64,000 nt of DNA. It comes from Curvibacter sp. PAE-UM. GTDB taxonomy: Bacteria; Pseudomonadota; Gammaproteobacteria; Burkholderiales; Burkholderiaceae_C. The position numbers were made by a program, and so were the translations under genes. The DNA is taken from NCBI RefSeq assembly GCF_001432305.1, contig NZ_KQ483358.1, forward strand, positions 876,881 through 940,880, read 5' to 3'. The notes beneath the pieces were generated by a model. That model did no database searches. It saw only the letters and a list, made by a program, of their open reading frames with translations, and was not told the origin of the DNA. Positions 1 through 64,000 of this stretch are shown piece by piece (within the stretch, counting starts at the first letter, position 1; the number at the start of each line of letters is the position of its first letter).

Positions 1-2
1 TG

Positions 3-332
3 GCGCGCAAGCTCGGCATGGACGCGACGGTGCTGGCGAGCAGCGTGGCGGCGGCCCCGGTGCGCCCCCTGGGTGCAGGGCCCTACGTGGCGCTGGGCCC
101 GGTGCGTTCGGTCTTCGTGCACAGCGAGGGCGGCCTGATGGTGGACCACCAGCACCGCGTGCTGGGTGCCGACGGCCAGCCCGTGAGTGGACTGTACGCT
201 GCGGGTTCCACCGGCCAGGGCGGCCTGCTGCTCAAGGGCCATGGCCACCACCTGGCCTGGGCCTTTGTCTCGGGCCGGCGCGCGGGCCGCCTGGCGGCCC
301 AATCCGGCACGCCCGACCGGCAGCCATCCTAG
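3..332 (+). CDS. FAD-dependent fumarate reductase/succinate dehydrogenase-like flavoprotein, C-terminal part
   Basis: The reading frame is open from the window edge, so only the last ~109 residues are present. The C-terminal pattern GLYAAGSTGQGG, followed by GHGHHLAWAFVSGRRAGR, is the usual FAD-contact end of FAD_binding_2 flavoproteins (the fumarate reductase, 3-ketosteroid dehydrogenase and tricarballylate dehydrogenase group). The substrate cannot be read from this fragment. It lies directly upstream of an SDR and tcuA and is probably part of the same catabolic locus. TcuA further down has the same fold, so the locus would carry two flavoprotein dehydrogenases. Confidence 0.75.
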   Translation, partial: ARKLGMDATVLASSVAAAPVRPLGAGPYVALGPVRSVFVHSEGGLMVDHQHRVLGADGQPVSGLYAAGSTGQGGLLLKGHGHHLAWAFVSGRRAGRLAAQSGTPDRQPS

Positions 333-430
333 CCATCACAATCTGTGATACCCCCTTGTGCCCCGACCCCTCGCCGGGGCGGGGCACAACGTATACAGTG
401 CATGCTTATCTTCTCAGCAAGGCACAGATC

Positions 431-1186
431 ATGGATTTGCAACTCAAGGACAAGACGGCGCTGGTCACCGGCGCCAGCGCAGGCATCGGCCGTGGCATCG
501 CCAAGACCCTGGCCGCCGAAGGCGTGCGTCTGGCCATCACGGCGCGCCGCGTGGACAAGCTGCGTGAAGTCGCCGCCGAGATCGTGGCCGCTGGCGGCCA
601 CGCCCCGGTGCTGATCGAGCAGGACATGTATGCCGAGGACGCCGCGAAAAATCTGGCCCGGGCCGCCATCCAGGGCCTGGGGCACGTGGACATCCTGGTC
701 AACAACGCCGGTGGTTCGCGCAGCTTCAAGGACCTGCACGTGAGCGAAGAGCAGTGGCAGGAAGCCATCACGCTGAATTTCCACCGTCCGCGCCAGCTGG
801 GCGACGCCCTGATCGACCAGATGATCGAACGCAAGTGGGGCCGCATCGTCTGCATCACGGGCAAGAGCGAGCCCGAGCACATCAACGGCGCCTTCTGCGC
901 CAAGGCCGGCATCCACAGCTGGGCCAAGGGCCTCTCGCGCATGGTGGGCCAGCACGGCATCACGGTGAACTGCGTGCCGCCCGGGCGCATCATCTCCGAG
1001 CAGATCATGCGCAACTACTCGCCCGAGTTCCAGAAGTGGCAGTGCGAGAACGAGATCCCGGTGGGCCGCTACGGTGAGCCCGAAGAGCTGGCCAATCTGG
1101 TGACCTTCCTGGCCTCGCCGCGCGCCGGCTACATCACGGGCGCGGTGATCCCGGTCGACGGCGGCCTGCGCAAGTACCAGTTCTGA
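431..1186 (+). CDS. SDR-family protein with atypical active site
   Basis: A 251-residue short-chain dehydrogenase/reductase. The Rossmann glycine motif TGASAGIG sits near residues 13-20 and NNAG is present, so NAD(P) binding is expected. The C-terminal half follows the family (HGITVNCVPPGRI, then GYITGAVIPVDGG). The expected YxxxK catalytic segment reads AFCAK: the Lys is kept but the Tyr position is Ala, and the usual upstream Ser-Ser segment reads ITGKSEP. It may therefore not be a normal dehydrogenase. The ATG at 431 starts just before the family N-terminus; the frame is open further upstream, but that part has no SDR similarity. It is likely co-transcribed with tcuAB downstream. Confidence 0.85.
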   Translation: MDLQLKDKTALVTGASAGIGRGIAKTLAAEGVRLAITARRVDKLREVAAEIVAAGGHAPVLIEQDMYAEDAAKNLARAAIQGLGHVDILVNNAGGSRSFKDLHVSEEQWQEAITLNFHRPRQLGDALIDQMIERKWGRIVCITGKSEPEHINGAFCAKAGIHSWAKGLSRMVGQHGITVNCVPPGRIISEQIMRNYSPEFQKWQCENEIPVGRYGEPEELANLVTFLASPRAGYITGAVIPVDGGLRKYQF

Positions 1187-1274
1187 ACGGAACAGGCTGA
1201 GCGCACCGCTCTCCGGCCTGCAGGGGCCCGGGGGCGGCGCATGAGTTTTCCCGAAGAGGGTTGGAGTTGTACGT

Positions 1275-2693
1275 ATGAGTCTGGACGTCCTGGTGATCGG
1301 TGGCGGCAATGCCGCCCTGTGCGCCGCCCTGATGGCCCGTGAGGCGGGTGCCAGCGTGATGCTGCTGGAGTCCGCGCCCAAAGAGTGGCGCGGCGGCAAT
1401 TCCATCCACACGCGCAACCTGCGCTGCATGCACGATGCGCCGCAGGACGTGCTGCAGGAAGCCTACCCCGAAGAAGAGTTCTGGCAGGACCTGCTCAAGG
1501 TCACCGGCGGCCTCACCAACGAGCACCTGGCCCGCCTGACCATCCGCGCTTCCTCCACCTGCCGGCCCTGGATGATCAAGCACGGTGTGCGTTTCCAGCC
1601 CTCGCTGTCGGGCACCCTGAGCCTGTCGCGCACCAACGCCTTTTTCATGGGCGGGGGCAAGGCCCTGGTCAACGCCTACTACCGCAGCGCGGAGAAACTC
1701 GGCGTACAGATCCGCTACAACGCAGCCGTGGATCGCCTGGACATCCAGGACGGGCAATTCAAGGCGGCCTACATCGGCGATGAGCGCATTGAGGCCAAGG
1801 CCTGTGTGCTGGCTGCCGGCGGTTTCGAATCCAACCGCGCCTGGCTGCGCGAGGCCTGGGGCCAGAACGCCGACGGTGAATGGCCGGCCGACAACTTCCT
1901 GATCCGCGGCACGCGTTTCAACCAGGGCGTGCTGATCAAGGACATGATGAAACACGGCGCCGACATGATCGGCGACCCCTCGCAATCGCACTGCGTGGCC
2001 ATCGACGCACGCGCGCCGGAATATGACGGCGGCATCTGCACGCGGCTGGACTGCGTCTCGCTCGGGGTGGTGGTCAACAAGCATGCCCAGCGTTTCTACG
2101 ACGAGGGCGAGGACTTCTGGCCCAAGCGTTACGCGATCTGGGGCCGGCTGGTGGCGCAGCAGCCTGGGCAGATCGGCTACTCCATCATCGACAGCAAGGC
2201 CGTGGGCCGTTTCATGCCGCCGGTGTTCCCGGGCATCCAGGCCGACAGCCTGCCCGAACTGGCACGCAAGCTGGGCCTGGACGAAGCCACCTTCATGCAG
2301 ACGATGAACGCCTACAACGCGGCCTGCCGCGTCGGCACCTTCGACCACACGGCGCTGGACGACTGCCACACCGAAGGCATCACCCCCGCCAAGACCCACT
2401 GGGCCCTGCCCATCGACACCGGGCCGTTCTACGGCTACGCGCTGCGCCCGGGCATCACCTTCACCTACCTCGGGCTCAAGGTCGACGACCGGGCCGCCGT
2501 GCATTTCGGCGGCCAGCCCAGCGACAACCTCTACGTGGCCGGCGAGATGATGGCCGGCAATGTGCTGGGCAAGGGCTACACGGCCGGTGTGGGCATGTCC
2601 ATCGGCACGGCCTTCGGCCGCATTGCCGGCACCGAGGCGGCACAGGCTGCCCTGAACATCAAGGATACGGAGAAGCAACGTGCAGCAGCTTGA
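1275..2693 (+). CDS. tcuA: FAD-dependent tricarballylate dehydrogenase TcuA
   Basis: A 472-residue flavoprotein. The N-terminal dinucleotide motif is [21 protein letters not shown], and the next segment [15 protein letters not shown] is typical of TcuA. The C-terminal FAD segment is [21 protein letters not shown]. In Salmonella, TcuA oxidises tricarballylate to cis-aconitate with FAD, and TcuB reoxidises the flavin. The length fits the family. The gene overlaps tcuB by 14 bases, so the two are probably translationally coupled. Family membership is clear; the exact tricarboxylate used here is an inference, because the surrounding genes are not those of the Salmonella tcuRABC operon. Confidence 0.88.
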
Positions 2694-3867
2694 GACTTTG
2701 ACCCGCGAGGCACGGGCCCTGGCCAACGGTGAAGTCCTGCCCGGCAGCCCGGAAGCCGAAGTGGCGCGCCAGTTGCAGATCTGCAATGCCTGCCGTTATT
2801 GCGAGGGCTTCTGCGCCGTCTTCCCGGCCATGACCCGCCGCCTGTCCTTCAATGCCGCCGACGTGCACTACCTGGCCAACCTCTGCCACAACTGCGGCGC
2901 CTGCCTGCACGCCTGCCAGTACGCGCCGCCGCACGAGTTTGCGGTCAATGTGCCGCAGGCCATGGCCAAGGTTCGGCTGCAGACCTACACGGACTTTGCC
3001 TGGCCGTCCGCGCTGGGCCAGCTCTACCAGCGCAACGGTCTCACGCTCTCCCTGGCAACGGCGGGGGCCCTGGCCTTTTTCATGATGCTGACCCTGTGGC
3101 TCAAGGACACCCTGTGGCGCGTGCCGGCCTCGGCGGACTTCTACGGCATCTTCCCGCACAACCTGCTGGTGAGCCTGTTCGCCCCGGTTTTCCTGTTGGC
3201 CGTGCTGGCCCTGTCTTTGGGATTGCGCCGTTTCTGGCGCGAGGTGACGCCGGGCCGCGACTACGAGGCCCCGGTCATTGCGGCCGTGCAGGGCGGTGCG
3301 GCGCTGGAAGCCACGCACGACGTGCTGCGCCTGAAGTACCTGGACGGCGGCCACGGCGAGGGCTGCCACAACGAGGACGATGCCTGGACGAAAAAGCGCC
3401 GTGTCTTCCACCACGCCACCTTCTACGGCTTCATGCTGTGTTTTGCCGCCACCAGCGTGGCCACGCTTTACCACTACCTCTTCGGCTGGGTTGCGCCCTA
3501 TGACCTGCCCAGCCTGCCCAAGATCCTGGGTGCCGTGGGTGGCGTGCTGCTACTGATCGGCACGGCGGGGCTGTACTGGCTCAACCTGCGGCGCCACCCG
3601 CAGCACGGTGATGCCGCGCAAAAACCCATGGACCGCGGTTTCATCGCCCTGCTGTTTTTCACCAGCCTGACCGGCCTGGGCCTGTGGGGTGCGCGCGGCA
3701 CGGCGTTCATGCCGGCCACGCTGGCCTTGCACCTGGGCTTCGTGATGGCCCTGTTCCTCACGCTGCCCTATGGCAAGTTCGCGCACGGTTTCTTCCGCAG
3801 CGCGGCCCTGCTCAAGTGGGCCATCGAAAAACGCCTGCCGAGCAAGCTCAAGGTGGGTGACGAGTAA
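2680..3867 (+). CDS. tcuB: Tricarballylate utilization membrane Fe-S protein TcuB
   Basis: A 395-residue membrane protein with a GTG start at 2680 inside the end of tcuA. Two cysteine clusters, [11 protein letters not shown] (about residues 35-45) and [11 protein letters not shown] (about 69-79), are ferredoxin-type [4Fe-4S] ligands. About six hydrophobic segments follow (starting near residues 120, 158, 250, 285, 325 and 350), with His residues that could bind haem. TcuB is known to take electrons from reduced TcuA flavin and pass them to the quinone pool at the inner membrane. Size and layout match Salmonella TcuB. The operon continues after an 80-base gap. Confidence 0.88.
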
Positions 3868-3895
3868 GAGCTCGGCGCCAAAAATTCACGATGCA

Positions 3896-3924
3896 TTGCC
3901 ACGGCGGTGCATCGGCTGTAATCT
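3896..3924 (+). promoter_or_regulatory. Possible internal promoter before the ThDP decarboxylase genes
   Basis: The 80-base gap between tcuB and the next gene holds TTGCCA (3896-3901), 17 bases, then TAATCT (3919-3924): a good -35 and a poor -10 box. An inverted repeat GATGCA/TGCATC overlaps the -35 region (from about 3890). The ribosome binding site ACAGGAG follows at about 3931-3937. This is a weak candidate only. Confidence 0.25.
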
Positions 3925-3947
3925 GAAATAAACAGGAGAGTATTGCC

Positions 3948-4487
3948 ATGGTGCAAGAGACGACCGGCCCGACCGGCGAAACCTGGGACGAGACCCTCGT
4001 CCGTGTCTTCAAGGCGAACGAGATCAAGCTCATCACCTATGTGCCCGACAAGGTGCTGGCCCCGCTGATCAAGCGCCTGCATGCCGACGACTACTTCACC
4101 GTGGTCTGCCCGGCGCGCGAGGAAGAGGCCGTGGGCATCGTGACCGGTGCCTATATGGGTGGCCTGCGCGGCATCGTGCTGATGCAGACCAGCGGTTTTG
4201 CCACCCTGCCCAACGCCCTGGCTTCGCTGACCGTGCCCTACCAGATCCCCCTGCTGATGCTGATCTCGGAGCGCGGCACCCTGGGCGACTTCCAGCTGGG
4301 CCAGGTCATCGTCTGCCGCACCATGCGCCCTATCCTGAATTCGCTCAACATCGAGAACTACGCCATCGAGCGCCAGGACGATGTCGAGTTCATCGCCGAC
4401 CGCATGATCAAACAGGCTTACGCTACCCAGGCGGCGGCTGCCATGATCCTGTCGCCGCTGCTGACCGCGCGCGTGAAGAAGAACTGA
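3948..4487 (+). CDS. ThDP-dependent decarboxylase, alpha (PYR-domain) subunit, sulfopyruvate/phosphonopyruvate decarboxylase-like
   Basis: A 179-residue stand-alone pyrimidine-binding domain of thiamine-diphosphate enzymes. The segment CPAREEEAVGIVTGAYMGG (about residues 47-65) carries the Glu that activates the ThDP pyrimidine, and MQTSGFATLPNALASL follows as in ComD and phosphonopyruvate decarboxylases. Known split relatives remove CO2 from 3-substituted pyruvates (sulfopyruvate, phosphonopyruvate) to give a substituted acetaldehyde. The beta subunit is 9 bases downstream and an aldehyde dehydrogenase follows, which fits aldehyde production. The true 2-oxoacid is unknown. Confidence 0.82.
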   Translation: MVQETTGPTGETWDETLVRVFKANEIKLITYVPDKVLAPLIKRLHADDYFTVVCPAREEEAVGIVTGAYMGGLRGIVLMQTSGFATLPNALASLTVPYQIPLLMLISERGTLGDFQLGQVIVCRTMRPILNSLNIENYAIERQDDVEFIADRMIKQAYATQAAAAMILSPLLTARVKKN

Positions 4488-4496
4488 GAGGAATAC

Positions 4497-5144
4497 ATGC
4501 AAGCTCAACTCCTCAACCCCGTGGCCCGCGAAACGGCCAAGGTCATGAACCGCTCCGACCTGACCCGTCGCCTCGTGGCCAAGCTCAAGCACGAAGAGGC
4601 CGTGGTCGGTGGTATAGGCCACACCCACTTCGACCTCTGGGCCGCCGGCCAGCGCCCGCAGAACTTCTACATGCTGGGCACCATGGGCCTGGCTGCGCCC
4701 ATCGCCGTGGGCGTGGCCCTGGCCCAGCCGCAGCGCAAGGTGTTTGCGCTCGAAGGCGACGGCTCGCTGCTGATGCAGCTGGGCACCCTGGGCACCATCG
4801 CCAACCTCAAGCTCAAGAACCTGGTCGTGATCGTCTGGGACAACGGTTCCTACCAGATCACCGGCGGCCAGCCCACGCTGACGGCCACCCATGTGGACCT
4901 GGTCGCGATCGGCAAGGGCTCGGGCCTGGTGCAGAGCGTCTGGGCCCGTGACGAGGCCCACTTCGAGGCCCTGGTCGAGGCTGCGCTCACGAGCGACGGT
5001 CCCCTCTTCATCTGCGCGCGCACCGACAACGCGCCGCCGGCCGGCGTGACCGAGCGCGATGCGGCCAAGATCCGCAACAAGTTCATGGAAGGCCTGAAGG
5101 TCAACACCCGCGGCAACCAGCAGACCTACGCCGGAGCCGCATGA
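4497..5144 (+). CDS. ThDP-dependent decarboxylase, beta (PP-domain) subunit, sulfopyruvate/phosphonopyruvate decarboxylase-like
   Basis: A 215-residue diphosphate-binding domain. It has the ThDP motif beginning EGDGSLLMQLGTLGTIANL and ending WDNGSY about 30 residues later, then ITGGQPT as in ComE and phosphonopyruvate decarboxylases. HTHFDLWAAGQRPQNFYMLG precedes it and is a usual substrate-side segment. It pairs with the alpha subunit just upstream. The stop overlaps the ATG of the aldehyde dehydrogenase (ATGA at 5141-5144), so the three genes form one translational unit. Substrate unknown. Confidence 0.83.
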   Translation: MQAQLLNPVARETAKVMNRSDLTRRLVAKLKHEEAVVGGIGHTHFDLWAAGQRPQNFYMLGTMGLAAPIAVGVALAQPQRKVFALEGDGSLLMQLGTLGTIANLKLKNLVVIVWDNGSYQITGGQPTLTATHVDLVAIGKGSGLVQSVWARDEAHFEALVEAALTSDGPLFICARTDNAPPAGVTERDAAKIRNKFMEGLKVNTRGNQQTYAGAA

Positions 5145-6556
5145 TGAAACAGCTGCTGATCGGTGGGCAGTGGGTGGCCGGTGTGTCCAGCCAGCCCCTG
5201 CGTGACAAGTACGACGGCCAGGTCTATGGCGAGATGGCCGTGGCCTCGCCCGAACAGGTCACGGCCGCCGTGGCCGGCGCCGTGGCGGGTCAGCAGCAGT
5301 CCACCCTCACGCCCTACCAGCGCTACAAGATCCTGCTGGCCGCGGCGCGCATCGTCGAGAGCCGCCTGGAGCCGCTGATCGAGCTGATGCGCCACGAGGC
5401 CGGTTTCACCCGTGCCGACGGCGACAACGAGGTGCGCCGCTGTGTGCAGACCCTCGAGCTGTGCGCCGAGGAAGCCAAGCGCCTGAACGGCGAGATGGTG
5501 CCCATGCAGGCGGCCGATGGCGTGAAGAACCGCGTGGGTTTCACCATGCGCTCGCCGCGCGGGGTGGTGTGCGTGATCACCCCCTTCAATTCGCCGCTTA
5601 ACGTGCTCATGCATAAGGTGGGTCCGGCCCTGGCTGGCGGCAATGCCGTGGTGATCAAGCCCTCGGAGTTCACGCCGCTCACCGCCGTGGAGCTCTGCAA
5701 GATCCTGATCGAGGCCGGCCTGCCGCCCACCCTGTTGGCCCTGGTGCACGGCGACGGCGCCGTGGTCGGCCCGCAGCTGTGCGCCGACCAACGCATTGCC
5801 TTCTACGCTTTCACCGGCAGCACCCGCGTGGGCCGCGAGATCCAGCGCGCCGCCGGCCTGCGCCGCACGCAGATGGAGCTGGGCAGCATCGCCAGCACCA
5901 TCGTCTGCCATGACGCCGACCAGGCCCTGGCCATTCCCAAGATCCTCAACGCGGGTTTTCGCAAGGCCGGCCAGGTCTGCACCTCGGTACAACGTCTGTA
6001 TGTGGACCGCCGTATTGCAGGTGAATTCGTGCCCAAGCTGGTGGCGGCGGCGCAGAAGATGAAGGCCGGCGACCCGGCCGATGCGGCCACCATCATCGGC
6101 CCCATGATCAGCGAACACCATGCCAAGCGCGCGCAGTCCTGGGTGGACGAGGCCGTGGCGGCCGGCGCGCGCCTGCTGACCGGCGGCCAGCGCGTGGGCA
6201 ATGTGATCCAGCCCACCATCCTGACCGGCGTGAAACCCGAGATGAAGGTGGTCTGCGAGGAGATCTTCGCGCCCGTGATGTCGGTGATCGAGTTCGACGG
6301 CATCGATGAAGCCGTGGCGCAGGCCAATGCCCAGCCCTTCGGCCTCTCGGTGGGCCTGTTCACGGCCGACCTGCACACGGCCTTCACGGCCGCCAAGGCC
6401 CTGCGTTTTGGCGGCGTGCACGTGAACGAGGCGTCCAGCGCGCGTGTGGACGCCATGCCCTTCGGCGGCGTCAAGGACAGCGGCTTCGGCTGGGAAGGCC
6501 CGGCCTATGCGATCCGCGAGATGACCGAAGAACGGCTGATGACCATCAGCTACTGA
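5141..6556 (+). CDS. NAD(P)-dependent aldehyde dehydrogenase
   Basis: A 471-residue ALDH-superfamily enzyme. Visible elements are the cofactor segment with oxyanion Asn (PFNSPLN), VVIKPSE, FTGSTRVG, the general-base Glu in MELGS (usual form ELGG), the nucleophilic Cys in GQVCTSVQR and EEIFAPV near the end. It should oxidise an aldehyde to a carboxylic acid. Its ATGA overlap with the ThDP beta subunit suggests that its aldehyde is the product of that decarboxylase. If the oxoacid were sulfopyruvate the product would be sulfoacetate, but nothing else here indicates sulfonate use. Confidence 0.88.
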   Translation: MMKQLLIGGQWVAGVSSQPLRDKYDGQVYGEMAVASPEQVTAAVAGAVAGQQQSTLTPYQRYKILLAAARIVESRLEPLIELMRHEAGFTRADGDNEVRRCVQTLELCAEEAKRLNGEMVPMQAADGVKNRVGFTMRSPRGVVCVITPFNSPLNVLMHKVGPALAGGNAVVIKPSEFTPLTAVELCKILIEAGLPPTLLALVHGDGAVVGPQLCADQRIAFYAFTGSTRVGREIQRAAGLRRTQMELGSIASTIVCHDADQALAIPKILNAGFRKAGQVCTSVQRLYVDRRIAGEFVPKLVAAAQKMKAGDPADAATIIGPMISEHHAKRAQSWVDEAVAAGARLLTGGQRVGNVIQPTILTGVKPEMKVVCEEIFAPVMSVIEFDGIDEAVAQANAQPFGLSVGLFTADLHTAFTAAKALRFGGVHVNEASSARVDAMPFGGVKDSGFGWEGPAYAIREMTEERLMTISY

Positions 6557-6576
6557 AGCTGCGATAAGCAAACACC

Positions 6577-7923
6577 ATGATCGTCGACCAACTCGCCGAG
6601 TACGCCCAGCGCGAGTCGGCCCGCCCCTTGCCCGCCGAGGTCACGCACCACGCCAAGCGCGCGCTGATCGACTGGTTCTCGGCCCTGTTCCCGGGCATCG
6701 CCCTGGCACCGGGCCCGCAGCTCATGCGCACCCATGCGGACGAGCTGGGGCACGGCAAGTCCAGCCTGCCGGGCCAGCGCACCACGGCTTTTGCGGCCAC
6801 GGCGGCCTGGATCAACGGCAGCATCTCGCACGCGGCCGAGTTCGACGACATCTTCCGTGACGCGGTCTACCACCCCGGCTGCCCCACCATCGGCGCGGCC
6901 CTGGCCGTGGCCGAGGAGCGGTCTTGCAGCGGCGCTGAGTTGCTCAAGGCCATCACCATAGGCTACGAGATCTCCACACGCATTGGCGTGGCGGTGCAGC
7001 CCTCGCACTACCGCTTTTTCCACACCACCGGCACCATCGGCTGTTTCGGCGGCGCGGCGGCCACGGCGGCCCTGGTGGACGGGACCAACCCGGACGTGAT
7101 GCGCCATGCGCTGGCGACCGCGGCGACCTTTGCCTCTGGCCTGCAGCAGGCCTTCCGTTCGGACGCCATGACCAAGTGCCTGCACGCGGGCCACGCGGCC
7201 TGGGTGGGGGTGACCGCCGGCAAGGGCGCAGCCAATGGCGTGACCGGTGCGCTCGATATTCTCGAAGGCGCCGCAGGTTTCGGCGCCGCGCTCTCGGTCA
7301 ACCCGAACTGGGCCGAGGCCACGCGGGACCTGGGCACGCGCTACAACATCCAGGTCATCACGCAGAAGAACCATGGCTGCTGCGGCCACACCTTCGCGGC
7401 CATCGACGCCATGCTGGACATCCGCCAGCTGCAGACCGTGGACCCGACGCAGATCGCGTCCATCCGCATCGACACCTACCAGACCGCACTGGACGTGACC
7501 GGCAACTTCGAGCCGCGCACCGCCTTTGAGGCCAAGTTCAGCCTGCCCTATGTGGTGGCCCATGCCCTGCTCTATGGCGCCGTGCGCCTGAACGCCTTCG
7601 AGCCGCAGCGGCTGGCCGACGCCGGCATCCGCGCGCTGATGGCCAAGACGCAACTCGTGGCCGACCCGCAGCTCAGCGCCGGTTTCCCGGCCCTGCGCGC
7701 CGCGCGCATCGTGATCACCCTGCGTGATGGCCGCGTGATCGAGCAGTACGCGCCCTGCCGCAAGGGCGACCCGGAGGCGCCGCTGAGCGACGCGGACATC
7801 AACGACAAGTTCACCGAGCTGGCCTCACCGGTCATCGGCGCCGGGGCGGCGACCCGGTTGCTGGCGCAGCTCTGGCAGATGGAGCGGCTGCAGGTCGCGG
7901 ACCTGCGCCTCACCAGTCTCTGA
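6577..7923 (+). CDS. MmgE/PrpD family protein (first copy)
   Basis: A 448-residue member of the MmgE/PrpD family, which includes 2-methylcitrate dehydratase, cis-aconitate decarboxylase and iminodisuccinate epimerase. Family segments seen are INGSISHAAEFDDIF (about residues 85-99), HPGCPTIGAALAVAE, TTGTIGCFGGAAATAAL and KNHGCCGHTFAAIDAML. It begins 20 bases after the aldehyde dehydrogenase and ends 2 bases before the next gene. Because TcuA makes cis-aconitate, an aconitate decarboxylase or dehydratase role is attractive, but the family is too broad to name the reaction. A second paralog lies at 40640-41998. Confidence 0.88.
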   Translation: MIVDQLAEYAQRESARPLPAEVTHHAKRALIDWFSALFPGIALAPGPQLMRTHADELGHGKSSLPGQRTTAFAATAAWINGSISHAAEFDDIFRDAVYHPGCPTIGAALAVAEERSCSGAELLKAITIGYEISTRIGVAVQPSHYRFFHTTGTIGCFGGAAATAALVDGTNPDVMRHALATAATFASGLQQAFRSDAMTKCLHAGHAAWVGVTAGKGAANGVTGALDILEGAAGFGAALSVNPNWAEATRDLGTRYNIQVITQKNHGCCGHTFAAIDAMLDIRQLQTVDPTQIASIRIDTYQTALDVTGNFEPRTAFEAKFSLPYVVAHALLYGAVRLNAFEPQRLADAGIRALMAKTQLVADPQLSAGFPALRAARIVITLRDGRVIEQYAPCRKGDPEAPLSDADINDKFTELASPVIGAGAATRLLAQLWQMERLQVADLRLTSL

Positions 7924-7925
7924 GC

Positions 7926-8936
7926 ATGCCCGCCAGCCTCCTGATCTCCCGGCAGATCGCCGTCGAATACCAGGCGGCCCTGGCGGAGATCCTGGCGGCG
8001 GCGCCAGGCCGGCTGGAGTTGCTGCACTTCGAGCCGGACGCTGGCTACACGGCGCAGCAGATCGCCAGCATCGAGGTGGCCTTTTATTCACGCGACATCT
8101 GGGAAGGCACGCCGGCCAAGCACCGCAGCCCGCAGGGGCAGGCCTTCTGGTCCCTGGTCGACGCGGCGTCGGGCCTCAAGTGGCTGCAGCTGGTGTCCGC
8201 CGGGCTGGACCATGCGGTCTACCAGCCCTCGAAACAACGTGGCATCCGCATCAGCACCGCCGCGGGCACCAACGCCGAGCCGGTGGCCCTGAACGCGCTG
8301 ACCGGGCTCTTGATGCTTGCGCGCGGCTTCCCGCACTGGCTGCGGGCGCAGCAGCAGCGCGAGTGGGCGCCCATCCGCGACCAGGACCTGGCGCATGACC
8401 TGGGCGGTCAGACGGCAGTGATCGTGGGCGTGGGCCACATCGGCACGCGGATTGCCCGCGGCCTGCAGGCCTTGGGGGTGCGCACCATCGGCTTGCGCCG
8501 GCAGGCGCAGCGGGCCGAGTTTTTCGACGAGGTGCTGGGCCTGGAGGCCCTTGACGGCCTGCTGCCGCGCTGCGACTGGCTGGTGCTGGCCTGCCCGCTC
8601 ACCGAGCAGACGCGCCGCCTGGTCGACGCGCGCCGCCTGGCCCTGCTGCCGCGCGGCGCGGGCCTGGTGAACATCGCCCGCGGCGAGATCGTCGACGAAG
8701 CCGCGCTGATCGAGGCGCTCACGCGTGGCCATCTGCTGGGCGCCTACCTGGACGTGTTTGCGAAAGAACCGCTGCCGCCCGAGTCCCCGCTGTGGAGCCT
8801 GCCCCATGTGCTGATGACACCGCACAGCGCCTCGGCCTCCCTGGGCACCCGCCAGCGCGGCGCCGAACTGTTCCTGCGCAATCTGCGGGCCTATCTGCAG
8901 GGCACGCCGCTGGAAAGCGAAGTTCCGCCCAGCTGA
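7926..8936 (+). CDS. D-isomer-specific 2-hydroxyacid dehydrogenase
   Basis: A 336-residue NAD(P)-dependent reductase or dehydrogenase of 2-oxo/2-hydroxy acids. It has the Rossmann motif VGVGHIGTRIARGLQALG (about residues 167-184), NIARGEIVDE with the catalytic Arg, FAKEPLPPESPLW with the Glu, and MTPHSAS with the catalytic His. The N-terminal substrate domain is divergent. It is the last gene of the locus. It could interconvert a 2-oxoacid, perhaps the ThDP enzyme's substrate, with its D-hydroxy form. It ends 13 bases from the convergent Nudix gene. Confidence 0.87.
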   Translation: MPASLLISRQIAVEYQAALAEILAAAPGRLELLHFEPDAGYTAQQIASIEVAFYSRDIWEGTPAKHRSPQGQAFWSLVDAASGLKWLQLVSAGLDHAVYQPSKQRGIRISTAAGTNAEPVALNALTGLLMLARGFPHWLRAQQQREWAPIRDQDLAHDLGGQTAVIVGVGHIGTRIARGLQALGVRTIGLRRQAQRAEFFDEVLGLEALDGLLPRCDWLVLACPLTEQTRRLVDARRLALLPRGAGLVNIARGEIVDEAALIEALTRGHLLGAYLDVFAKEPLPPESPLWSLPHVLMTPHSASASLGTRQRGAELFLRNLRAYLQGTPLESEVPPS

Positions 8937-8949
8937 GGGCCGCAGCCCG

Positions 8950-9444
8950 TCAGCGCTGCAGCAACTGCACCGTGGTGTCGGTGTAGACCGACTCCAGCGG
9001 ATAACGCTGGCCGCGCAGGTGGTCTTCCATGCAGCGCACGAGCAGGGGGCTGCGATGCCGCGCGACACTGGCGCGGATCTCCTCGGGGGTGAGCCAGAGC
9101 GTGCGCACGATGCCGGTGTCCAGTTGGCGACCCGGTTCCACCGCGCCCAGCTCGCCGGCAAAGGCAAAACGCAGGTAGGTGATGTCCTCCACGCCGCCGT
9201 CCGGCTGCGGGCGCTGGAAGCGCGACAGGTAGATGCCCAGCAGATGCGTGGGTCTGAAGCGGTGGGTGGTTTCCTCCAGCGCCTCGCGCGCGCAGCCTTC
9301 GGCGGGGGACTCGCCCGGGTCCAGGTGACCCGCCGGGTTGTTGAGTTTCAGGCCTTCGGGGGTCTCTTCCTCGACCAGCAGAAAACGGCCTTCTCGCTCG
9401 ATGATGGCGGCCACGGTGACACTCGGTTTCCAGCGCATATTCAT
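8950..9444 (-). CDS. Nudix hydrolase (NudJ-like)
   Basis: A 164-residue protein with a complete Nudix box, GHLDPGESPAEGCAREALEE (G-x5-E-x7-REx2EE, about residues 39-58), which binds Mg2+ and cleaves X-linked nucleoside diphosphates. The N-terminus (KPSVTVAAIIEREGRFLLVEE) and length resemble the NudJ phosphatase group, which acts on thiamine or nucleotide pyrophosphates. The nearby ThDP enzyme makes thiamine diphosphate a tempting substrate, but NudJ proteins are also common elsewhere. The start may be the Met at 9444 or two residues later. Confidence 0.88.
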   Translation of the reverse strand: MNMRWKPSVTVAAIIEREGRFLLVEEETPEGLKLNNPAGHLDPGESPAEGCAREALEETTHRFRPTHLLGIYLSRFQRPQPDGGVEDITYLRFAFAGELGAVEPGRQLDTGIVRTLWLTPEEIRASVARHRSPLLVRCMEDHLRGQRYPLESVYTDTTVQLLQR

Positions 9445-9593
9445 ATGCGTGCATTATGAATCGGGCCTCAAATCGTTATACCGCTTATTCCTGGGCGGAA
9501 TGGATTTCTCAGTTAAGCTTTCGTGATGTGCGGACAGCGCCCTGGGGTGGGGCCTGCTTGACCGTCATGTCTATCATGTTCAGGAGTTGATTT

Positions 9594-11201
9594 ATGCAAG
9601 CTGGCACAGCTAAACCGGCGCAGCGCATCGGCGTGCCGCGGGAGATTTTCCCGGGCGAAAAGCGCGTGGCGACGGTGCCCGAGGTGGTGGAAAAGCTCAT
9701 CAAGCTCGGTTTCACGGTGGCCGTCGAATCCGGCGCCGGTGACGCCGCCAATTTCAGCGATGACACCTATCGCGCGGCCGGCGCTGAAGTCATCAACGGC
9801 GCCGCGGCGCTGTGGGCGGCTGCTGACATCGTGTTCAAGGTGCGCGCACCGAGCAAGGACGAAGTGGCGCTTTTGCGCGAGGGCAGCGCCCTCATCGGCT
9901 TCATCTGGCCGGCTCAGAACCCGGAACTGATGCAGCAACTGGCCGCCAAAAAAGTGACGGTGCTGGCCATCGACGCGCTGCCGCGCACGCTGAGCCGCGC
10001 CCAGAAGATGGACGCCCTGACCTCCATGGCCGGCGTCAGCGGCTACCGTGCCGTCATCGAGGCGGCCAACGCCTTCGGCCGCTTCTTCAACGGCCAGATC
10101 ACGGCCGCGGGCAAGGTGCCGCCGGCCAAGGTCTTCATCGCCGGCGCCGGCGTGGCCGGCCTCGCGGCCATCGGCACCGCCGCCAGCCTGGGTGCCATCG
10201 TGCGCGCCAATGACACCCGTGCCGAAGTGGCCGACCAGGTCGTGTCCCTGGGCGGCGAGTTCGTCAAGGTCGATTACGAAGAAGAGGGCTCGGGCGGCGG
10301 CGGTTACGCCAAGGTCATGAGCGAAGGCTTCCAGCAGGCGCAGCGCGAGATGTACGCCAAGCAGGCACGCGAAGTCGACATCATCATCACCACCGCCCTG
10401 ATCCCGGGCAAGCCGGCGCCCAAGCTCATCACCGCCGAGATGGTGAAGTCCATGAAACCGGGCAGCGTGATCGTCGACATGGCGGGCGAGCAGGGCGGCA
10501 ACTGCGAACTGACCGAACCCGGCCAGGCCGTGGTGAAACACGGTGTGACCATCGTCGGCTACACGGACCTGGCCTCGCGCCTGGCCAAGCAGTCGTCGAC
10601 CCTGTACGCGACCAACCTGTTCCGCGTTGCCGAGGAACTGTGCAAGGCCAAGGACGGTGTGGCCAACGTCAACATGGAAGACGACGCCATCCGCGGCCTG
10701 ACGGTCGTCAAGGACGGCAACATCACCTGGCCGGCCCCGCCGCTCAAGCAGGCAGCAGCGCCCGCGCCGAAGCCGGCCGCTGCACCGGTGGCCGAGAAGA
10801 AGGGTGGCCACGGCCACGGCAGCAGCGCCCCGCTGCCGGCCAAGACGCTGGCCATCATCTTCGCCGTGGCGGCGCTGGCCTTCTGGTTCATCGGTGCCTA
10901 CGCGCCGGCAGCCTTCCTGGGCCACTTCACGGTCTTCGTGCTGGCCTGTTTCATCGGCTACATGGTGGTCTGGAACGTGACCCCGGCGCTGCACACGCCG
11001 CTGATGAGCGTGACCAACGCCATCTCCAGCATCATTGCCATCGGCGCGCTGGTGCAGATCCTGCCGCCGGAGGCCGGCACGGGCGGTCGCCCTGACGCGC
11101 TGATCCGCTGGCTGGCCTTTGCCGGCATCGTGCTGACGGCCGTCAACATGTTCGGTGGCTTTTCGGTCACCCGCCGCATGCTTGCCATGTTCCGCAAATA
11201 A
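9594..11201 (+). CDS. pntA: NAD(P) transhydrogenase subunit alpha
   Basis: A 535-residue PntA. The NAD(H)-binding domain I starts with [20 protein letters not shown] and has the Rossmann motif [17 protein letters not shown] (about residues 177-193). A Pro/Ala/His-rich linker (about 380-415, with GHGHGS) leads to four C-terminal membrane segments. It is the full-length enterobacterial type, not the split alpha1/alpha2 type. With PntB it couples the proton gradient to NADPH formation in the inner membrane. The SD CAGGAG lies 8 bases before the ATG. pntB follows after 20 bases. Confidence 0.96.
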
Positions 11202-11221
11202 AAAAGAGAAGAAAGACGACC

Positions 11222-12637
11222 ATGTCCCAAAGTCTCGCTACGGTGGCCTACCTCGGTGCCGCCATCCTCTTCATCCTGAGCCTGGGTGGCCTGTCCAACC
11301 CTGAAACCTCGCGCCGCGGCAACCTGTTCGGCATGGTCGGCATGGCCCTGGCCGTGCTGGCCACGGTGTTCGGTCCGCGTGTCAGCGCAGCCGGCATCCC
11401 CTGGATCATCGCTGCGCTGGTGCTCGGCGGCAGCATCGGTCTCTACGCCGCCCGCGTGGTGAAGATGACGCAGATGCCCGAGCTGGTGGCGCTGATGCAC
11501 AGCCTGGTGGGCCTGGCGGCCTGTCTGGTCGGTTTTGCCAGCTACGTCGACACCTCGATCCAGCTCGCCGGCGCCGAAAAGGTCATCCACGAAGTGGAGA
11601 TCTACATCGGCATCCTGATCGGTGCGGTCACCTTCTCCGGTTCGCTGATCGCCTTCGGCAAGCTCAACGGCAAGATCGGTGGCAAGCCGCTGCTGCTGCC
11701 CGCCCGCCACTGGCTGAACCTGGCCGGCCTGCTGATCGTGATCTGGTTCGGACGCGAATTCATCCAGGCCAAGACGGTGGCCGAAGGCATGACGCCGCTG
11801 ATCGTGATGACGGTCATCGCCCTGCTGTTCGGCATCCACATGGTGATGGCCATCGGCGGCGCCGACATGCCGGTGGTGGTGTCCATGCTCAACAGCTACT
11901 CGGGCTGGGCCGCTGCGGCCACCGGCTTCATGCTGTCCAACGACCTGCTGATCGTCACCGGCGCGCTGGTGGGCTCCAGCGGTGCCATCCTGTCCTACAT
12001 CATGTGCAACGCGATGAACCGCAATTTCATCAGCGTGATCGCGGGGGGCTTCGGCTCCGGTGGCGGCTCCACCCCGGCCAAGTCGGGTGAGGCGGCCCAG
12101 CCGCAAGGTGAAGTCGTGCCCGTGAACGCGGCCGACACCGCCGAACTGTTGCGCGATGCCAAGAGCGTGATCATCGTGCCGGGTTACGGCATGGCGGTGG
12201 CCCAGGCCCAGCACACGGTGTACGAGATCACCAGGACCCTGCGTGAAAAAGGCGTCAAGGTGCGTTTTGCCATCCACCCGGTGGCCGGCCGCATGCCGGG
12301 CCACATGAACGTGCTGCTGGCCGAGGCCAAGGTGCCTTACGACATCGTGATGGAGATGGACGAGATCAACGAGGACTTCCCGGGCACCGACGTCGCCATG
12401 GTCATCGGCGCCAACGACATCGTCAACCCGGCCGCGCAGGACGACCCGGCCAGCCCCATCGCCGGCATGCCGGTGCTGGAGGTGTGGAAGGCCAAGACCT
12501 CCATCGTCATGAAGCGTTCCATGGCCTCGGGTTATGCCGGCGTGGACAACCCGCTGTTCTACAAAGAGAACAACCGCATGCTGTTCGGCGATGCCAAGAA
12601 GATGCTTGACGAGGTCCTGGGCGCACTCAAGGCCTGA
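11222..12637 (+). CDS. pntB: NAD(P) transhydrogenase subunit beta
   Basis: A 471-residue PntB. The first ~260 residues are membrane helices of the proton channel. The C-terminal third is the NADP(H)-binding domain III, with [38 protein letters not shown], the loop [21 protein letters not shown] and [14 protein letters not shown], all hallmarks of PntB. It forms an operon with pntA, and a strong terminator follows 35 bases later. Confidence 0.96.
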
Positions 12638-12672
12638 CGAGGCATAATTTCCTGCCCGTCCAAAAAAGCACG

Positions 12673-12706
12673 ACCGTGCCGGGTGATACCCGGCACGGTT
12701 TTTTTT
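12673..12706 (+). terminator. Rho-independent terminator after pntAB
   Basis: A perfect 12-bp stem (ACCGTGCCGGGT / ACCCGGCACGGT) with a 3-base loop is followed by eight T residues. It lies between pntB and fadD and separates the two transcription units. Confidence 0.93.
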
Positions 12707-12742
12707 CGCCGCAACGCCACAAAATTATTAGGAGATCCGACC

Positions 12743-14419
12743 ATGACCGACCGACTCTGGCTCAAGAGCTACCCTGAAGGGGTGCCGGCCGATCTGCCGC
12801 CCTCGCCCTACCCCTCGCTGGTGGCCTTGATGGAAGAAAGCTTCCGCCAGTACGCCGACCGCCCGGCCTACAGCTTCATGGGCAAGGAGATGAGCTTCGG
12901 CGAGACCGACCGCCTCAGTCGTGCCTTCGCCGCCTACCTGCAGGGCCTGGGCCTGGCGCAGGGCGACCGCGTGGCCATCATGATGCCCAATGTGCCGCAG
13001 TACCCGGTGGTGGTGGCGGCCATCCTGCGCGCCGGTTACGTGGTGGTCAACGTCAACCCGCTGTACACGGCGCGCGAACTGGAGCACCAGCTCAAGGATT
13101 CGGGTTCCAAGGCCATCGTCATCATCGAGAACTTCGCCCACACGCTGGAGAAGTGCATCGCCGCCACGCCGGTCAAGCACGTGGTGCTGTGCGCCATGGG
13201 CGACCGCCTGGGCCTGCTCAAGGGCGCGCTGGTCAATTTCGTGGTGCGCAAGGTCAAGAAGATGGTGCCCGCCTTCAACCTGCCCGGCGCCGTGCGTTTC
13301 AACGATGCCATCGCCAAGGGTGAGCGCGGCACGCTGCGCCAGCCCGCGATCAAGCCTGACGACGTGGCCGTGCTGCAGTACACCGGCGGCACCACTGGCG
13401 TCTCCAAGGGCGCGGTGCTGCTGCATCGCAACGTCATTGCCAACGTGCTGCAGTCTCAACTCTGGAACGAGCCGGCCATGAAGAAGATCCCGGCCGGCCA
13501 GCAGTCCACGGGTATCTGCGCCCTGCCGCTGTACCACATCTTCGCCTTCACGGTGGGCATGATGCTGTCCATGCGCATGGGCGCCAAGCTCATCCTGATC
13601 CCCAACCCGCGCGACCTGCCTGCCGTGCTCAAGGAGCTGTCCAAGCACGTCTTCCACAGCTTCCCGGCGGTCAACACCCTGTTCAATGGCCTGGCCAACC
13701 ACCCCGACTTCAACAAGGTGGACTGGAGCAACCTGAAGGTCTCGGTCGGCGGCGGCATGGCTGTGCAGGGTGCGGTGGCGCAGAAGTGGTTCGAGAAGAC
13801 CGGCTGCCCGATCTGCGAGGGCTACGGCCTGTCGGAGACCAGCCCCTCGGCCAGCTGCAACCCGGTGACGGCGACCGAATACACCGGCACCATCGGCGTG
13901 CCGATCCCCGGTACCTGGATGAAGATCATCGACGACGACGGCCGCGACGTGCCCCAGGGCCAGCCCGGCGAGATCGCCATCAAGGGTCCCCAGGTCATGG
14001 CCGGCTACTGGCAGCGCCCGGACGAGACCGCCAAGGTCATGACACCGGATGGCTGGTTCAAGAGCGGTGACGTGGGCATCATGGATGAGCGCGGTTTCTT
14101 CCGCATCGTCGACCGCAAGAAGGACATGATCCTGGTCAGCGGTTTCAACGTCTACCCCAACGAGGTTGAGGACGTGGTGGCCAAGCTCGACGGCGTACTG
14201 GAGTGCGCCTGTGTGGGCGTGGCCGATGCCCAGACCGGTGAGGCCGTCAAGCTCGTGATCGTGAAGAAGGACCCGGCCCTCACCGAGGAGAAGGTGCGCG
14301 CCTGGTGCCGCGAGAACATGACCGGCTACAAGCAGCCCAAGGTGATCGAGTTCCGCACCGACCTGCCCAAGACCCCGGTCGGCAAGATCCTGCGCCGCGA
14401 ATTGCGAGACGCAAAGTAA
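12743..14419 (+). CDS. fadD: Long-chain fatty acid-CoA ligase FadD
   Basis: A 558-residue acyl-CoA synthetase of the adenylate-forming family (E. coli FadD is 561). Motifs: P-loop-like YTGGTTGVSKGA (about residues 213-224), GYGLSETSP, GEIAIKGPQVMAGYW, and DGWFKSGDVG before the C-terminal domain, with DRKKDMILVSGFNVYPNEVE as the FadD signature and PKTPVGKILRR near the end. The start at 12743 has a clear SD (TTAGGAG); the frame is open 60 bases further up, but that part overlaps the end of the terminator region. mtnN follows 13 bases later. Confidence 0.94.
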   Translation: MTDRLWLKSYPEGVPADLPPSPYPSLVALMEESFRQYADRPAYSFMGKEMSFGETDRLSRAFAAYLQGLGLAQGDRVAIMMPNVPQYPVVVAAILRAGYVVVNVNPLYTARELEHQLKDSGSKAIVIIENFAHTLEKCIAATPVKHVVLCAMGDRLGLLKGALVNFVVRKVKKMVPAFNLPGAVRFNDAIAKGERGTLRQPAIKPDDVAVLQYTGGTTGVSKGAVLLHRNVIANVLQSQLWNEPAMKKIPAGQQSTGICALPLYHIFAFTVGMMLSMRMGAKLILIPNPRDLPAVLKELSKHVFHSFPAVNTLFNGLANHPDFNKVDWSNLKVSVGGGMAVQGAVAQKWFEKTGCPICEGYGLSETSPSASCNPVTATEYTGTIGVPIPGTWMKIIDDDGRDVPQGQPGEIAIKGPQVMAGYWQRPDETAKVMTPDGWFKSGDVGIMDERGFFRIVDRKKDMILVSGFNVYPNEVEDVVAKLDGVLECACVGVADAQTGEAVKLVIVKKDPALTEEKVRAWCRENMTGYKQPKVIEFRTDLPKTPVGKILRRELRDAK

Positions 14420-14432
14420 AGACTGATCGCTC

Positions 14433-15170
14433 ATGACCACGGCCATCCTGAGTGCGCTGGCCGAGGAGCAGCAGGGGCTGATCGATCTGTTGCGTGAACC
14501 CCGGCGCGTGACGCGCGCCGGGCGCGAATTCTGGTTGGGTGAGTTGCACGGCACGCCCGTCGTGCTCGCCTTTTCGCGCATCGGCAAGGTGGCGGCGGCC
14601 ACCACGACCACCACCCTGATCGAGGCCTTCGGCGCGCAGCGCCTGGTTTTCACCGGTGTGGCCGGCGGCATCGGCCCCGGCGTCCAGGTGGGTGACGTGG
14701 TGGTGGCCAGCGAGTTCGTGCAGCACGACATGGATGCCTCGCCGCTGTTCCCACGCTACCAGATCCCCCTCTACGACCGCGAGCGTTTTGCCTGCGACAT
14801 CGCCCTGGGCGACGCGCTGCTGGCAGCAAGCCGTGCCGGCCTGGAAAGCCTGGCCTTGCCAGCCACGGTCCACCACGGCCTGATCGCCAGCGGCGACCGT
14901 TTCGTTTCGGCCGCCGAGGAGGCGCGGGCCCTGCACGCCGCACTCAGCGCAGCCGGTCACCCGCCCCTGGCCGTGGAGATGGAAGGCGCCGCCGTGGCCC
15001 AGGTCTGCCACGACTACGGCATCCCCTTCGCCGCCGTGCGCACCATCTCCGACCGCGCCGACGACACGGCGCACGTGGACTTCCCGAAGTTCGTCACCGA
15101 AGTCGCCAGCCGCTACGCTCTCGCGATCATCGACGAGTTTGTGCGTGGCTTGAACGTGCCAAAGCGATAG
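14433..15170 (+). CDS. mtnN: 5'-methylthioadenosine/S-adenosylhomocysteine nucleosidase
   Basis: A 245-residue phosphorylase/hydrolase-fold nucleosidase. It has AILSALAEEQ at the N-terminus (the E. coli active-site Glu lies in this segment), FTGVAGGIGPGVQVGDVVV, SGDRFV, VEMEGAAVAQVC (substrate ribose Glu) and TISDRADD (catalytic Asp). It splits MTA and SAH to adenine and the thioribose or ribosyl product in methionine salvage and methyl-cycle clean-up. It probably shares a transcript with fadD, although the two have no functional link. Confidence 0.9.
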   Translation: MTTAILSALAEEQQGLIDLLREPRRVTRAGREFWLGELHGTPVVLAFSRIGKVAAATTTTTLIEAFGAQRLVFTGVAGGIGPGVQVGDVVVASEFVQHDMDASPLFPRYQIPLYDRERFACDIALGDALLAASRAGLESLALPATVHHGLIASGDRFVSAAEEARALHAALSAAGHPPLAVEMEGAAVAQVCHDYGIPFAAVRTISDRADDTAHVDFPKFVTEVASRYALAIIDEFVRGLNVPKR

Positions 15171-15211
15171 CGAAGGGCGCCACGCGAGAAGGGATTGATA
15201 CGGGGAACGCC

Positions 15212-15296
15212 GTGGAACCGGCTTTGCCGGGCCACTGGCGTTGTCCCCCTCAGGGGGAGAGGGCCGCTACACGCAGTGAGCGGTCAACAGGGGGAG
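15212..15296. repeat. Intergenic repeat copy A between convergent mtnN and corA
   Basis: A C/G-run-rich segment with GCCGGGCCACTGG, TCCCCCTCAGGGGGA and the 16-mer GCTACACGCAGTGAGC. The 16-mer recurs exactly in the repeat at 18714-18793. The CCCCCTcagGGGGG core can fold into a hairpin and may terminate both converging genes. I recognise this type as a common intergenic repeat of Comamonadaceae genomes (from memory, not searched). Confidence 0.6.
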
Positions 15297-15297
15297 A

Positions 15298-16284
15298 TCA
15301 CTTCAACCAGCCCCGCTTGCGGAAGTACCACATCGGCACCAGTGCGCTGGCCAGCATCAGCACCAGCGCGAAGGGGTAGCCCCAGGTCTGCGCCAATTCC
15401 GGCATGTACTGGAAGTTCATGCCGTAGATGCTGGCGATCAGCGTGGGCGGCAGCAGGGCGACGCTGGCCACCGAGAAGATCTTGATGATCTTGTTCTGGT
15501 TGATGTTGATGAAACCGACGGTCGCATCCATCAGGAAGTTGATCTTGTCGAAGAGGAAGGCGGTGTGCGAGTCCAGCGAGTCGATGTCGCGCAGGATCTG
15601 GCGCGCCTCCTCGAACTGCTCGGAATTCAGCATCTTGCTGCGCATCATGAAGCTGACCGCGCGGCGCGTGTCCATGACGTTGCGCCGGATGCGGCCGTTC
15701 AGGTCTTCCTGGCGGGCGATGGCGCCCAGCACCTCACCGGCCAAGGCGTCGGTCACGTCGCCAGCGAGCACCAGCTTGCCGGCTTTTTCCAGCTCGTCGT
15801 AGATGCCTTCGAGCGTGTCGGCCGAGTACTCGGCGTCGGCGTCGAAGAGCTTGAGCAGCACCTCCTTGGCGTCCTCGATCAGGCCGGGGGCGCGGCGTGC
15901 GCGCATGCGCAGCAGGCGGAACACCGGCACGTCCTCGTCGTGGATGGAGAACAGAACGCCCTTGCTCTTGAGGCTGGCGTTCACGAGGTTGAGGATGAAG
16001 GCCACGCGCACGGTGCGCGGCTCGGCGTCGTCGGCGATCAGGAAGTCGCTGCGAATGTGCAGTTCGCCGTTGTCTTCCTCATAGAAGCGGGCGGATTCCT
16101 CGATGTCCTCGTCCATCGCGTCTTCCGGGATGGACAGGCCGTAGTACTGCTTGACCCAGCGCTTCTCTTCGAGTGTGGGCGATTCGAGGTCAACCCAGAT
16201 GGGCTGGAACTTGGAAAGCTCCTCCAGCGACTCGATCTCTTCCTGGAAGAGCCGGCCGTTGGCGAGCGTGAAGATGTTGAGCAT
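15298..16284 (-). CDS. corA: Magnesium/cobalt transporter CorA
   Basis: A 328-residue 2-TM-GxN channel. The long acidic, helical cytoplasmic domain (about residues 1-265) is followed by two C-terminal membrane helices and the selectivity motif YGMN (Gly at about residue 288), with the short loop [13 protein letters not shown] and a basic tail KRGWLK. CorA forms pentameric Mg2+ channels in the inner membrane. It is monocistronic and faces away from hpf. Confidence 0.94.
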
Positions 16285-16737
16285 GGCTCACTCCCTCTTG
16301 GTTGGGGCATCGGGCGGGTGGGGGGTGGGGCGTGGCTTCCAACCCCCGATGCCGGGAGTCGAAAGCTACCGACTAGGGCAGGTTTCCAAGGAGCGATCTC
16401 CGGAGTGACGACAGGCGCAATTATGGCACTGTGCCGGCTTGCAGAAGGGGGGATTTGCAGGTCTGCAGGGCCTGGGCCCGGGCTCGCGGAGGGTGCGAGG
16501 AGTTGCTGCAATCCAGGCATTCTGCACCGGTGTGTGCAGGCTGGCAAGCCCCCGCGCGACAGGCGGAATTCAAGGGGCGAAGTCCGCAAAAAACTTGTGC
16601 GGCATCAAGGAAAAGGGATTGCATTTCGAGCGGGCCGGGCGCATAGTGAATTTGCCTGCAGCAGCGAAGTCCGAAGTGTCGTCGGGCTTCGCAGGTGCGG
16701 GCGGCAGTTCAAATCCGAGAGCAACAGGAGGCTACTC
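16285..16737. other. Intergenic region between corA and hpf
   Basis: A 453-base gap between divergent genes. It holds the probable hpf promoter near its right end (16619-16647) and a small palindrome, GGCACTGTGCC (16425-16435). The reading frames crossing it have no protein-like features. In many related genomes rpoN precedes hpf; it is not present here. Confidence 0.6.
16619..16647 (+). promoter_or_regulatory. Candidate promoter for hpf-ptsN
   Basis: TTGCAT (16619-16624), a 17-base spacer and CATAGT (16642-16647) resemble a sigma-70 promoter. A leader of about 85 bases with the SD CAGGAGG would follow. The spacing is ideal but the boxes are only moderate. Confidence 0.35.
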
Positions 16738-17070
16738 ATGAACCTGACGATCAGCGGTCATCACCTCGAAGTCACCCCGGCCTTGCGCAGTTATGTCACG
16801 ACCAAGCTTGATCGAATCACCCGGCACTTTGACCAGGTTGTCGATGTCAAGGTGCTACTCACCGTTGAAAAACAGAAGGAAAAGGAACGACGGCAACGCG
16901 CCGAATGCAATATCCACGTCAAGGGCAACGACCTGTTTGCGGAAAGCTCCCACGAGGACCTGTACGCTGCCGTGGATGAACTGGTCGACAAGCTCGACCG
17001 CCAGGTGGTGCGCCACAAGGACCGCCTCCAGGACCATCATCACGACGCTGCCAAGCGCCTGATGCAATAG
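16738..17070 (+). CDS. hpf: Ribosome hibernation promoting factor (short form)
   Basis: A 110-residue S30AE/HPF family protein: [20 protein letters not shown], then [18 protein letters not shown] and the segment [19 protein letters not shown]. It has no C-terminal dimerisation domain, so it is the short type, which acts with RMF to make 100S ribosomes in gammaproteobacteria. The SD CAGGAGG precedes the ATG; the frame is open far upstream, but the extension is meaningless sequence. It is upstream of ptsN, a common order near rpoN. Confidence 0.93.
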
Positions 17071-17116
17071 CCGGACGGCCACAGGGACAGGGCTGCGCGC
17101 CCGTCCCGCCCAAAGC

Positions 17117-17142
17117 AGCCGCGGGCCCTCCGCGGCTTTTTT
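17117..17142 (+). terminator. Terminator after hpf
   Basis: An 8-bp stem AGCCGCGG/CCGCGGCT with a 5-base loop is followed by six T residues. It lies between hpf and ptsN, so ptsN needs read-through or its own promoter. Confidence 0.8.
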
Positions 17143-17144
17143 GT

Positions 17145-17196
17145 CGCCGGACCATCCCAAGCCCCTCGGGGGCGACCCACGTCAGCGGGGGAGCGT
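17145..17196. repeat. Intergenic repeat copy B between hpf and ptsN
   Basis: A degenerate relative of the repeats at 15212-15296 and 18714-18793: ACCATCCCAAGCCCCTCGGG, then GGCGACCCACGTCAGCGGGG and GAGCG. Unlike the other two it sits between genes pointing the same way. Confidence 0.4.
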
Positions 17197-17237
17197 TGGA
17201 GGACGTTTTGTGTGCATAATCTGCCCACTCGAACATC

Positions 17238-17705
17238 ATGAATCGTCTTGCGTCCATCCTGCCGACCGCACAAGTGCTTGTGCATGTCGATGCCACGAGC
17301 AAAAAACGCGCGTTCGAGGAAGTGGGCCTGCTGTTCGAGAACCTGCATGGCCTCAACCGCGCCCTGGTGACCGACAGCCTGTTTGCGCGGGAGCGCCTGG
17401 GCTCCACCGGTCTGGGTCACGGCGTGGCCATTCCGCACGGACGCATCAAGGGCCTGAAGGCGCCGATGGCTGCCGTGCTGCAGCTGGCCCAGCCCATTGG
17501 CTTCGACGCGCCGGACGAGTTGCCGGTCAGCCTGTTGATCTTCCTGCTGGTGCCCGAGGCGGCCACCCAGAAACACCTGGAAATCCTGTCCGAGATCGCC
17601 GAGCTGCTGAGCGACACCGCGCTGCGCGCCAAGCTCAACAGCAGCGCCACCTCCACCGAATTGCACGCGCTGATCGCCAGCTGGCGCTCGGCCCAGCCGG
17701 CCTGA
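17238..17705 (+). CDS. ptsN: Nitrogen PTS enzyme IIA (PtsN/EIIA-Ntr)
   Basis: A 155-residue PTS EIIA type-2 domain. The phosphorylated His lies in [15 protein letters not shown] (about residues 57-71). [18 protein letters not shown] and [21 protein letters not shown] are family segments. PtsN is a regulatory, not sugar-transporting, EIIA that receives phosphate from NPr; here it lies next to hprK, as in most betaproteobacteria. It is probably co-transcribed with hprK (19-base gap). Confidence 0.94.
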
Positions 17706-17724
17706 GCCCGGCCGTCCGCCCGAC

Positions 17725-18672
17725 ATGAGACCCACCGTCGTCAGCGCCGAGGTCCTGTTCGAGGAGTTCCGTGCCAAGCTCAAGTGGGAGTGGGTCGCCG
17801 GCCTGGGGGCTTCCGAGCGCCGTTTCGACGAGGTGGCCGTGCGCGCCGCCCGCTCGGGTGCCGACCTGGTGGGCTACCTGAATTACATCCATCCTTATCG
17901 CGTGCAGGTGCTGGGCGAGCGCGAGATCGCCTATCTGACCAGCGCCACGCCGGAAGACTGCGAGCGCCGGATCTCGCGCATCACCACGCTGGAGCCCCCG
18001 GTGCTGGTGCTGGCCGACGCGCAGAAGGTGCCACCGGCCCTGCAGGCCATGTGCGAGGGCGCCAACATTCCCATGTTCGCCTCGCCGGAGTCCTCGGCTT
18101 ACGTGATCGACGTGTTGCGCAGCTACCTCTCGCGCCACTTTGCCGACCGGGCCTCCATGCACGGCGTGCTGATGGACATCCTGGGCCTGGGCGTGCTGAT
18201 CACCGGCGAATCCGGCCTGGGCAAGAGCGAGCTGGGGCTGGAGCTGATCTCGCGCGGCCACGGCCTGGTGGCCGACGACGCCGTGGACCTCTACCGCGTG
18301 AACCAGGACACCATCGAAGGCCGCTGCCCCGAGCTGCTGCGCAACCTGCTCGAAGTGCGCGGCATCGGCCTGCTCGACATCAAGGCCATCTTCGGTGAGA
18401 CCGCCGTGCGGCGCAAGATGCGCCTCAAGCTCATCGTGCACCTGGTGCGGCGCGAGACCCTGGAGCGCGACTACGAGCGCATCCCCTACGAGCCGCTCAC
18501 GCAGGACGTGCTGGGCATCCCGGTGCGTAAGGCGGTGATCCAGGTGGTGGCCGGTCGCAACCTGGCCGTGCTGGTGGAGGCGGCCGTGCGCAACACCATC
18601 CTGCAGCTGCGCGGCATCGACACCTACCAGGAATTCGTGGAGCGCCACCGCAAGGCGATGGGCGAGAGCTGA
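17725..18672 (+). CDS. hprK: HPr kinase/phosphorylase
   Basis: A 315-residue bifunctional HPr(Ser) kinase/phosphorylase. The Walker A motif GESGLGKSE (about residues 159-167) is followed by [11 protein letters not shown] and the HprK signature [17 protein letters not shown]. The N-terminal domain (residues 1-130) is also complete. In proteobacteria HprK works with PtsN/NPr in the regulatory PTS. The gene converges with fur. Confidence 0.95.
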
Positions 18673-18713
18673 GGCCGACGCCCCGGTTCAGTGGCTGCCG
18701 CCGCTGCGCCCGC

Positions 18714-18793
18714 CGTTGCCGCCGGGCCGTCCCAAGGCGACGACGGCCCCCGCGGGGGGCAGCGGCTACACGCAGTGAGCAAGCGTGGGGGCG
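18714..18793. repeat. Intergenic repeat copy C between convergent hprK and fur
   Basis: Contains GCCGGGCCGTCCCAAGGCGA, GGCCCCCGCGGGGGGCAGCG and the 16-mer GCTACACGCAGTGAGC shared exactly with 15212-15296. The CCCCCgcGGGGG core folds on itself. It directly abuts the fur stop codon and is the only obvious termination structure for both converging genes. Confidence 0.6.
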
Positions 18794-19222
18794 CTATTTA
18801 GTGCGGTTCGGGCACTTGTCCTTGGTGCAGTGGGCGTAGAGGCTGAGCGCGTGCTCGGCCAGTTCGAAGCCGCGTGTCCTGGCCACGGCGTTCTGCCGGC
18901 TCTCGATCTCGGCATCGAAAAATTCCTCGACCTTGCCGCAGTCCAGGCAGACCAGGTGGTCGTGGTGCTGGCCTTCGTTGAGTTCGAAGATGGCCTTGCC
19001 GCCTTCGAAGTTGCTGCGCGTCAGGATGCCGGCTTGCTCGAACTGGGTCAGCACGCGGTAGACCGTGGCCAGGCCCACGTCCGAGCGATCCTCCAGCAGT
19101 ACGCGAAACACGTCCTCCGCGCTCATGTGGCGCTGGGCGCCTTTCTGGAAGATTTCCAGCACCTTCAGGCGGGGCAGCGTGGCTTTCAGGCCGGTGCTCT
19201 TGAGTTCGTCGATGGTGTTCAT
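18794..19222 (-). CDS. fur: Ferric uptake regulator Fur
   Basis: A 142-residue Fur. The N-terminal winged helix contains [25 protein letters not shown] and [18 protein letters not shown]; the C-terminal domain has the metal-binding segment [18 protein letters not shown] and late Cys/His residues (HCTKDKC). It represses iron-uptake genes with Fe2+ as cofactor. It is divergent from bamE, an arrangement known in Pseudomonas and Xanthomonas (fur-omlA). Confidence 0.95.
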
Positions 19223-19271
19223 GGGCGTATTTCCAGAGGGGACCGGACCGGGCGGCAGCAGGTCCAGCCGC

Positions 19272-19277
19272 TACAAT
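19272..19277 (+). promoter_or_regulatory. Possible -10 box for bamE in the fur/bamE intergenic region
   Basis: TACAAT lies 30 bases before the bamE ATG in an 84-base divergent gap. No good -35 box is seen at 17 bases. A clear Fur box could not be identified. Confidence 0.3.
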
Positions 19278-19306
19278 GGGCCGATCATATCGCTAGCGCC
19301 AGTTTC

Positions 19307-19813
19307 ATGTTCATTTTCCATCGCGCCCTCGGCCGTCTGGGGCTGGCCCTGCTCTTGGGCGCAGCCCTCTCGGCCTGCAGTTTCCTGCAGCCCTACCGTG
19401 TTCCGGTGGTGCAGGGCAATGTTGTCACGCGCGAGCAGGTAGGGGCCTTGCGTCCGGGCATGAGTCGCATCCAGGTGCGCGACATCCTCGGCACGCCGCT
19501 GCTGGCCAGCGTCTTCCACGCCAACCGCTGGGACTACGTCTTCACCCTCCGGCGCCAGGGCGCCGAGCCGCAGGCCCGCCGTGTCACCGTCTATTTCAAG
19601 GGTGAAACGCTCGAGCGCTTCGAGGCCGATGCCCTGCCCAGCGAGACCGAGTTCGTCTCCACCCTGGGCAACCAGGAGCCGCCCAAGGTGCCGGTGCTCG
19701 AAGCCACGCCCGAAAAGCTGCAGGAATTCCCGGCCCCGGTCCCGGCGCCTGAAGCCAAGCCCCTGCCGCCCCTGCCCGCCAGCTATCCTCCGCTGGAGCC
19801 GGCCACCCGCTGA
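19307..19813 (+). CDS. bamE: Outer membrane assembly lipoprotein BamE (OmlA/SmpA)
   Basis: A 168-residue lipoprotein. The signal peptide ends in the lipobox LSAC (Cys at about residue 24), followed by [29 protein letters not shown] and [20 protein letters not shown], the SmpA/OmlA core. The tail is Pro/Ala-rich (about 125-168) and longer than in E. coli BamE (113 residues). BamE supports the BAM complex that inserts beta-barrels. The start at 19307 is the only one giving a signal peptide. dapB starts almost at once downstream. Confidence 0.92.
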
Positions 19814-19826
19814 GATGGACCACGCC

Positions 19827-20642
19827 ATGACCGCACACACGCCCCACCCGATCGCCATCGCCGGCGCTTCCGGCCGCATGGGCCGCATGCTCATCGAGGC
19901 CGTGCATGCGGCCGAGGACTGCCGGCTGGCCGGGGCCCTGGACGTGGCGGCCAGCCCCGCCATTGGCAGCGATGCCACCGCCTTCCTGGGTCACGCAAGC
20001 AGCGTGCACATCACGGCCGATCTGAAGGCCGGTCTGCAGAATGCCCGCACCCTGATCGACTTCACGCGCCCCGAGGGCACGATGGCCCATCTCAAGGTCT
20101 GCCGCGAGCTGGGCGTGGCCATGGTGATCGGCACCACTGGCTTCAGCGAGGCGCAGAAGGCGGAGATCGCCGCTGCCGCCAAGGACATCGCCATCATGCT
20201 GTCGCCGAACATGAGCGTGGGCGTCAACGTCACGCTCAAGCTGCTGGAGATGGCGGCCAAGGCTCTGTCCACGGGCTACGACATTGAGATCATCGAGGCG
20301 CATCACCGCCACAAGGTCGATGCGCCCTCGGGCACGGCCATCAAGATGGGCGAGGTGATCGCCGGTGCGCTGGGCCGCGACCTCAAGGACTGTGCCGTCT
20401 ACGAGCGTTACGGCCACACCGGCGAGCGCGATCCGTCCAGCATCGGTTTTGCCACCATCCGCGGTGGTGACATCGTGGGCGACCACACCGTGCTCTTCGC
20501 CGGCATCGGCGAGCGCATCGAGGTCACACACAAATCCGCCAGCCGCGTGACCTACGCCCAGGGCAGCCTGCGCGCCGTGCGCTACCTGGCCGGACGCCAG
20601 AGCGGCCTGTACGACATGTTCGACGTGCTCGGGCTCAAGTGA
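19827..20642 (+). CDS. dapB: 4-hydroxy-tetrahydrodipicolinate reductase
   Basis: A 271-residue DapB for lysine/diaminopimelate synthesis. It has the NAD(P) motif [11 protein letters not shown] near the N-terminus, [18 protein letters not shown], the catalytic segment [18 protein letters not shown] and [20 protein letters not shown]. An in-frame ATG at 19815 would add four residues; 19827 was chosen because a GGA lies at SD distance. It follows bamE by about 13 bases and precedes leuS by 16. Confidence 0.94.
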
Positions 20643-20658
20643 ACTGAATCTGTCAGCC

Positions 20659-23352
20659 ATGCAAGACAAATACCAACACCTCGAGGTCGAGAAGGCCGCC
20701 CACAGCCACTGGGTGGCACGTGATGCCTACCGCGTGACGGAAGACGCCGGCAAGAAGAAGTTCTACGCCTGCTCCATGCTGCCCTACCCCAGCGGCAAGC
20801 TGCACATGGGCCACGTGCGCAACTACACCATCAACGACATGCTCACGCGCTACCTGCGCATGAACGGCTACAACGTCCTGATGCCCATGGGCTGGGACGC
20901 CTTCGGCCTGCCGGCCGAGAACGCGGCACTCAAGAACGGCGTGCCGCCGGCCAAGTGGACCTACGAGAACATCGCCTACATGAAGGGGCAGATGCAGGCC
21001 ATGGGCCTGGCCATCGACTGGAGCCGCGAGGTCGCCACCTGCGACCCCACGTACTACAAGTGGAACCAGTGGCTCTTCCTCAAGATGCTGGAGAAGGGCA
21101 TCGCCTACCGCAAGACCCAGGTCGTGAACTGGGACCCGGTGGACCAGACCGTGCTGGCCAATGAGCAGGTCATCGACGGCCGCGGCTGGCGCACCGGTGC
21201 CCTGGTCGAGAAGCGCGAGATCCCCGGTTATTACCTGAAGATCACCGACTACGCGCAGGAGCTGCTGGACCACGTGCAGATCGGCAACGACAAGGCCACG
21301 CTCAAGGGCTGGCCCGAGCGCGTGCGCCTGATGCAGGAGAACTGGATCGGCCGCAGCGAGGGCGTGCGCTTTGCGTTCACCCACAACATCCAGGGTGAGG
21401 ACGGCCAGCCCATCGGTGATGGCCGCATGTACGTCTTCACCACGCGTGCCGACACCATCATGGGTGTGACCTTCTGCGCCGTGGCGCCCGAGCATCCGCT
21501 GGCCCAGCACGCGGCGAAGAGCAACCCGAAGCTGGCAGCCTTTATTGAAGACTGCAAGAAGGGCGGCACCACCGAGGCCGAACTGGCCTTGCGGGACAAG
21601 GAGGGCATGCCCACGGGCCTCTTCGTCAAGCATCCGCTGATCGACGAGCAGGTCGAGGTCTGGGTCGGCAACTACGTGCTCATGAGCTATGGCGACGGCG
21701 CCGTCATGGGTGTGCCGGCGCACGACGAGCGCGACTTCGCCTTTGCGCTGAAGTACCAGCTGCCGATCCGCCAGGTGGTGCACGTCGACGGCGAGCATTA
21801 CGACTACCACCATTGGCACGAGTGGTACGCCGACAAGGCCAAGGGTGTGACCATCAACTCCGACACCTTCAGCGGCCTGGCCTACGCCGAAGCGGTGAAC
21901 GCGGTGGCGCATGCCTTGCAGGTGCGCGGCCTGGGCGAGAAGAAGACCACCTGGCGCCTGCGCGACTGGGGCGTTTCGCGCCAGCGCTACTGGGGCACGC
22001 CGATTCCCATCATCCACTGCGAGGAACATGGCGCGGTGCCGGTGCCCGAGAAGGACCTGCCCGTGGTGTTGCCGCAGGATTGCATCCCCGACGGTTCGGG
22101 CAACCCGCTGCACAAGCACGAAGATTTCCACGCCGGCGTGGTCTGCCCGGTGTGTGGCAAGCCCGCGCGGCGCGAAACCGACACCATGGACACCTTCGTG
22201 GATTCGTCCTGGTACTACATGCGCTACTGCGATCCGGCCAACCCGGACAAGATGGTGGCGGATGGCGCGCAGTACTGGATGCCGATGGACCAGTACATCG
22301 GCGGCATCGAGCATGCCATCCTGCACCTGCTGTATGCGCGCTTCTGGACCAAGGTCATGCGCGACCTGGGGCTGGTGAAAGTGGATGAGCCCTTCACCAA
22401 GCTGCTGACGCAGGGCATGGTGCTCAACCACATCTACTCGCGCCGCACCGACAAGGGCGGCAAGGAGTACTACTGGCCGCATGACGTGGAGCATGTGCTC
22501 GATGCCGGCGGCAAGATCACGGGCGCCAGGCTGAACAAGGCGGTGGGTGGCCTGCCCTCGGGTACGGCCATCGACTACGAGGGCGTGGGCACCATGTCCA
22601 AGTCCAAGAACAACGGCGTCGACCCTCAGGACCTGATCGAGAAGTACGGCGCCGACACGGCGCGCCTGTACACCATGTTCACCGCGCCGCCCGAGGCCAC
22701 GCTGGAGTGGAACGACGCAGCCGTGGAAGGCAGCTACCGCTTCCTGCGCCGCGTCTGGAACTTCGGCGTCAAGCTGAGCGGACTGGATCACACCACCGCG
22801 CTGGCCAGCGTGGCCGGCGTGAAGAAGCTCAAGGACGTGAGCTTCGGCAAGGAAGCCAAGGCCCTGCGCCTGGAAATCCACAGCGTGCTCAAGCAGGTCG
22901 ACTACGACTACCAGCGCATGCAGTACAACACCGTGGTCTCCGGTGCCATGAAGCTGCTCAATGCCCTCGAGGACTTCAAGGCCGCCGGCACACCCGGCGC
23001 CGAGGTGGCGCTGATCGAAGGTTTCGGCATTCTCTTGCGCTGCATCTACCCGGCCACGCCGCACATCACGCACGCGCTGTGGAGCGAACTGGGCTACGCC
23101 GGCGTGTTGGGTGAACTGCTGGACGCACCCTGGCCCCAGGTGGACGAGTCCGCCTTGCAGCAGGACGAGATCGAGCTCATGCTGCAGATCAACGGCAAGC
23201 TGCGCGGCGCCATCCTGGTGCCGGCTGGTGCCTCCAAGGAAGCCATCGAGGCCATCGCCGTGGCCAGCGAGCCGGTACAGACCCAGGCCGAGGGCGGGGC
23301 AATCAAACGCGTCATCGTGGTGCCGGGCCGCCTGGTCAACGTGGTGGTCTGA
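20659..23352 (+). CDS. leuS: Leucyl-tRNA synthetase
   Basis: An 897-residue class I aminoacyl-tRNA synthetase. The HIGH motif is HMGH (residues 49-52, in [11 protein letters not shown]), and KMSKS appears as TMSKSKNNG (Met at about residue 646). The CP1 editing domain is present ([20 protein letters not shown]), as is a Zn-type segment ([21 protein letters not shown]). It starts a run with lptE and holA, as in most proteobacteria. Confidence 0.97.
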
Positions 23353-23356
23353 GGCC

Positions 23357-23860
23357 ATGAATCGGCGCCTCCCGGCCTGGCTCTTGTTTGCACTGCTGCT
23401 GGCGCTGGCCGGCTGTGGTTTCGGCCTGCGCCAGCCGGTCAACTTTGCCTTCTCTTCGCTCTACAGCGGCGTGCCGCCGACTTCGCCGCTGGGTGTGGAA
23501 CTCAAGCGCCAGTTGCAGTCCAGTGGCCAGTTGCAGTACATCACCGAGGCCTCACGCCAGCAGGAGGCGCAGGCGGTGCTCGACATCCTCACCGAGCAGC
23601 GCGTGAAGTCCGTGGTCGGCGTCAGCGCCACCGGCCAGGTGCGCGAATTCCAGTTGCGCCTCATCATCAAGTTCCGCCTGCGTACGCCGCAGGGCAAGGA
23701 GCTCATCCCCGAGACCGAACTGGTGCAGCAACGTGCGCTCAGCTACGACGAAGTCTTTGCCCTGGCCAAGGAGGCCGAGGAGGCGCTCCTCTACCGCAAT
23801 ATGCAAAGCGACATGGTGCAGCAGATCCTGCGTCGCCTCGCGGCGGTGAAAGAGATCTAG
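23357..23860 (+). CDS. lptE: LPS-assembly lipoprotein LptE
   Basis: A 167-residue lipoprotein with signal peptide and lipobox LALAGC (Cys at about residue 19), then GFGLRQPVNFAFSSLY, the typical LptE start. LptE plugs the LptD barrel for LPS insertion in the outer membrane. The ATG is 4 bases after the leuS stop; the position between leuS and holA is the conserved one. Confidence 0.93.
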   Translation: MNRRLPAWLLFALLLALAGCGFGLRQPVNFAFSSLYSGVPPTSPLGVELKRQLQSSGQLQYITEASRQQEAQAVLDILTEQRVKSVVGVSATGQVREFQLRLIIKFRLRTPQGKELIPETELVQQRALSYDEVFALAKEAEEALLYRNMQSDMVQQILRRLAAVKEI

Positions 23861-23896
23861 GCCCCAGCGCCGGCACCACGACCGCCGCCAACTCCC

Positions 23897-24976
23897 ATGC
23901 AAGTCGCCGCCGCCCAGATCTCCGCCCAGCTGCAGCGCGGGCTCAAGAGCCTGTACACCGTGCATGGCGACGAGCCGCTGTTGCAGCAGGAAGCGGCCGA
24001 CACCATCCGCGCCGTCGCGCGTGCCCAGGGCTATACCGAGCGCACCGTGCACACGGTGGCCGGCGCGCATTTCGACTGGAGCGAGGTGCTGGCCGCCGGC
24101 GGAAGCCTGAGCCTGTTCGCCGACAAGCAGATCGTCGAGATCCGCATCCCCTCGGGCAAGCCCGGCAAGGACGGCAGCGTGGCGCTGCAGCAGCTGGCCG
24201 AGGCCGCCCAGGGCAACGACAGCACGCTCACGCTGGTGCTGTTGCCGCGCCTGGACAAGGCCACCAAGACCGGCGCCTGGTTCGCCGCCCTGGAGAGCTT
24301 TGGCGTGACGGTGCAGGTCGAGCCGGTCGAGCGCCGGGCCTTGCCGCAATGGATCGCGCAGCGCCTGGGCGCCCAGGGCCAGCGCGTGACGGGTGGCGAG
24401 GAAGGGCAGCGCACCCTGCAGTTCTTTGCCGACCGGGTCGAGGGCAATCTGCTGGCCGCGCACCAGGAAATCCAGAAGCTCGCCCTGCTTTACCCGCAAG
24501 GCGAGCTGAGCTTCGAGCAGGTCGAGGGCGCGGTGCTCAACGTGGCGCGTTATGACGTCTTCAAGCTGTCCGAAGCCGTGCTGGCCGGCCAGGCGGCACG
24601 CGTGCAGCGCATGCTCGATGGCCTGAAGGCCGAGGGCGAGGCCGAGGTGCTGGTGCACTACGCCCTGAGCGAGGACATCCGCGCCCTCAAGCGCGTCAAG
24701 GATGCCATCTCCGCCGGCCGTCCCCTGCCCATGGCGCTGCGCGAGCAACGCATCTGGGGCCTGAAGGAGCGCCTGTACGAGCGCGTGCTGCCCCTGCTGA
24801 CGGCCACCGAGCTGTCCCATCTGCTGCAGGCGGCACACCAGGTCGACGGCATCGTCAAAGGACTGAAGGTGCCCGGGTGGCCGACGGACGGCTGGCAGGC
24901 CCTGCAGCGCCTGGCCCTGCAGCTGTGCGGGCACTGTGCGTCGCCAGCCGCAAAAACCGCCGCCGTGAGAAAATGA
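23897..24976 (+). CDS. holA: DNA polymerase III subunit delta
   Basis: A 359-residue clamp-loader delta subunit. Family segments are [20 protein letters not shown] at the N-terminus (degenerate AAA+ domain), [34 protein letters not shown] and a C-terminal helical collar domain. It opens the beta clamp for loading. Its place after lptE is conserved. proA starts 4 bases later. Confidence 0.93.
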
Positions 24977-24980
24977 GCCC

Positions 24981-26273
24981 ATGAACGCGCCCGACGCCAC
25001 TGCCCGCATCACTGAGACCACCCAGACCCTGGGCCGGCAGGCGCGCGTCGCCGCTGCCGGGATGGCCAAGGCCGGCACCGCGCAGAAGAACGCCGCCCTG
25101 CGCCGCCTGGCCGAACTGCTGCGCGCCAATACCGCTGCGCTGGCGCAGGACAATGAAAAAGATCTGGTCCGTGCCAAAGCGGCTGGCCTGGCCGAACCCA
25201 TGGTGGACCGCCTGCGCCTGACACCGAAGGTCATCGAGACCGTGGCGCTGGGCTGCGAGCAGCTCGCGGCCATGGGCGACATCATTGGCGAGATCATCGG
25301 CATGAAACAACAGCCCAGCGGCATCCGCGTGGGGCAGATGCGCGTGCCCATCGGCGTCTTCGGCATGATCTTCGAGAGCCGGCCCAACGTCACCATCGAG
25401 GCGGCCAGCCTGAGCATCAAGAGCGGCAATGCCTGCATCCTGCGCGGCGGCTCCGAGGCCATCGAGTCCAACAAGGCACTGGCGAAGCTGGTGCAGCAGG
25501 CGCTGGTCGAGTCCGGTTTGCCGGCCGAGGCCGTGCAGCTGGTGCAGACCACAGACCGCGAGGTGGTGGGCCAGCTCATCACCATGCCCGAGTACGTGGA
25601 CGTGATCATCCCGCGCGGTGGCAAGTCGCTGATCGAGCGCATCAGCCGCGAGGCCAAGGTGCCCGTCATCAAGCACCTGGACGGCAACTGCCACACCTAT
25701 GTCGACGATCCCTGCGACCTCGACATGGCCGTCAAGGTGGCCGACAACGCCAAGACCCACAAGTACAGCCCCTGCAACGCCACCGAGAGCCTGCTGGTGG
25801 CGCGCGGCGTGGCCACGGACTTTCTGCCGCGCATCGGTGCCGTGTTCGCAGCCAAGGGCGTGGAGATGCGCTGCGACCCCGAGGCCTGGGCCATCCTGGA
25901 AGGTATTCCCGGCGCCAACCTGAAAGAGGCGAACGAGCAGGACTGGTACGAGGAATACCTGGCGCCCATCATCGCCGTCAAGGTGGTGGCGGGGCTGGAC
26001 GAGGCGATTACCCACATCAACCAGTACGGCAGCCATCACACCGACGCCATCATCACGCGCGACCACATGCACGCCCAGGCCTTCCTGCGCGAGGTGGATT
26101 CGGGCAGCGTGATGGTCAACGCCAGCACGCGTTTTGCCGACGGCTTCGAATACGGCCTGGGCGCCGAGATCGGCATCAGTACCGACAAGTTCCACGCCCG
26201 CGGCCCGGTGGGCCTCGAAGGGCTGACCTCGCTCAAGTACGTGGTGCTGGGCGAAGGCGAAGTGAGGTCCTGA
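24981..26273 (+). CDS. proA: Gamma-glutamyl phosphate reductase
   Basis: A 430-residue ALDH-fold enzyme that makes glutamate-5-semialdehyde for proline synthesis. It has [44 protein letters not shown], the active Cys in YSPCNATES and the C-terminal [20 protein letters not shown]. proB is not adjacent; the holA-proA pair is common in this order. Confidence 0.95.
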
Positions 26274-26365
26274 ACGGCCGCATGGCGGTGCCGGCCCGGG
26301 CCTTGAATTCGGCGGCCAGCCCGCCACGTCCTAGAATTGCTTCACCCATCCATTAGCGAGGCCGC

Positions 26366-27661
26366 ATGGTCCCCCATCTCATCACGGCCCTGACCGGTCC
26401 GATCAACGAGCTCGAGCAGCGCATCCTCGACTCCATGCCCGCCATCGAGCGCTGGTTCCGACTGGAGTGGATGGAACACACGCCGCCCTTCTACAGCTCG
26501 GTGGATATCCGCAACGCGGGCTTCAAGCTGGCCCCGGTGGACACCAACCTCTATCCCGGCGGCTGGAACAACCTCACGCCCGAGATGCTGCCGCTGGCCG
26601 TGCAGGCCGCCATGGCGGCGATCGAGAAGATCTGCCCCGAGGCGCGCAACCTGCTGCTCATTCCCGAGAACCACACGCGCAACACCTTCTACCTGAGCAA
26701 TGTGGCGCAGCTGCGGCGCATCTTCCACATGGCCGGCCTGAACGTGCGCATCGGCTCCATCAGCCCCGAGATCAAGAAGAACACCACCATCGAGCTGCCT
26801 GGCGGCGAGACCGTGACGCTGGAGCCGGTGATCCGCAGCAAGACCCGCCTGGGGCTGAAGGACTTCGACCCCTGCACCATCCTGCTCAACAACGACCTCT
26901 CGGCCGGCATTCCCGGCATCCTGGAGGATATCCATGAGCAGTACCTGCTGCCGCCGCTGCACGCCGGCTGGTCGGTGCGCCGCAAGAGCAAGCATTTCCA
27001 GAGCTACGAGGAAGTTTCCAAGCGCTTCGGCAAGTTGCTGGGCATCGACCCCTGGCTGATCAACCCCATGTTCAACCAGTGCGGCCAGGTCAACTTTGCC
27101 GAAAGCAGCGGCATGGACTGCCTGACCAGCAACGTCGATGCCTTGCTGGGCAAGATCCGTCGCAAGTACAAGGAGTACGGCATCAAGGAAAAGCCCTTTG
27201 TCGTCGTCAAGGCCGACAACGGTACTTACGGCATGGGCATCATGACCGTGCGCGACGTCAAGGAGCTCGAAGACCTGAACCGCCGTACGCGCAACAAGAT
27301 GAGCGTGATCAAGGACGGCCAGGAGGTCAGCGAGGTCATCATCCAGGAGGGGGTGCTGACCAACGAGCGCATGCACGACGCCGTGGCCGAGCCCGTGGTC
27401 TACATGATGGACCGTTATGTGGTGGGCGGTTTCTACCGCGTGCATGCCGAGCGCGGCGTGGACGAAAATCTCAATGCGCCGGGCTCCAGCTTCGTACCCT
27501 TGGCTTTCGACCAGAGCACCCGACTGCCTCAGCCCGGTGCCAAACCCGGCGCCAGCGCCCCCAACCGCTTCTACATGTACGGGGTGATCGGCCGCCTGGC
27601 CATGCTGGCGGCCAGCTACGAGCTGGAAGCCACCAATCCCGAGGCTGAGGTCTACGAGTAA
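26366..27661 (+). CDS. gshA: Glutamate-cysteine ligase (proteobacterial GshA type)
   Basis: A 431-residue protein matching the beta/gammaproteobacterial glutamate-cysteine ligase family first noted in Acidithiobacillus, which is unrelated in sequence to E. coli GshA. Typical segments are FYSSVDIRNAGFKLAPVDTN, YPGGWNNL, LIPENHTRNTFYLSNVAQL, VVKADNGTYGMGIMTV and VYMMDRYVVGGFYRVHAE. It makes gamma-glutamylcysteine, the first step of glutathione synthesis. gshB, often the next gene, is replaced here by kup. Confidence 0.9.
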   Translation: MVPHLITALTGPINELEQRILDSMPAIERWFRLEWMEHTPPFYSSVDIRNAGFKLAPVDTNLYPGGWNNLTPEMLPLAVQAAMAAIEKICPEARNLLLIPENHTRNTFYLSNVAQLRRIFHMAGLNVRIGSISPEIKKNTTIELPGGETVTLEPVIRSKTRLGLKDFDPCTILLNNDLSAGIPGILEDIHEQYLLPPLHAGWSVRRKSKHFQSYEEVSKRFGKLLGIDPWLINPMFNQCGQVNFAESSGMDCLTSNVDALLGKIRRKYKEYGIKEKPFVVVKADNGTYGMGIMTVRDVKELEDLNRRTRNKMSVIKDGQEVSEVIIQEGVLTNERMHDAVAEPVVYMMDRYVVGGFYRVHAERGVDENLNAPGSSFVPLAFDQSTRLPQPGAKPGASAPNRFYMYGVIGRLAMLAASYELEATNPEAEVYE

Positions 27662-27807
27662 GCGGGTTCCACCCTGAGTTGCTGCGCTGCAACAATCCGG
27701 GCTGCCGGCGGGGTGGCCGAGCGGCATCGTTTGGCGCGCCGGGGCGGTCGGAGCACAATAGCGCATCTGCATAGCTTGAACCCCGCCCTTGAAGACGGGG
27801 CCCATTT

Positions 27808-29676
27808 GTGTCCGCATCCAAATCCTCGCTCGCGGCCCTGACCCTGGGCGCCATCGGTGTTGTCTACGGTGATATCGGCACCAGCGTCCTGTACGCGGTC
27901 AAGGAGGTGTTCGGTTCCGGGCACGTGGCCTTCTCGCCGGACAACGTCTACGGCATCCTCTCCATCTTTTTCTGGACGCTGACGGTCATCGTCTCGCTCA
28001 AGTACGTCACGCTGGTGCTGCGGGCGGACAACAATGGCGAAGGCGGGCTGGTGGCCATGTTGGCGCTGGCTTCGCAGTCGGTCAAGGACAAGCCGGCACT
28101 GCGCCGCGTACTGCTGCTGGTCGGCATCTTCGGCACCTGCCTGTTCTACGGCGATGGTGTCATCACCCCGGCGATCTCGGTGTTGTCGGCGGTGGAAGGC
28201 CTGGAAGTGGTGTCACCCACCTTCAAGGCCGCGGTCATACCGCTCACCCTGGTGATCCTGTTCGGGCTGTTTGCCGTTCAAAAGCGCGGTACGGCCGGCA
28301 TCGGCAAGTTCTTCGGCCCCATCACCCTGGTCTGGTTCGCGATCATCTCTCTGCTAGGTCTGGCGCAGATTGCCAGCAATCCCGCCATCCTGTGGGCGCT
28401 CAGTCCGCATTACGCCGTCGGTTTCATGTGGCACAACCCGGGCACCACCTTCATCATCCTGGGGGCGGTGGTGTTGTGCGTGACCGGCGGTGAGGCGCTG
28501 TACGCCGACATGGGACACTTCGGCAAGAAGCCGATCCGCCTGGCCTGGTTCTCGGTGGTCATGCCCGCGCTCACGCTCAACTACTTTGGCCAGGGCGCGC
28601 TGCTGTTGAAGAACCCCGAGGCCGTGAAGAATCCCTTTTTCATGATGGCGCCCGACTGGGCCCTGCTCCCTTTGGTGGGCCTGGCCACCATGGCCACCGT
28701 GATCGCCTCGCAGGCCCTGATCTCCGGGGCCTTCAGCGTGACCAAGCAGGTCATCCAGCTGGGCTACCTGCCGCGCCTGCAGGTGTTGCACACCAGCGTC
28801 AAGGACACCGGGCAGATCTACATGCCCTTCGTGAACTGGGGCCTGTTCGTGGCCATCGTGCTGGCGGTGCTGATGTTCCGATCTTCCAGCAACCTCGCGG
28901 CGGCCTATGGCATTGCCGTCACGCTGGACATGCTGATCACCACCGTGCTGACCTTCTTCGTGTTGCGCTACGGCTGGAAGTACCCGCTCGCATTGTGCCT
29001 GGCGGCCACCGGTTTCTTCTTCGTGGTGGACCTGGCCTTCTTCAGCTCCAACCTCATGAAGCTGCACCATGGGGGCTGGTTTCCCCTGGCCATCGGCGGC
29101 GCCGTCTTCATACTGATGGTCACCTGGAAGCAGGGGCGTGCCCAGCTCAACGCCGCGTTGCGCCAGGATGCGCTGGACCTGCCCGGTTTCCTGGAGGCCG
29201 TGTTCGTCAGTCCGCCGGTGCGGGTGGAAGGCACGGCCGTCTTCCTGACCGCCGAGACCGGCAGCGTGCCCAACGCGCTGCTGCACAACCTCAAGCACAA
29301 CAAGGTGCTGCACGAGAACAACCTCTTCGTCACCGTACGCAACCACGAGGTCCCCTGGATCGGGCTGGACAAGCGCATCGAGATCGAACCGCTGGGGCAT
29401 GACTGCTGGCAGGTCATCGTGCACTACGGCTTCAAGAACGACCCCGATCTGCCCAGTGCGCTGGAGCAGGTCCGTACCCAGGGCTGCGCGCTCAACCCCA
29501 TGACGACCAGCTACTTCCTCTCACGCGATATCGTCATCCCCACCATGGGTCGCGGCATGTCGCCCTGGCGCGAGAAGCTGTTCGCGCAGATGCACCATAA
29601 CGCCAGTGCTGCGGCCGAGTTTCTCAACCTGCCGAACAATGCGGTGGTGGAGTTGGGGTCGAAGATCGAGATCTGA
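27808..29676 (+). CDS. kup: Low-affinity potassium uptake protein Kup
   Basis: A 622-residue K+/H+ symporter of the Kup/HAK/KT family. The first membrane helix holds [20 protein letters not shown], followed by [31 protein letters not shown] and [17 protein letters not shown], with about 12 membrane helices up to residue 450 and a soluble C-terminal domain. The start is GTG at 27808. Transcription ends near a hairpin that now borders an IS element. Confidence 0.95.
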
Positions 29677-29746
29677 TCTTCTGGCTTCTTCGATCAGCTG
29701 ATTTGCTGGCGTGGCTTTGTCGGGATATGCCCCCGACAGGGCAGTA

Positions 29747-29774
29747 ACTTTCTTTTGCTTCGCCAAAAGAAAGT
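29747..29774. repeat. Hairpin repeat next to the IS30-family insertion
   Basis: A perfect 11-bp inverted repeat (ACTTTCTTTTG / CAAAAGAAAGT) around CTTCGC. It may be the kup terminator and is related to the hairpin at 31312-31344. The IS element begins 3 bases beyond it. Confidence 0.8.
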
Positions 29775-29777
29775 CAC

Positions 29778-29802
29778 GGCGGATTCAAAGCTGAAGTGCA
29801 AC
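29778..29802 (+). repeat. IS30-family left inverted repeat
   Basis: Pairs with 30880-30904 in inverted orientation, sharing GGCGGATTCAAA and AGTGCAAC. It is followed by the transposase SD AGAAGGAG. Confidence 0.8.
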
Positions 29803-29826
29803 ACACTTCCAGAAGGAGCCCGTTGC

Positions 29827-30897
29827 ATGAAAGCCACCTACACCCACCTGAGCGCCGAGGAACGTGGCGCGATCATGGCCATGAAGTTTCAGGATTGCAG
29901 CGTCCGCGGCATTGCTCGGGCGCTTGGCCGTTGTCCGAGCACCATCAGTCGCGAACTGCGGCGAAATGGCTACAAGCAGGAATCTGAGTTAGGGCCTATG
30001 GGCCGTCCCCGAGTTGCGGGCGGCTACAACGCAGTACGTGCTGGCGTGCGTGCCCGTCGCCTCCGTCGTGCTTGTCGACCAACCCGAAAACTTCATCCGG
30101 ACGGTGCCTTGTGGCAAAGGGTTCATGGCCTGCTGTGCCAGAGCTGGTCGCCTGAACAGATTGCGGGCACACTCAAACGCGAGCATCCCGGGCAACCTCA
30201 ATTGCAAGCTTCCCACGAGACGATCTACACCGCCATTTACGCGGCCCCGCGAGGGGAGCTGCGTCGACAGCTGGTCAGCCTGCTGCGCCAAGGGCGTGGG
30301 GCACGCCGTCCCCAGGCACGAGGCACTGGGCGGCGCGGCGCCCTACAGGACATCGTCAGCATTCATCTGCGCCCCCCCGAAGCCAGCGATCGATTACTAC
30401 CGGGTCACTGGGAAGGCGATCTGATCAAGGGTTCCAGGAACCAATCGGCTGTGGGCACCCTGGTGTGCCGCAAGACCTTGTTCGTCATGCTGGTGAAGAT
30501 GGATGGTGCCACGGCAGAAGAAGCCCTGCGCGGCTACGAACAGGCCTTCAGCCCTCTGGACGATGCATTACGCCAGACCTTGACGTACGACCAGGGCAAG
30601 GAGATGGCGTTGCACAAAAAGCTGGCCGAGAGCACAGGATTGAAGATCTACTTTGCGGACCCGCACAGCCCCTGGCAGCGCGGAATCAACGAGAACACCA
30701 ATGGGCTGATCAGGCAATACCTGCCCAAGGGGACGGATCTGAGCGTCTATAGCCAGCGCCAGCTCGATCACATTGCCTGGAGTCTCAATACCCGCCCTCG
30801 CAAGACCCTTGGGTTCAGGACTCCAGCCGAGGTGCTCTTCGAAGATTGCTTCAAGCAGAATGTCGATATCCAGCCCATCGTTGCACTTGGTATTTGA
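29827..30897 (+). CDS. IS30-family transposase
   Basis: A 356-residue DDE transposase. The N-terminal helix-turn-helix reads IARALGRCPSTISRELRRNG (about residues 28-47), then a linker with SWSPEQIAGTL. The catalytic acids are in GHWEGDLIKG (Asp), LTYDQGKEM (Asp) and GINENTNGLIRQYLPKGTDL (Glu). The frame is intact and the stop lies inside the right inverted repeat. The ATG at 29827 is chosen because AGAAGGAG precedes it and MKATYTHLSAEERG is the usual start. The base composition is slightly less GC-rich than its neighbours. Confidence 0.93.
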   Translation: MKATYTHLSAEERGAIMAMKFQDCSVRGIARALGRCPSTISRELRRNGYKQESELGPMGRPRVAGGYNAVRAGVRARRLRRACRPTRKLHPDGALWQRVHGLLCQSWSPEQIAGTLKREHPGQPQLQASHETIYTAIYAAPRGELRRQLVSLLRQGRGARRPQARGTGRRGALQDIVSIHLRPPEASDRLLPGHWEGDLIKGSRNQSAVGTLVCRKTLFVMLVKMDGATAEEALRGYEQAFSPLDDALRQTLTYDQGKEMALHKKLAESTGLKIYFADPHSPWQRGINENTNGLIRQYLPKGTDLSVYSQRQLDHIAWSLNTRPRKTLGFRTPAEVLFEDCFKQNVDIQPIVALGI

Positions 30898-30904
30898 ATC
30901 CGCC
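30880..30904 (-). repeat. IS30-family right inverted repeat
   Basis: Complement of the left end; it includes the transposase stop codon (30895-30897). Confidence 0.8.
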
Positions 30905-31399
30905 CACCAAAGAAAAGGCGAGCCGGGTGCGTCGTCCCTCCGCTGCGCTCCGGGCATGCTGCGTTGCTCGGCCAGGACGGGAAGTGCAGAAACTCGCCCT
31001 GCGGGCTCAGACATCTGCACTTCTTTTTCCGCCCTTGCCTGTGCTACTCGCCTCCGCACACGGCAGTGGAAACCGACTCCGAATACCAAATGCCAAGACA
31101 ACAAGGACGCGCCATGGCGCGTCCTTGTGGGGTCCGGCTGTTGGTTCCCTGGCTGTCCGGACCCCCATGCCGTGTGGCAGGGCTGAGCAGCGCAGCAGCG
31201 GGCGGATCAGGGCGGGCGTTGTCTGAGCGCAGCGAGTTTAGCCCGACCCCGCCCGATGCGAGCAGCGCAAGGTACCCCGAAGGGGCCCTGACTTCGGCTC
31301 GCCTTTCTTTTGGGTACTTTGCTTTGGCGAAGCAAAGAAAAGTACCTCGCCCGCCGGGGCGAGACCCGGCTTGCAACGCACGCAACAAAACAAGGCAGA
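30905..31399. repeat. Long structured non-coding repeat region
   Basis: About 500 bases without a credible gene but with several dyads: GAAGTGCAGA/TCTGCACTTC followed by five T (30981-31028), CACACGGCA/TGCCGTGTG (31057-31065 with 31168-31176) enclosing GGGGTCCGG/CCGGACCCC (31129-31137 with 31157-31165), and a perfect 28-bp palindrome at 31101-31128. A hairpin TACTTTGCTTTG/CAAAGAAAAGTA (one mismatch) is at about 31315-31344. It resembles mosaic intergenic repeats I recall from Comamonadaceae. Confidence 0.65.
31101..31128. repeat. Perfect 28-bp palindrome
   Basis: Half-site ACAAGGACGCGCCA followed directly by its complement with no loop. It is nested inside longer-range inverted repeats and could extrude a cruciform or bind a dimeric protein. 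Confidence 0.85.
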
Positions 31400-31426
31400 A
31401 AAAGAAAAGCCCGCTCGAAAGCGGGC
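31400..31426 (-). terminator. Terminator of the argS-SPOR-dsbA operon
   Basis: Read on the minus strand: GCCCGCT-TTCG-AGCGGGC, then TTTTCTTTTT. It lies 26 bases past the dsbA stop. The very stable TTCG tetraloop and U-rich tail make it convincing. Confidence 0.88.
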
Positions 31427-31452
31427 CTCGGCAAGAGAAGGCGAGAGAAGGA

Positions 31453-32097
31453 TCAACGACCCTTGCGCACTTCCCCGACCAGATAGTCCACCACCTGCAG
31501 CGACCGCTCCATATTGCGCGTCAGCGTGCCGTCGGTGTAGAAACGGCCGGCCACGCCCATGGCGGGCACGCCTTCGACCTTGTAGGCGGCGGTCAGCTGG
31601 CCGGCGCGGGTGACCTTGGAGGCCACGGTGAAGGAGTTGAACTGCTCCATGAACTTGGTCTTGTCCACGCCCTGGCTGGAAATCCATTCGGCGATGACCT
31701 CCGGCTGTTCCAGGCGCTTGCGCTCGCCGTGGATGGCCTGGAAGACCTTGCCGTGGATCTTGTCGACCAGGCCCATGGCTTCCAGCGTGTAGTACAGGCG
31801 CTGCTGGCCCTGGTAGGCGCTGCTGAAGGCCACCGGCACGCGCCGGATCACCACGTCCTTGGGCGCGCGCTTGATCCAGGCTTCCAGTGCGGGCTCGAAG
31901 GCGTTGCAGTGCGGGCAGTTGTACCAGAAGAACTCGACCACCTCGATCTTGCCGCTGGGCGTTTCGATCGGGGCGGGTTTCTCCAGCGGCAGGTAGTCCT
32001 TGCCGGCGTCGAAACGCTGCTGGGCGAAGGCGGGCAGCACGGTGGCTCCGGCCAGGGCAGCGCCGCAGGCGCGGGAAAAGTCACGACGTTTCATCAT
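31453..32097 (-). CDS. dsbA: Thiol:disulfide interchange protein DsbA
   Basis: A 214-residue periplasmic thioredoxin-fold oxidase. The active site CPHC lies in FFWYNCPHCNAFEP (about residues 55-58) and the cis-Pro loop is EGVPAMGVAG. The signal peptide begins MMKRRDFSRACGAA, so it has a twin-arginine-like RRDF, then ends AFAQ. It introduces disulfides into exported proteins and needs DsbB. The start at 32097 is supported by GGAG 9 bases upstream; the open frame goes further. Third gene of the argS operon. Confidence 0.92.
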   Translation of the reverse strand: MMKRRDFSRACGAALAGATVLPAFAQQRFDAGKDYLPLEKPAPIETPSGKIEVVEFFWYNCPHCNAFEPALEAWIKRAPKDVVIRRVPVAFSSAYQGQQRLYYTLEAMGLVDKIHGKVFQAIHGERKRLEQPEVIAEWISSQGVDKTKFMEQFNSFTVASKVTRAGQLTAAYKVEGVPAMGVAGRFYTDGTLTRNMERSLQVVDYLVGEVRKGR

Positions 32098-32164
32098 TTG
32101 CGTTGGCTCCATGAAGATGCCGGGGTGGGACACGTCCCGGCGGTACAAGTTCCGTTCAGACGAA

Positions 32165-32758
32165 TCAGCGCTGCACGCGCACCAGGGCGGTCTCGTGGCC
32201 GGCGGCCTCGATCTGGCCCTTGACCTTCTCGGCTTCTTCCTTCTTGTCGTAGGGGCCGACGCGCACGCGGTAGATCTGGCGTCCCGCCTGCTCGCGTTCG
32301 GTGACCTTGGCTTCCACGCCGGTCAGCGAGAGCTTGGCGCGCTGGGCCTCGGCATCCTCGGGAGTGCGGAAGGCGCCGACCTGGATGAAATAGGCAAAAG
32401 GATCGGCAGCACCCGCCTTGGCCTTGGCCAGGTCGCCCAGCGGGTCGGCTGAGGGTTTGCTGTCGGCCTTGGCCGGCTGCTTGACGGCCGGTGCCGGTGT
32501 GGCGGGCCTGGCCGCGGCCTTGGGGGTCGAGGCGGCGGCAGCCGGCGGTTTGGTCTTGTTGTAGAGCGGGGCGTTCGGGTCCCAGTCCTTGTTGCGTTTT
32601 TCTTCGGCCGCGTCCTGGTCGGGGGTGCGGTTCTGCCCCTTGTTCAGGAAGGGCACCGGGGTCTTGGTCACGTAGAGGGCGACAACCAGCGCCACGGCCA
32701 GGCCGATGACGACGCCGATGATCAAGCCCAGGATGGTTCCGCCGCGTTGCTGTTTCAT
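32165..32758 (-). CDS. SPOR-domain membrane protein (FtsN-like)
   Basis: A 197-residue bitopic protein: short cytoplasmic start MKQQRGG, one membrane helix (ILGLIIGVVIGLAVALVVAL, residues 8-27), KTPVPFLNKG, an Ala/Pro/Lys-rich linker and a C-terminal SPOR domain beginning YFIQVGAFRTPEDAEAQRAK. SPOR domains bind denuded glycans at the septum. It stands between argS and dsbA, as in many betaproteobacteria, and is probably the FtsN counterpart, though this is an inference. Confidence 0.88.
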   Translation of the reverse strand: MKQQRGGTILGLIIGVVIGLAVALVVALYVTKTPVPFLNKGQNRTPDQDAAEEKRNKDWDPNAPLYNKTKPPAAAASTPKAAARPATPAPAVKQPAKADSKPSADPLGDLAKAKAGAADPFAYFIQVGAFRTPEDAEAQRAKLSLTGVEAKVTEREQAGRQIYRVRVGPYDKKEEAEKVKGQIEAAGHETALVRVQR

Positions 32759-32809
32759 GCCTTGCCTTTGTCTCGCCAATCTGGATGTCCGATACCGCAT
32801 CGCAGCCGG

Positions 32810-34495
32810 CTACATCTTCTCCGGTGCGCTCACGCCCAGCACCGCCAGGCCATTGTGCAGCACCTGCGCCGTGGCGGCCACCAGGGCCAGCCGTGCGCGC
32901 TTGAGTGCCTCGTCTTCCACCAGGATGCGCTCGGCATCATAGTAGCTGTGGTAGCTGGCGGCCAGCTCGCGCAGGTAGAAGGTCACGTCGTGCGGCGCGA
33001 AATCCTGCGCAGCGGCCGTGAGCATCTCGGGGTACCGGGAGAGCTGCAGCATCAGGCCCTGGGCGGCCGGGCTGTCCAGCAGCGCCAGGTCGGCGTCCTT
33101 GAGCGTGCTGCGGTGGCCGCCTTCCTTCTCGCGCCAGGCGTTGATCACCGAGCAGATGCGCGCATGGGCGTACTGCACGTAGTAGACCGGGTTCTCGTTG
33201 TTCTTCTGCACGGCCAGATCGACGTCGAAGGTGTATTCGGTGTCGGGTTTGCGGCTCAGCAGGAAGAAGCGCACGGCGTCCTTCGAGGTCCATTCGATCA
33301 GGTCGCGCAGCGTCACGTAGCTGCCCGCGCGTTTGGAGATCTTCACCTCCTGGCCGCCGCGCACCACGCGCACCATGGTGTGCAGCACGTAGTCGGGGAA
33401 ACCCTGCGGGATGCCCAGGCCCACGGCCTGCAGGCCGGCGCGCACGCGTGCGATGGTGCCGTGGTGGTCCGTGCCCTGGATGTTCACGACCTTCTCGAAG
33501 CCGCGCTCGAACTTGGTGATGTGGTAGGCCACGTCCGGCACGAAGTAGGTGTAGGTGCCGTCGCCCTTGCGCATGACACGGTCCTTGTCGTCGCCGTACT
33601 CGGTGGTCTTGAGCCACAGGGCGCCGTCCTGCTCGTAGGTCTTGCCGGCCTCGCGCAGCCGCTGCACGGCGGCGTCGACCTTGCCGCTGGTGTACAGGCT
33701 GGACTCGAGGTAGTAGTTGTCGAACTTCACCTCGAAGGCCTTGAGGTCCAGGTCCTGCTCATGGCGCAGGTAGGCCACGGCGAACAGACGCATGCCGTCC
33801 AGGTCGTTCACATCGCCGCTGCCGGTGAATTCGCGGTCATCCGACTTGACCGTCTTCTTCGCCATGAAATCCGCCGCAATGTCGGCGATGTAGTCGCCGT
33901 TGTAGGCCGCCTCCGGCCACTCGGCGTCGCCCGGCTTGAAACCCTTGGCGCGCAGCTGCACGCTGTTGGCCAGGGTGCCGATCTGCACGCCGGCGTCGTT
34001 GTAATAGAACTCGCGGCTGACCTCCCAGCCCTGGGTCTGGAAGAGGTTGCAGATGGCGTCGCCCAGGGCGCCCTGGCGGCCATGGCCCACGTGCAGCGGG
34101 CCGGTGGGGTTGGCCGAGACGAACTCGACCATCATGCGCCGGCCCTTGGCCGTCTGTTCACCGTAGTGCCGGCCCTGTGACAGCACCTCGCGCACCACCT
34201 GCTGCTTGGCAGCGGGCTTGAGGCGGATGTTGATGAAACCCGGGCCCGCGATCTCCACCGCCTCGACCCAGGTCGAGAAGGCCGGGGTGGCGAGCAGCGC
34301 GCTGCGCAAGCTCTCGGCCACCTGGCGCGGGGGCTGTTTCAGGGGTTTGGCCAGCTGCATGGCTGCCGTGGTGGCCAGGTCGCCGTGTTCGGCCACCTTG
34401 GGGGATTCAAAGGCCGCGCGCGCGCCGGCGCCGGGCAGCAACTGCTCCAGCACGATGCCGAGGGTCTGGAGCAGTTCGTTTTTGACAGTCAACAT
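32810..34495 (-). CDS. argS: Arginyl-tRNA synthetase
   Basis: A 561-residue class I synthetase. The HIGH motif is HVGHGR in [14 protein letters not shown] (about residues 130-143). The C-terminal DALR domain has [12 protein letters not shown] and [20 protein letters not shown]. The KMSKS counterpart is [12 protein letters not shown]. It is the first gene of a minus-strand operon with the SPOR gene and dsbA. Confidence 0.96.
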
Positions 34496-34651
34496 GGAGC
34501 CCGATTCTACTGACCGGGGCTGTACCGCCTGCTGGTGCGCTGCGCAGGCCGGGGTAACCGTTTGTCAGCAGATTTGCCGTCCGGACCGTTGTATGCTGGA
34601 ATCGGGCTGCGATTCACCCACCCCAACCGTTCATATCCTGGAGGAGACACC

Positions 34652-34960
34652 ATGAAGAAACTGCTTTCCCTGCTCGCCCTCGGCCTGTCCCTGAGCCTTG
34701 GCGTCGCGCACGCCGACGAAGAGAAGAAGGCCCCGACCGCCCAGCAGAACAAGATGGGCATGTGCAACAAGGAGGCCGGCGAGAAGAAGGGCGACGAGCG
34801 CAAGAAATTCATGAGCGAATGTCTCAAGGCCAAGCCGGCCGCCGCGACGGCCAAGGCCACGCCCCAGCAGGAGCGCATGAAGAAGTGCAACGCCGACGCC
34901 ACCGGCAAGACCGGCGACGATCGCAAGAAGTTCATGAGCCAGTGCCTGAGCAATAAATAA
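34652..34960 (+). CDS. PsiF-family periplasmic protein with two repeats
   Basis: A 102-residue exported protein. The signal peptide runs to VAHA (about residue 22). Two copies of a PsiF-type repeat follow: MCNKEAGEKKGDERKKFMSE and KCNADATGKTGDDRKKFMSQ, each with Cys-(x)n-Cys spacing. E. coli psiF is phosphate-starvation-induced and of unknown function. SD GGAGGAG precedes the ATG, and a terminator follows directly, so it is a single-gene unit. Confidence 0.9.
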   Translation: MKKLLSLLALGLSLSLGVAHADEEKKAPTAQQNKMGMCNKEAGEKKGDERKKFMSECLKAKPAAATAKATPQQERMKKCNADATGKTGDDRKKFMSQCLSNK

Positions 34961-34981
34961 GCACCAGCGCTTCTCGAAAAC

Positions 34982-35016
34982 AACCCCGCGTGGCGTACCG
35001 CTCGCGGGGTTTTTTC
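34982..35016 (+). terminator. Terminator after the PsiF-like gene
   Basis: A 9-bp stem AACCCCGCG/CGCGGGGTT with a 12-base loop, then a run of T. It sits between convergent psiF-like and LysR genes. Confidence 0.88.
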
Positions 35017-35041
35017 ATGGGCCGGGCGCCAGTCCGTAGCC

Positions 35042-35965
35042 TCAGCGGCGGACCTGCCAGAAGCCGGGCTGGCCGTAATGGTGCTTGAGAAAGTCCACCC
35101 ACAGCCGCACGCGCAGCGGCAGGTGCTTGCGCTGCGGGAACACCGCATAGATGCCGTTGGGCGGTGCGGCGTAGTCCTCCAGCACGGTCACCAGACGGCC
35201 CTCGGCGATCTCCTCTTCCACTTCCCAGGAGCTGCGCCAGGCGATGCCATGGCCAGCCAGGCACCAGTTGTGCAGCACCTGGCCGTCCGAGCAGTCCATG
35301 GGGCCGCTGGGGCGCAGGTGCATGACTTCCCGGACCCCCTCCTTGGGAACACTGAATGCCCACCCCCGGGTCTGTGAAGCATCGCTGGACAGCACCAGGC
35401 AGTCGAAACGGGTCAGATCCTGCGGTTGCGCGGGGGTGCCGTGGCGTTTGAGAAAGTCGGGGGTGGCCACGCACAGGCGCCGGTTGTCGGCCATACGCAC
35501 GCTGACCAGGGAGGAGTCCGGCATGTCGCCCACGCGCACCGCGCAGTCATAACCTTCGCCGGCAATGTCCACCACCCGGTCGCTGAGGTTCAGGGAGATG
35601 GTCACATCGGCATGCAGTTCGCGGAACTTCGGGATCAGGGGCGCCACATGGCGGCGGCCGAAACCCGCCGGCGCCGTGATCCGCAGGTGGCCGCTGGCCT
35701 TGACCCCGCCGGCCGAGACGCTGGCTTCGGCATTGGCCACGTCAGTGAGCAAGCGCTGGCAATCTTCCAGAAAGGCGCTGCCCTCGTGGGTCAGGCTGAT
35801 GCGTCGCGTGGTGCGCACCAGCAGTTTCACGCCCAGGCGCTCCTCCAGCGCGTCCAGTCGCCGGCCCATGATGGCGGGCGCCACGCCCTCGGCATGGGCG
35901 GCAGCGGTGAGGCTGCCGCGGGTGGCCACCGAGACGAAGGACTCCATTTGCTTGAGCTTGTCCAT
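35042..35965 (-). CDS. LysR-family transcriptional regulator
   Basis: A 307-residue LTTR. The N-terminal winged helix contains MESFVSVATRGSLTAAAHAE and RRLDALEERLGVKLLVRTTR, and the C-terminal half is the type-2 periplasmic-binding-like effector domain. It belongs to the large proteobacterial group around DsdC/AaeR-like regulators; the effector cannot be inferred. It is divergent from the diguanylate cyclase gene, with 94 bases between. Confidence 0.92.
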   Translation of the reverse strand: MDKLKQMESFVSVATRGSLTAAAHAEGVAPAIMGRRLDALEERLGVKLLVRTTRRISLTHEGSAFLEDCQRLLTDVANAEASVSAGGVKASGHLRITAPAGFGRRHVAPLIPKFRELHADVTISLNLSDRVVDIAGEGYDCAVRVGDMPDSSLVSVRMADNRRLCVATPDFLKRHGTPAQPQDLTRFDCLVLSSDASQTRGWAFSVPKEGVREVMHLRPSGPMDCSDGQVLHNWCLAGHGIAWRSSWEVEEEIAEGRLVTVLEDYAAPPNGIYAVFPQRKHLPLRVRLWVDFLKHHYGQPGFWQVRR

Positions 35966-36059
35966 CGGGCAATTATGTCTCTGCGTGGTTCTAATTGACG
36001 AAAAACAAGACGGATTTGTTCATTTTTGAGAAAATCCGGGCACAACTTCCCAGGCACCC

Positions 36060-37334
36060 GTGAACACCTCACCTGCCTCCATCTACCCCGAAAGCCTGCC
36101 CCGGCTGGAGGAAGAGGCCATCCAGACGCGCATGATGCGCGAGCTCTTCGCGCGCACGCGCGAATCGGCGCTGGTGGGTTTTCTGCCGGTTTTCCTGATT
36201 GTCTGGTCGCACTGGACGGCCCAGCCGCTCGGGCAGTTGCTGCTGTGGGCCGGCTGTGCCCTGCTGGTGCTTGCCTTTCGTGTCCTGCTGGCCCATGTTT
36301 TCCTGGCCTCCTTGCCGCAGACCCAGATCGGGCATGGGCGGCTGTGGTTCGGCCTGGAGTGGCTGGGTTCCGTCGGCCTGGCCGCGGTCTGGGTCGGCAG
36401 CATCACCATGGTGGGCACGGGCCAGGTCGATGCGCTGTTCTTCCTGCGCCTGATCTTCATCGTGGCCCTCGTCGCCTTCCTGCTGAGTGCGCTGGGCATC
36501 GAGATGCGGCTCTACGCCAGTTTCATGACCGCCATCGTCGCTGGCACCCTGTGGCAACTGCACCGGCACTACCCGGGTTTCGTCCAGGAGCTGCCGGTGG
36601 TCGACTGGGCCTTCGTGGTGTATGCGGTGATGCTGCTGGTGCGCAGCCGCGGCGAACACCGGCGCACGCGCGAGTGGGTGCGCGCGCGCCTGACCCAGCG
36701 CAAGCTGCTGGACCAACTGCACCAGAACATCCAGCAGGAACTGCAGATGCATGAGTTGCTGCGCAGCCGCACCCAGGAGCTGGAGGCCACCAACCGCAAG
36801 CTCGGCGAACTCGCCATCCGCGACAGCCTGACCGGCGCTTTCCGCCGCGGCCACATCGAGGCCGAGCTGCGGCGCCAGGTCAAGGCCTGGGAGCGCCAGC
36901 CCGAGGACTTCTCCATCCTCCTGCTGGACATCGATTTCTTCAAGCGCGTCAACGACGCGCATGGCCACGCCGTGGGCGACGAGGTGCTGCGGCGCCTGGC
37001 GACGCGGGCCCAGGAAACGCTGCGCGGCAGCGACATCTTTGGCCGCTGGGGCGGGGAGGAGTTCATCGTGCTGCTGCCGGCCACGCCCCTGTCGCAGGCC
37101 GTGGAGGCCGGTGAACGCGTGCGCCTGGCCATCGCCGGCCTGGAGTTCACGGGCGAGGGCGGGCGCCGCTTTGGCATCACGGTTTCGGTCGGGGTGGCCC
37201 AACTGGCGCCCGGCGAAACGGCCGACACCCTGACCGAGCGCGCCGACAAGGCGCTCTACGCCGCCAAGAGCGCCGGGCGCAACCGCGTGCTGGCCTATGA
37301 GCCCGGGCAGACCCAGTTCAGCCACCTGGGGTGA
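36060..37334 (+). CDS. Membrane diguanylate cyclase
   Basis: A 424-residue protein with a GTG start. About six membrane helices lie in residues 35-210, then a short coiled-coil (about 215-255, with QEELE-type heptads) and a GGDEF domain. The active site is GGEEF in FGRWGGEEFIVLLP, and RGSD five residues upstream is a canonical RxxD inhibitory site, so it should be a feedback-regulated c-di-GMP synthase. The membrane part is unlike named sensors such as MASE1, and the input signal is unknown. Confidence 0.92.
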   Translation: MNTSPASIYPESLPRLEEEAIQTRMMRELFARTRESALVGFLPVFLIVWSHWTAQPLGQLLLWAGCALLVLAFRVLLAHVFLASLPQTQIGHGRLWFGLEWLGSVGLAAVWVGSITMVGTGQVDALFFLRLIFIVALVAFLLSALGIEMRLYASFMTAIVAGTLWQLHRHYPGFVQELPVVDWAFVVYAVMLLVRSRGEHRRTREWVRARLTQRKLLDQLHQNIQQELQMHELLRSRTQELEATNRKLGELAIRDSLTGAFRRGHIEAELRRQVKAWERQPEDFSILLLDIDFFKRVNDAHGHAVGDEVLRRLATRAQETLRGSDIFGRWGGEEFIVLLPATPLSQAVEAGERVRLAIAGLEFTGEGGRRFGITVSVGVAQLAPGETADTLTERADKALYAAKSAGRNRVLAYEPGQTQFSHLG

Positions 37335-37416
37335 AGGCCGCGTTAAGGGCCGGCTAACAGGGCCTTGTCGAAAAGCAAATTGCCGGCGGCAGCCGGCCGG
37401 CGCATGATCTGCGCCC

Positions 37417-38286
37417 ATGAACACCCCCGCTTCCACCCCCACCCTGGCGCTGGACACCCTGCGCGACTGGATCGGCCGCAGCGAATCCCGCGAGGACCAA
37501 CTCAGCGCCACTCCGGTGGCCGCCCTCTCGGCCACGCTGGACCGCGAGGATCCGGTCCCCGTGCCCGGCACCGCGCTGCCGCCCTTGTGGCACTGGCTCT
37601 ACTTCACGCCGCTGACGCGCCACAGCGAGATCGGCGAGGACGGCCACGCCAAACGCGGCGGTTTCCTGCCGCCGGTACCGCTGCCGCGGCGCATGTGGGC
37701 CGGCGGGCGGCTGGATTTCCTGCAGCCGCTGCGCGTGGGCGAGCGCGTGACCCGCGTGTCGACGATCAAGGACGTGACGGTGAAGGAGGGCCGCAGCGGA
37801 TCGCTGGTCTTCGTCTGCGTACGCCATGAATTCAGCAACGCCCAGGGCCTGGCGCTGAGCGAAGAGCACGACATCGTCTACCGCGACGCACCGGCGCCCG
37901 GTGCACCGCAGCCGGCCCCCACGCCCGCGCCGCGCGACGAGCAGTTCAGCCGCGAGATCGTGCCCGACCCGGTGCTGCTGTTCCGCTACTCGGCGCTCAC
38001 CTTCAATGGCCACCGCATCCACTACGACCGCAGCTATGTCACGGGTGTGGAGGGTTACCCCGGTCTCATCGTGCACGGGCCGCTGATCGCCACGCTGTTG
38101 ACGGACCTGCTGCGCCGGAATCTGCCGGACGCCAAGGTGCAGCGCTTCAGCTTCAAGGCCGTGCGTCCGACCTTCGACATCCATCCTTTCACGGTCTGCG
38201 GCAAACGCGAGGGCCAGACGGTCACGCTCTGGGGCCGTGACCACGAGGGCTGGCTCACCATGCTGGCCACGGCCGAGATCGCATAA
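37417..38286 (+). CDS. MaoC-like double-hotdog dehydratase (mesaconyl-C4-CoA or itaconyl-CoA hydratase type)
   Basis: A 289-residue protein with an N-terminal FAS1-type dehydratase hotdog (LPPLWHWLYFTPLTRHSEIG, RMWAGGRLDFLQPLRVGERV) and a C-terminal MaoC hotdog. The catalytic segment is SALTFNGHRIHYDRSYV (Asn, His), then GLIVHGPLIATLL. This layout is that of mesaconyl-C4-CoA hydratase and itaconyl-CoA hydratase. It is the first gene of a five-gene operon with an acyl-CoA dehydrogenase, CoA-transferase, MmgE/PrpD and a Bug receptor. The precise acyl-CoA is unproven. Confidence 0.85.
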   Translation: MNTPASTPTLALDTLRDWIGRSESREDQLSATPVAALSATLDREDPVPVPGTALPPLWHWLYFTPLTRHSEIGEDGHAKRGGFLPPVPLPRRMWAGGRLDFLQPLRVGERVTRVSTIKDVTVKEGRSGSLVFVCVRHEFSNAQGLALSEEHDIVYRDAPAPGAPQPAPTPAPRDEQFSREIVPDPVLLFRYSALTFNGHRIHYDRSYVTGVEGYPGLIVHGPLIATLLTDLLRRNLPDAKVQRFSFKAVRPTFDIHPFTVCGKREGQTVTLWGRDHEGWLTMLATAEIA

Positions 38287-38301
38287 GGAACACGTTTCGA
38301 T

Positions 38302-39459
38302 ATGAACAAGACCGACCAATACCAGGACATCCGCGACGCCGTGCGTGGCCTCTGTGCCCAGTTTCCCGACGAATACCACCGCAAGATCGACGCGGCACGC
38401 ACCTACCCCGAGGAGTTCGTCGATGCCCTGACCAAAGCCGGCTGGCTGGGCGCGCTGATCCCGCAGGAATACGGCGGCTCCGGCCTGGGCCTGACCGAGG
38501 CCTCGGTCATCATGGAAGAGATCAACCGCAGCGGCGGCAACGCCGGCGCCTGCCACGGCCAGATGTACAACATGGGCACGCTCTTGCGCCATGGCTCCAA
38601 AGAGCAGAAGGAGCTCTACCTGCCCAAGATCGCGTCCGGCGAGTGGCGCCTGCAGTCCATGGGCGTGACCGAGCCCACCACCGGCACCGACACCACCAAG
38701 ATCAAGACCTCGGCTATCAAGAAGGGCGACCGTTACGTGGTCAACGGCCAGAAGGTCTGGATCTCGCGTGTGCAGCACTCGGACTTCATGATCCTGCTGG
38801 CGCGCACCACACCCCTGGCCGAGGTGAAGAAAAAATCCGAGGGCATGTCCATCTTCATGGTGGATCTGCGCCAGGCCGAGAAGTCCGGCCTGACCGTGCG
38901 CCCCATCCCCAACATGGTCAACCACGAGACCAACGAGCTCTTCTTCGAGAACCTGGAGATCCCGGCCGAGAACCTGATCGGCCAGGAAGGCCAGGGTTTC
39001 AAGTACATCCTCGACGGCCTGAACGCCGAGCGCACGCTCATTGCCGCCGAGTGCATCGGCGACGGTTACTGGTTCGTGGACCGCGTGACGAAATACGTGA
39101 AGGACCGCGTGGTCTTCGGTCGCCCCACCGGCCAGAACCAGGGCGTGCAGTTCCCCATTGCCGAGAGCTACATCGAGGTGGAGGCTGCCAACCTCATGCG
39201 CTGGAAGGCCTGCGAGCTGTTCGACGCGCACCAGCCCTGCGGTGCCGAGGCGAACATGGCCAAGTACCTGGCGGCCAAGGCCTCGTGGGAAGCCGCCAAC
39301 GTCTGCCTGCAGATGCACGGCGGCTTCGGCTTCGCCTGCGAATACGACATCGAGCGCAAGTTCCGCGAGACGCGCCTGTACCAGGTGGCGCCGATCTCCA
39401 CCAACCTGATCTTTTCCTACGTGGCCGAGCACCTGCTGGGCCTGCCGAGGAGTTTCTGA
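38302..39459 (+). CDS. Acyl-CoA dehydrogenase
   Basis: A 385-residue FAD enzyme: LGALIPQEYGGSGLGLTEAS, QSMGVTEPTTGTD, then QMHGGFGFACEYDIERKFR near the C-terminus. The MCAD-type catalytic Glu segment (IYEGT) is replaced by QVAPIS, while NAERTLIAAE provides a Glu where isovaleryl-CoA dehydrogenase has its base. The gene overlaps the CoA-transferase start by one base, so they are coupled. The substrate may be a branched or dicarboxylic acyl-CoA, by inference. Confidence 0.9.
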   Translation: MNKTDQYQDIRDAVRGLCAQFPDEYHRKIDAARTYPEEFVDALTKAGWLGALIPQEYGGSGLGLTEASVIMEEINRSGGNAGACHGQMYNMGTLLRHGSKEQKELYLPKIASGEWRLQSMGVTEPTTGTDTTKIKTSAIKKGDRYVVNGQKVWISRVQHSDFMILLARTTPLAEVKKKSEGMSIFMVDLRQAEKSGLTVRPIPNMVNHETNELFFENLEIPAENLIGQEGQGFKYILDGLNAERTLIAAECIGDGYWFVDRVTKYVKDRVVFGRPTGQNQGVQFPIAESYIEVEAANLMRWKACELFDAHQPCGAEANMAKYLAAKASWEAANVCLQMHGGFGFACEYDIERKFRETRLYQVAPISTNLIFSYVAEHLLGLPRSF

Positions 39460-40637
39460 TGAAACCGCTCGAAGGCATCACCGTCGTCACGCTGGAACAC
39501 GCCATTGCCGCGCCCTTCTGCTCGCGCCAGCTGGCCGACCAGGGCGCGCGTGTCATCAAGGTCGAGCGCCCGGGCAGTGGCGACTTCGCGCGGGGTTACG
39601 ACAGCCGTGTCAACGGCCTGTCCTCGCATTTCACCTGGACCAACCGGTCCAAGGAAAGCCTGGCGCTCGATCTCAAGCACGCCAAGGCCGGCGAGATCAT
39701 GGACAAGCTGCTCAGCACAGCCGACGTGCTGGTGCAGAACCTCGCGCCCGGCGCCGCCGCGCGCATGGGCCTGTCCTTCGAGGCCCTGCACGAGAAGTAC
39801 CCCAAGCTCATCGTCTGCGACATTTCGGGTTATGGCGACAGCGGCCCCTACCGCGACAAGAAAGCCTACGACCTGCTGATCCAGAGCGAGGCCGGTTTCC
39901 TCTCGGTGACCGGCTCGCCCGACGAGCCCGCCAAGGCCGGCTGTTCGATTGCCGACATCGCCGCCGGCATGTACGCCTACACCAACATCCTCACCGCCCT
40001 GCTGCAGCGCGGCCGCACCGGCCTGGGCCGGCGCATCGACGTCTCCATGCTGGAGAGCATGGCCGAGTGGATGAGTTTTCCCATGTATTACGCCTTTGAG
40101 GGCGCCACGCCGCCGCCGCGCGCCGGCGCCTCGCACGCCACCATTTACCCGTATGGCCCGTTCGCGGCCGGCGACGGCAAGAGCGTCATGCTGGGCCTGC
40201 AGAACGAGCGCGAGTGGGCGGTGTTCTGCGATCAGGTCCTGCAGCAGCCCGCGCTGGCGAAAGACGCACGCTTCGACGCCAATGCCAAGCGCTCCGCTGC
40301 GCGCGCCGAGGTGAAGGCGCTGATCGAAGCGGCCTTCGGCAAGCTCAGCGCGGCCCAGGTGATCGAACGACTGGAAGCCGCCGGGATTGCCAACGCCCAG
40401 GTCAACACCATGGCCGATCTCTGGGCGCACCCGCAGCTGGCCGCACGCCAGCGCTGGACCGAGGTGAGCACCCCCGTCGGCCCCGTGCCGGCGTTGCTGC
40501 CGCCCGGTGCCCCGGACGAAGCCCATGTGCGCATGGACGCCATCCCCGCCGTGGGCCAGCACAGCGAGGCCATCCTGCGCGAGCTGGGCCTGAGCGCTGC
40601 CGATATCGAACAACTCAAGAACGAACAAGCCATCTGA
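39459..40637 (+). CDS. CaiB/BaiF class III CoA-transferase
   Basis: A 392-residue family III CoA-transferase. It has LEHAIAAPFCSRQLADQGA and VIKVERPGSGDFARGYD, then SGYGDSGPYRDKKAYDLLIQ, where the Asp of KAYD is the catalytic residue that forms the CoA anhydride. GRRIDVSMLESMAEWM follows. It activates a carboxylic acid using succinyl-CoA or another donor. With the MaoC hydratase next door, a dicarboxylate such as itaconate or mesaconate is a reasonable guess. Confidence 0.92.
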   Translation: MKPLEGITVVTLEHAIAAPFCSRQLADQGARVIKVERPGSGDFARGYDSRVNGLSSHFTWTNRSKESLALDLKHAKAGEIMDKLLSTADVLVQNLAPGAAARMGLSFEALHEKYPKLIVCDISGYGDSGPYRDKKAYDLLIQSEAGFLSVTGSPDEPAKAGCSIADIAAGMYAYTNILTALLQRGRTGLGRRIDVSMLESMAEWMSFPMYYAFEGATPPPRAGASHATIYPYGPFAAGDGKSVMLGLQNEREWAVFCDQVLQQPALAKDARFDANAKRSAARAEVKALIEAAFGKLSAAQVIERLEAAGIANAQVNTMADLWAHPQLAARQRWTEVSTPVGPVPALLPPGAPDEAHVRMDAIPAVGQHSEAILRELGLSAADIEQLKNEQAI

Positions 40638-40639
40638 AC

Positions 40640-41998
40640 ATGAGCACGACTCCCTCATCCGCGGCCCTGGCCGAATTCGCCGCCACGCTGAAGTTCGAAT
40701 CCATCCCCGAGCCCGTCATCCGCCGCACTGAGGACCTGTTGCTCGACTGGTTCGGCTCGGCCCTCGCCGGCAAGAACGCGCGCGCCGTCGAGATCCTCGC
40801 CACCTTTGTCGAAAGCATGGGGCCCAGCGACGGCCCCAGCGAAATCCTGATCCACCGTCGCAGCAGCAGCCCCCTGCTGGCTGCCATGGCCAATGCCGCC
40901 GCCTCGCACGTGGCCGAGCAGGACGATGTGCACAACGGCTCGGTCTTCCACCCCGCGACCGTGGTGTTTCCGCCCGCACTCGCGGTAGCCCAGGCCCTGG
41001 GCCTCAGTGGCCGCGAACTGCTGACCGCCTGCGTGGCGGGCTACGAGGTCGGCATCCGCGTGGGCGAATTTCTCGGACGCTCGCACTACAAGGTCTTCCA
41101 CACCACGGGCACGGCCGGCACGCTGGCCGCCGCTGCCGCGGTGGGCCATCTGCTGAAGCTGAGCCCCGAGCAGATGCTGAACGCCTTCGGCTCGGCCGGC
41201 ACGCAGTCGGCCGGCCTGTGGGAGTTTTTGCGCGACGCAGCGGACTCCAAGCAGCTGCATACCGCGCATGCCGCGGGCGCCGGCCTCACCGCCGCCTACC
41301 TGGCGCAAAAGGGTTTCACCGGCGCGCGCCGCATCCTCGAAGGCCCGCAAGGGCTGGCCGCCGGCATGTCCAGCGATGCCGATGTGAGCAAGCTCACCGA
41401 CGGCCTGGGCACGCGCTGGGCTACGGCCGAGACCTCCTTCAAGTTCCACGCCTCCTGCCGCCACACGCATCCCGCAGCCGATGCCTTGCAGCAGGTGCTG
41501 GCCACGCACAAGATCAAGGCCAGTGAGGTGAAGCGCGTCACGGCCCTGGTGCACCAGGGCGCCATCGACGTGCTGGGCCCTGTGACCGATCCGCAGACCG
41601 TGCACCAGAGCAAGTTCTCCATGGGCACGGTGCTGGGGCTGGTGGCCGTGCTGGGGCGTGCGGGCCTGAGCGAATTCGACGCCAGTTTCAAGTCCGGTGA
41701 GGTGACGGCCTTTCATGACAAGGTCGTCATGGAACTCGACCCCGAGGTCGATGGCGCTTACCCCGCGCGCTGGATCGGCAAGGTGCGCGTGGAAACGGTC
41801 GACGGCCGCCTGCTGCACGGTCGTGTGGACGAGCCCAAGGGCGACCCGGGCAACACCCTGAGCCGCCCCGAACTGGAAGACAAGGCGCTGCGCCTGGCCC
41901 TGTACCACGGTGGTGCCAGTGAGCTTGAGATGCGCGCTGCCATGGCCCGGCTCTGGGCCATCGCCGATGCACCACAGGTGGGCCGGCTGCTGCCCTGA
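40640..41998 (+). CDS. MmgE/PrpD family protein (second copy)
   Basis: A 452-residue MmgE/PrpD protein. Family signs are LLLDWFGSALAGKNARAVEI, SHVAEQDDVHNGSVFHPATV, HTTGTAGTLAAAAAVGHLL and FKFHASCRHTHPAADALQQV. The ATG at 40640 is 2 bases after the CoA-transferase stop; the frame is open for 400 bases upstream inside that gene, but without meaning. The family covers aconitate decarboxylase, methylcitrate dehydratase and others. It is a distant paralog of the copy at 6577-7923. Confidence 0.9.
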   Translation: MSTTPSSAALAEFAATLKFESIPEPVIRRTEDLLLDWFGSALAGKNARAVEILATFVESMGPSDGPSEILIHRRSSSPLLAAMANAAASHVAEQDDVHNGSVFHPATVVFPPALAVAQALGLSGRELLTACVAGYEVGIRVGEFLGRSHYKVFHTTGTAGTLAAAAAVGHLLKLSPEQMLNAFGSAGTQSAGLWEFLRDAADSKQLHTAHAAGAGLTAAYLAQKGFTGARRILEGPQGLAAGMSSDADVSKLTDGLGTRWATAETSFKFHASCRHTHPAADALQQVLATHKIKASEVKRVTALVHQGAIDVLGPVTDPQTVHQSKFSMGTVLGLVAVLGRAGLSEFDASFKSGEVTAFHDKVVMELDPEVDGAYPARWIGKVRVETVDGRLLHGRVDEPKGDPGNTLSRPELEDKALRLALYHGGASELEMRAAMARLWAIADAPQVGRLLP

Positions 41999-42139
41999 TA
42001 CGCCGGCGCAGCAAATCCCCAGAACCCATGGGCCTTAGGGATGACCCGGCTTGTTCGCCGGCCGCATCTGAACGAGCATAGGTACCATAAGAAGGAAAAG
42101 GGAGTTCCCCATTCATCCAAGCTACGAGGACGACAAACC

Positions 42140-43126
42140 ATGAACCTGAACCGCAGAATCTTTACCGCCGCCGCCGTGGCTTCCACCCTGGCCCTGGGCA
42201 GCAGCCTGGCCCAGGCGCAGGCCTATCCGGCCAAGCCGATCAGTCTGGTCGTGCCCTTCGCAGCTGGCGGCCCCACCGACATCGTGGCCCGCACCCTGGC
42301 CGCCACCATGACCAAGTCGCTGGGGCAGAGCGTGGTGGTGGAAAACAAGGCCGGCGCGGGCGGCACCATCGCTGCCGGTTACGTGATGAAGGCCGCGCCG
42401 GACGGCTACACCTTCCTGATCCACCACAACGGCATGGCCACGGCGCCGGCGCTGTACCGCAAGCTGGCCTACAACCCCGTGACCGATTTCGAGCACGTCG
42501 GCAATGTGGTGGACGTGCCCATGACCATGCTGGCGCGCAAGGACATGGCGGCGAAGAACCTGGGCGAACTGATCGCCTACATCAAGGCCAACGCCGAGAA
42601 GATCAACCTGGCCAACGCCGGTCTGGGGGCTGTCTCGCACCTGTGCGGCACGCTGTTCCAGCAGTCGCTGGGCGTGACCCTGACCACCGTGCCTTTCCAG
42701 GGCACGGGCCCGGCGCTCAATGCGTTGCTGGGCGGCCAGGTCGACCTGCTGTGCGACCAGACCACCAACACCGTGCCGCACATCAAGGCCGGCACCGTCA
42801 AGATGTACGGCGTGACCAGCAAGCAGCGCATCAAGGCCCTGCCCGATGCACCCACGCTGGATGAAGGCGGCCTCAAGGACTTCGAGGTCATCGTCTGGCA
42901 TGGCGTCTACGCGCCCAAGGGCACGCCGGCGGCCGTGGTGCAGAAGTTCGGCGACGCCATGCGCGCCGCCCTCAAGGACCCGGCCTTTGTTGACCGCATG
43001 GCGCAACTCGGTGGTGAGATTCCCCCGGCGGGCCGCCAGTCCGGCGAGGGCCAGCGCGCCTGGTTGACGGCCGAAGTCGAGAAGTGGGGCAAGGCCATTC
43101 GCGCCGCCGGCCAGTTCGCCGACTGA
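42140..43126 (+). CDS. Bug-family (TctC) solute-binding receptor
   Basis: A 328-residue periplasmic protein: signal peptide to AQAQA (about residue 28), then YPAKPISLVVPFAAGGPTDI and VVENKAGAGGTIAAGYVMKA, the hallmarks of the Bordetella uptake gene family. HGVYAPKGTPAAVVQKFGDA closes the fold. Bug proteins bind carboxylates, often for TctAB transporters; none is encoded nearby, so it would rely on distant partners. It ends the catabolic operon, after a 141-base gap that may hold a promoter. Confidence 0.94.
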   Translation: MNLNRRIFTAAAVASTLALGSSLAQAQAYPAKPISLVVPFAAGGPTDIVARTLAATMTKSLGQSVVVENKAGAGGTIAAGYVMKAAPDGYTFLIHHNGMATAPALYRKLAYNPVTDFEHVGNVVDVPMTMLARKDMAAKNLGELIAYIKANAEKINLANAGLGAVSHLCGTLFQQSLGVTLTTVPFQGTGPALNALLGGQVDLLCDQTTNTVPHIKAGTVKMYGVTSKQRIKALPDAPTLDEGGLKDFEVIVWHGVYAPKGTPAAVVQKFGDAMRAALKDPAFVDRMAQLGGEIPPAGRQSGEGQRAWLTAEVEKWGKAIRAAGQFAD

Positions 43127-43141
43127 TCGTCGCGGCACGAG

Positions 43142-43179
43142 CCATGCAAAACGCCGGGTCCGCCCGGCGTTTTGCATGG
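43142..43179 (+). terminator. Strong hairpin terminator after the Bug gene
   Basis: A perfect 17-bp stem, CCATGCAAAACGCCGGG with its complement, around a TCCG loop. The TTTT lies inside the stem rather than after it. The unusual length suggests a terminator with matching A and T tracts, able to work in both directions. Confidence 0.8.
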
Positions 43180-43245
43180 ACTCCCCCAGGCCTTGCGGGA
43201 GGAGTAGCATCGTCCCCGGTTTCCCGTCAATCAGCCCGCCACACC

Positions 43246-44064
43246 ATGACCGATCTTGTTGTCCGCCGCCTGCTCGTCGACATGGACGCGCCCATGGCGC
43301 GCCACTGGTGCGCGGGTGACCCCTTGCGCACCGCTTTCTTCAACGCCCTGTCCATGAGTTTCCCGGTGGGGGAGCAGTTCTTCATCGATGCCGTGCGCCA
43401 GGGCTATCAGGCCTTGCCCGGCGATCTGCAGGCGAAGTTCAAGGCGGAGGTGCAGGGTTTCGTGGGCCAGGAAGCCACGCACCGGCGGCTGCACGAGCTG
43501 TACAACCAGCAGCTGGGCAAGCAAGGCCTGGAGAACCGCTGGGGCCCGCGCGCGCAGCAGCGTCTCAAGCAGCTGGAAGACCTGGACCCGCGGCATCCGC
43601 TGGCCATCACCGCGGCCAACGAACATTTCACGGCCATCTTTGCCGACTGGCTGCTCAAGCACCCCGAGGTGCTCGGCAGCGCTGACCGCCGGCTGGCCAC
43701 CCTGTGGCTGTGGCACAGCGCCGAGGAAGCGGAGCACCGTTGCACGGCCTTCGGCCTCTACCAGGCGCTGGGTGGCAACGAAGCCTGGCGCATCACATGG
43801 TTTCGTCGTGCGACGATGTTCTTCCTGGGCGACCTGCTGCGCCAGACGGTGCTCAATCTGCGGCGCGACAAGACGCTCTGGCGCTGGCGCACCTGGACCA
43901 GCGCCGCAGGCTTTCTCTTCGGCAGGCAGGGTCTGGTGCGCTGCACTTTCAAGCCCTGGCGCGACTACCTGCGCGCTGATTTCCACCCGGCGCAGCATGA
44001 TGCGGTGGCATCACGCCAGTGGCTGGAGGCCAACCGCAGCGCCTACACCCCGGTCGGGGGCTGA
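43246..44064 (+). CDS. Predicted metal-dependent hydrolase (PF10118-like)
   Basis: A 272-residue all-helical protein. The segments FNALSMSFPVGEQFFIDAVR, FVGQEATHRRLHELYN, AANEHFTAIFADWLL and WHSAEEAEHRCTAF carry repeated Glu and ExxH motifs, as in ferritin-like diiron proteins and in the family annotated as 'predicted metal-dependent hydrolase' (PF10118). The function is unknown. The ATG at 43246 fits the family start. Confidence 0.82.
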   Translation: MTDLVVRRLLVDMDAPMARHWCAGDPLRTAFFNALSMSFPVGEQFFIDAVRQGYQALPGDLQAKFKAEVQGFVGQEATHRRLHELYNQQLGKQGLENRWGPRAQQRLKQLEDLDPRHPLAITAANEHFTAIFADWLLKHPEVLGSADRRLATLWLWHSAEEAEHRCTAFGLYQALGGNEAWRITWFRRATMFFLGDLLRQTVLNLRRDKTLWRWRTWTSAAGFLFGRQGLVRCTFKPWRDYLRADFHPAQHDAVASRQWLEANRSAYTPVGG

Positions 44065-44095
44065 GGCTGGCGCCGCGGGTCGGCGCCGCCGCCTG

Positions 44096-44296
44096 TCAGA
44101 AGGATGAGTGGAGTTCGCGTTTGACCTGGTGCTCCGCCATCACGAAGTTGGCGATAGCTATCACCAGCGACACGCCCAGGGCCAACAGGCCGATGAGCAG
44201 CGCCTTCAGGCTCGGCGCCGCCAGGCCCAGCAGGGTGAACAGGACGAAGGTGGCCAGCAGCGAGATCTTGAAACGGAAAAGCAGGGTGTGGTGCAT
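44096..44296 (-). CDS. Small membrane protein, unknown
   Basis: 66 residues with two membrane helices (about 10-32 and 34-55) between the N-terminus MHHTLLFRFK and a charged tail EHQVKRELHSSF. It is convergent with the metal-hydrolase gene. I do not recognise the family. Confidence 0.6.
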   Translation of the reverse strand: MHHTLLFRFKISLLATFVLFTLLGLAAPSLKALLIGLLALGVSLVIAIANFVMAEHQVKRELHSSF

Positions 44297-44472
44297 GGGG
44301 TGGTCAGAGCGCCCGGGTGCTCGTGTGCAGTGCAGGAGCAGGCCATTGTCCGGACGGGCCGCCGCGCAGACAAGCGGGAAACCGTATCAGCGGTAACGAA
44401 GCGTAGGGGCTTCGGCTGTCCAGGAGTGGGCATTCGGCCCACAGTCGTGGCCATCTGGCGCAGACACGCCCC

Positions 44473-45384
44473 CTACGCGCCACCCTGCCGCGCATCCTCC
44501 ACCAGCAAGTCCACCAGCTCGCGCGCATAGGCCGGCAGCGCGTCCAGGCTGCGCACCACGATCTGCATCGCGCGTTCGGCCCAGGGGTCGGCCAGGGGCA
44601 CGATGCTGATGGCCATGGTCTGCGCATGCCGGTGGGCGGCCGAGCCGGGCAGGATGGCCACACCCACGGCGGCCTCCACCATGCGGCAGGCGGCTTCGAA
44701 GTTGCTGACCTGGATGCGCTGCTGCATGGGCCGGCCCATGCCCTCGCAGATCTGCTGCAGGAAAGCGCGGATGGCGCTGCTCTCGGCCAGACCGATGTGG
44801 TCGAAATCCAGCGTGTCGGCAAAGCTCACGGCGGGCGCGCCGGCCAGCGCGTGGCCGCGCGGCACCACCAGCACCAGGCGGTCGCGCCGGTAGGGCAGCA
44901 CCTGCAGGTTCTCGGTGCGCACCAGGCCGGCCACGATGCCGATGTCGGTCTGGCCCTCGGACACCGCGCGCACGATGTCGTGGCTCAGGCGTTCCTGCAG
45001 GTCCACGTTCACGTCGGGGTGGGCCAGCAGGTAAGAGCGCAGCACGGGCGGCAGGAACTCGCCCAGGGCCGTGGTGTTGGCGTGCACGCGCAAATGGCCG
45101 CGGATGCCGCGCGCGTACTCCTGCAGGTCGGTGCGCAGGTGTTCCAGCTGGCCCAGCACCAGGCGGGCGTGGTGCACAAAGGCCTGGCCCGGCGGCGTGA
45201 GCGTCACGCCCTGGGAGCTGCGGTGCAGCAGCTTGACGCCCAGGCTTTCCTCGATGTTCTTGATGCGGGTGCTGGCCGCGGGGGCCGACATATGGGCCGC
45301 CTCGGCGCCCTTGGTCAGGCTGTCGGCTTCGGCAATGCGCACCATGAGGCGCAGATCGACCAGATCAAAGGGCATGTTCATCAA
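44473..45384 (-). CDS. LysR-family transcriptional regulator, divergent from the dehalogenase gene
   Basis: A 303-residue LTTR: LVDLRLMVRIAEADSLTKGA and the recognition helix ASTRIKNIEESLGVKLLHRS at the N-terminus, then the effector-binding domain (DIGIVAGLVRTENLQVLPYR). It faces a 185-base AT-rich gap shared with the haloacid dehalogenase-malate synthase operon, so it probably regulates those genes. Starts at 45384, 45381 or 45375 are possible. Confidence 0.92.
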   Translation of the reverse strand: MMNMPFDLVDLRLMVRIAEADSLTKGAEAAHMSAPAASTRIKNIEESLGVKLLHRSSQGVTLTPPGQAFVHHARLVLGQLEHLRTDLQEYARGIRGHLRVHANTTALGEFLPPVLRSYLLAHPDVNVDLQERLSHDIVRAVSEGQTDIGIVAGLVRTENLQVLPYRRDRLVLVVPRGHALAGAPAVSFADTLDFDHIGLAESSAIRAFLQQICEGMGRPMQQRIQVSNFEAACRMVEAAVGVAILPGSAAHRHAQTMAISIVPLADPWAERAMQIVVRSLDALPAYARELVDLLVEDARQGGA

Positions 45385-45569
45385 AATTGGCTGTCAAAAC
45401 ACGGCAGATCATGAAAGAAGACGGCGATTGATGGATTGATGCCATCGACCGATCCGATTATGCCGTTCTTGGCATTTTTGGCCCAAAAAGTCGATTCGAT
45501 ACTTTTTGTTCGCAATTTACGCATTATTTTGCTATTAATGGTTTTGAAAGTATCAAATAAAGTGGAGGC
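45385..45569. promoter_or_regulatory. Divergent LysR/dehalogenase control region
   Basis: An AT-rich gap in an otherwise GC-rich region. It holds the dyad ATGCC-N6-GGCAT (45460-45475), a possible LysR operator, and a longer inverted repeat GATACTTT (45498-45505) / AAAGTATC (45547-45554). An extended -10-like TGCTATTAA lies at 45530-45538. GGAGG (45564-45568) is only one base from the dehalogenase ATG, closer than normal. Confidence 0.5.
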
Positions 45570-46280
45570 ATGGAAAAAACCCGCGCCTCTGCCACGTCAC
45601 AGCCGAAAGCCGTGCTGTTCGACGCCTATGGCACCTTGTTCGACGTCTACAGCGTCGGCCTCGTGGCGGAACAATTGTTTCCCGGCCAGGGCCAGGCCCT
45701 GGGCCAGCTCTGGCGCGAGAAGCAGATCGAATACACGCGCCTGGTCACCACCAGCAACCACGGCTCGCACTACCAGCCCTTCTGGCAACTCACGCAGGCC
45801 GGCCTGCGCTACGCCTGCAAGCGCCTCAAGCTCATCCTCACGCCCGAGGCCGAGTTGCAGCTGATGAACCAGTACCGTCACCTGAGCGCCTTCCCGGAAA
45901 ACCGCGACGTGCTGCAGGCGCTGAAGGCCCGCGGTATCACCACCGGCATCCTTTCCAACGGCGACCCTGAGATGCTGGGCATCGCCGTGCGCAGCGCGGG
46001 CCTCGAAGGCCTGCTGGACCACGTGATCAGCGTGGACGCCGTGCGCAAGTACAAGACCCACCCCGAGGCGTACGCGCTGGGCGAGCAGGCGACCGGCCTG
46101 CGTGCCGCGCAGATCGTCTTCGTCAGCAGCAACAGCTGGGACGCACTGGCCGCCACCTGGTACGGCTACCGGACCCTGTGGGTCAACCGCTATGCGCTGC
46201 CTTTCGAGGAACTGGGTACCCAACCCACGCGTACCGGCAACACGCTCAACGACGTGCTCGGCTTCTTTCCCGCCGAATGA
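45570..46280 (+). CDS. (S)-2-haloacid dehalogenase, type II
   Basis: A 236-residue HAD-superfamily enzyme. All catalytic residues of the L-2-haloacid dehalogenases are seen: the nucleophile Asp in [14 protein letters not shown], the halide Arg in [12 protein letters not shown], Ser in ILSNGDPEM, Lys and Tyr in KYKTHPEAY, and Ser/Asn/Asp in VSSNSWDA. It hydrolyses short 2-haloacids, for example chloroacetate to glycolate. The start is constrained by an in-frame stop 10 bases upstream. malate synthase G follows after 43 bases. Confidence 0.9.
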
Positions 46281-46323
46281 CACGCCGTCTGACTACGATT
46301 TTTATATTCCAGGAGTTAAGACC

Positions 46324-48540
46324 ATGACGCAACGCACCAAAGCCCACCGGCTGCAAGTCGCCACCCAGCTGTACCGCTTCATCGAAGACAAGGTGCTGCC
46401 GGGCACCGGCATCAGCAGCGCGGCTTTCTGGAAAGGCTTCGACGCCATCGCCCATGAGCTGGGTCCCAAGAACGCCGCCCTGCTGGCCGAGCGCGACCGC
46501 CTGCAACTGGAGATGGATGCCTGGCACAAGGCCCACCCCGGTCCCATCAAGGACATGAAGGCCTACCGCGCCTTCCTGGAGAAGACCGGTTACCTGGCCC
46601 CCGTGCCCGCCGAAGTGCAGAGCGACACCGCCAACGTGGACGCCGAACTCGCCGTGCAGGCCGGCCCGCAGCTGGTGGTGCCCATCCTGAACGCACGCTA
46701 CGCGCTCAACGCCGCCAACGCGCGCTGGGGTTCGCTGTACGACGCGCTCTATGGCACCGACGCCCTGCCGGAGGACGATGGCGCCAGCAAGGCCGGCCCG
46801 GACGGCAAGGGTTACAACCCGAAGCGCGGCGCCAAGGTCATCGAATACGCGCGCCACGTGCTGGACCGCGTGGCCCCGCTGAAGAAGGGCTCGCACGTCG
46901 ACGCCACCGCCTACACGGTCGAAGGCGGCAAGCTGAAGGTGGCGCTGAAAGACGGCAGCAAATACTGCCTGGTCGACGCGCACAAATTCGTGGGTTACCA
47001 GGGCAGCGCGGTGGCGCCCTCGGCCGTGCTGCTGCGCAATAACGGCATCCACATCGAGATCCAGTTCGATCGCAGCACGCCCATCGGCCGCAGCGACGCT
47101 GCCGGCGTGAGCGACCTGCTGGTCGAAGCCGCGCTCTCCACCATCCTGGACCTGGAAGACTCCGTGGCCGTGGTCGATGCCGACGACAAGGTGCTGGCCT
47201 ATGACAACTGGCTGGGCATCCTCAAGGGCACGCTGACCGAAGAGGTGAGCAAGGGCGGCAAGACCTTCGTGCGCCGCCTCAACGCCGACCGCATCTACAA
47301 GGGCGCCAACGGCGAAGAGATCCGGCTGCACGGCCGCTCGCTGCTCTTCGTGCGCAACGTCGGCCACCTGATGACCAACCCGGCCATCCTCTACGGCGAC
47401 GGCAGCGAGATCCATGAAGGCATCATGGACGCCGTCATCACCACCACCATCGCCCTGCACGACCTCAAGGGCCTGACGCAGAACGGCGTGCGCAACTCGC
47501 GCACTGGCTCCATCTACATCGTCAAGCCCAAGATGCACGGCCCCGCCGAGGTGGGCTTTGCCTCCGAGCTGTTCGCCCGGGTCGAGCAACTGCTGGGCCT
47601 GGCCGAGAACACGGTCAAGCTGGGCATCATGGACGAGGAGCGCCGCACCAGCGTCAACCTCAAGGCCTGCATTGCCGCGGCCAAGAGCCGTGTGGCCTTC
47701 ATCAACACCGGCTTCCTGGACCGCACCGGCGACGAGATGCACACCGCCATGTACGCCGGCCCCATGATCCGCAAGGCCGCCATGAAGGGCACCGAGTGGA
47801 TCGATGCCTACGAGAAGAGCAACGTGCTCGAAGGCCTGGCCTGCGGCCTCAAGGGCCGTGCCCAGATCGGCAAGGGCATGTGGGCCATGCCCGACCTGAT
47901 GGCTGCCATGCTCAAGCAGAAGGTGGTGCACCCGCTGGCCGGCGCCAACACGGCCTGGGTGCCCTCGCCCACCGCCGCCACCCTGCACGCGCTGCACTAC
48001 CACCAGGTCAACGTGGCCGACATCCAGGACGCGCTGGAGCAGCAGGCCACGGCGAAGAACTTCAAGGCGCTGGAAGAGAAGCTGCTCACCGGCCTGCTGA
48101 CCATCCCCGTCGCTGCCAAGCCCAACTGGAGCGCCGAGGAAATCCAGCAGGAGCTGGACAACAACGCACAGGGCATCCTGGGCTACGTGGTGCGCTGGAT
48201 CGACCAGGGTGTGGGCTGCTCCAAGGTGCCCGACATCCACAACGTGGGCCTGATGGAAGACCGCGCCACGCTGCGCATCAGCAGCCAGCACATGGCCAAC
48301 TGGCTGCAGCATGGCATCACCGACGAGGCGCAGGTGCGTGCCACCTTCGAGCGCATGGCCGCCGTGGTGGACCAGCAGAACGCCGGCGACCCGCTGTACC
48401 AGAAGATGGCTGGTAACTTCGCCACCTCCATGGCCTACAAGGCGGCCACCGACCTCGTGTTCAAGGGCCTGGAGCAGCCCAGCGGCTATACCGAGCCGCT
48501 GCTGCACGCCTGGCGCCTGAAGGTCAAGGCGGCAGCCTGA
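46324..48540 (+). CDS. glcB: Malate synthase G
   Basis: A 738-residue enzyme condensing glyoxylate and acetyl-CoA to malate (E. coli GlcB is 723). Segments: [20 protein letters not shown] (Mg-binding Glu/Asp), [40 protein letters not shown] (about residues 395-414), [20 protein letters not shown] and [20 protein letters not shown]. The SD CAGGAG precedes the ATG; the open frame extends upstream into the dehalogenase gene. In G-type strains GlcB serves glycolate growth, which fits the dehalogenase next to it. Confidence 0.96.
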
Positions 48541-48580
48541 CGCCACCCCCTCGCCCTGGCTCAAGGGCGGCGCCAAACAA

Positions 48581-48609
48581 AACGGCACCCGAGGGTGCCG
48601 TTATTTTTT
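48581..48609 (+). terminator. Terminator after glcB
   Basis: A 9-bp stem AACGGCACC/GGTGCCGTT around CGAG, then ATTTTTT. It ends the dehalogenase-glcB unit. Confidence 0.9.
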
Positions 48610-48664
48610 GGCGCTGAGGCCTGGGCCCGTGGGCCTGCCGCAGTGCCGGGAGCGTGCGTGGCGC

Positions 48665-48970
48665 TTAGCGCGCGCCGACGCGGCTGGTATCGCTCACACG
48701 CATCGCGCAGCGTGCGTTCAGCTGGGCGAAAGCCTGGTCCACAGGCGCGTTGATTTCCTTCAGCGAGGCATCCAGTGCCACGTTGTAGCTGGTGGGCAGC
48801 GTGTCACCGTCGTTGCCGCCACCCAGCATTTGCATGCAGTTGTAGGGCTGGTCCACAAAGCGGGCCACGGCCGACGAGGCGGCAGCGGAGGGGGCGGGCG
48901 TCTCCATGCTCTGGGCATGGGTGGCGATGGCCATGGCGGCGAATGCGATGGAAACTGCGATCTTTTTCAT
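48665..48970 (-). CDS. Small exported protein, unknown
   Basis: 101 residues: signal peptide MKKIAVSIAFAAMAIATHAQ, then an Ala/Ser-rich stretch and two Cys (YNCMQM, NARCAMR) likely to form a periplasmic disulfide. It has a GAAACTCC SD-like sequence before the ATG. I do not recognise the family. It is convergent with glcB. Confidence 0.7.
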   Translation of the reverse strand: MKKIAVSIAFAAMAIATHAQSMETPAPSAAASSAVARFVDQPYNCMQMLGGGNDGDTLPTSYNVALDASLKEINAPVDQAFAQLNARCAMRVSDTSRVGAR

Positions 48971-49224
48971 GGTGAAACTCCTTGGTGTGTTGTGTGTTCA
49001 CGCCGAAGAACCAGGGGCCCCTTGTGGGTTTGGCCGTCCATTTCTTGCTGCAACTTCGTCGTGTAGTCAGATTAAGTCGTTTGTAAAAAAGAGCAACACC
49101 GCGTGACACACGCCGCATTCGTTTCTGTCGATTAAGTCACGGTGCAATTCGTCCGGCTGACGCCGGTGTGAAATAAGTCACACGAATTTCCCGGCCTGGT
49201 TCCACCACACCGCACAATCCGCTC

Positions 49225-50066
49225 ATGGACGGCCTGCAGCCCCTGATCGACTTTGTCGCCAAGCACCCGCGCCTGCTGGTCATCACCGGCGCCGGCTGCA
49301 GCACCGCCGCCGGCATCCCCGACTACCGCGACGAAAACGGCGCCTGGAAACGCCAGGAGCCCATGCGCTACCAACTGTTTGTGGACAGCGCGCTGGCGCG
49401 CCAGCGCTACTGGGCACGCAGCATGCTGGGCTGGCGCACCATGGCCGGCGCCTTGCCCACGGCCGCGCATCACGCGCTGGCGCAGCTGGAGCGCGCGGGC
49501 CGCATCGTCCAGCTCGTCACGCAGAACGTCGACGGCCTGCACCAGGCCGCGGGTAGCCAGGCCGTGGTGGACTTGCATGGGCGAATCGACACCGTGTGTT
49601 GCCTGGGCTGTGGCGTTCGCTCTCCGCGCCGTGCGCTGCAGGAGGAACTGATGGCGCGCAACCCGGACTGGCTGGCGCTCGATGCGCGCAGCCTACCTGA
49701 TGGCGATGCCGATCTGGAGTCGCTCGACTTTGCCGCCTTCGGCGTACCCGCCTGCCCGCACTGCGGTGGTTTGCTCAAGCCGGATGTGGTTTCTTCGGTG
49801 AAAGCGTGCCACGTGAGCGTGTGGCGGCTGTGCGTGCGGCGCTGGCGCAGGCCGATGCCGTGCTCGTGGCCGGCTCTTCACTGATGGTGTATTCGGGTTA
49901 CCGCTTTGTGGAGGAGGCGGTGGCGGCCGGCAAACCCGTCGCGACCGTCAATCGGGGGCGGACGCGGGCGGACCCGGTGTTGACACTCAAGGTGGAGACG
50001 GAAGTGGGACGAGCGCTGAAGGCGTTGGCTCAGCCCGCCGCAGCGGGTGAGCGGGTGGAGAGCTGA
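49225..50066 (+). pseudogene. SIR2-family NAD-dependent deacylase, frameshifted
   Basis: The first 188 codons read as a sirtuin: ITGAGCSTAAGIPDYRDENG, VTQNVDGLHQAAGS, DLHGRID, the first Zn pair CLGC and the second CPHCGG. After LKPDVV the frame goes wrong, while the other frame continues as VPRERVAAVRAALAQADAVL and VAGSSLMVYSGYRF to a stop at 50066. Restoring one T in the TTT at 49790-49792 would give the expected VVFFGESVP. It is either a real one-base deletion or a sequencing error. Sirtuins remove acyl groups from lysine using NAD. Confidence 0.88.
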
Positions 50067-50138
50067 AGTTTGGGGCCTCCCGAGTGCGGAAGCGGGCGAA
50101 GCCCGCTATGGCACTTCGGGTGCAGCAGAGGGTTAGGC

Positions 50139-50702
50139 CTACTCATCCCACTTGAGCACACGTGCCCAATCGATGTGCTCCTGGAATACGGCGTTGAACC
50201 GCATCATGGCCGTGCACCAATCTGCGACGTTGACTCGGGCCACCCACGCTTTGCCTGACTGCTCATGGCCGAACAGGCGGCAGACACCGGTCCAGTACTC
50301 GAACAAGTCTTTGCCCGCGCCGACTTCTTGCCACACGAGTTTTGCACCGGTTGCATGGATGATCTTGTTGCATGAGTCGCGTAGTGACAGTGCGCCGCCT
50401 CCCTCGATCGTTCCGATGTCAAGGCCTCTACTCGCATCCAGCTGGAGAGTGTTGGCATCGAACTCTTCGTCCTCCGCACGACCAATGTCCTGAAGCATGC
50501 GGATCTTGATCGCCGCATCAATCATCGTTCCGCTGACGAGAGCCTTCAAGTTTCCGAAGTACTGCCACCACTCATATTCAGCCGGCGCCTCGGAGTGACG
50601 GGCAATCTTGAATCGGTCGCAGAACGCCCTGCTACCGAGGACTGCGTGGTGAAGGGTGAAGAGGCGCGCTTCGATGGAGTCAAAGTCGATAGAGTGCGTC
50701 AT
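50139..50702 (-). CDS. Unknown protein, low-GC orphan
   Basis: A 187-residue soluble, acidic, mostly helical protein (starts MTHSIDFDSIEARLFTLHHA, ends FQEHIDWARVLKWDE). Trp-rich segments EYEWWQYFGNLKAL and LFEYWTGVCRLFG. I do not recognise it. The base composition is visibly lower in GC than the neighbours. GCCTAAC, an integron core-site-like heptamer, follows its stop directly on the coding strand (50132-50138), and GTTAGGT lies 12 bases before its start. Confidence 0.75.
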   Translation of the reverse strand: MTHSIDFDSIEARLFTLHHAVLGSRAFCDRFKIARHSEAPAEYEWWQYFGNLKALVSGTMIDAAIKIRMLQDIGRAEDEEFDANTLQLDASRGLDIGTIEGGGALSLRDSCNKIIHATGAKLVWQEVGAGKDLFEYWTGVCRLFGHEQSGKAWVARVNVADWCTAMMRFNAVFQEHIDWARVLKWDE

Positions 50703-50796
50703 TGGGGTTGCTAGTTGACCTAACGTCTGACACGAGATGTACTTATAAGCCTTAGGCCGGAAAGCGTCCTCTCGATGGAGGGATCAAAGCGCTCGC

Positions 50797-51399
50797 TCAC
50801 CGCAGGCGCATTTCACTGAGATCTTTGCCCGTGCATGCGCGATACAAGGCGGATAGAGTTGTGCGGGCTTCTTCGATCTCGCCAATCGCGTACTCAGCGA
50901 ACCCTTGAATGTGGCTTCTGGCAACGTCATCCTCGTCTGATGACCCGTGGTAGAGAAGGCTCTCGCGCACATGCGCTAGCTCTGCTGTCGCGGTGAGGGC
51001 CGGCTCCACAAGGTCGAATAGATCTTTATCAAGTGTTGCGACTTCAAGAAGATGCTTTGACATCTGTTCTTGGTGAATAACCGGAACAGCAATCTTTGAA
51101 TAGTTGCCTTTCGATTCAGAGTCTATGCATGCGTAAATTCGTCCACTTTTCGCATACTCAATTGAGAAGGCAGCTGTGGAATCTGGGTTTGGTGCAGACT
51201 GAAGTTCATCAGCGATGCTGCGCAGTGATCGGATGGCCCAGTGGTTCAACTCGCATTCGCGAGCGAGAAGTTCTTTGATCGCTTTTTTCTTGCGCCCCTC
51301 GCTGCTGTGGCGTCTCCAAGTCTCCAGAATCTCCTTCAGCATGAAGATGATGATTGCTACTAGAGCGGTGGCCGGAAGAAGTGATGAGAGCGTCTGCAT
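50797..51399 (-). CDS. Unknown protein with N-terminal membrane anchor, low-GC orphan
   Basis: A 200-residue protein: one N-terminal membrane helix (LLPATALVAIIIFMLKEILE, about residues 7-26), a basic segment RRHSSEGRKKKAIKELLARE, then a soluble mainly helical domain. No family recognised. The low GC and AT-rich codons suggest recent acquisition. GTTAGAG lies 8 bases before the start. It is separate from the sirtuin and KTSC genes in both style and composition. Confidence 0.72.
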   Translation of the reverse strand: MQTLSSLLPATALVAIIIFMLKEILETWRRHSSEGRKKKAIKELLARECELNHWAIRSLRSIADELQSAPNPDSTAAFSIEYAKSGRIYACIDSESKGNYSKIAVPVIHQEQMSKHLLEVATLDKDLFDLVEPALTATAELAHVRESLLYHGSSDEDDVARSHIQGFAEYAIGEIEEARTTLSALYRACTGKDLSEMRLR

Positions 51400-51591
51400 G
51401 TGGAGCGCTCTAACGTGATGTAGACCGCAAAAGTGCGGAATGACATGGACGGAAATTCATCCTAGCGCCCCCGTGTTGCAAGCTAAATGCTTGTTTTGTT
51501 TGAAGAATTCTCGCAAATATACCGCGACCGGAGGCTCAAAAAAAACCGCGAAACCTCGCAGTAAGGCCCGTCTCTGCTAAAGCGAGCGCGC

Positions 51592-51867
51592 TCACTTACC
51601 GCCGCCAAACAAATCCCGAAATTTCTGAGTCGCATCGTCGGTGCCCGAGCCCTTGCCCATCGGCACCCCCCTCGGATACTCCTCCGCAATCCGGTCTTCC
51701 CAATAAGTCGTCGGGTTCGGTGCGCTGCACAGGCGGCGAAAGACTTCCTGCGGCACCTGCTTGTAGGCCAGCACGGTCTTGCTGTCCCAGTGCAGGTCCA
51801 GCTGCTGGGATTTTTCGTCGTAGTCCGCGCGGCGGAAGCGACCGATGGTGAAGGTCTTGCTTTGCAT
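51592..51867 (-). CDS. KTSC-domain protein
   Basis: 91 residues. The core FRRADYDEKSQQLDLHWDSK, then VLAYKQVPQEVFRRLCSA, fits the KTSC domain (a short RNA/DNA-associated domain often fused to lysyl-tRNA synthetase parts or nucleases). The tail GKGSGTDDATQKFRDLFGGG is flexible. Stand-alone KTSC proteins are common and of unknown function. Confidence 0.75.
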   Translation of the reverse strand: MQSKTFTIGRFRRADYDEKSQQLDLHWDSKTVLAYKQVPQEVFRRLCSAPNPTTYWEDRIAEEYPRGVPMGKGSGTDDATQKFRDLFGGGK

Positions 51868-51940
51868 GGCGCATTGTCTCGGGCGCCAGGCCCAGGCGCA
51901 AGTGGACTTGCAGCGCCGCCCCTGGTCGCGGCGGTGACGT

Positions 51941-54349
51941 TTATTTGCCTGCTGGCTTGCCGGCGCCGGCCGTGCTGGCGGTGGTCGTCGTACTGACAGG
52001 CGCTGCCGGAATCGGCGCGGCCGCCGCCGTCACGCGCGCCTGGTTGGCCCGCGCCAGCCGGGGCAGATTGCCGCCGCTGGCTTCGCCCAGGCTGTAGCTG
52101 AGGGTTGCTGCGCTGCCCTGGCCGTTGATGCGCATGGGGATGTTGATGCCCGCCAGTTCGGCCAGTTCGCCGGCGCTGGCGCGCTTGAGACCCGGTGCCA
52201 CGGTGGTATCGAGCCAGCCGTCGATCTGCCAGGTGCCGAGGTCCAGGTCCATCTCGCCCTTGCTGGTGAAGAGCGGGGACTTCAGCAGCAGGTCTTCGCT
52301 GCGTGCCTTGCCTTGCGCCAAGGTCATGCTGGCTTTGAGTTCGTTGTAGGCCGTGTTTTCCGTCAGGCGCACGCTGTCGCGACGCTCGGCGCCGGCCAGG
52401 CCCAGCTGCTCCTTGCCGGCCAGCAGGGCTTCGCCCAGCTGCACGCCGGCCAGCGTGCCGCGCGTGAGCGCCAGGCTGGCCGTGCCCGTGAGCGACTGGC
52501 GCAGCGCTGGCAGCGTGGCACCTTGCGCGCTCAGGTCGAACAGCAGGTTGCCCTTGCCGCTGAGCCGGGCCTCGCCGCCCGTCAGGTCGGCCAGCAGGGC
52601 ATCGATCTGCACGCCCGTGAGTTTCTGGCGCACGCTGAGTTGCGGCGCCTCGCCGGCGCTCAGGGTCAGGCCGCCTTGCAGGTTGCCGCCATAGAGCTGT
52701 GCCGAGAGCGGCTCCACACTGAGCGTGCCCGAGGCGGCGCGCAGTTCGGCCGTGAATGCACCCGTCTGCAGGCGCGCCATGCGCAGTGACTCGCTGCGCA
52801 GCTTGCCGCGCAGGTTCAGGGTCTTGAGCCGGTCGAAGTCCTGGGCTTGCGTGCTTTCCTGCAGGCGGCGTGCCCAGTCGCTGACCAGGTAGCGGTCCAG
52901 GTCCAGCGCGCTGGCTGTGAGATCGAAGGTCCAGGCCGGGGCCTTGAAGTCCTGCAACTGCACGCGGCCGCTGAGCTGGTTGTCATCCACGCCGGCCTTC
53001 ACGTCCAGCGTCACCTCCTGCGTGGCCAGTGCGGCCAACAGCTTGCCGCTGGCCGTGGCCTGCAGGCGCGCAGCCAGCAGGGGGTGGCTGGCGCTCCAGC
53101 TGGTGTTGAGAGCGTCGAGTTGCAGCTGGCGTTTCTCGGTGTCGTAGAGCAGGGGGCTGTTGCCGCGCCCCTGCAGCAGACCACCGGCGTGTTTGAGTTC
53201 GATGCTGCCTTGCACATCGGCGCTCTTCCAGCTCTTGGCGCCGGCTTCGATGGCCGGTACCTGCAGCGTGGCGGCCAGCACGGACGGTTCGCGTGTGATG
53301 CGGCCTTCCAGGGCCAGGGTGCTGGCCTGCCAGAGGTCGCGCGTGAGCTGCACGCGCGCCGCCGCCAGCTTGCCTTCAAAAGGGTCCTGCGCCAGCCGGC
53401 CGCGTGCCGTGGCGCTGAAGGGCTCCAGCACCAGCCGGTGCTGATCCGGCCAGGCCGTGAGCCTGCCGCGCCAGTCCAGCAGCAGTTCGTTGAAGCCGCC
53501 GGCCTCGCCCTGCGCCTGGCCTTCCATCTGGGACAGCTCGTAGCGATGGGCGGCGTGGTCGTAGAGCAGCTGCGCGTTCAGGCGCAGCTGCAGGTCCAGC
53601 GGCGGCTGTGCCGACTGCAGGCGCAGGCTGGCCTGCACCTGCCCGGCCGTGGCGTCGGCCAGGCGGCCGGTTTCCAGCTTGAGTTCGTGCACGAAATAGG
53701 TCTGGCCCGAGGCCTCGTCATGGAGCTTGAGCGTGGAGTCGAGTACGCGCACTTTCTCCACCGCGAACTGGAGTTCGCCCATCCAGTCGGCCGGCTGCAA
53801 CAGGTCGTCGAAATTGGTGCTGCCGTCGGGGTGGCGTTGCAGGTTGGCGTGCACGCCGTCGAGCACGACGCGTTCCACCTGCACCTGCTTGATGAACAGG
53901 GGCCACCAGGCGACGTAGAGCCGCGCGTTCTCCACCGAGGCGAACTTGAGGCTGCTGTTGCGCTGGCTCAGGCTGAGCTTGCCGGTTTCCAGGCCCAGTT
54001 GCGGGAACCAGGTGACGTGGATGTCGCCTTCGAGCACCAGGTCGCGCTGTTTGTGGGTCTTGACGTAGTCGACGATCTGCGACTTGAAGTCGTTGGCGTC
54101 GAGCAGGTGGAAGGCCAGGCTCACGATGCCGCCGATCAGCATGAGCATCAGCACCAGGCTGCCCAGCGCGTGGCGCCAGTGTTCCTTGGCGTAGCCCTCG
54201 GCAAAGGGCAGCTTGACCGGGGTGACGTAAGCGAGCGTGACGCCGACCACCCCGTACCAGCCCAGGAAGGCAAGTTTGAGCGAGCCCGCCTGCGCGGGGA
54301 CGGGTACAGGTGCAGGTGCAGGTGGCGCTTTCTTGCCGGGCTTGCTCAT
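51941..54349 (-). CDS. AsmA-family protein
   Basis: An 802-residue AsmA-like protein. A Pro/Ala-rich start (residues 8-20) and two hydrophobic segments (about 26-45 and 62-82) precede the AsmA motif VYVKTHKQRDLVLEGDIHVT-type region and FPQLGLETGKLSLSQ. The long beta-rich body ends with the conserved C-terminal part GKGNLLFDLSAQG, and a Thr/Ala-rich tail. Such proteins are thought to bridge inner and outer membranes and move phospholipids. The extra membrane segment before the usual one is atypical. Confidence 0.85.
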   Translation of the reverse strand: MSKPGKKAPPAPAPVPVPAQAGSLKLAFLGWYGVVGVTLAYVTPVKLPFAEGYAKEHWRHALGSLVLMLMLIGGIVSLAFHLLDANDFKSQIVDYVKTHKQRDLVLEGDIHVTWFPQLGLETGKLSLSQRNSSLKFASVENARLYVAWWPLFIKQVQVERVVLDGVHANLQRHPDGSTNFDDLLQPADWMGELQFAVEKVRVLDSTLKLHDEASGQTYFVHELKLETGRLADATAGQVQASLRLQSAQPPLDLQLRLNAQLLYDHAAHRYELSQMEGQAQGEAGGFNELLLDWRGRLTAWPDQHRLVLEPFSATARGRLAQDPFEGKLAAARVQLTRDLWQASTLALEGRITREPSVLAATLQVPAIEAGAKSWKSADVQGSIELKHAGGLLQGRGNSPLLYDTEKRQLQLDALNTSWSASHPLLAARLQATASGKLLAALATQEVTLDVKAGVDDNQLSGRVQLQDFKAPAWTFDLTASALDLDRYLVSDWARRLQESTQAQDFDRLKTLNLRGKLRSESLRMARLQTGAFTAELRAASGTLSVEPLSAQLYGGNLQGGLTLSAGEAPQLSVRQKLTGVQIDALLADLTGGEARLSGKGNLLFDLSAQGATLPALRQSLTGTASLALTRGTLAGVQLGEALLAGKEQLGLAGAERRDSVRLTENTAYNELKASMTLAQGKARSEDLLLKSPLFTSKGEMDLDLGTWQIDGWLDTTVAPGLKRASAGELAELAGINIPMRINGQGSAATLSYSLGEASGGNLPRLARANQARVTAAAAPIPAAPVSTTTTASTAGAGKPAGK

Positions 54350-54466
54350 GGTGAGGGGGAGAAGACGGGGACAACCATTCTTGATGAAGTGGCTGTTGCC
54401 GTCTGTAAGTTGTGGTAACGCCGGCGTGGCGTGATGCGCGTCATGTCCCTGAAGCGGCCCGTTGCC

Positions 54467-54964
54467 TCAGGCCGGTTTTTTCCGTCTGAGGAAAAACCAG
54501 GCATACAGCGCGGCCAGCAGCAGCACGTTGCCGAAGAAGATGCGCGGGTCGCTCCACGGCACCCCGTCGACGCGCACATCCGAGAGTGGCCACAGGAAGG
54601 GCGTGGGGAAGAACGCTTCGCTGTGCGTGAAGATGTCCACCGCGATGTGCAGGCCCCAGGCGCCCAGCTCCATCAGGGGCTTGCCGCGCACCAGCCAGAC
54701 CAGGCCGAACACGAGGGCGAACACCACCAGGCTGTGCGTGGCGTTGTAGAGGCTGTGCACGTAGGCCGGGATGAGCGTGGGGTCCGGCGGGTGGCCCAGG
54801 CCGTTGAAAAAATCCAGGCCGTGGACCCGCAGGCCGTTGGCGAAGACCAGGCCGAAGGAAAAGAGATCGGGTGCGGTACCGATGGCGAAGGCGGTCCAGA
54901 AGCTGCGCCGGCTGGCGCGCCCCAGCGCGAGGCCGCCCCAGAGTCCGTGCGAGACGATGTCCAT
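54467..54964 (-). CDS. Membrane-bound metal-dependent hydrolase-like protein (YdjM-like)
   Basis: 165 residues with about four membrane helices. MDIVSHGLWGGLALGRASRR, GTAPDLFSFGL, YNATHSLVVF and WGLHIAVDIFTHSEAFF give the spaced His/Asp residues of the YdjM/PF04307-type family. The function is not known. It lies 24 bases after the DUF1304 gene stop on the same strand. Confidence 0.75.
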   Translation of the reverse strand: MDIVSHGLWGGLALGRASRRSFWTAFAIGTAPDLFSFGLVFANGLRVHGLDFFNGLGHPPDPTLIPAYVHSLYNATHSLVVFALVFGLVWLVRGKPLMELGAWGLHIAVDIFTHSEAFFPTPFLWPLSDVRVDGVPWSDPRIFFGNVLLLAALYAWFFLRRKKPA

Positions 54965-54988
54965 GTGCGGGGTTGCAGCCGGCGGGGA

Positions 54989-55345
54989 CTAGGACAGCAT
55001 CAGCAGCACCAGGCCCAGCGCGGCCGGCAGGGCCTGCACGAAGAGGATCTTGCGGCTGGCGGTGGCCGCGCCGTACAGGCCGGCCACCAGCACGCAGAGC
55101 AGGAAGAAGACCTGGATGTGCGTACCCGCCGCGCCCAGGCTCAGCCCCCAGAGCAGGCCGGCTGCCAGGAAGCCGTTGTACAGGCCCTGGTTGGCGGCCA
55201 GCACCTTGGAGGCCTGGGCCTTCTCCAGCGTCTGGCCGAAGGCTTTCAGGCCGGCCGGCTTGTCCCAGAGGAACATTTCCAGCACGAGGAACCAGATGTG
55301 CAGCAGGGCGACCAGGACGATGACGATGGCGGCAAGGATGGACAT
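54989..55345 (-). CDS. DUF1304 membrane protein
   Basis: 118 residues with four membrane helices; LHIWFLVLEMFLWDKPAGLK and NQGLYNGFLAAGLLWG are typical of DUF1304. The function is unknown. It is followed by the YdjM-like gene. Confidence 0.85.
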   Translation of the reverse strand: MSILAAIVIVLVALLHIWFLVLEMFLWDKPAGLKAFGQTLEKAQASKVLAANQGLYNGFLAAGLLWGLSLGAAGTHIQVFFLLCVLVAGLYGAATASRKILFVQALPAALGLVLLMLS

Positions 55346-55423
55346 GGCGTTTCCTTCGGGTGGGGTGCGCAGGTGTGGAACGATACCGCAGGCGCAGACC
55401 GGCGAGGAAAAGCGTCCGCAACT

Positions 55424-56248
55424 CTAGCCGGTCAGGGCGTCAACCTCCTGCCCCGTGGTCCAGGCGATGGGGTCGCGGTCCAGCACGTCGTGCAGGTCCA
55501 GCTGCAGGGCCAGGGCCGTGGTGTCGGGAAAGGTCCCGGCCAGATCGCGGTCGGTGTAGCCCATCTCCATGGTGCGGCAGCGCCACACCGCCAGGTGCAG
55601 GATGCCGCTGAGGGGCTCGTAGTTGTCGCGCTCGAAAGGCGCGTCCTGGTGTTCCAGGATGTCCACCAGGGCCTGTGGCAGCTGCCAGGCGCGCGCCAGG
55701 TCGGCCCCGACCTGGGCGTAGTTGTAGCCGACCAGTTCGTATTCGGCGCTGTGCCGCTGCGGGGCGTACAGGGGCACACGACGGTCGAGTTCTTCCATCT
55801 GCCTGGGCATGCCCAGGTGCATGACCAGCATGCCCAGGCCGTGCAGCAGTCCGGCCGTGAACGGTGACACCGCATGGCGGGCGTCCTTGGCCAGGTGCCG
55901 CGTGAGCTTGGCCACGTTCAGGCTGTAGCGCCAGAAGCGCGGCATGTCCACATTGCCGACCTGGCGGAAGGCGCTGGTGGCGGCCGCGGCGTAGGCCAGC
56001 TCGCGCACCTGCTGCAGGCCCACCAGGGCCATGGCCTCGCCCACGCTGGTGATCGGCTTCTGCAGCTGGTGGTGCGCCGTGCCGACGAGTTGCAGCAGGC
56101 GCGTGGTCAGCACGGGGTCCTGGCCCAGGAGCCGGTTGATCTGGAAGAGATCGGGCTCGTCCCGGTCGAGTTCGGCCAGCAGCAGCGCGATCACGCGGGG
56201 AATGCTGGGAAGCGCGGCGGGGGACTGGAGCAGGCTGGCGAGTTCCAT
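55424..56248 (-). CDS. HDOD-domain signalling protein
   Basis: A 274-residue protein made of one HDOD domain: LPSIPRVIALLLAELDRDEP, VLTTRLLQLVGTAHH, ITSVGEAMALVGLQQVRELA and FTAGLLHGLGMLVMH. HDOD is a catalytically inactive HD relative found in chemotaxis and c-di-GMP-linked regulators. It is downstream of three small genes on the same strand, with short gaps. Confidence 0.9.
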   Translation of the reverse strand: MELASLLQSPAALPSIPRVIALLLAELDRDEPDLFQINRLLGQDPVLTTRLLQLVGTAHHQLQKPITSVGEAMALVGLQQVRELAYAAAATSAFRQVGNVDMPRFWRYSLNVAKLTRHLAKDARHAVSPFTAGLLHGLGMLVMHLGMPRQMEELDRRVPLYAPQRHSAEYELVGYNYAQVGADLARAWQLPQALVDILEHQDAPFERDNYEPLSGILHLAVWRCRTMEMGYTDRDLAGTFPDTTALALQLDLHDVLDRDPIAWTTGQEVDALTG

Positions 56249-56256
56249 GGAGTGCT

Positions 56257-56859
56257 TCAGAGTTGCCCGTACTGGGTGCTGCCGATGTCGCTTTTCCCGC
56301 CGCCTGCGGCGGGGGCACCGGGCGTGCTGTTCGCGCTGCCCGTCGGTGGCGCCGGTTCGGCGGGGGTCTCCGCGCTGCGGCGCGCCAGTCGCACCCTGGC
56401 GTGGGAGACGTCACCCGGCACTTCGCGTGTGCGCATGGCCACACCGGCCTGCTCGGTGCCGTCGCCGGCCCGGGCCGGCATGGCGAAGGCGTCGACCGAT
56501 TCGTCGACGCGCCAGAAGACGCCCTGCAGCGTGACACCGGCGCGGTTCGTGGCGCCGGTCATCATGCGCTGCTCGGCCTGGGCGAAGCTGGCGGTGGTGC
56601 CGTTCCATTTGGCTTCGAACAGCTTGCTGACTTCGATCATGGCAATGAAGACCTCGTGCTGCTGGTCGACGTTCACCACCTTGAACTTGTACATGTTGGA
56701 AAGCACTTCCATGGCCAGCATGCTTTCGCGGATGGACTGGTAGAGCATCTCGCGTCGATAGCGCATGCCCTCGTCGGGTGGCATGCGTTCCGCACGGGCT
56801 TCGCGCTGGGCCGGGGCGGCGGACTTCTGGCCGAGCAGGGTCTTGATTTGGGGCAGCAT
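56257..56859 (-). CDS. Unknown soluble protein
   Basis: 200 residues: a charged N-terminus, a likely helical core (MLYQSIRESMLAMEVLSNMY, then VDQQHEVFIAMIEVSKLFEA) and a Pro/Gly/Ser-rich tail after about residue 150. No family recognised. It starts 43 bases after the CxxC-type small gene and ends 8 bases before the HDOD gene, so the four form one operon. Confidence 0.7.
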   Translation of the reverse strand: MLPQIKTLLGQKSAAPAQREARAERMPPDEGMRYRREMLYQSIRESMLAMEVLSNMYKFKVVNVDQQHEVFIAMIEVSKLFEAKWNGTTASFAQAEQRMMTGATNRAGVTLQGVFWRVDESVDAFAMPARAGDGTEQAGVAMRTREVPGDVSHARVRLARRSAETPAEPAPPTGSANSTPGAPAAGGGKSDIGSTQYGQL

Positions 56860-56902
56860 GGGGCGTACTCAGGTGGCGATGTCGAGGGGGGTGGGTGGCG
56901 TC

Positions 56903-57148
56903 TCAGCGGAATTTCATCCGGGCCTGGAAGGCGGCCCAGCAGTTGGCGCAGCGGAAACGGCCGGGCGAGGTCTCCACGCCGCCCGCTGCGGGCCGGTCGG
57001 CCTGGCATTCGCCGATGCAAAAGCGCAGCTTGTCACGTTGCGGGTCGAGCGAACCCGGCAAGGCGGGTAACATGCGCCCGCGCGCCGCACGGGTTTTCAC
57101 CGTGGCGGCTTCCGGCAGGGGGTCTGTGATGGCGCTGGACGGGTTCAC
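56903..57148 (-). CDS. Small protein with four cysteines (zinc-ribbon-like)
   Basis: 81 residues with a GTG start that overlaps the previous stop (GTGA at 57145-57148). FCIGECQAD and FRCANCWAAFQ give C-x3-C and C-x2-C, a plausible Zn site. Unknown family. Confidence 0.55.
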   Translation of the reverse strand: MNPSSAITDPLPEAATVKTRAARGRMLPALPGSLDPQRDKLRFCIGECQADRPAAGGVETSPGRFRCANCWAAFQARMKFR

Positions 57149-57375
57149 AACGCGGCCTCGGCCAGCTGCTTCTGTTGCCGTATCCGCCGGGTGTATTCGC
57201 GCAGGGCTTCTTCCGCCCGGTCGATCTCGCGGGACGGTGCGGCCCGTGGGGGCCGCAGGCAGTCCTGCAGCACCGAGCTCATGGCGGCCAGGGTGTCATG
57301 CCACGCCGTTTCTGCGTCGGTAGCCGGCGGGCGGGGGGCGAACTCTGCTTGCGGGTGTTCCATGCGTGCTTCCAT
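57145..57375 (-). CDS. Small charged protein, unknown
   Basis: 76 residues, no signal peptide, helical C-terminal half (REIDRAEEALREYTRRIRQQ). First gene of the four-gene minus-strand operon. A second Met five codons later (57360) is a possible start. The coupling by GTGA to the next gene supports it as real. Confidence 0.5.
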   Translation of the reverse strand: MEARMEHPQAEFAPRPPATDAETAWHDTLAAMSSVLQDCLRPPRAAPSREIDRAEEALREYTRRIRQQKQLAEAAL

Positions 57376-57692
57376 TCAAGGGCTGGCACGCTGGCAAAAG
57401 TGGGAGTGGCAAAACACGGAAACGCGCAGGTGGCGTTTCTGTTTGCGACAAGAGCCGGTCCCGAAACAGACCGTCTTGACGGCAACCCCGCTATCGTGCC
57501 CAGGGAAGGGGCTTTAGACCGGAGGTTTTGCGACCCCGACTTTCGTGCGGGTGTGCCAAATTGAGAATTCTATCGGCGAATAGCCGGGCGTAGGCGAGCA
57601 AATCTGAGCGGGCTGGCGCCTTCATTGCTGCGGAGCATGGCTATGAGCGATGGCCGATTGATAGCGGCCTTATGGCCAGATGGCCTGCCCAG
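57376..57692. other. Intergenic region upstream of the HDOD operon
   Basis: A 317-base gap between two minus-strand genes. It contains the sigma-28-like candidate (57491-57516). Nothing else convincing is seen; frames on the plus strand look like chance. Confidence 0.6.
57491..57516 (-). promoter_or_regulatory. Possible sigma-28 (FliA)-type promoter for the HDOD operon
   Basis: On the minus strand: TAAAGCCC, 11 bases, then ACGATAGC. The flagellar sigma-28 consensus is TAAAGTTT-N11-GCCGATAA; 5 of 8 and 5 of 8 bases agree, with correct spacing. It would start about 110 bases before the first gene. Confidence 0.25.
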
Positions 57693-58433
57693 TCAGTCAT
57701 GCGGCCAGGCCATCCACAGGATGGAAAGCCCGGACACCAGCATCACGGCTTCCATGAGTTGCAGGAATCGGTGCTCGGGCAGGTGCAGTACCAGGCGCTT
57801 GGACAGGGTGGAGCCGATGAGCACGAAGACGCCGATCAGCAGGCCCTGGCTGATGGCGCGGTTGTCGATCACGCCCAGCGTGTGGAAGGCCGCGCCCTTG
57901 GCCAGGAAGACGGCCAGCGAACTGGCGGCCTCGGTGCCGATGTAGGCGCCTTTCACCAGGCCGAAGGCCAGGAAGAACGGGGTGTTGATCGCACCGGTGG
58001 AGGCGACGATGCCCGTGAGGTAGCCGATGACCGCGCCCACCAGCGCCATGTGGCCGAGGTGGGGTTTCCATTCCATGCGGCGCAGCCAGCGCCTCACCGG
58101 GATCATCAGCAGCAGGAAGCTGCCGAGGATGAGCTCGATCAGGCGCGGGTTGAACTGCACCAGGGTGTGGGCGCCCAGCACCACGGCGGGCACGGAGGTG
58201 GCCGCATAGACGCCGCAGAGTTTCCAGTCGATGCTGCGCCACCACAGGCCCACGCGCGCCAGGTTGGCCACGATGGCCACCAGCGCAATCACGGGCACGG
58301 CCGTCATGGGGCCGTAGAAGTACACCAGCGGCGGCATCAGCAGGATGGTGGTGCCAAAGCCGATCACGCCGCCCAGCACGCCGGCGCCCAGGCCAACGGC
58401 ACAGATCAGCAGCATGGGCAGCAGTTCGCTCAT
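57693..58433 (-). CDS. TauE/SafE-family sulfite/organoanion exporter
   Basis: A 246-residue protein with about eight membrane helices; AVGLGAGVLGGVIGFGTTIL and MPPLVYF at the start and IGYLTGIVASTGAINTPFFL in the middle are typical of the TauE/SafE (DUF81) family. Relatives export sulfite, sulfoacetate or other anions. It ends the transcription unit with the MFS gene, 7 bases upstream. Confidence 0.88.
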   Translation of the reverse strand: MSELLPMLLICAVGLGAGVLGGVIGFGTTILLMPPLVYFYGPMTAVPVIALVAIVANLARVGLWWRSIDWKLCGVYAATSVPAVVLGAHTLVQFNPRLIELILGSFLLLMIPVRRWLRRMEWKPHLGHMALVGAVIGYLTGIVASTGAINTPFFLAFGLVKGAYIGTEAASSLAVFLAKGAAFHTLGVIDNRAISQGLLIGVFVLIGSTLSKRLVLHLPEHRFLQLMEAVMLVSGLSILWMAWPHD

Positions 58434-58440
58434 GGCCGCT

Positions 58441-60045
58441 TCAGTTGCGCACCGTGCTCTCGATCACGAAGCGTTTCACGACCAGCGGGGCGTCGCCGAT
58501 GTGAAAAGCCCGCGCGCGCTCGCGCAGCGCGACGTCATCGGCCGTCATGCGCTCGAAGCGGCGCAGGTGATCGGTCCAGGATTCATCGACGATGTGCTCG
58601 ACGTAGACCCCCGGCTGGCTCAGGTCGTGCAGCAGCTCCCAGTGGAGCGCGCCTCGGCGCAGGCGGCTGTGCCGGTTGTCCTCCAGCACGGCCTTGAATG
58701 CTTCGGCCTGGGCCGGATCGATGCGGTACTCGATCGTGACCAGGATGTGGCCGGAGGGCGGTGGTGTGCTGACCACCGGTTGCGTGTACTCGCTCGCCGG
58801 CGTCAGGTCTTCCTCGCCGTGGTGGCCCGCCCAGTAGCGCCGGGCCAGGAACAGGGTGAGCACGGCAGAAATGGCCGCCACCAGCAGGCTGGTCTGCACG
58901 CTGCTCCAGGTCGCCACCTGGCCCCAGACGGCGGCGCCGATGGCGCCGGAGCCCATGAGCGCCATCTGGTACATGGACATGCCCCGGGCGCGCACCCAGT
59001 TGGGCAGCGCCATCTGGGCCGACACGCTCAGGGAATTGGCCACCGTGATCCAGGCCACCCCGCCCAGGAACATGGTGGGCACGGCCAGGTAAATATTGGG
59101 CGTGAAGGCGATCACGGCCATCGATGCCGCCTGCAGCACGGTGCCGAAGACCACGCGCTGATCGAGGTTCATGGCCTGGCGCATGCGCGGCAGGAAGAGC
59201 ACGGCGACGACAGCGCCCGAGCCCATGGCGGCCAGCAGCAGGGTGAAGGTGCCGGCGCCGCCGTCGGGCAGGCCGCGCGCCACCAGCGGCAGCAGGGCCA
59301 GCACCGCCGTGCAGTGGCTGTAGAACAGGGCGATGCGCAACAGCACCACACGCAGGCGCGCCGAATGCGCGACGAACTGCATACCCACCCGCATGGCGCT
59401 GAAGAGTTTCTCCCGGCCCAGGGGGTTGGGTTTGTGCTCGCGGCGCCAGCGCATGATGGTGAAACCGGCGATCACGGAGAGCGCGGCATTGAGCAGGAAG
59501 ACGTAGAGGGTGCCGGCGCTGGCGATCAGGGCGCCGGCCACCAGCGGCCCGATGATGCGCGAACCGTTCATCGCCGCGCCATTGAGGGCCAGGGCCGCCG
59601 GCAGTTGCGTGCGCGGCACCAGCTCGGGCACGATGGCCGCGAACACCGGCCAGCGCATGGCCAGGCCGATGCCGTTGGCAAAGGTCAGCAGCAGCAGCAG
59701 GGCCGGCGACATCCAGCCCGCCAGGATGGTCACGCACATCAGCAGGGCCACGCCGGCTACCCAGAACTGGGTCAGGATGAAATAGCGCCGGCGGTCCAGG
59801 ATGTCGGCCATGGCCCCGCTGGGCAGGCCCAGCAGGAACACCGGCAGGGTGGAGGCGGTCTGCACCAGGGCCACCCAGATGGGGGTCGTGGTGAGCGAGG
59901 TCATCATCCACGCGGCCGCGACATCGTTCATCCACATGCAGACGTTGGCGGTCAGCCAGGTGGCCCACAGCATGCGGAACACCGGCAGGCGCAGCGGGGC
60001 CAGGGCGGACGGGGGAGCGTTGTCGGCGGGAGCGGGGGACGTCAT
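58441..60045 (-). CDS. MFS transporter fused to a C-terminal ABM-like domain
   Basis: About 534 residues. Residues 15-410 are a 12-helix MFS_3 (EntS-like) transporter: VALVQTASTLPVFLLGLPSG, DILDRRRYFI, NGAAMNGSRIIGPLVAGALI. After a linker with TPPPSGHILVTIEYRIDPAQ the last ~100 residues form a soluble dimeric alpha/beta-barrel-like (antibiotic biosynthesis monooxygenase) domain. The substrate is unknown. A GTG 45 bases upstream could also be the start. Confidence 0.85.
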   Translation of the reverse strand: MTSPAPADNAPPSALAPLRLPVFRMLWATWLTANVCMWMNDVAAAWMMTSLTTTPIWVALVQTASTLPVFLLGLPSGAMADILDRRRYFILTQFWVAGVALLMCVTILAGWMSPALLLLLTFANGIGLAMRWPVFAAIVPELVPRTQLPAALALNGAAMNGSRIIGPLVAGALIASAGTLYVFLLNAALSVIAGFTIMRWRREHKPNPLGREKLFSAMRVGMQFVAHSARLRVVLLRIALFYSHCTAVLALLPLVARGLPDGGAGTFTLLLAAMGSGAVVAVLFLPRMRQAMNLDQRVVFGTVLQAASMAVIAFTPNIYLAVPTMFLGGVAWITVANSLSVSAQMALPNWVRARGMSMYQMALMGSGAIGAAVWGQVATWSSVQTSLLVAAISAVLTLFLARRYWAGHHGEEDLTPASEYTQPVVSTPPPSGHILVTIEYRIDPAQAEAFKAVLEDNRHSRLRRGALHWELLHDLSQPGVYVEHIVDESWTDHLRRFERMTADDVALRERARAFHIGDAPLVVKRFVIESTVRN

Positions 60046-60096
60046 CGCAGCGGAAGGTCTGGCACGGAACAGGGACAGCCGGGCGCTCACATGTTG

Positions 60097-60780
60097 TCAG
60101 GCGGCCCGTTCCCTGCGTGCAGCGCCTTCGTAAAGATCCAGGCAACGCTCACGCCAGGCGTGGACCGGATCGTCGGCGAGCAGCAACTGGAAGGGGCTGC
60201 TCACGCGCGCCCACATGAAACCGCCGAAGGCCAGGTAGTCGGCATAGCCGGGCTGCTCGCCGCAGATGTAGGGTCCGTCGCCCAGCGCCAGACGCAGGGG
60301 CTGCAGCGATTTGCGGAAGGCATCGACGCGGTCCTCGCGGCCGGCCTGCAGGTCTTCCAGTGTGGTCTTGTACATCTTCTCGCGCGAAGCGCGGAAGTAG
60401 GCCTGGTCAGCCGGGTCCAGGCTGTCGTGCAGGTCCTTGAGGATCAGGCGCGCAATGCCGCCGTGAATCGTGGTCTGCGCCCAGTACTGGAAGAACTTGA
60501 GCACATGCCCCTCGGCGCCGGCGGGGATCAGACGCGGTGTGTCGGGAAAGGCCGTGTCCAGGTGCTGCGCGATGGCCCAGCTGTCGGTGACGAGCTTGCC
60601 GTCATGCGAGAGGGTGGGGATGGTCAGCTTGTCACCGCCGCTGTGGATGCCGGGGATGTCGCCGAACAGCACGTCGCGCACCTCGAAGGCCAGGCCCTTG
60701 TGCAGCAGGGCCAAGCGCGCACGCCAGCTGTTGGGGCTGAAGTGGGCGCGTTTTGCATTCACCAGGTCATACAGCAGCAT
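60097..60780 (-). CDS. Glutathione S-transferase
   Basis: A 227-residue GST. The N-terminal thioredoxin-like domain has FSPNSWRARLALLHKGLAFE and LTIPTLSHDGKLVTDSWAIA (the GSH gamma-glutamyl-binding Asp-Ser), then the helical C-terminal domain (QPGYADYLAFGGFMWARVSS). The frame is open further upstream through the PAP2 gene's antisense, without meaning. It uses the glutathione pathway begun by gshA. Confidence 0.9.
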   Translation of the reverse strand: MLLYDLVNAKRAHFSPNSWRARLALLHKGLAFEVRDVLFGDIPGIHSGGDKLTIPTLSHDGKLVTDSWAIAQHLDTAFPDTPRLIPAGAEGHVLKFFQYWAQTTIHGGIARLILKDLHDSLDPADQAYFRASREKMYKTTLEDLQAGREDRVDAFRKSLQPLRLALGDGPYICGEQPGYADYLAFGGFMWARVSSPFQLLLADDPVHAWRERCLDLYEGAARRERAA

Positions 60781-60800
60781 GGGTATGTTTCCGTCAGGTT

Positions 60801-61589
60801 TCAGTTGGTGCGCAGGCTGCGCGCGGCAAACAGCGCCAGGCAGGCGGCCAGGAAGGCCCCCAGCGCGTACTGCCAGGGCATGTTGATGGCAAAGCCCATC
60901 TCGTCGGTCCACAGCACGTAGAGGCAGTACAGGCCGAACACGGCCACACCGCGCATCAGCCAGGCCTGCGGCCGCAGGTGGCGCTCGGGGATGCGCCCGG
61001 CCAGCCAGGCGCCCGTCAGTCCGCTGAGCAGGCCGATGGCCGCGCCCACCGACACGTCGGCCGGCCAGTGGGCGCCCACGGCGATGCGCGAGCAGGCCAC
61101 GCCGAAGGCGAAGACGAAAAGCCAGAGCCAGCGCAGGCGCCGGCCCGGCTCCAGCGCGAAATAGATGGCGGTGGCGCCGGCGAAGGCGGTGATGGCATGC
61201 CCCGACGGCATGGCGGCGATGAAGAGCGGCTCGCCGATGACGTGGATGCCCTCCAGGCCCAGCACTTCGAGCGGGCGCGGGTTGTCGGCCAGGTTCTTGC
61301 CCACGCGCGTGAGCACGCCGGCCAGCGGCGCGGCGCAGATCCAGGCCAGGACGATGCGCGGTGCGCGCCACAGCGCTGGCGCCGTGGCGGCATAGATGGC
61401 CCAGCCGGTGCCGAAGAGCGAGAGCAGGGCCCATAAGCCGTCCGGCAACACCATGAAGGCGCGGTTGAGCGTGCGGAACACGCCGGGTTCGTACCAGCCC
61501 AGCCACAGCGGCGCGGTCAACGCGGCCACGAGGAAGGGAAGGGCCCAGTGCCAGGGGGCGATGCGGCGGCGGGTGACAGCGTTGTTCAT
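60801..61589 (-). CDS. PAP2-family membrane phosphatase
   Basis: 262 residues, about six membrane helices. The three phosphatase motifs are KNLADNPRP (KX6RP), PSGH in AAMPSGHAITAF and SRIAVGAHWPADV (SRX5HX3D). It likely dephosphorylates a lipid pyrophosphate or phosphate at the periplasmic face. It lies 6 bases from the GT39 gene, suggesting a lipid-carrier or lipid A role together. Confidence 0.9.
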   Translation of the reverse strand: MNNAVTRRRIAPWHWALPFLVAALTAPLWLGWYEPGVFRTLNRAFMVLPDGLWALLSLFGTGWAIYAATAPALWRAPRIVLAWICAAPLAGVLTRVGKNLADNPRPLEVLGLEGIHVIGEPLFIAAMPSGHAITAFAGATAIYFALEPGRRLRWLWLFVFAFGVACSRIAVGAHWPADVSVGAAIGLLSGLTGAWLAGRIPERHLRPQAWLMRGVAVFGLYCLYVLWTDEMGFAINMPWQYALGAFLAACLALFAARSLRTN

Positions 61590-61595
61590 GGAAGT

Positions 61596-63116
61596 TCAGG
61601 AAGCGTCCTGGCGGCGCGGCGCGGGGCGGTCGCCCCAGCCGTGGCACAGGTACAGGCGAAAGCGCGAGATGGCGCGCCCGGCGTGCTGCACGGCAAAGCT
61701 CTCGCCCGGCTCGCAGCGTTCGAACAGGCCCTCGCCCACGGGCAGCTGGTGCGCCATCTGCGACCAGTCCAGCAGCACGGCGCTCTCGCCCACGGGCAGG
61801 GGCCCGGTCCACAGCGAGAACTGGTCGAAGTCGGGCGCCAGCACGTGCACCGGCAGGGGGCGGGCATACCAGGCGAAGCGGCTGGCCAGGGTCCAGTTCT
61901 GCACGGCCAGATGGGAGATGTTGTTATCACGTGCCAGTTGCTGTGCGTGCGCGCCGGCCTCGTCCCAGCCGTAGAAATCGGTGAAGGGGTTGACCATTTC
62001 CGGTTCGCCGCTGCCGGGTTCTTCACCGGCGATCCAGGGCGGGCCGGCCAGCAGCATGAGCACGTACATGCCCAGGGTGAAGAGGGCCTGCAGGCTGCCC
62101 AGCACCCAGATCAGCGTGCGTCGCCCGCCCGCCCACAGGGCCGCCAGGCCGAGGCCGGCAAAGGGCGCCAGGGCCACCCAGGCCGGCGCCGTCCAGTGCG
62201 GCAGGCTGGAGCCGCCGCCCGAGAGATAGGCCAGCACGGCGAAGGGCAGGGCGAAGAAGGCCAGCAGCCAGGCCTGGGAACGGTCCAGCTCGAAGCCGCC
62301 CAGCACCTTGTGGCGCAGGCCGAAGCCGCCCCAGACCAGCAGCGGATAGAGCAGGGCTTGCGCCAGCAGGAAGACCAGCACCTGGCCGAGTTGCCAGTGG
62401 CTGCCCTTGCCGTGCTTGAGCTGGTAGGCAAAGGAGATCCAGTCGTGTTGCGCGTTCCACACGAAGACCGGCAGCACCAGCACCACGGCCAGCAGCAGGG
62501 CGATCCACGGGCCGGCTTGCCTGAGCAGGCGCAGGCCATGGGCCGACAGCAGGCAGGCCAGCACCGGCAGCGCGGCGAAGATGGCGGTGTATTTGGAGAG
62601 GCCGGCCAGCCCGAGCAGCGCGCCCAGCAGCAGCCATTCGGGCAGGCGCTGCGCGACACTCTCGTCCAGCAGGCGCAGGGTCTGCCAGAGGATGGCGGCG
62701 GTGAACAGCATCAGCAGGGTGTCGGGCAGCAGGCCGATGCCCAGGATGTGCAGCACCGGCGCCAGGCTGTAGGCCAGCACGGCCCACAGGCCGGCGGCGT
62801 CGGCGCTGCCGGCGGCCGGCACCAGCAGGGTGTGCAGGCGGCGCGCAGTGTCGTGGATGAAGAGGGCGGTGAACGCCCAGAGGGCTTCGGGGATGAGACG
62901 CAGGAAACCCTCCGGCGCGTCCAGCGCCACCAGCGGCCACTGCACCCAGCCCACCAGGGGCGGGTGGTCGTAATAACTCAACGCCGGCTGGGCGCCGTAG
63001 AGCGCGTAGTGCGCCTCGTCACCCGAGAGGCCCAGCACCCAGCCCAGCACGAAGTGCAGCAGGCTGTGGCCCAGCAGGAGCAGGGCCAGCACGGTGGAGG
63101 GGCGGACGGCAGGCAC
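61596..63116 (-). CDS. Family 39 glycosyltransferase (ArnT/PMT-like)
   Basis: 506 residues with about 11 membrane helices. The first periplasmic loop has LSGDEAHYALYGAQPALSYY and DHPPLVGWVQ, the Asp/Glu-type catalytic start of GT39 (ArnT, PMT). The first helix is LALLLLGHSLLHFVLGWVLG. It would move a sugar from an undecaprenyl phosphate donor onto a lipid or protein. Co-transcribed with PAP2. Confidence 0.9.
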   Translation of the reverse strand: MPAVRPSTVLALLLLGHSLLHFVLGWVLGLSGDEAHYALYGAQPALSYYDHPPLVGWVQWPLVALDAPEGFLRLIPEALWAFTALFIHDTARRLHTLLVPAAGSADAAGLWAVLAYSLAPVLHILGIGLLPDTLLMLFTAAILWQTLRLLDESVAQRLPEWLLLGALLGLAGLSKYTAIFAALPVLACLLSAHGLRLLRQAGPWIALLLAVVLVLPVFVWNAQHDWISFAYQLKHGKGSHWQLGQVLVFLLAQALLYPLLVWGGFGLRHKVLGGFELDRSQAWLLAFFALPFAVLAYLSGGGSSLPHWTAPAWVALAPFAGLGLAALWAGGRRTLIWVLGSLQALFTLGMYVLMLLAGPPWIAGEEPGSGEPEMVNPFTDFYGWDEAGAHAQQLARDNNISHLAVQNWTLASRFAWYARPLPVHVLAPDFDQFSLWTGPLPVGESAVLLDWSQMAHQLPVGEGLFERCEPGESFAVQHAGRAISRFRLYLCHGWGDRPAPRRQDAS

Positions 63117-63179
63117 GATGGATTTCGAGAGACGGGATCGTGGAGTCTAAACGAGGCCCCGGCGGCTAAACTGCTCCTC

Positions 63180-63401
63180 ATGCAGACACCCCTTGCCAGC
63201 GTCGACCCCTGCCGTTGCCCCCTGTGCGGCCAGCCCAATGGCTGTGCCAACGAAGTCGCGCGCGCGACCGGCCAGGCCCAGCCGCCCTGCTGGTGCACCA
63301 CCGTGACGTTTGCGCCGGATCTGCTGGCGCGTGTGCCGGCCGAGGCGCAGCGCAAGGCCTGCATCTGCGCGGCCTGCGCCCGGGCGGCCCCGCCTCCCTG
63401 A
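63180..63401 (+). CDS. Cysteine-rich CWC-family protein
   Basis: 73 residues. CRCPLCGQPNGCANE and PPCWCTTVTF, then RKACICAACA, match the CWC motif family of small Cys-rich, presumed metal-binding proteins. The function is unknown. It is divergent from the GT39 gene and convergent with the cytochrome. Confidence 0.85.
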   Translation: MQTPLASVDPCRCPLCGQPNGCANEVARATGQAQPPCWCTTVTFAPDLLARVPAEAQRKACICAACARAAPPP

Positions 63402-63403
63402 TT

Positions 63404-63712
63404 TCACTTCGCGCCCTCGATGATCCAGCGCATCAGCGCTTCGCATTCCTCGGGGCTAAGGCGCTCATGCGCGGCGATGTGGGCGAACAGGCCGCCCTCG
63501 CGCAGCTTGTCGGCCAGCCGGCGCGGGGCGTCGGCCTGGCCGCGGTAGCGCGCGTAGTCGGTCGCCAGCTGGGCCATGCCCGGTGCGTTGCGCCGGGGTG
63601 GTTCGCCGTGGCAGTTGTAGCAGCCTTTGTCCAGCGCGAGTTGCGAGCTGGCCTGGGCCGGCAAGGCGGCCAGGGACAGAAGGAGCAGGAAGGTCAGGCG
63701 GCGCGGCATCAT
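63404..63712 (-). CDS. Small c-type cytochrome
   Basis: 102 residues: signal peptide to QASS (about residue 22), then the haem motif CYNCHG (Cys at about 31 and 34, His 35) and Met residues (NAPGMAQLA, ALMRWI) as possible axial ligands. It is a soluble periplasmic cytochrome c of the diheme/mono-haem small type. Partner unknown. Divergent from the CDF gene. Confidence 0.88.
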   Translation of the reverse strand: MMPRRLTFLLLLSLAALPAQASSQLALDKGCYNCHGEPPRRNAPGMAQLATDYARYRGQADAPRRLADKLREGGLFAHIAAHERLSPEECEALMRWIIEGAK

Positions 63713-63785
63713 GTCTGCATGGTGCCACCAAGGGGGCCTGCCTGCTAGCATCAGGTTCCCGCCACCCCCGGACCCGCACCCTGCC

Positions 63786-64000
63786 ATGACACGCAGCAAC
63801 GAAGAGCAACGCCAGGCCCTGCGCTCGACCTGGATCAGCGTCTGGGTCAATCTGTTCCTGGCCAGTGCGCAGGTGGTGATCGGCGTGTTCGCGCGGTCCC
63901 AGGCCCTGATTGCCGACGGCCTGCATTCCCTGTCCGACCTGGTGGCCGATGGCGTGGTGCTGTTTGCCGCGCGCCATTCGCACGCCGAGGCCGATGCGGA
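63786..64000 (+). CDS. Cation diffusion facilitator, N-terminal part
   Basis: The first 71 residues only; the gene runs off the window. WISVWVNLFLASAQVVIGVF is helix 1 and ADGLHSLSDLVADGVVL holds the HxxxD metal site of helix 2. CDF proteins export Zn2+, Fe2+ or other divalent ions in exchange for protons. Confidence 0.9.
   Translation, partial: MTRSNEEQRQALRSTWISVWVNLFLASAQVVIGVFARSQALIADGLHSLSDLVADGVVLFAARHSHAEADA

Follow-up and report, generated by a model that had tools for sequence, protein, structure and literature searches.

A nineteen-gene row around tcuAB in Curvibacter sp. PAE-UM: gene content, occurrence and possible convergence on tricarballylate

The gene row and its extent

The window analysed here is a stretch of 64,000 nucleotides from Curvibacter sp. 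PAE-UM (contig NZ_KQ483358.1, positions 876,881 to 940,880). Nine open reading frames lie at its beginning, all on the + strand, and their order, families and coordinates, as given in a preliminary description of this DNA, were confirmed:

3..332, + strand: 3' end of Flav1, a second TcuA-like FAD enzyme, module A (full gene L009:17729-19213, 494 aa)
431..1186, + strand: SDR2, short-chain dehydrogenase fold lacking the catalytic Tyr, module B (family match; alignment)
1275..2693, + strand: TcuA, predicted FAD-dependent tricarballylate dehydrogenase (NF006130, TIGR02485; tree)
2680..3867, + strand: TcuB, 4Fe-4S protein, electron-transfer partner of TcuA (NF011607, TIGR02484)
3948..4487, + strand: ThDP enzyme alpha (PYR) subunit, sulfopyruvate/phosphonopyruvate-decarboxylase-like, module B (TIGR03845, below cut-off; pairing with beta)
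4497..5144, + strand: ThDP enzyme beta (PP) subunit, module B (NF004813)
5141..6556, + strand: ALDH2, lactaldehyde/phosphonoacetaldehyde/sulfoacetaldehyde dehydrogenase group, module B (family match; follows ThDP-beta elsewhere)
6577..7923, + strand: MmgE/PrpD protein, module B (nearest solved structures: cis-aconitate decarboxylase, iminodisuccinate epimerase)
7926..8936, + strand: D-2-hydroxyacid dehydrogenase, module B or older tcu locus (family match; relatives beside tcuAB)

These genes had been described as a nine-gene operon. They are indeed linked, but they are the 3' portion of a co-directional row of 19 genes (approximately 22 kb) that is cut by the window. Upstream come ten more genes in the same direction, the first of them encoding an ABC-transporter binding protein, and a LysR gene diverges from this first gene of the row. 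Three sister genomes (G410, G411 and G422; tblastn) carry all 19 genes in unchanged order and with no stop codons, so the linkage is more than chance. Of the second flavoprotein, which is TcuA-like, positions 3-332 hold only the 3' end, the gene beginning upstream of the window. The gaps between the nine genes are, in order, 98, 88, -14, 80, 9, an overlap, 20 and 2 bases; the tight spacing described earlier (mostly under 25 bases) thus holds for five of eight gaps, which are at most 20 bases, though the other three measure 80-98. Were SDR2 to begin at the upstream TTG at 356, the first gap would be smaller.

Sigma-70-like sites were at chance level, with none at window positions 1-9600 (0.6 in shuffled sequences) and one upstream (L009:4400-19901; 0.9 in shuffles), located between the LysR gene and the first gene. 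Terminator-like matches numbered 11 in window positions 1-9600 against 4.4 (sd 2.2) in shuffles, six on the minus and five on the plus strand and every one inside a gene, and 12 against 7.7 in the upstream stretch; this excess gives no help to a one-transcript reading.

Proteins encoded by the row

The bit scores of TcuA are about twice both curated cut-offs (NF006130, 771.6 against 369; TIGR02485, 691.9 against 372.55), and TcuB also exceeds its own (NF011607, 678.2 against 524; TIGR02484, 394 against 246.6). TcuA, the only one above cut-off in the genome, is identified as a tricarballylate dehydrogenase, its enzyme activity being predicted from these matches. A tree groups it, in a single supported clade of 14 rows (100/99), with the TcuA proteins of stand-alone tcuAB loci from Comamonas and Alicycliphilus, and genes annotated tcuA among 25 plasmid records listed are 79-82% identical to it. 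The published reaction of TcuA is the conversion of tricarballylate to cis-aconitate (Lewis and Escalante-Semerena 2006, as cited in PMC10468695). The row resembles tcuRABC of Salmonella enterica in its TcuA and TcuB families and in the nearby LysR-type regulator, a candidate TcuR that shares 52% identity with an annotated tcuR of locus L185. It differs in having no tcuC and 17 further genes, among them two ThDP enzymes, two aldehyde dehydrogenases, the second flavoprotein, two SDRs, PrpD, the 2-hydroxyacid dehydrogenase and an ABC importer. The absence of tcuC, reported previously, is borne out for the row: its 19 genes, like the LysR gene, were each assigned by family or similarity, and none encodes this transporter. 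In its place the row has an ABC importer and two tctC-type binding proteins (LivH and LivMGF were translated from frames with provisional start codons).

The genes other than tcuAB include two modules, each with a ThDP enzyme. Module B consists of SDR2, the split ThDP enzyme, ALDH2, MmgE/PrpD and the D-2-hydroxyacid dehydrogenase. The split enzyme resembles sulfopyruvate decarboxylase (ComDE) and phosphonopyruvate decarboxylase in its split or fused PYR and PP domains, and ALDH2 belongs to a group that includes sulfo- and phosphonoacetaldehyde dehydrogenases. The split enzyme differs in lying below the cut-offs for both decarboxylases: alpha scored 111 bits against TIGR03845 (cut-off 147.95), beta 140.4 against the sulfopyruvate decarboxylase subunit model (cut-off 221.5), and the two subunits 69 and 132 against TIGR03297, the fused-protein model of phosphonopyruvate decarboxylase (cut-off 312.5). 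The beta subunit belongs instead to NF004813 (338.5 bits, cut-off 240), a 'hypothetical protein' in NCBIfam, and its recurring neighbours are tricarboxylate-type enzymes. SDR2 is atypical, as first described, with Ala replacing the Tyr of the YxxxK motif and the Lys kept in 16 of 16 genomes aligned.

The MmgE/PrpD protein reached no curated family cut-off (2-methylcitrate dehydratase models: 61.4 of 950, 27.3 of 575 and 18.5 of 458). It matches cis-aconitate decarboxylase and iminodisuccinate epimerase in length, in fold family and at several aligned His and Lys positions, but scores only about 120 bits to the nearest solved structure, a cis-aconitate-decarboxylase-type protein. The positions kept in the alignment with 7bra are identical to those kept against the epimerase, and they include putative catalytic residues. 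Relatives of the D-2-hydroxyacid dehydrogenase (43-47%) adjoin tcuAB in two sister genomes, G402 and G419, that have no split ThDP enzyme, so this gene is not specific to module B; in Comamonas antarctica an annotated 2-hydroxyacid dehydrogenase also lies beside tcuAB.

Module A consists of the ABC importer, a cupin, ALDH1 (53% identical to ALDH2), a full-length ThDP enzyme, SDR1 and Flav1, whose best solved relative is urocanate reductase (111 bits). The full-length ThDP enzyme possesses a GHG motif, with His at residue 28, that two IolD proteins also have and five other ThDP enzymes lack; for cyclohexane-1,2-dione hydrolase of Azoarcus, His28 is taken from the variant name H28A in PMC12247030. 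Further likenesses to the dione hydrolase and to IolD (myo-inositol) are the full length, the linkage with SDR and ALDH genes and the location of some relatives near cyclitol-type genes, among them iolM (next to a 37.5% identical relative) and an iolG-like gene (87 bits of 355). Relatives are also found next to dehydroquinate dehydratase II. The similarity is nevertheless low. The dione hydrolase, at 174.9 bits, ranked 28th among solved-structure matches, and for the N-terminal 87 residues it was not among the best 60 of 90; the IolD model TIGR04377 gave 274.1 (cut-off 715), and acetolactate synthase scored best (391 bits), also below its cut-off. Its activity may resemble that of the dione hydrolase or IolD. 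In two genomes a relative of this enzyme adjoins a flavoprotein akin to 4-oxocyclohexenecarboxylate and 3-ketosteroid dehydrogenases, after which comes tcuAB.

Occurrence of tcuAB and the two modules

In 26 genomes of the window's genus, with sister rows and site variants checked by tblastn at set identity thresholds, the locus forms a ladder, mostly at the mnmA-pntA site, of nothing, tcuAB without the modules (G399, G402, G419 and G423), tcuAB with module A (G405 and G408) and tcuAB with both modules; a single genome, G420, has module B genes and tcuAB without A and is probably a tcuAB+B variant. TcuA was found in 20 of the 26 genomes, the full-length ThDP enzyme in eight, in all of them on the same contig as TcuA and at most 7 kb away, and ThDP-beta in five; neither ThDP gene occurs in the six genomes lacking TcuA. 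Taken by itself, the presence of a module in 9/20 genomes with TcuA against 0/6 without is weak evidence. The earlier description of an unusual set of split ThDP enzyme, adjacent aldehyde dehydrogenase and TcuAB is upheld, the set being co-inherited, and a literature search covering few subscription journals found no description of this set.

Eighty ThDP-beta loci, 77 of them outside the genus, were compared by tblastn within the fetched stretch, with genes predicted by a simple script that picks the longest frames from base composition and similarity and that merges or misses some. Alpha and beta subunits are paired in all 80, and ALDH2 follows beta in 23 (at least 60% identity). In the neighbourhood comparison called for in the preliminary description, TcuA lies in the stretch of nine loci, six of them outside the genus (6/77), in alpha- and betaproteobacteria, and is absent from that of the other 71. 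Co-occurrence of TcuA across the 80 loci was not significant with ALDH2 (Fisher p 0.09), RidA (0.13) or HyuA (0.33). In L076, L098 and L120 tcuA is the immediate neighbour of the split enzyme, abutting or facing it, in L058 and L059 the split enzyme faces a LysR-tcuAB set, and SDR2 lies directly 5' of tcuAB in L223 and L224 too. A second operon type, ThDPab-ALDH2-HyuA-HyuB-RidA with lactamase-like HyuAB, occurs in 12/80 loci, all outside the genus (12/77), ten of the twelve with a molybdenum-hydroxylase relative in the stretch. The ThDPab-ALDH2 pair was also found beside HMG-CoA lyase and a CaiB-type CoA-transferase (L045, L055) and beside an aldolase-like gene (L049); single aldolase-like and lactone-hydrolase-like genes occur in related loci (L049, L062). 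Among 197 plasmid records no close relative of ThDP-beta was found, all being under 60%.

Proposed pathway and alternatives

Gene families and order, TcuA identity, the genus ladder and the recurring ThDP-ALDH and ThDP-tcuA pairs are read from the sequence; tricarballylate and cis-aconitate excepted, we infer all substrates and intermediates. The reading preferred here, to which we give a probability of about 0.5, is a catabolic row converging on tricarballylate, with TcuAB last and modules A and B as feeders. TcuAB would provide the common final step, from tricarballylate to cis-aconitate and the TCA cycle. It is placed at the end because the ladder includes tcuAB without modules; since cis-aconitate is a TCA-cycle compound, special enzymes after TcuA are unneeded and the added genes are better read as earlier steps. 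The C-C-cleaving ThDP enzyme and aldehyde dehydrogenase in each module fit two feeders via tricarballylate semialdehyde. In module B, the D-2-hydroxyacid dehydrogenase would yield a 2-oxo acid, most likely 4-carboxy-2-oxoadipate, C1 of which the split ThDP enzyme would release as CO2 to give the semialdehyde, to be oxidised to tricarballylate by ALDH2. SDR2 and MmgE/PrpD may adjust double bonds, hydroxyls or stereochemistry ahead of the ThDP step; what SDR2, PrpD, the cupin and the orphan binding proteins do is conjecture. In module A, the importer would take up a ring acid, SDR1 and Flav1 would oxidise it, the full-length ThDP enzyme would cleave a cyclic 1,2-dione, much as cyclohexane-1,2-dione hydrolase or IolD does, and the released aldehyde would be oxidised by ALDH1. 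The ring substrate is the least certain step, and a doubtful one: a six-membered ring would be cleaved to a C7 tricarboxylate, but G405 and G408 have module A and tcuAB with no module B, and a five-membered ring or another route would then have to be assumed.

Possibly, though with less probability, tcuAB and the modules are separate pathways for separate acids that share an insertion site, with the split ThDP enzyme and ALDH2 making some other short acid, unrelated to tricarballylate, for instance from a 2-oxo acid resembling phosphono-, sulfo- or hydroxy-pyruvate. The mnmA-pntA interval ranges from approximately 0.8 to 25 kb across the genus and houses other genes as well; the site may simply gather acid-catabolic genes, and unrelated pathways can share one regulator. 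The 71 ThDP-beta loci without TcuA and the ThDPab-ALDH2 pairs beside lyase, transferase or aldolase-like genes also agree with separate pathways. Against them stand the confinement of the ThDP genes to TcuA-containing genomes in the genus, the five loci where the split enzyme abuts or faces tcuA or its LysR-tcuAB set, the position of SDR2 in L223 and L224, and the unreached sulfopyruvate and phosphonopyruvate decarboxylase cut-offs.

The order put forward in the preliminary description, in which TcuAB acts first on a tricarballylate-like acid and PrpD then remodels the aconitate-type product before it is shortened by the split ThDP enzyme and ALDH2, is improbable. Given its nearest structure, PrpD could accept the TcuA product, and ALDH2 accompanies PrpD in 9/12 loci (Fisher p 0.0007); however, TcuA is in the stretch of only two of these twelve (L042 and L043, both of the window's genus), and the four sister genomes with tcuAB but no modules at the same site, together with a product already in the TCA cycle, speak against this order. 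It is similarly unlikely that TcuA has shifted to a homologue of tricarballylate, such as 3-carboxyadipate from six-ring cleavage, with tricarballylate no intermediate: a six-membered ring for module A and TcuAB without B in G405 and G408 would both fit, but the plasmid tcuA identities and the clade shared with two stand-alone loci argue otherwise. Sulfolactate or phosphonate catabolism (cut-offs unreached, no such genes recognised in maps of related loci), the 2-methylcitrate cycle (PrpD cut-offs unreached) and gallate or protocatechuate 4,5-cleavage, in which oxalomesaconate would be the 2-oxo acid (the 19 genes include no ring-cleavage dioxygenase), were rejected.

The HyuAB-RidA operons may follow the logic of module B, with lactam opening, imine hydrolysis to a 2-oxo acid, decarboxylation and oxidation. 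More tentatively than the feeder reading, tricarballylate could be a bacterial hub on which alicyclic ring acids (module A) and pyridine-dicarboxylate-like N-heterocycles (HyuAB-RidA, molybdenum hydroxylases) converge through the semialdehyde, to be passed by TcuAB to cis-aconitate. TcuAB is not known to serve anything but growth on imported tricarballylate. Should it also end pathways for larger acids, many annotated but unassigned ThDP-ALDH pairs of soil and water bacteria could be given a role open to testing, and the split family NF004813 a substrate class, and the genus offers a natural variant series: no tcuAB, tcuAB, tcuAB+A, tcuAB+A+B and, probably, tcuAB+B.

Extent and layout of the row

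All nine frames that the preliminary description placed at window 3-8936 are present on the + strand and belong to the families named there. They do not make up the whole unit that had been proposed, being only the 3' part of a 19-gene row that reaches upstream of the window (into stretch L009) and, with its first transporter gene and window 8936 as limits, measures 22,214 bases. Of the 18 gaps in this row, 12 are 25 bases or less; the remaining gaps are 30, 32, 80, 88, 88 and 98 bases, with the starts of LivH and LivMGF not fixed and the first 88-base gap possibly about 100. The assembly has four contigs and 3.63 Mb; the first base of the window is base 876881 of its contig 1, and the G+C content of the row is 0.675 vs 0.661 in the window beyond base 9600.

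Features upstream of SDR2 and around the row (same strand: that of the nine genes)
Upstream of row, divergent: LysR gene
L009, same strand: ABC-importer binding protein, urea/branched-chain type, first gene of row
L009, same strand: LivH, second gene of row
L009:7871-10411, same strand: LivM, LivG and LivF joined (846 residues), permease plus two ATPases
L009 after LivMGF, same strand: cupin, ALDH1, full-length ThDP enzyme and SDR1, in this order
L009:14867-15763, same strand: ribose-binding-protein-like gene, after SDR1
L009:15760-17718, same strand: two genes for binding proteins, assigned by eye to the tctC type
L009, ending at window 3-332, same strand: Flav1, last gene before SDR2
Downstream of row: NUDIX gene on the opposite strand; transhydrogenase genes pntA and pntB

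The 19 genes occur in identical order and free of stop codons in three compared genomes (G410, G411 and G422), and the joined LivMGF protein has the same length in these sister rows. By eye, the ribose-binding-protein-like gene lacks a signal peptide, and its own transporter is absent from the row. The two tctC-type proteins share 46% identity with each other, and the row is without tctA/tctB genes.

TcuAB and gene content within the genus

TcuA scored 771.6 bits (cut-off 369) and 691.9 bits (cut-off 372.55) against two tricarballylate-dehydrogenase models and TcuB 678.2 bits (cut-off 524); a search of the genome returned no second TcuA above cut-off. In a tree of 51 rows (40 different), the window protein belongs to a clade of 14 rows (support 100/99) that also holds TcuA of stand-alone tcuAB loci, Comamonas antarctica and Alicycliphilus, plus two from Paraburkholderia. 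Flav1, the second TcuA-like flavoprotein of the row, and a third group labelled Flav2 lie outside this clade. The published reaction of TcuA, as cited in PMC10468695, is tricarballylate to cis-aconitate.

The comparison covered 26 genomes of the genus, that of the window among them. TcuA was found in 20, the full-length ThDP enzyme in eight and ThDP-beta in five, and neither ThDP gene was found in any of the six TcuA-less genomes. In all eight genomes with the full-length enzyme it lies on one contig with TcuA, less than 7 kb away. The row of the window's genome is flanked by mnmA and pntA. These two genes were located in 13 of the 25 other genomes and share a single contig in 12 of the 13. 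Across these 12 the interval between them is a variable site of about 0.8 to 25 kb, with differing acid-catabolic genes per species.

The interval is at most 1.4 kb in four genomes (G400, G401, G416 and G421, of which G401 and G421 alone were fetched). Among the mapped intervals, those of G399, G402, G419 and G423 contain tcuAB without either module, a 2-hydroxyacid dehydrogenase relative standing beside it in G402 and G419 (43 and 47%), and tcuAB was not found in that of G407. Those of G405 and G408 hold module A (importer, cupin, ALDH1, full-length ThDP enzyme, SDR1 and Flav1) with tcuAB, while SDR2, ThDPab, ALDH2, PrpD and the 2-hydroxyacid dehydrogenase, the genes of module B, are absent from them; the 25-kb interval of G410 contains the whole row. 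Genome searches of G412 and G413, whose intervals are outside the mapped set, placed the full-length ThDP enzyme near TcuA and did not find ThDP-beta. A contig of G420 ends in SDR2-TcuA-TcuB-ThDPa-ThDPb-ALDH2, and the full-length enzyme was not found in this 85% complete genome. This gene content is most simply read as an older tcuAB beside which modules A and B arrived as separate additions, with TcuAB as their common step. The 2-hydroxyacid dehydrogenase has relatives at tcu loci and may thus have come with the older tcu locus.

Module B: the split ThDP enzyme and SDR2

ThDP-beta belongs to NF004813, a 'hypothetical protein' family (338.5 bits, cut-off 240), and the cut-offs for sulfopyruvate and phosphonopyruvate decarboxylase were not reached by the ThDP subunits. 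A scan of one genome each of 84,980 species gave at least 80 ThDP-beta loci, L041-L043 being from the window's genus. Among the matches listed, ThDP-alpha adjoins ThDP-beta in 80/80, and in 23/80 a same-strand ALDH2 (at least 60%) comes 0-50 bases after it, with at least 1.5 kb of downstream sequence available in 73/80. TcuA (at least 55%) lies within the fetched stretch of nine of these 80 listed loci and PrpD (at least 45%) within that of twelve. The TcuA loci outside the genus, among the matches listed, are six: Paraburkholderia heleia, P. xenovorans (strain LB400, L059), a Tardiphaga, a Xanthobacteraceae, an Acetobacteraceae and a Rhodospirillales record. ThDPab is directly abutted or faced by tcuA in L076, L098 and L120, a LysR gene stands between the two in both Paraburkholderia loci, and about 6 kb separate them in L075.

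Other loci have different partners. Downstream of ThDPab-ALDH2, L045 and L055 carry an HMG-CoA lyase (290.2 bits in L045, cut-off 246) and a CoA-transferase whose closest match is succinate-glutarate CoA-transferase (261 bits of 750), and L049 carries an aldolase-like gene with an aconitase-family gene nearby. In 11 of the 80 listed matches (L083-L087, L089-L091, L093, L099 and L103) the split enzyme lies close to an enolase-superfamily-like gene, an assignment made by eye, with ALDH2 not nearby. Another operon type has the gene order ThDPa-ThDPb-ALDH2-HyuA-HyuB-RidA and accounts for 12 of the 80 listed (L058, L059, L061, L063, L066-L069, L074, L075, L077 and L080). A relative of the molybdenum-hydroxylase large subunit (at least 35%) is in the stretch in 10 of the 12, and tcuA or tcuB in four (L058, L059, L068 and L075). 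HyuA is caprolactamase-like (469 bits, under its cut-off of 1000), and RidA acts on imino acids and enamines. The operon, of which no description was found in the literature searched, may encode a pathway that acts on an N-heterocyclic carboxylate.

We infer that one substrate class would fit the contexts with tcuA, HyuAB-RidA, HMG-CoA lyase or the aldolase-like gene, namely a C4-branched 2-oxoadipate converted to a 3-substituted glutarate. A carboxyl branch at C4 would give tricarballylate, and a hydroxyl plus a methyl branch 3-hydroxy-3-methylglutarate. For pyridine-2,4-dicarboxylate, hydroxylation and partial reduction could be followed by opening of the lactam through HyuAB and hydrolysis of the imine through RidA, which would yield 4-carboxy-2-oxoadipate.

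Of 399 genomes of the order searched at E 1e-55, 37 gave an SDR2 match. In an alignment from 16 genomes (the window's, four of its genus and eleven others), the catalytic Tyr of YxxxK is replaced by Ala with the Lys retained, and the Arg of NNAGGSR and that of PPGR are invariant, in 16/16. SDRs without this Tyr exist among those of 2,4-dienoyl-CoA-reductase type, and SDR2 may reduce or isomerise a double bond in unsaturated polycarboxylates. Ten SDR2 contexts were fetched (L222-L231): tcuA-tcuB follows immediately in L223 and L224 (one genus; L224 by match position), and Flav2 is near in L222, L226 and L228 (one family). TcuA-type flavoproteins are near this Tyr-less SDR family (window 431-1186 in the row) in 5/10 fetched contexts.

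The PrpD protein is far under the 2-methylcitrate dehydratase cut-offs. The closest solved structures are IRG1 of Bacillus subtilis, at 120 bits, and iminodisuccinate epimerase, at 117 bits; the alignment to them shows several His and Lys positions conserved.

Module A and the standing of the row

Of 399 genomes of the order, 18 gave a Flav1 match, one of them being the window's genome; the Flav1 regions of the other 17 were fetched. The full-length ThDP enzyme is nearby in nine of the ten genomes with Flav1 of at least 60% identity; it was not seen in the tenth (L160), where Flav1 is at a contig edge, nor found in the seven regions with Flav1 of 51-56%. The importer, cupin and ALDH1 recur near Flav1: L164 shows this best, and L151 has the importer and the cupin. 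A plasmid of Methylobacterium nodulans and genome G585 carry, in this order, ALDH1, the full-length ThDP enzyme (77%), importer, cupin, sugar-epimerase-like genes, an SDR and a flavoprotein, followed by GntR, TcuA (60%) and TcuB; M. nodulans also has a divergent LysR gene with 67% identity to that of the window. This flavoprotein scored 653 bits with an unnamed FAD-oxidoreductase model, 451 with 3-ketosteroid dehydrogenase and 441 with 4-oxocyclohexenecarboxylate dehydrogenase, all under cut-off.

Further relatives of the full-length ThDP enzyme lie next to dehydroquinate dehydratase II or next to a gene resembling iolG (87 bits of 355), and a remote one next to iolM. The GHG motif at its residue 28 is common to two IolD proteins and absent from IlvB, AlsS, Gcl, 5-guanidino-2-oxopentanoate decarboxylase and SpxB. 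This may indicate that the enzyme cleaves a cyclic 1,2-dione. Two points speak against that reading. The top model score is for acetolactate synthase (391 bits, under the cut-off of 538). Cleavage of a six-membered ring would leave a module-B-like step to be taken before tricarballylate is reached; G405 and G408 are without such a step at the locus, and ThDP-beta was not found in their genomes. Under dione cleavage, a hypothetical cyclopentane-1,2-dione-4-carboxylate would yield tricarballylate semialdehyde in one step.

No paper on the gene set was found in the literature searched. The row is real, conserved and, in what could be searched, undescribed as a set, and it groups enzyme families that are known around an end step that is known as well. 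Tricarballylate may be a point on which pathways for ring acids and N-heterocycles converge, a wider role that we regard as tentative and on balance rather doubtful.
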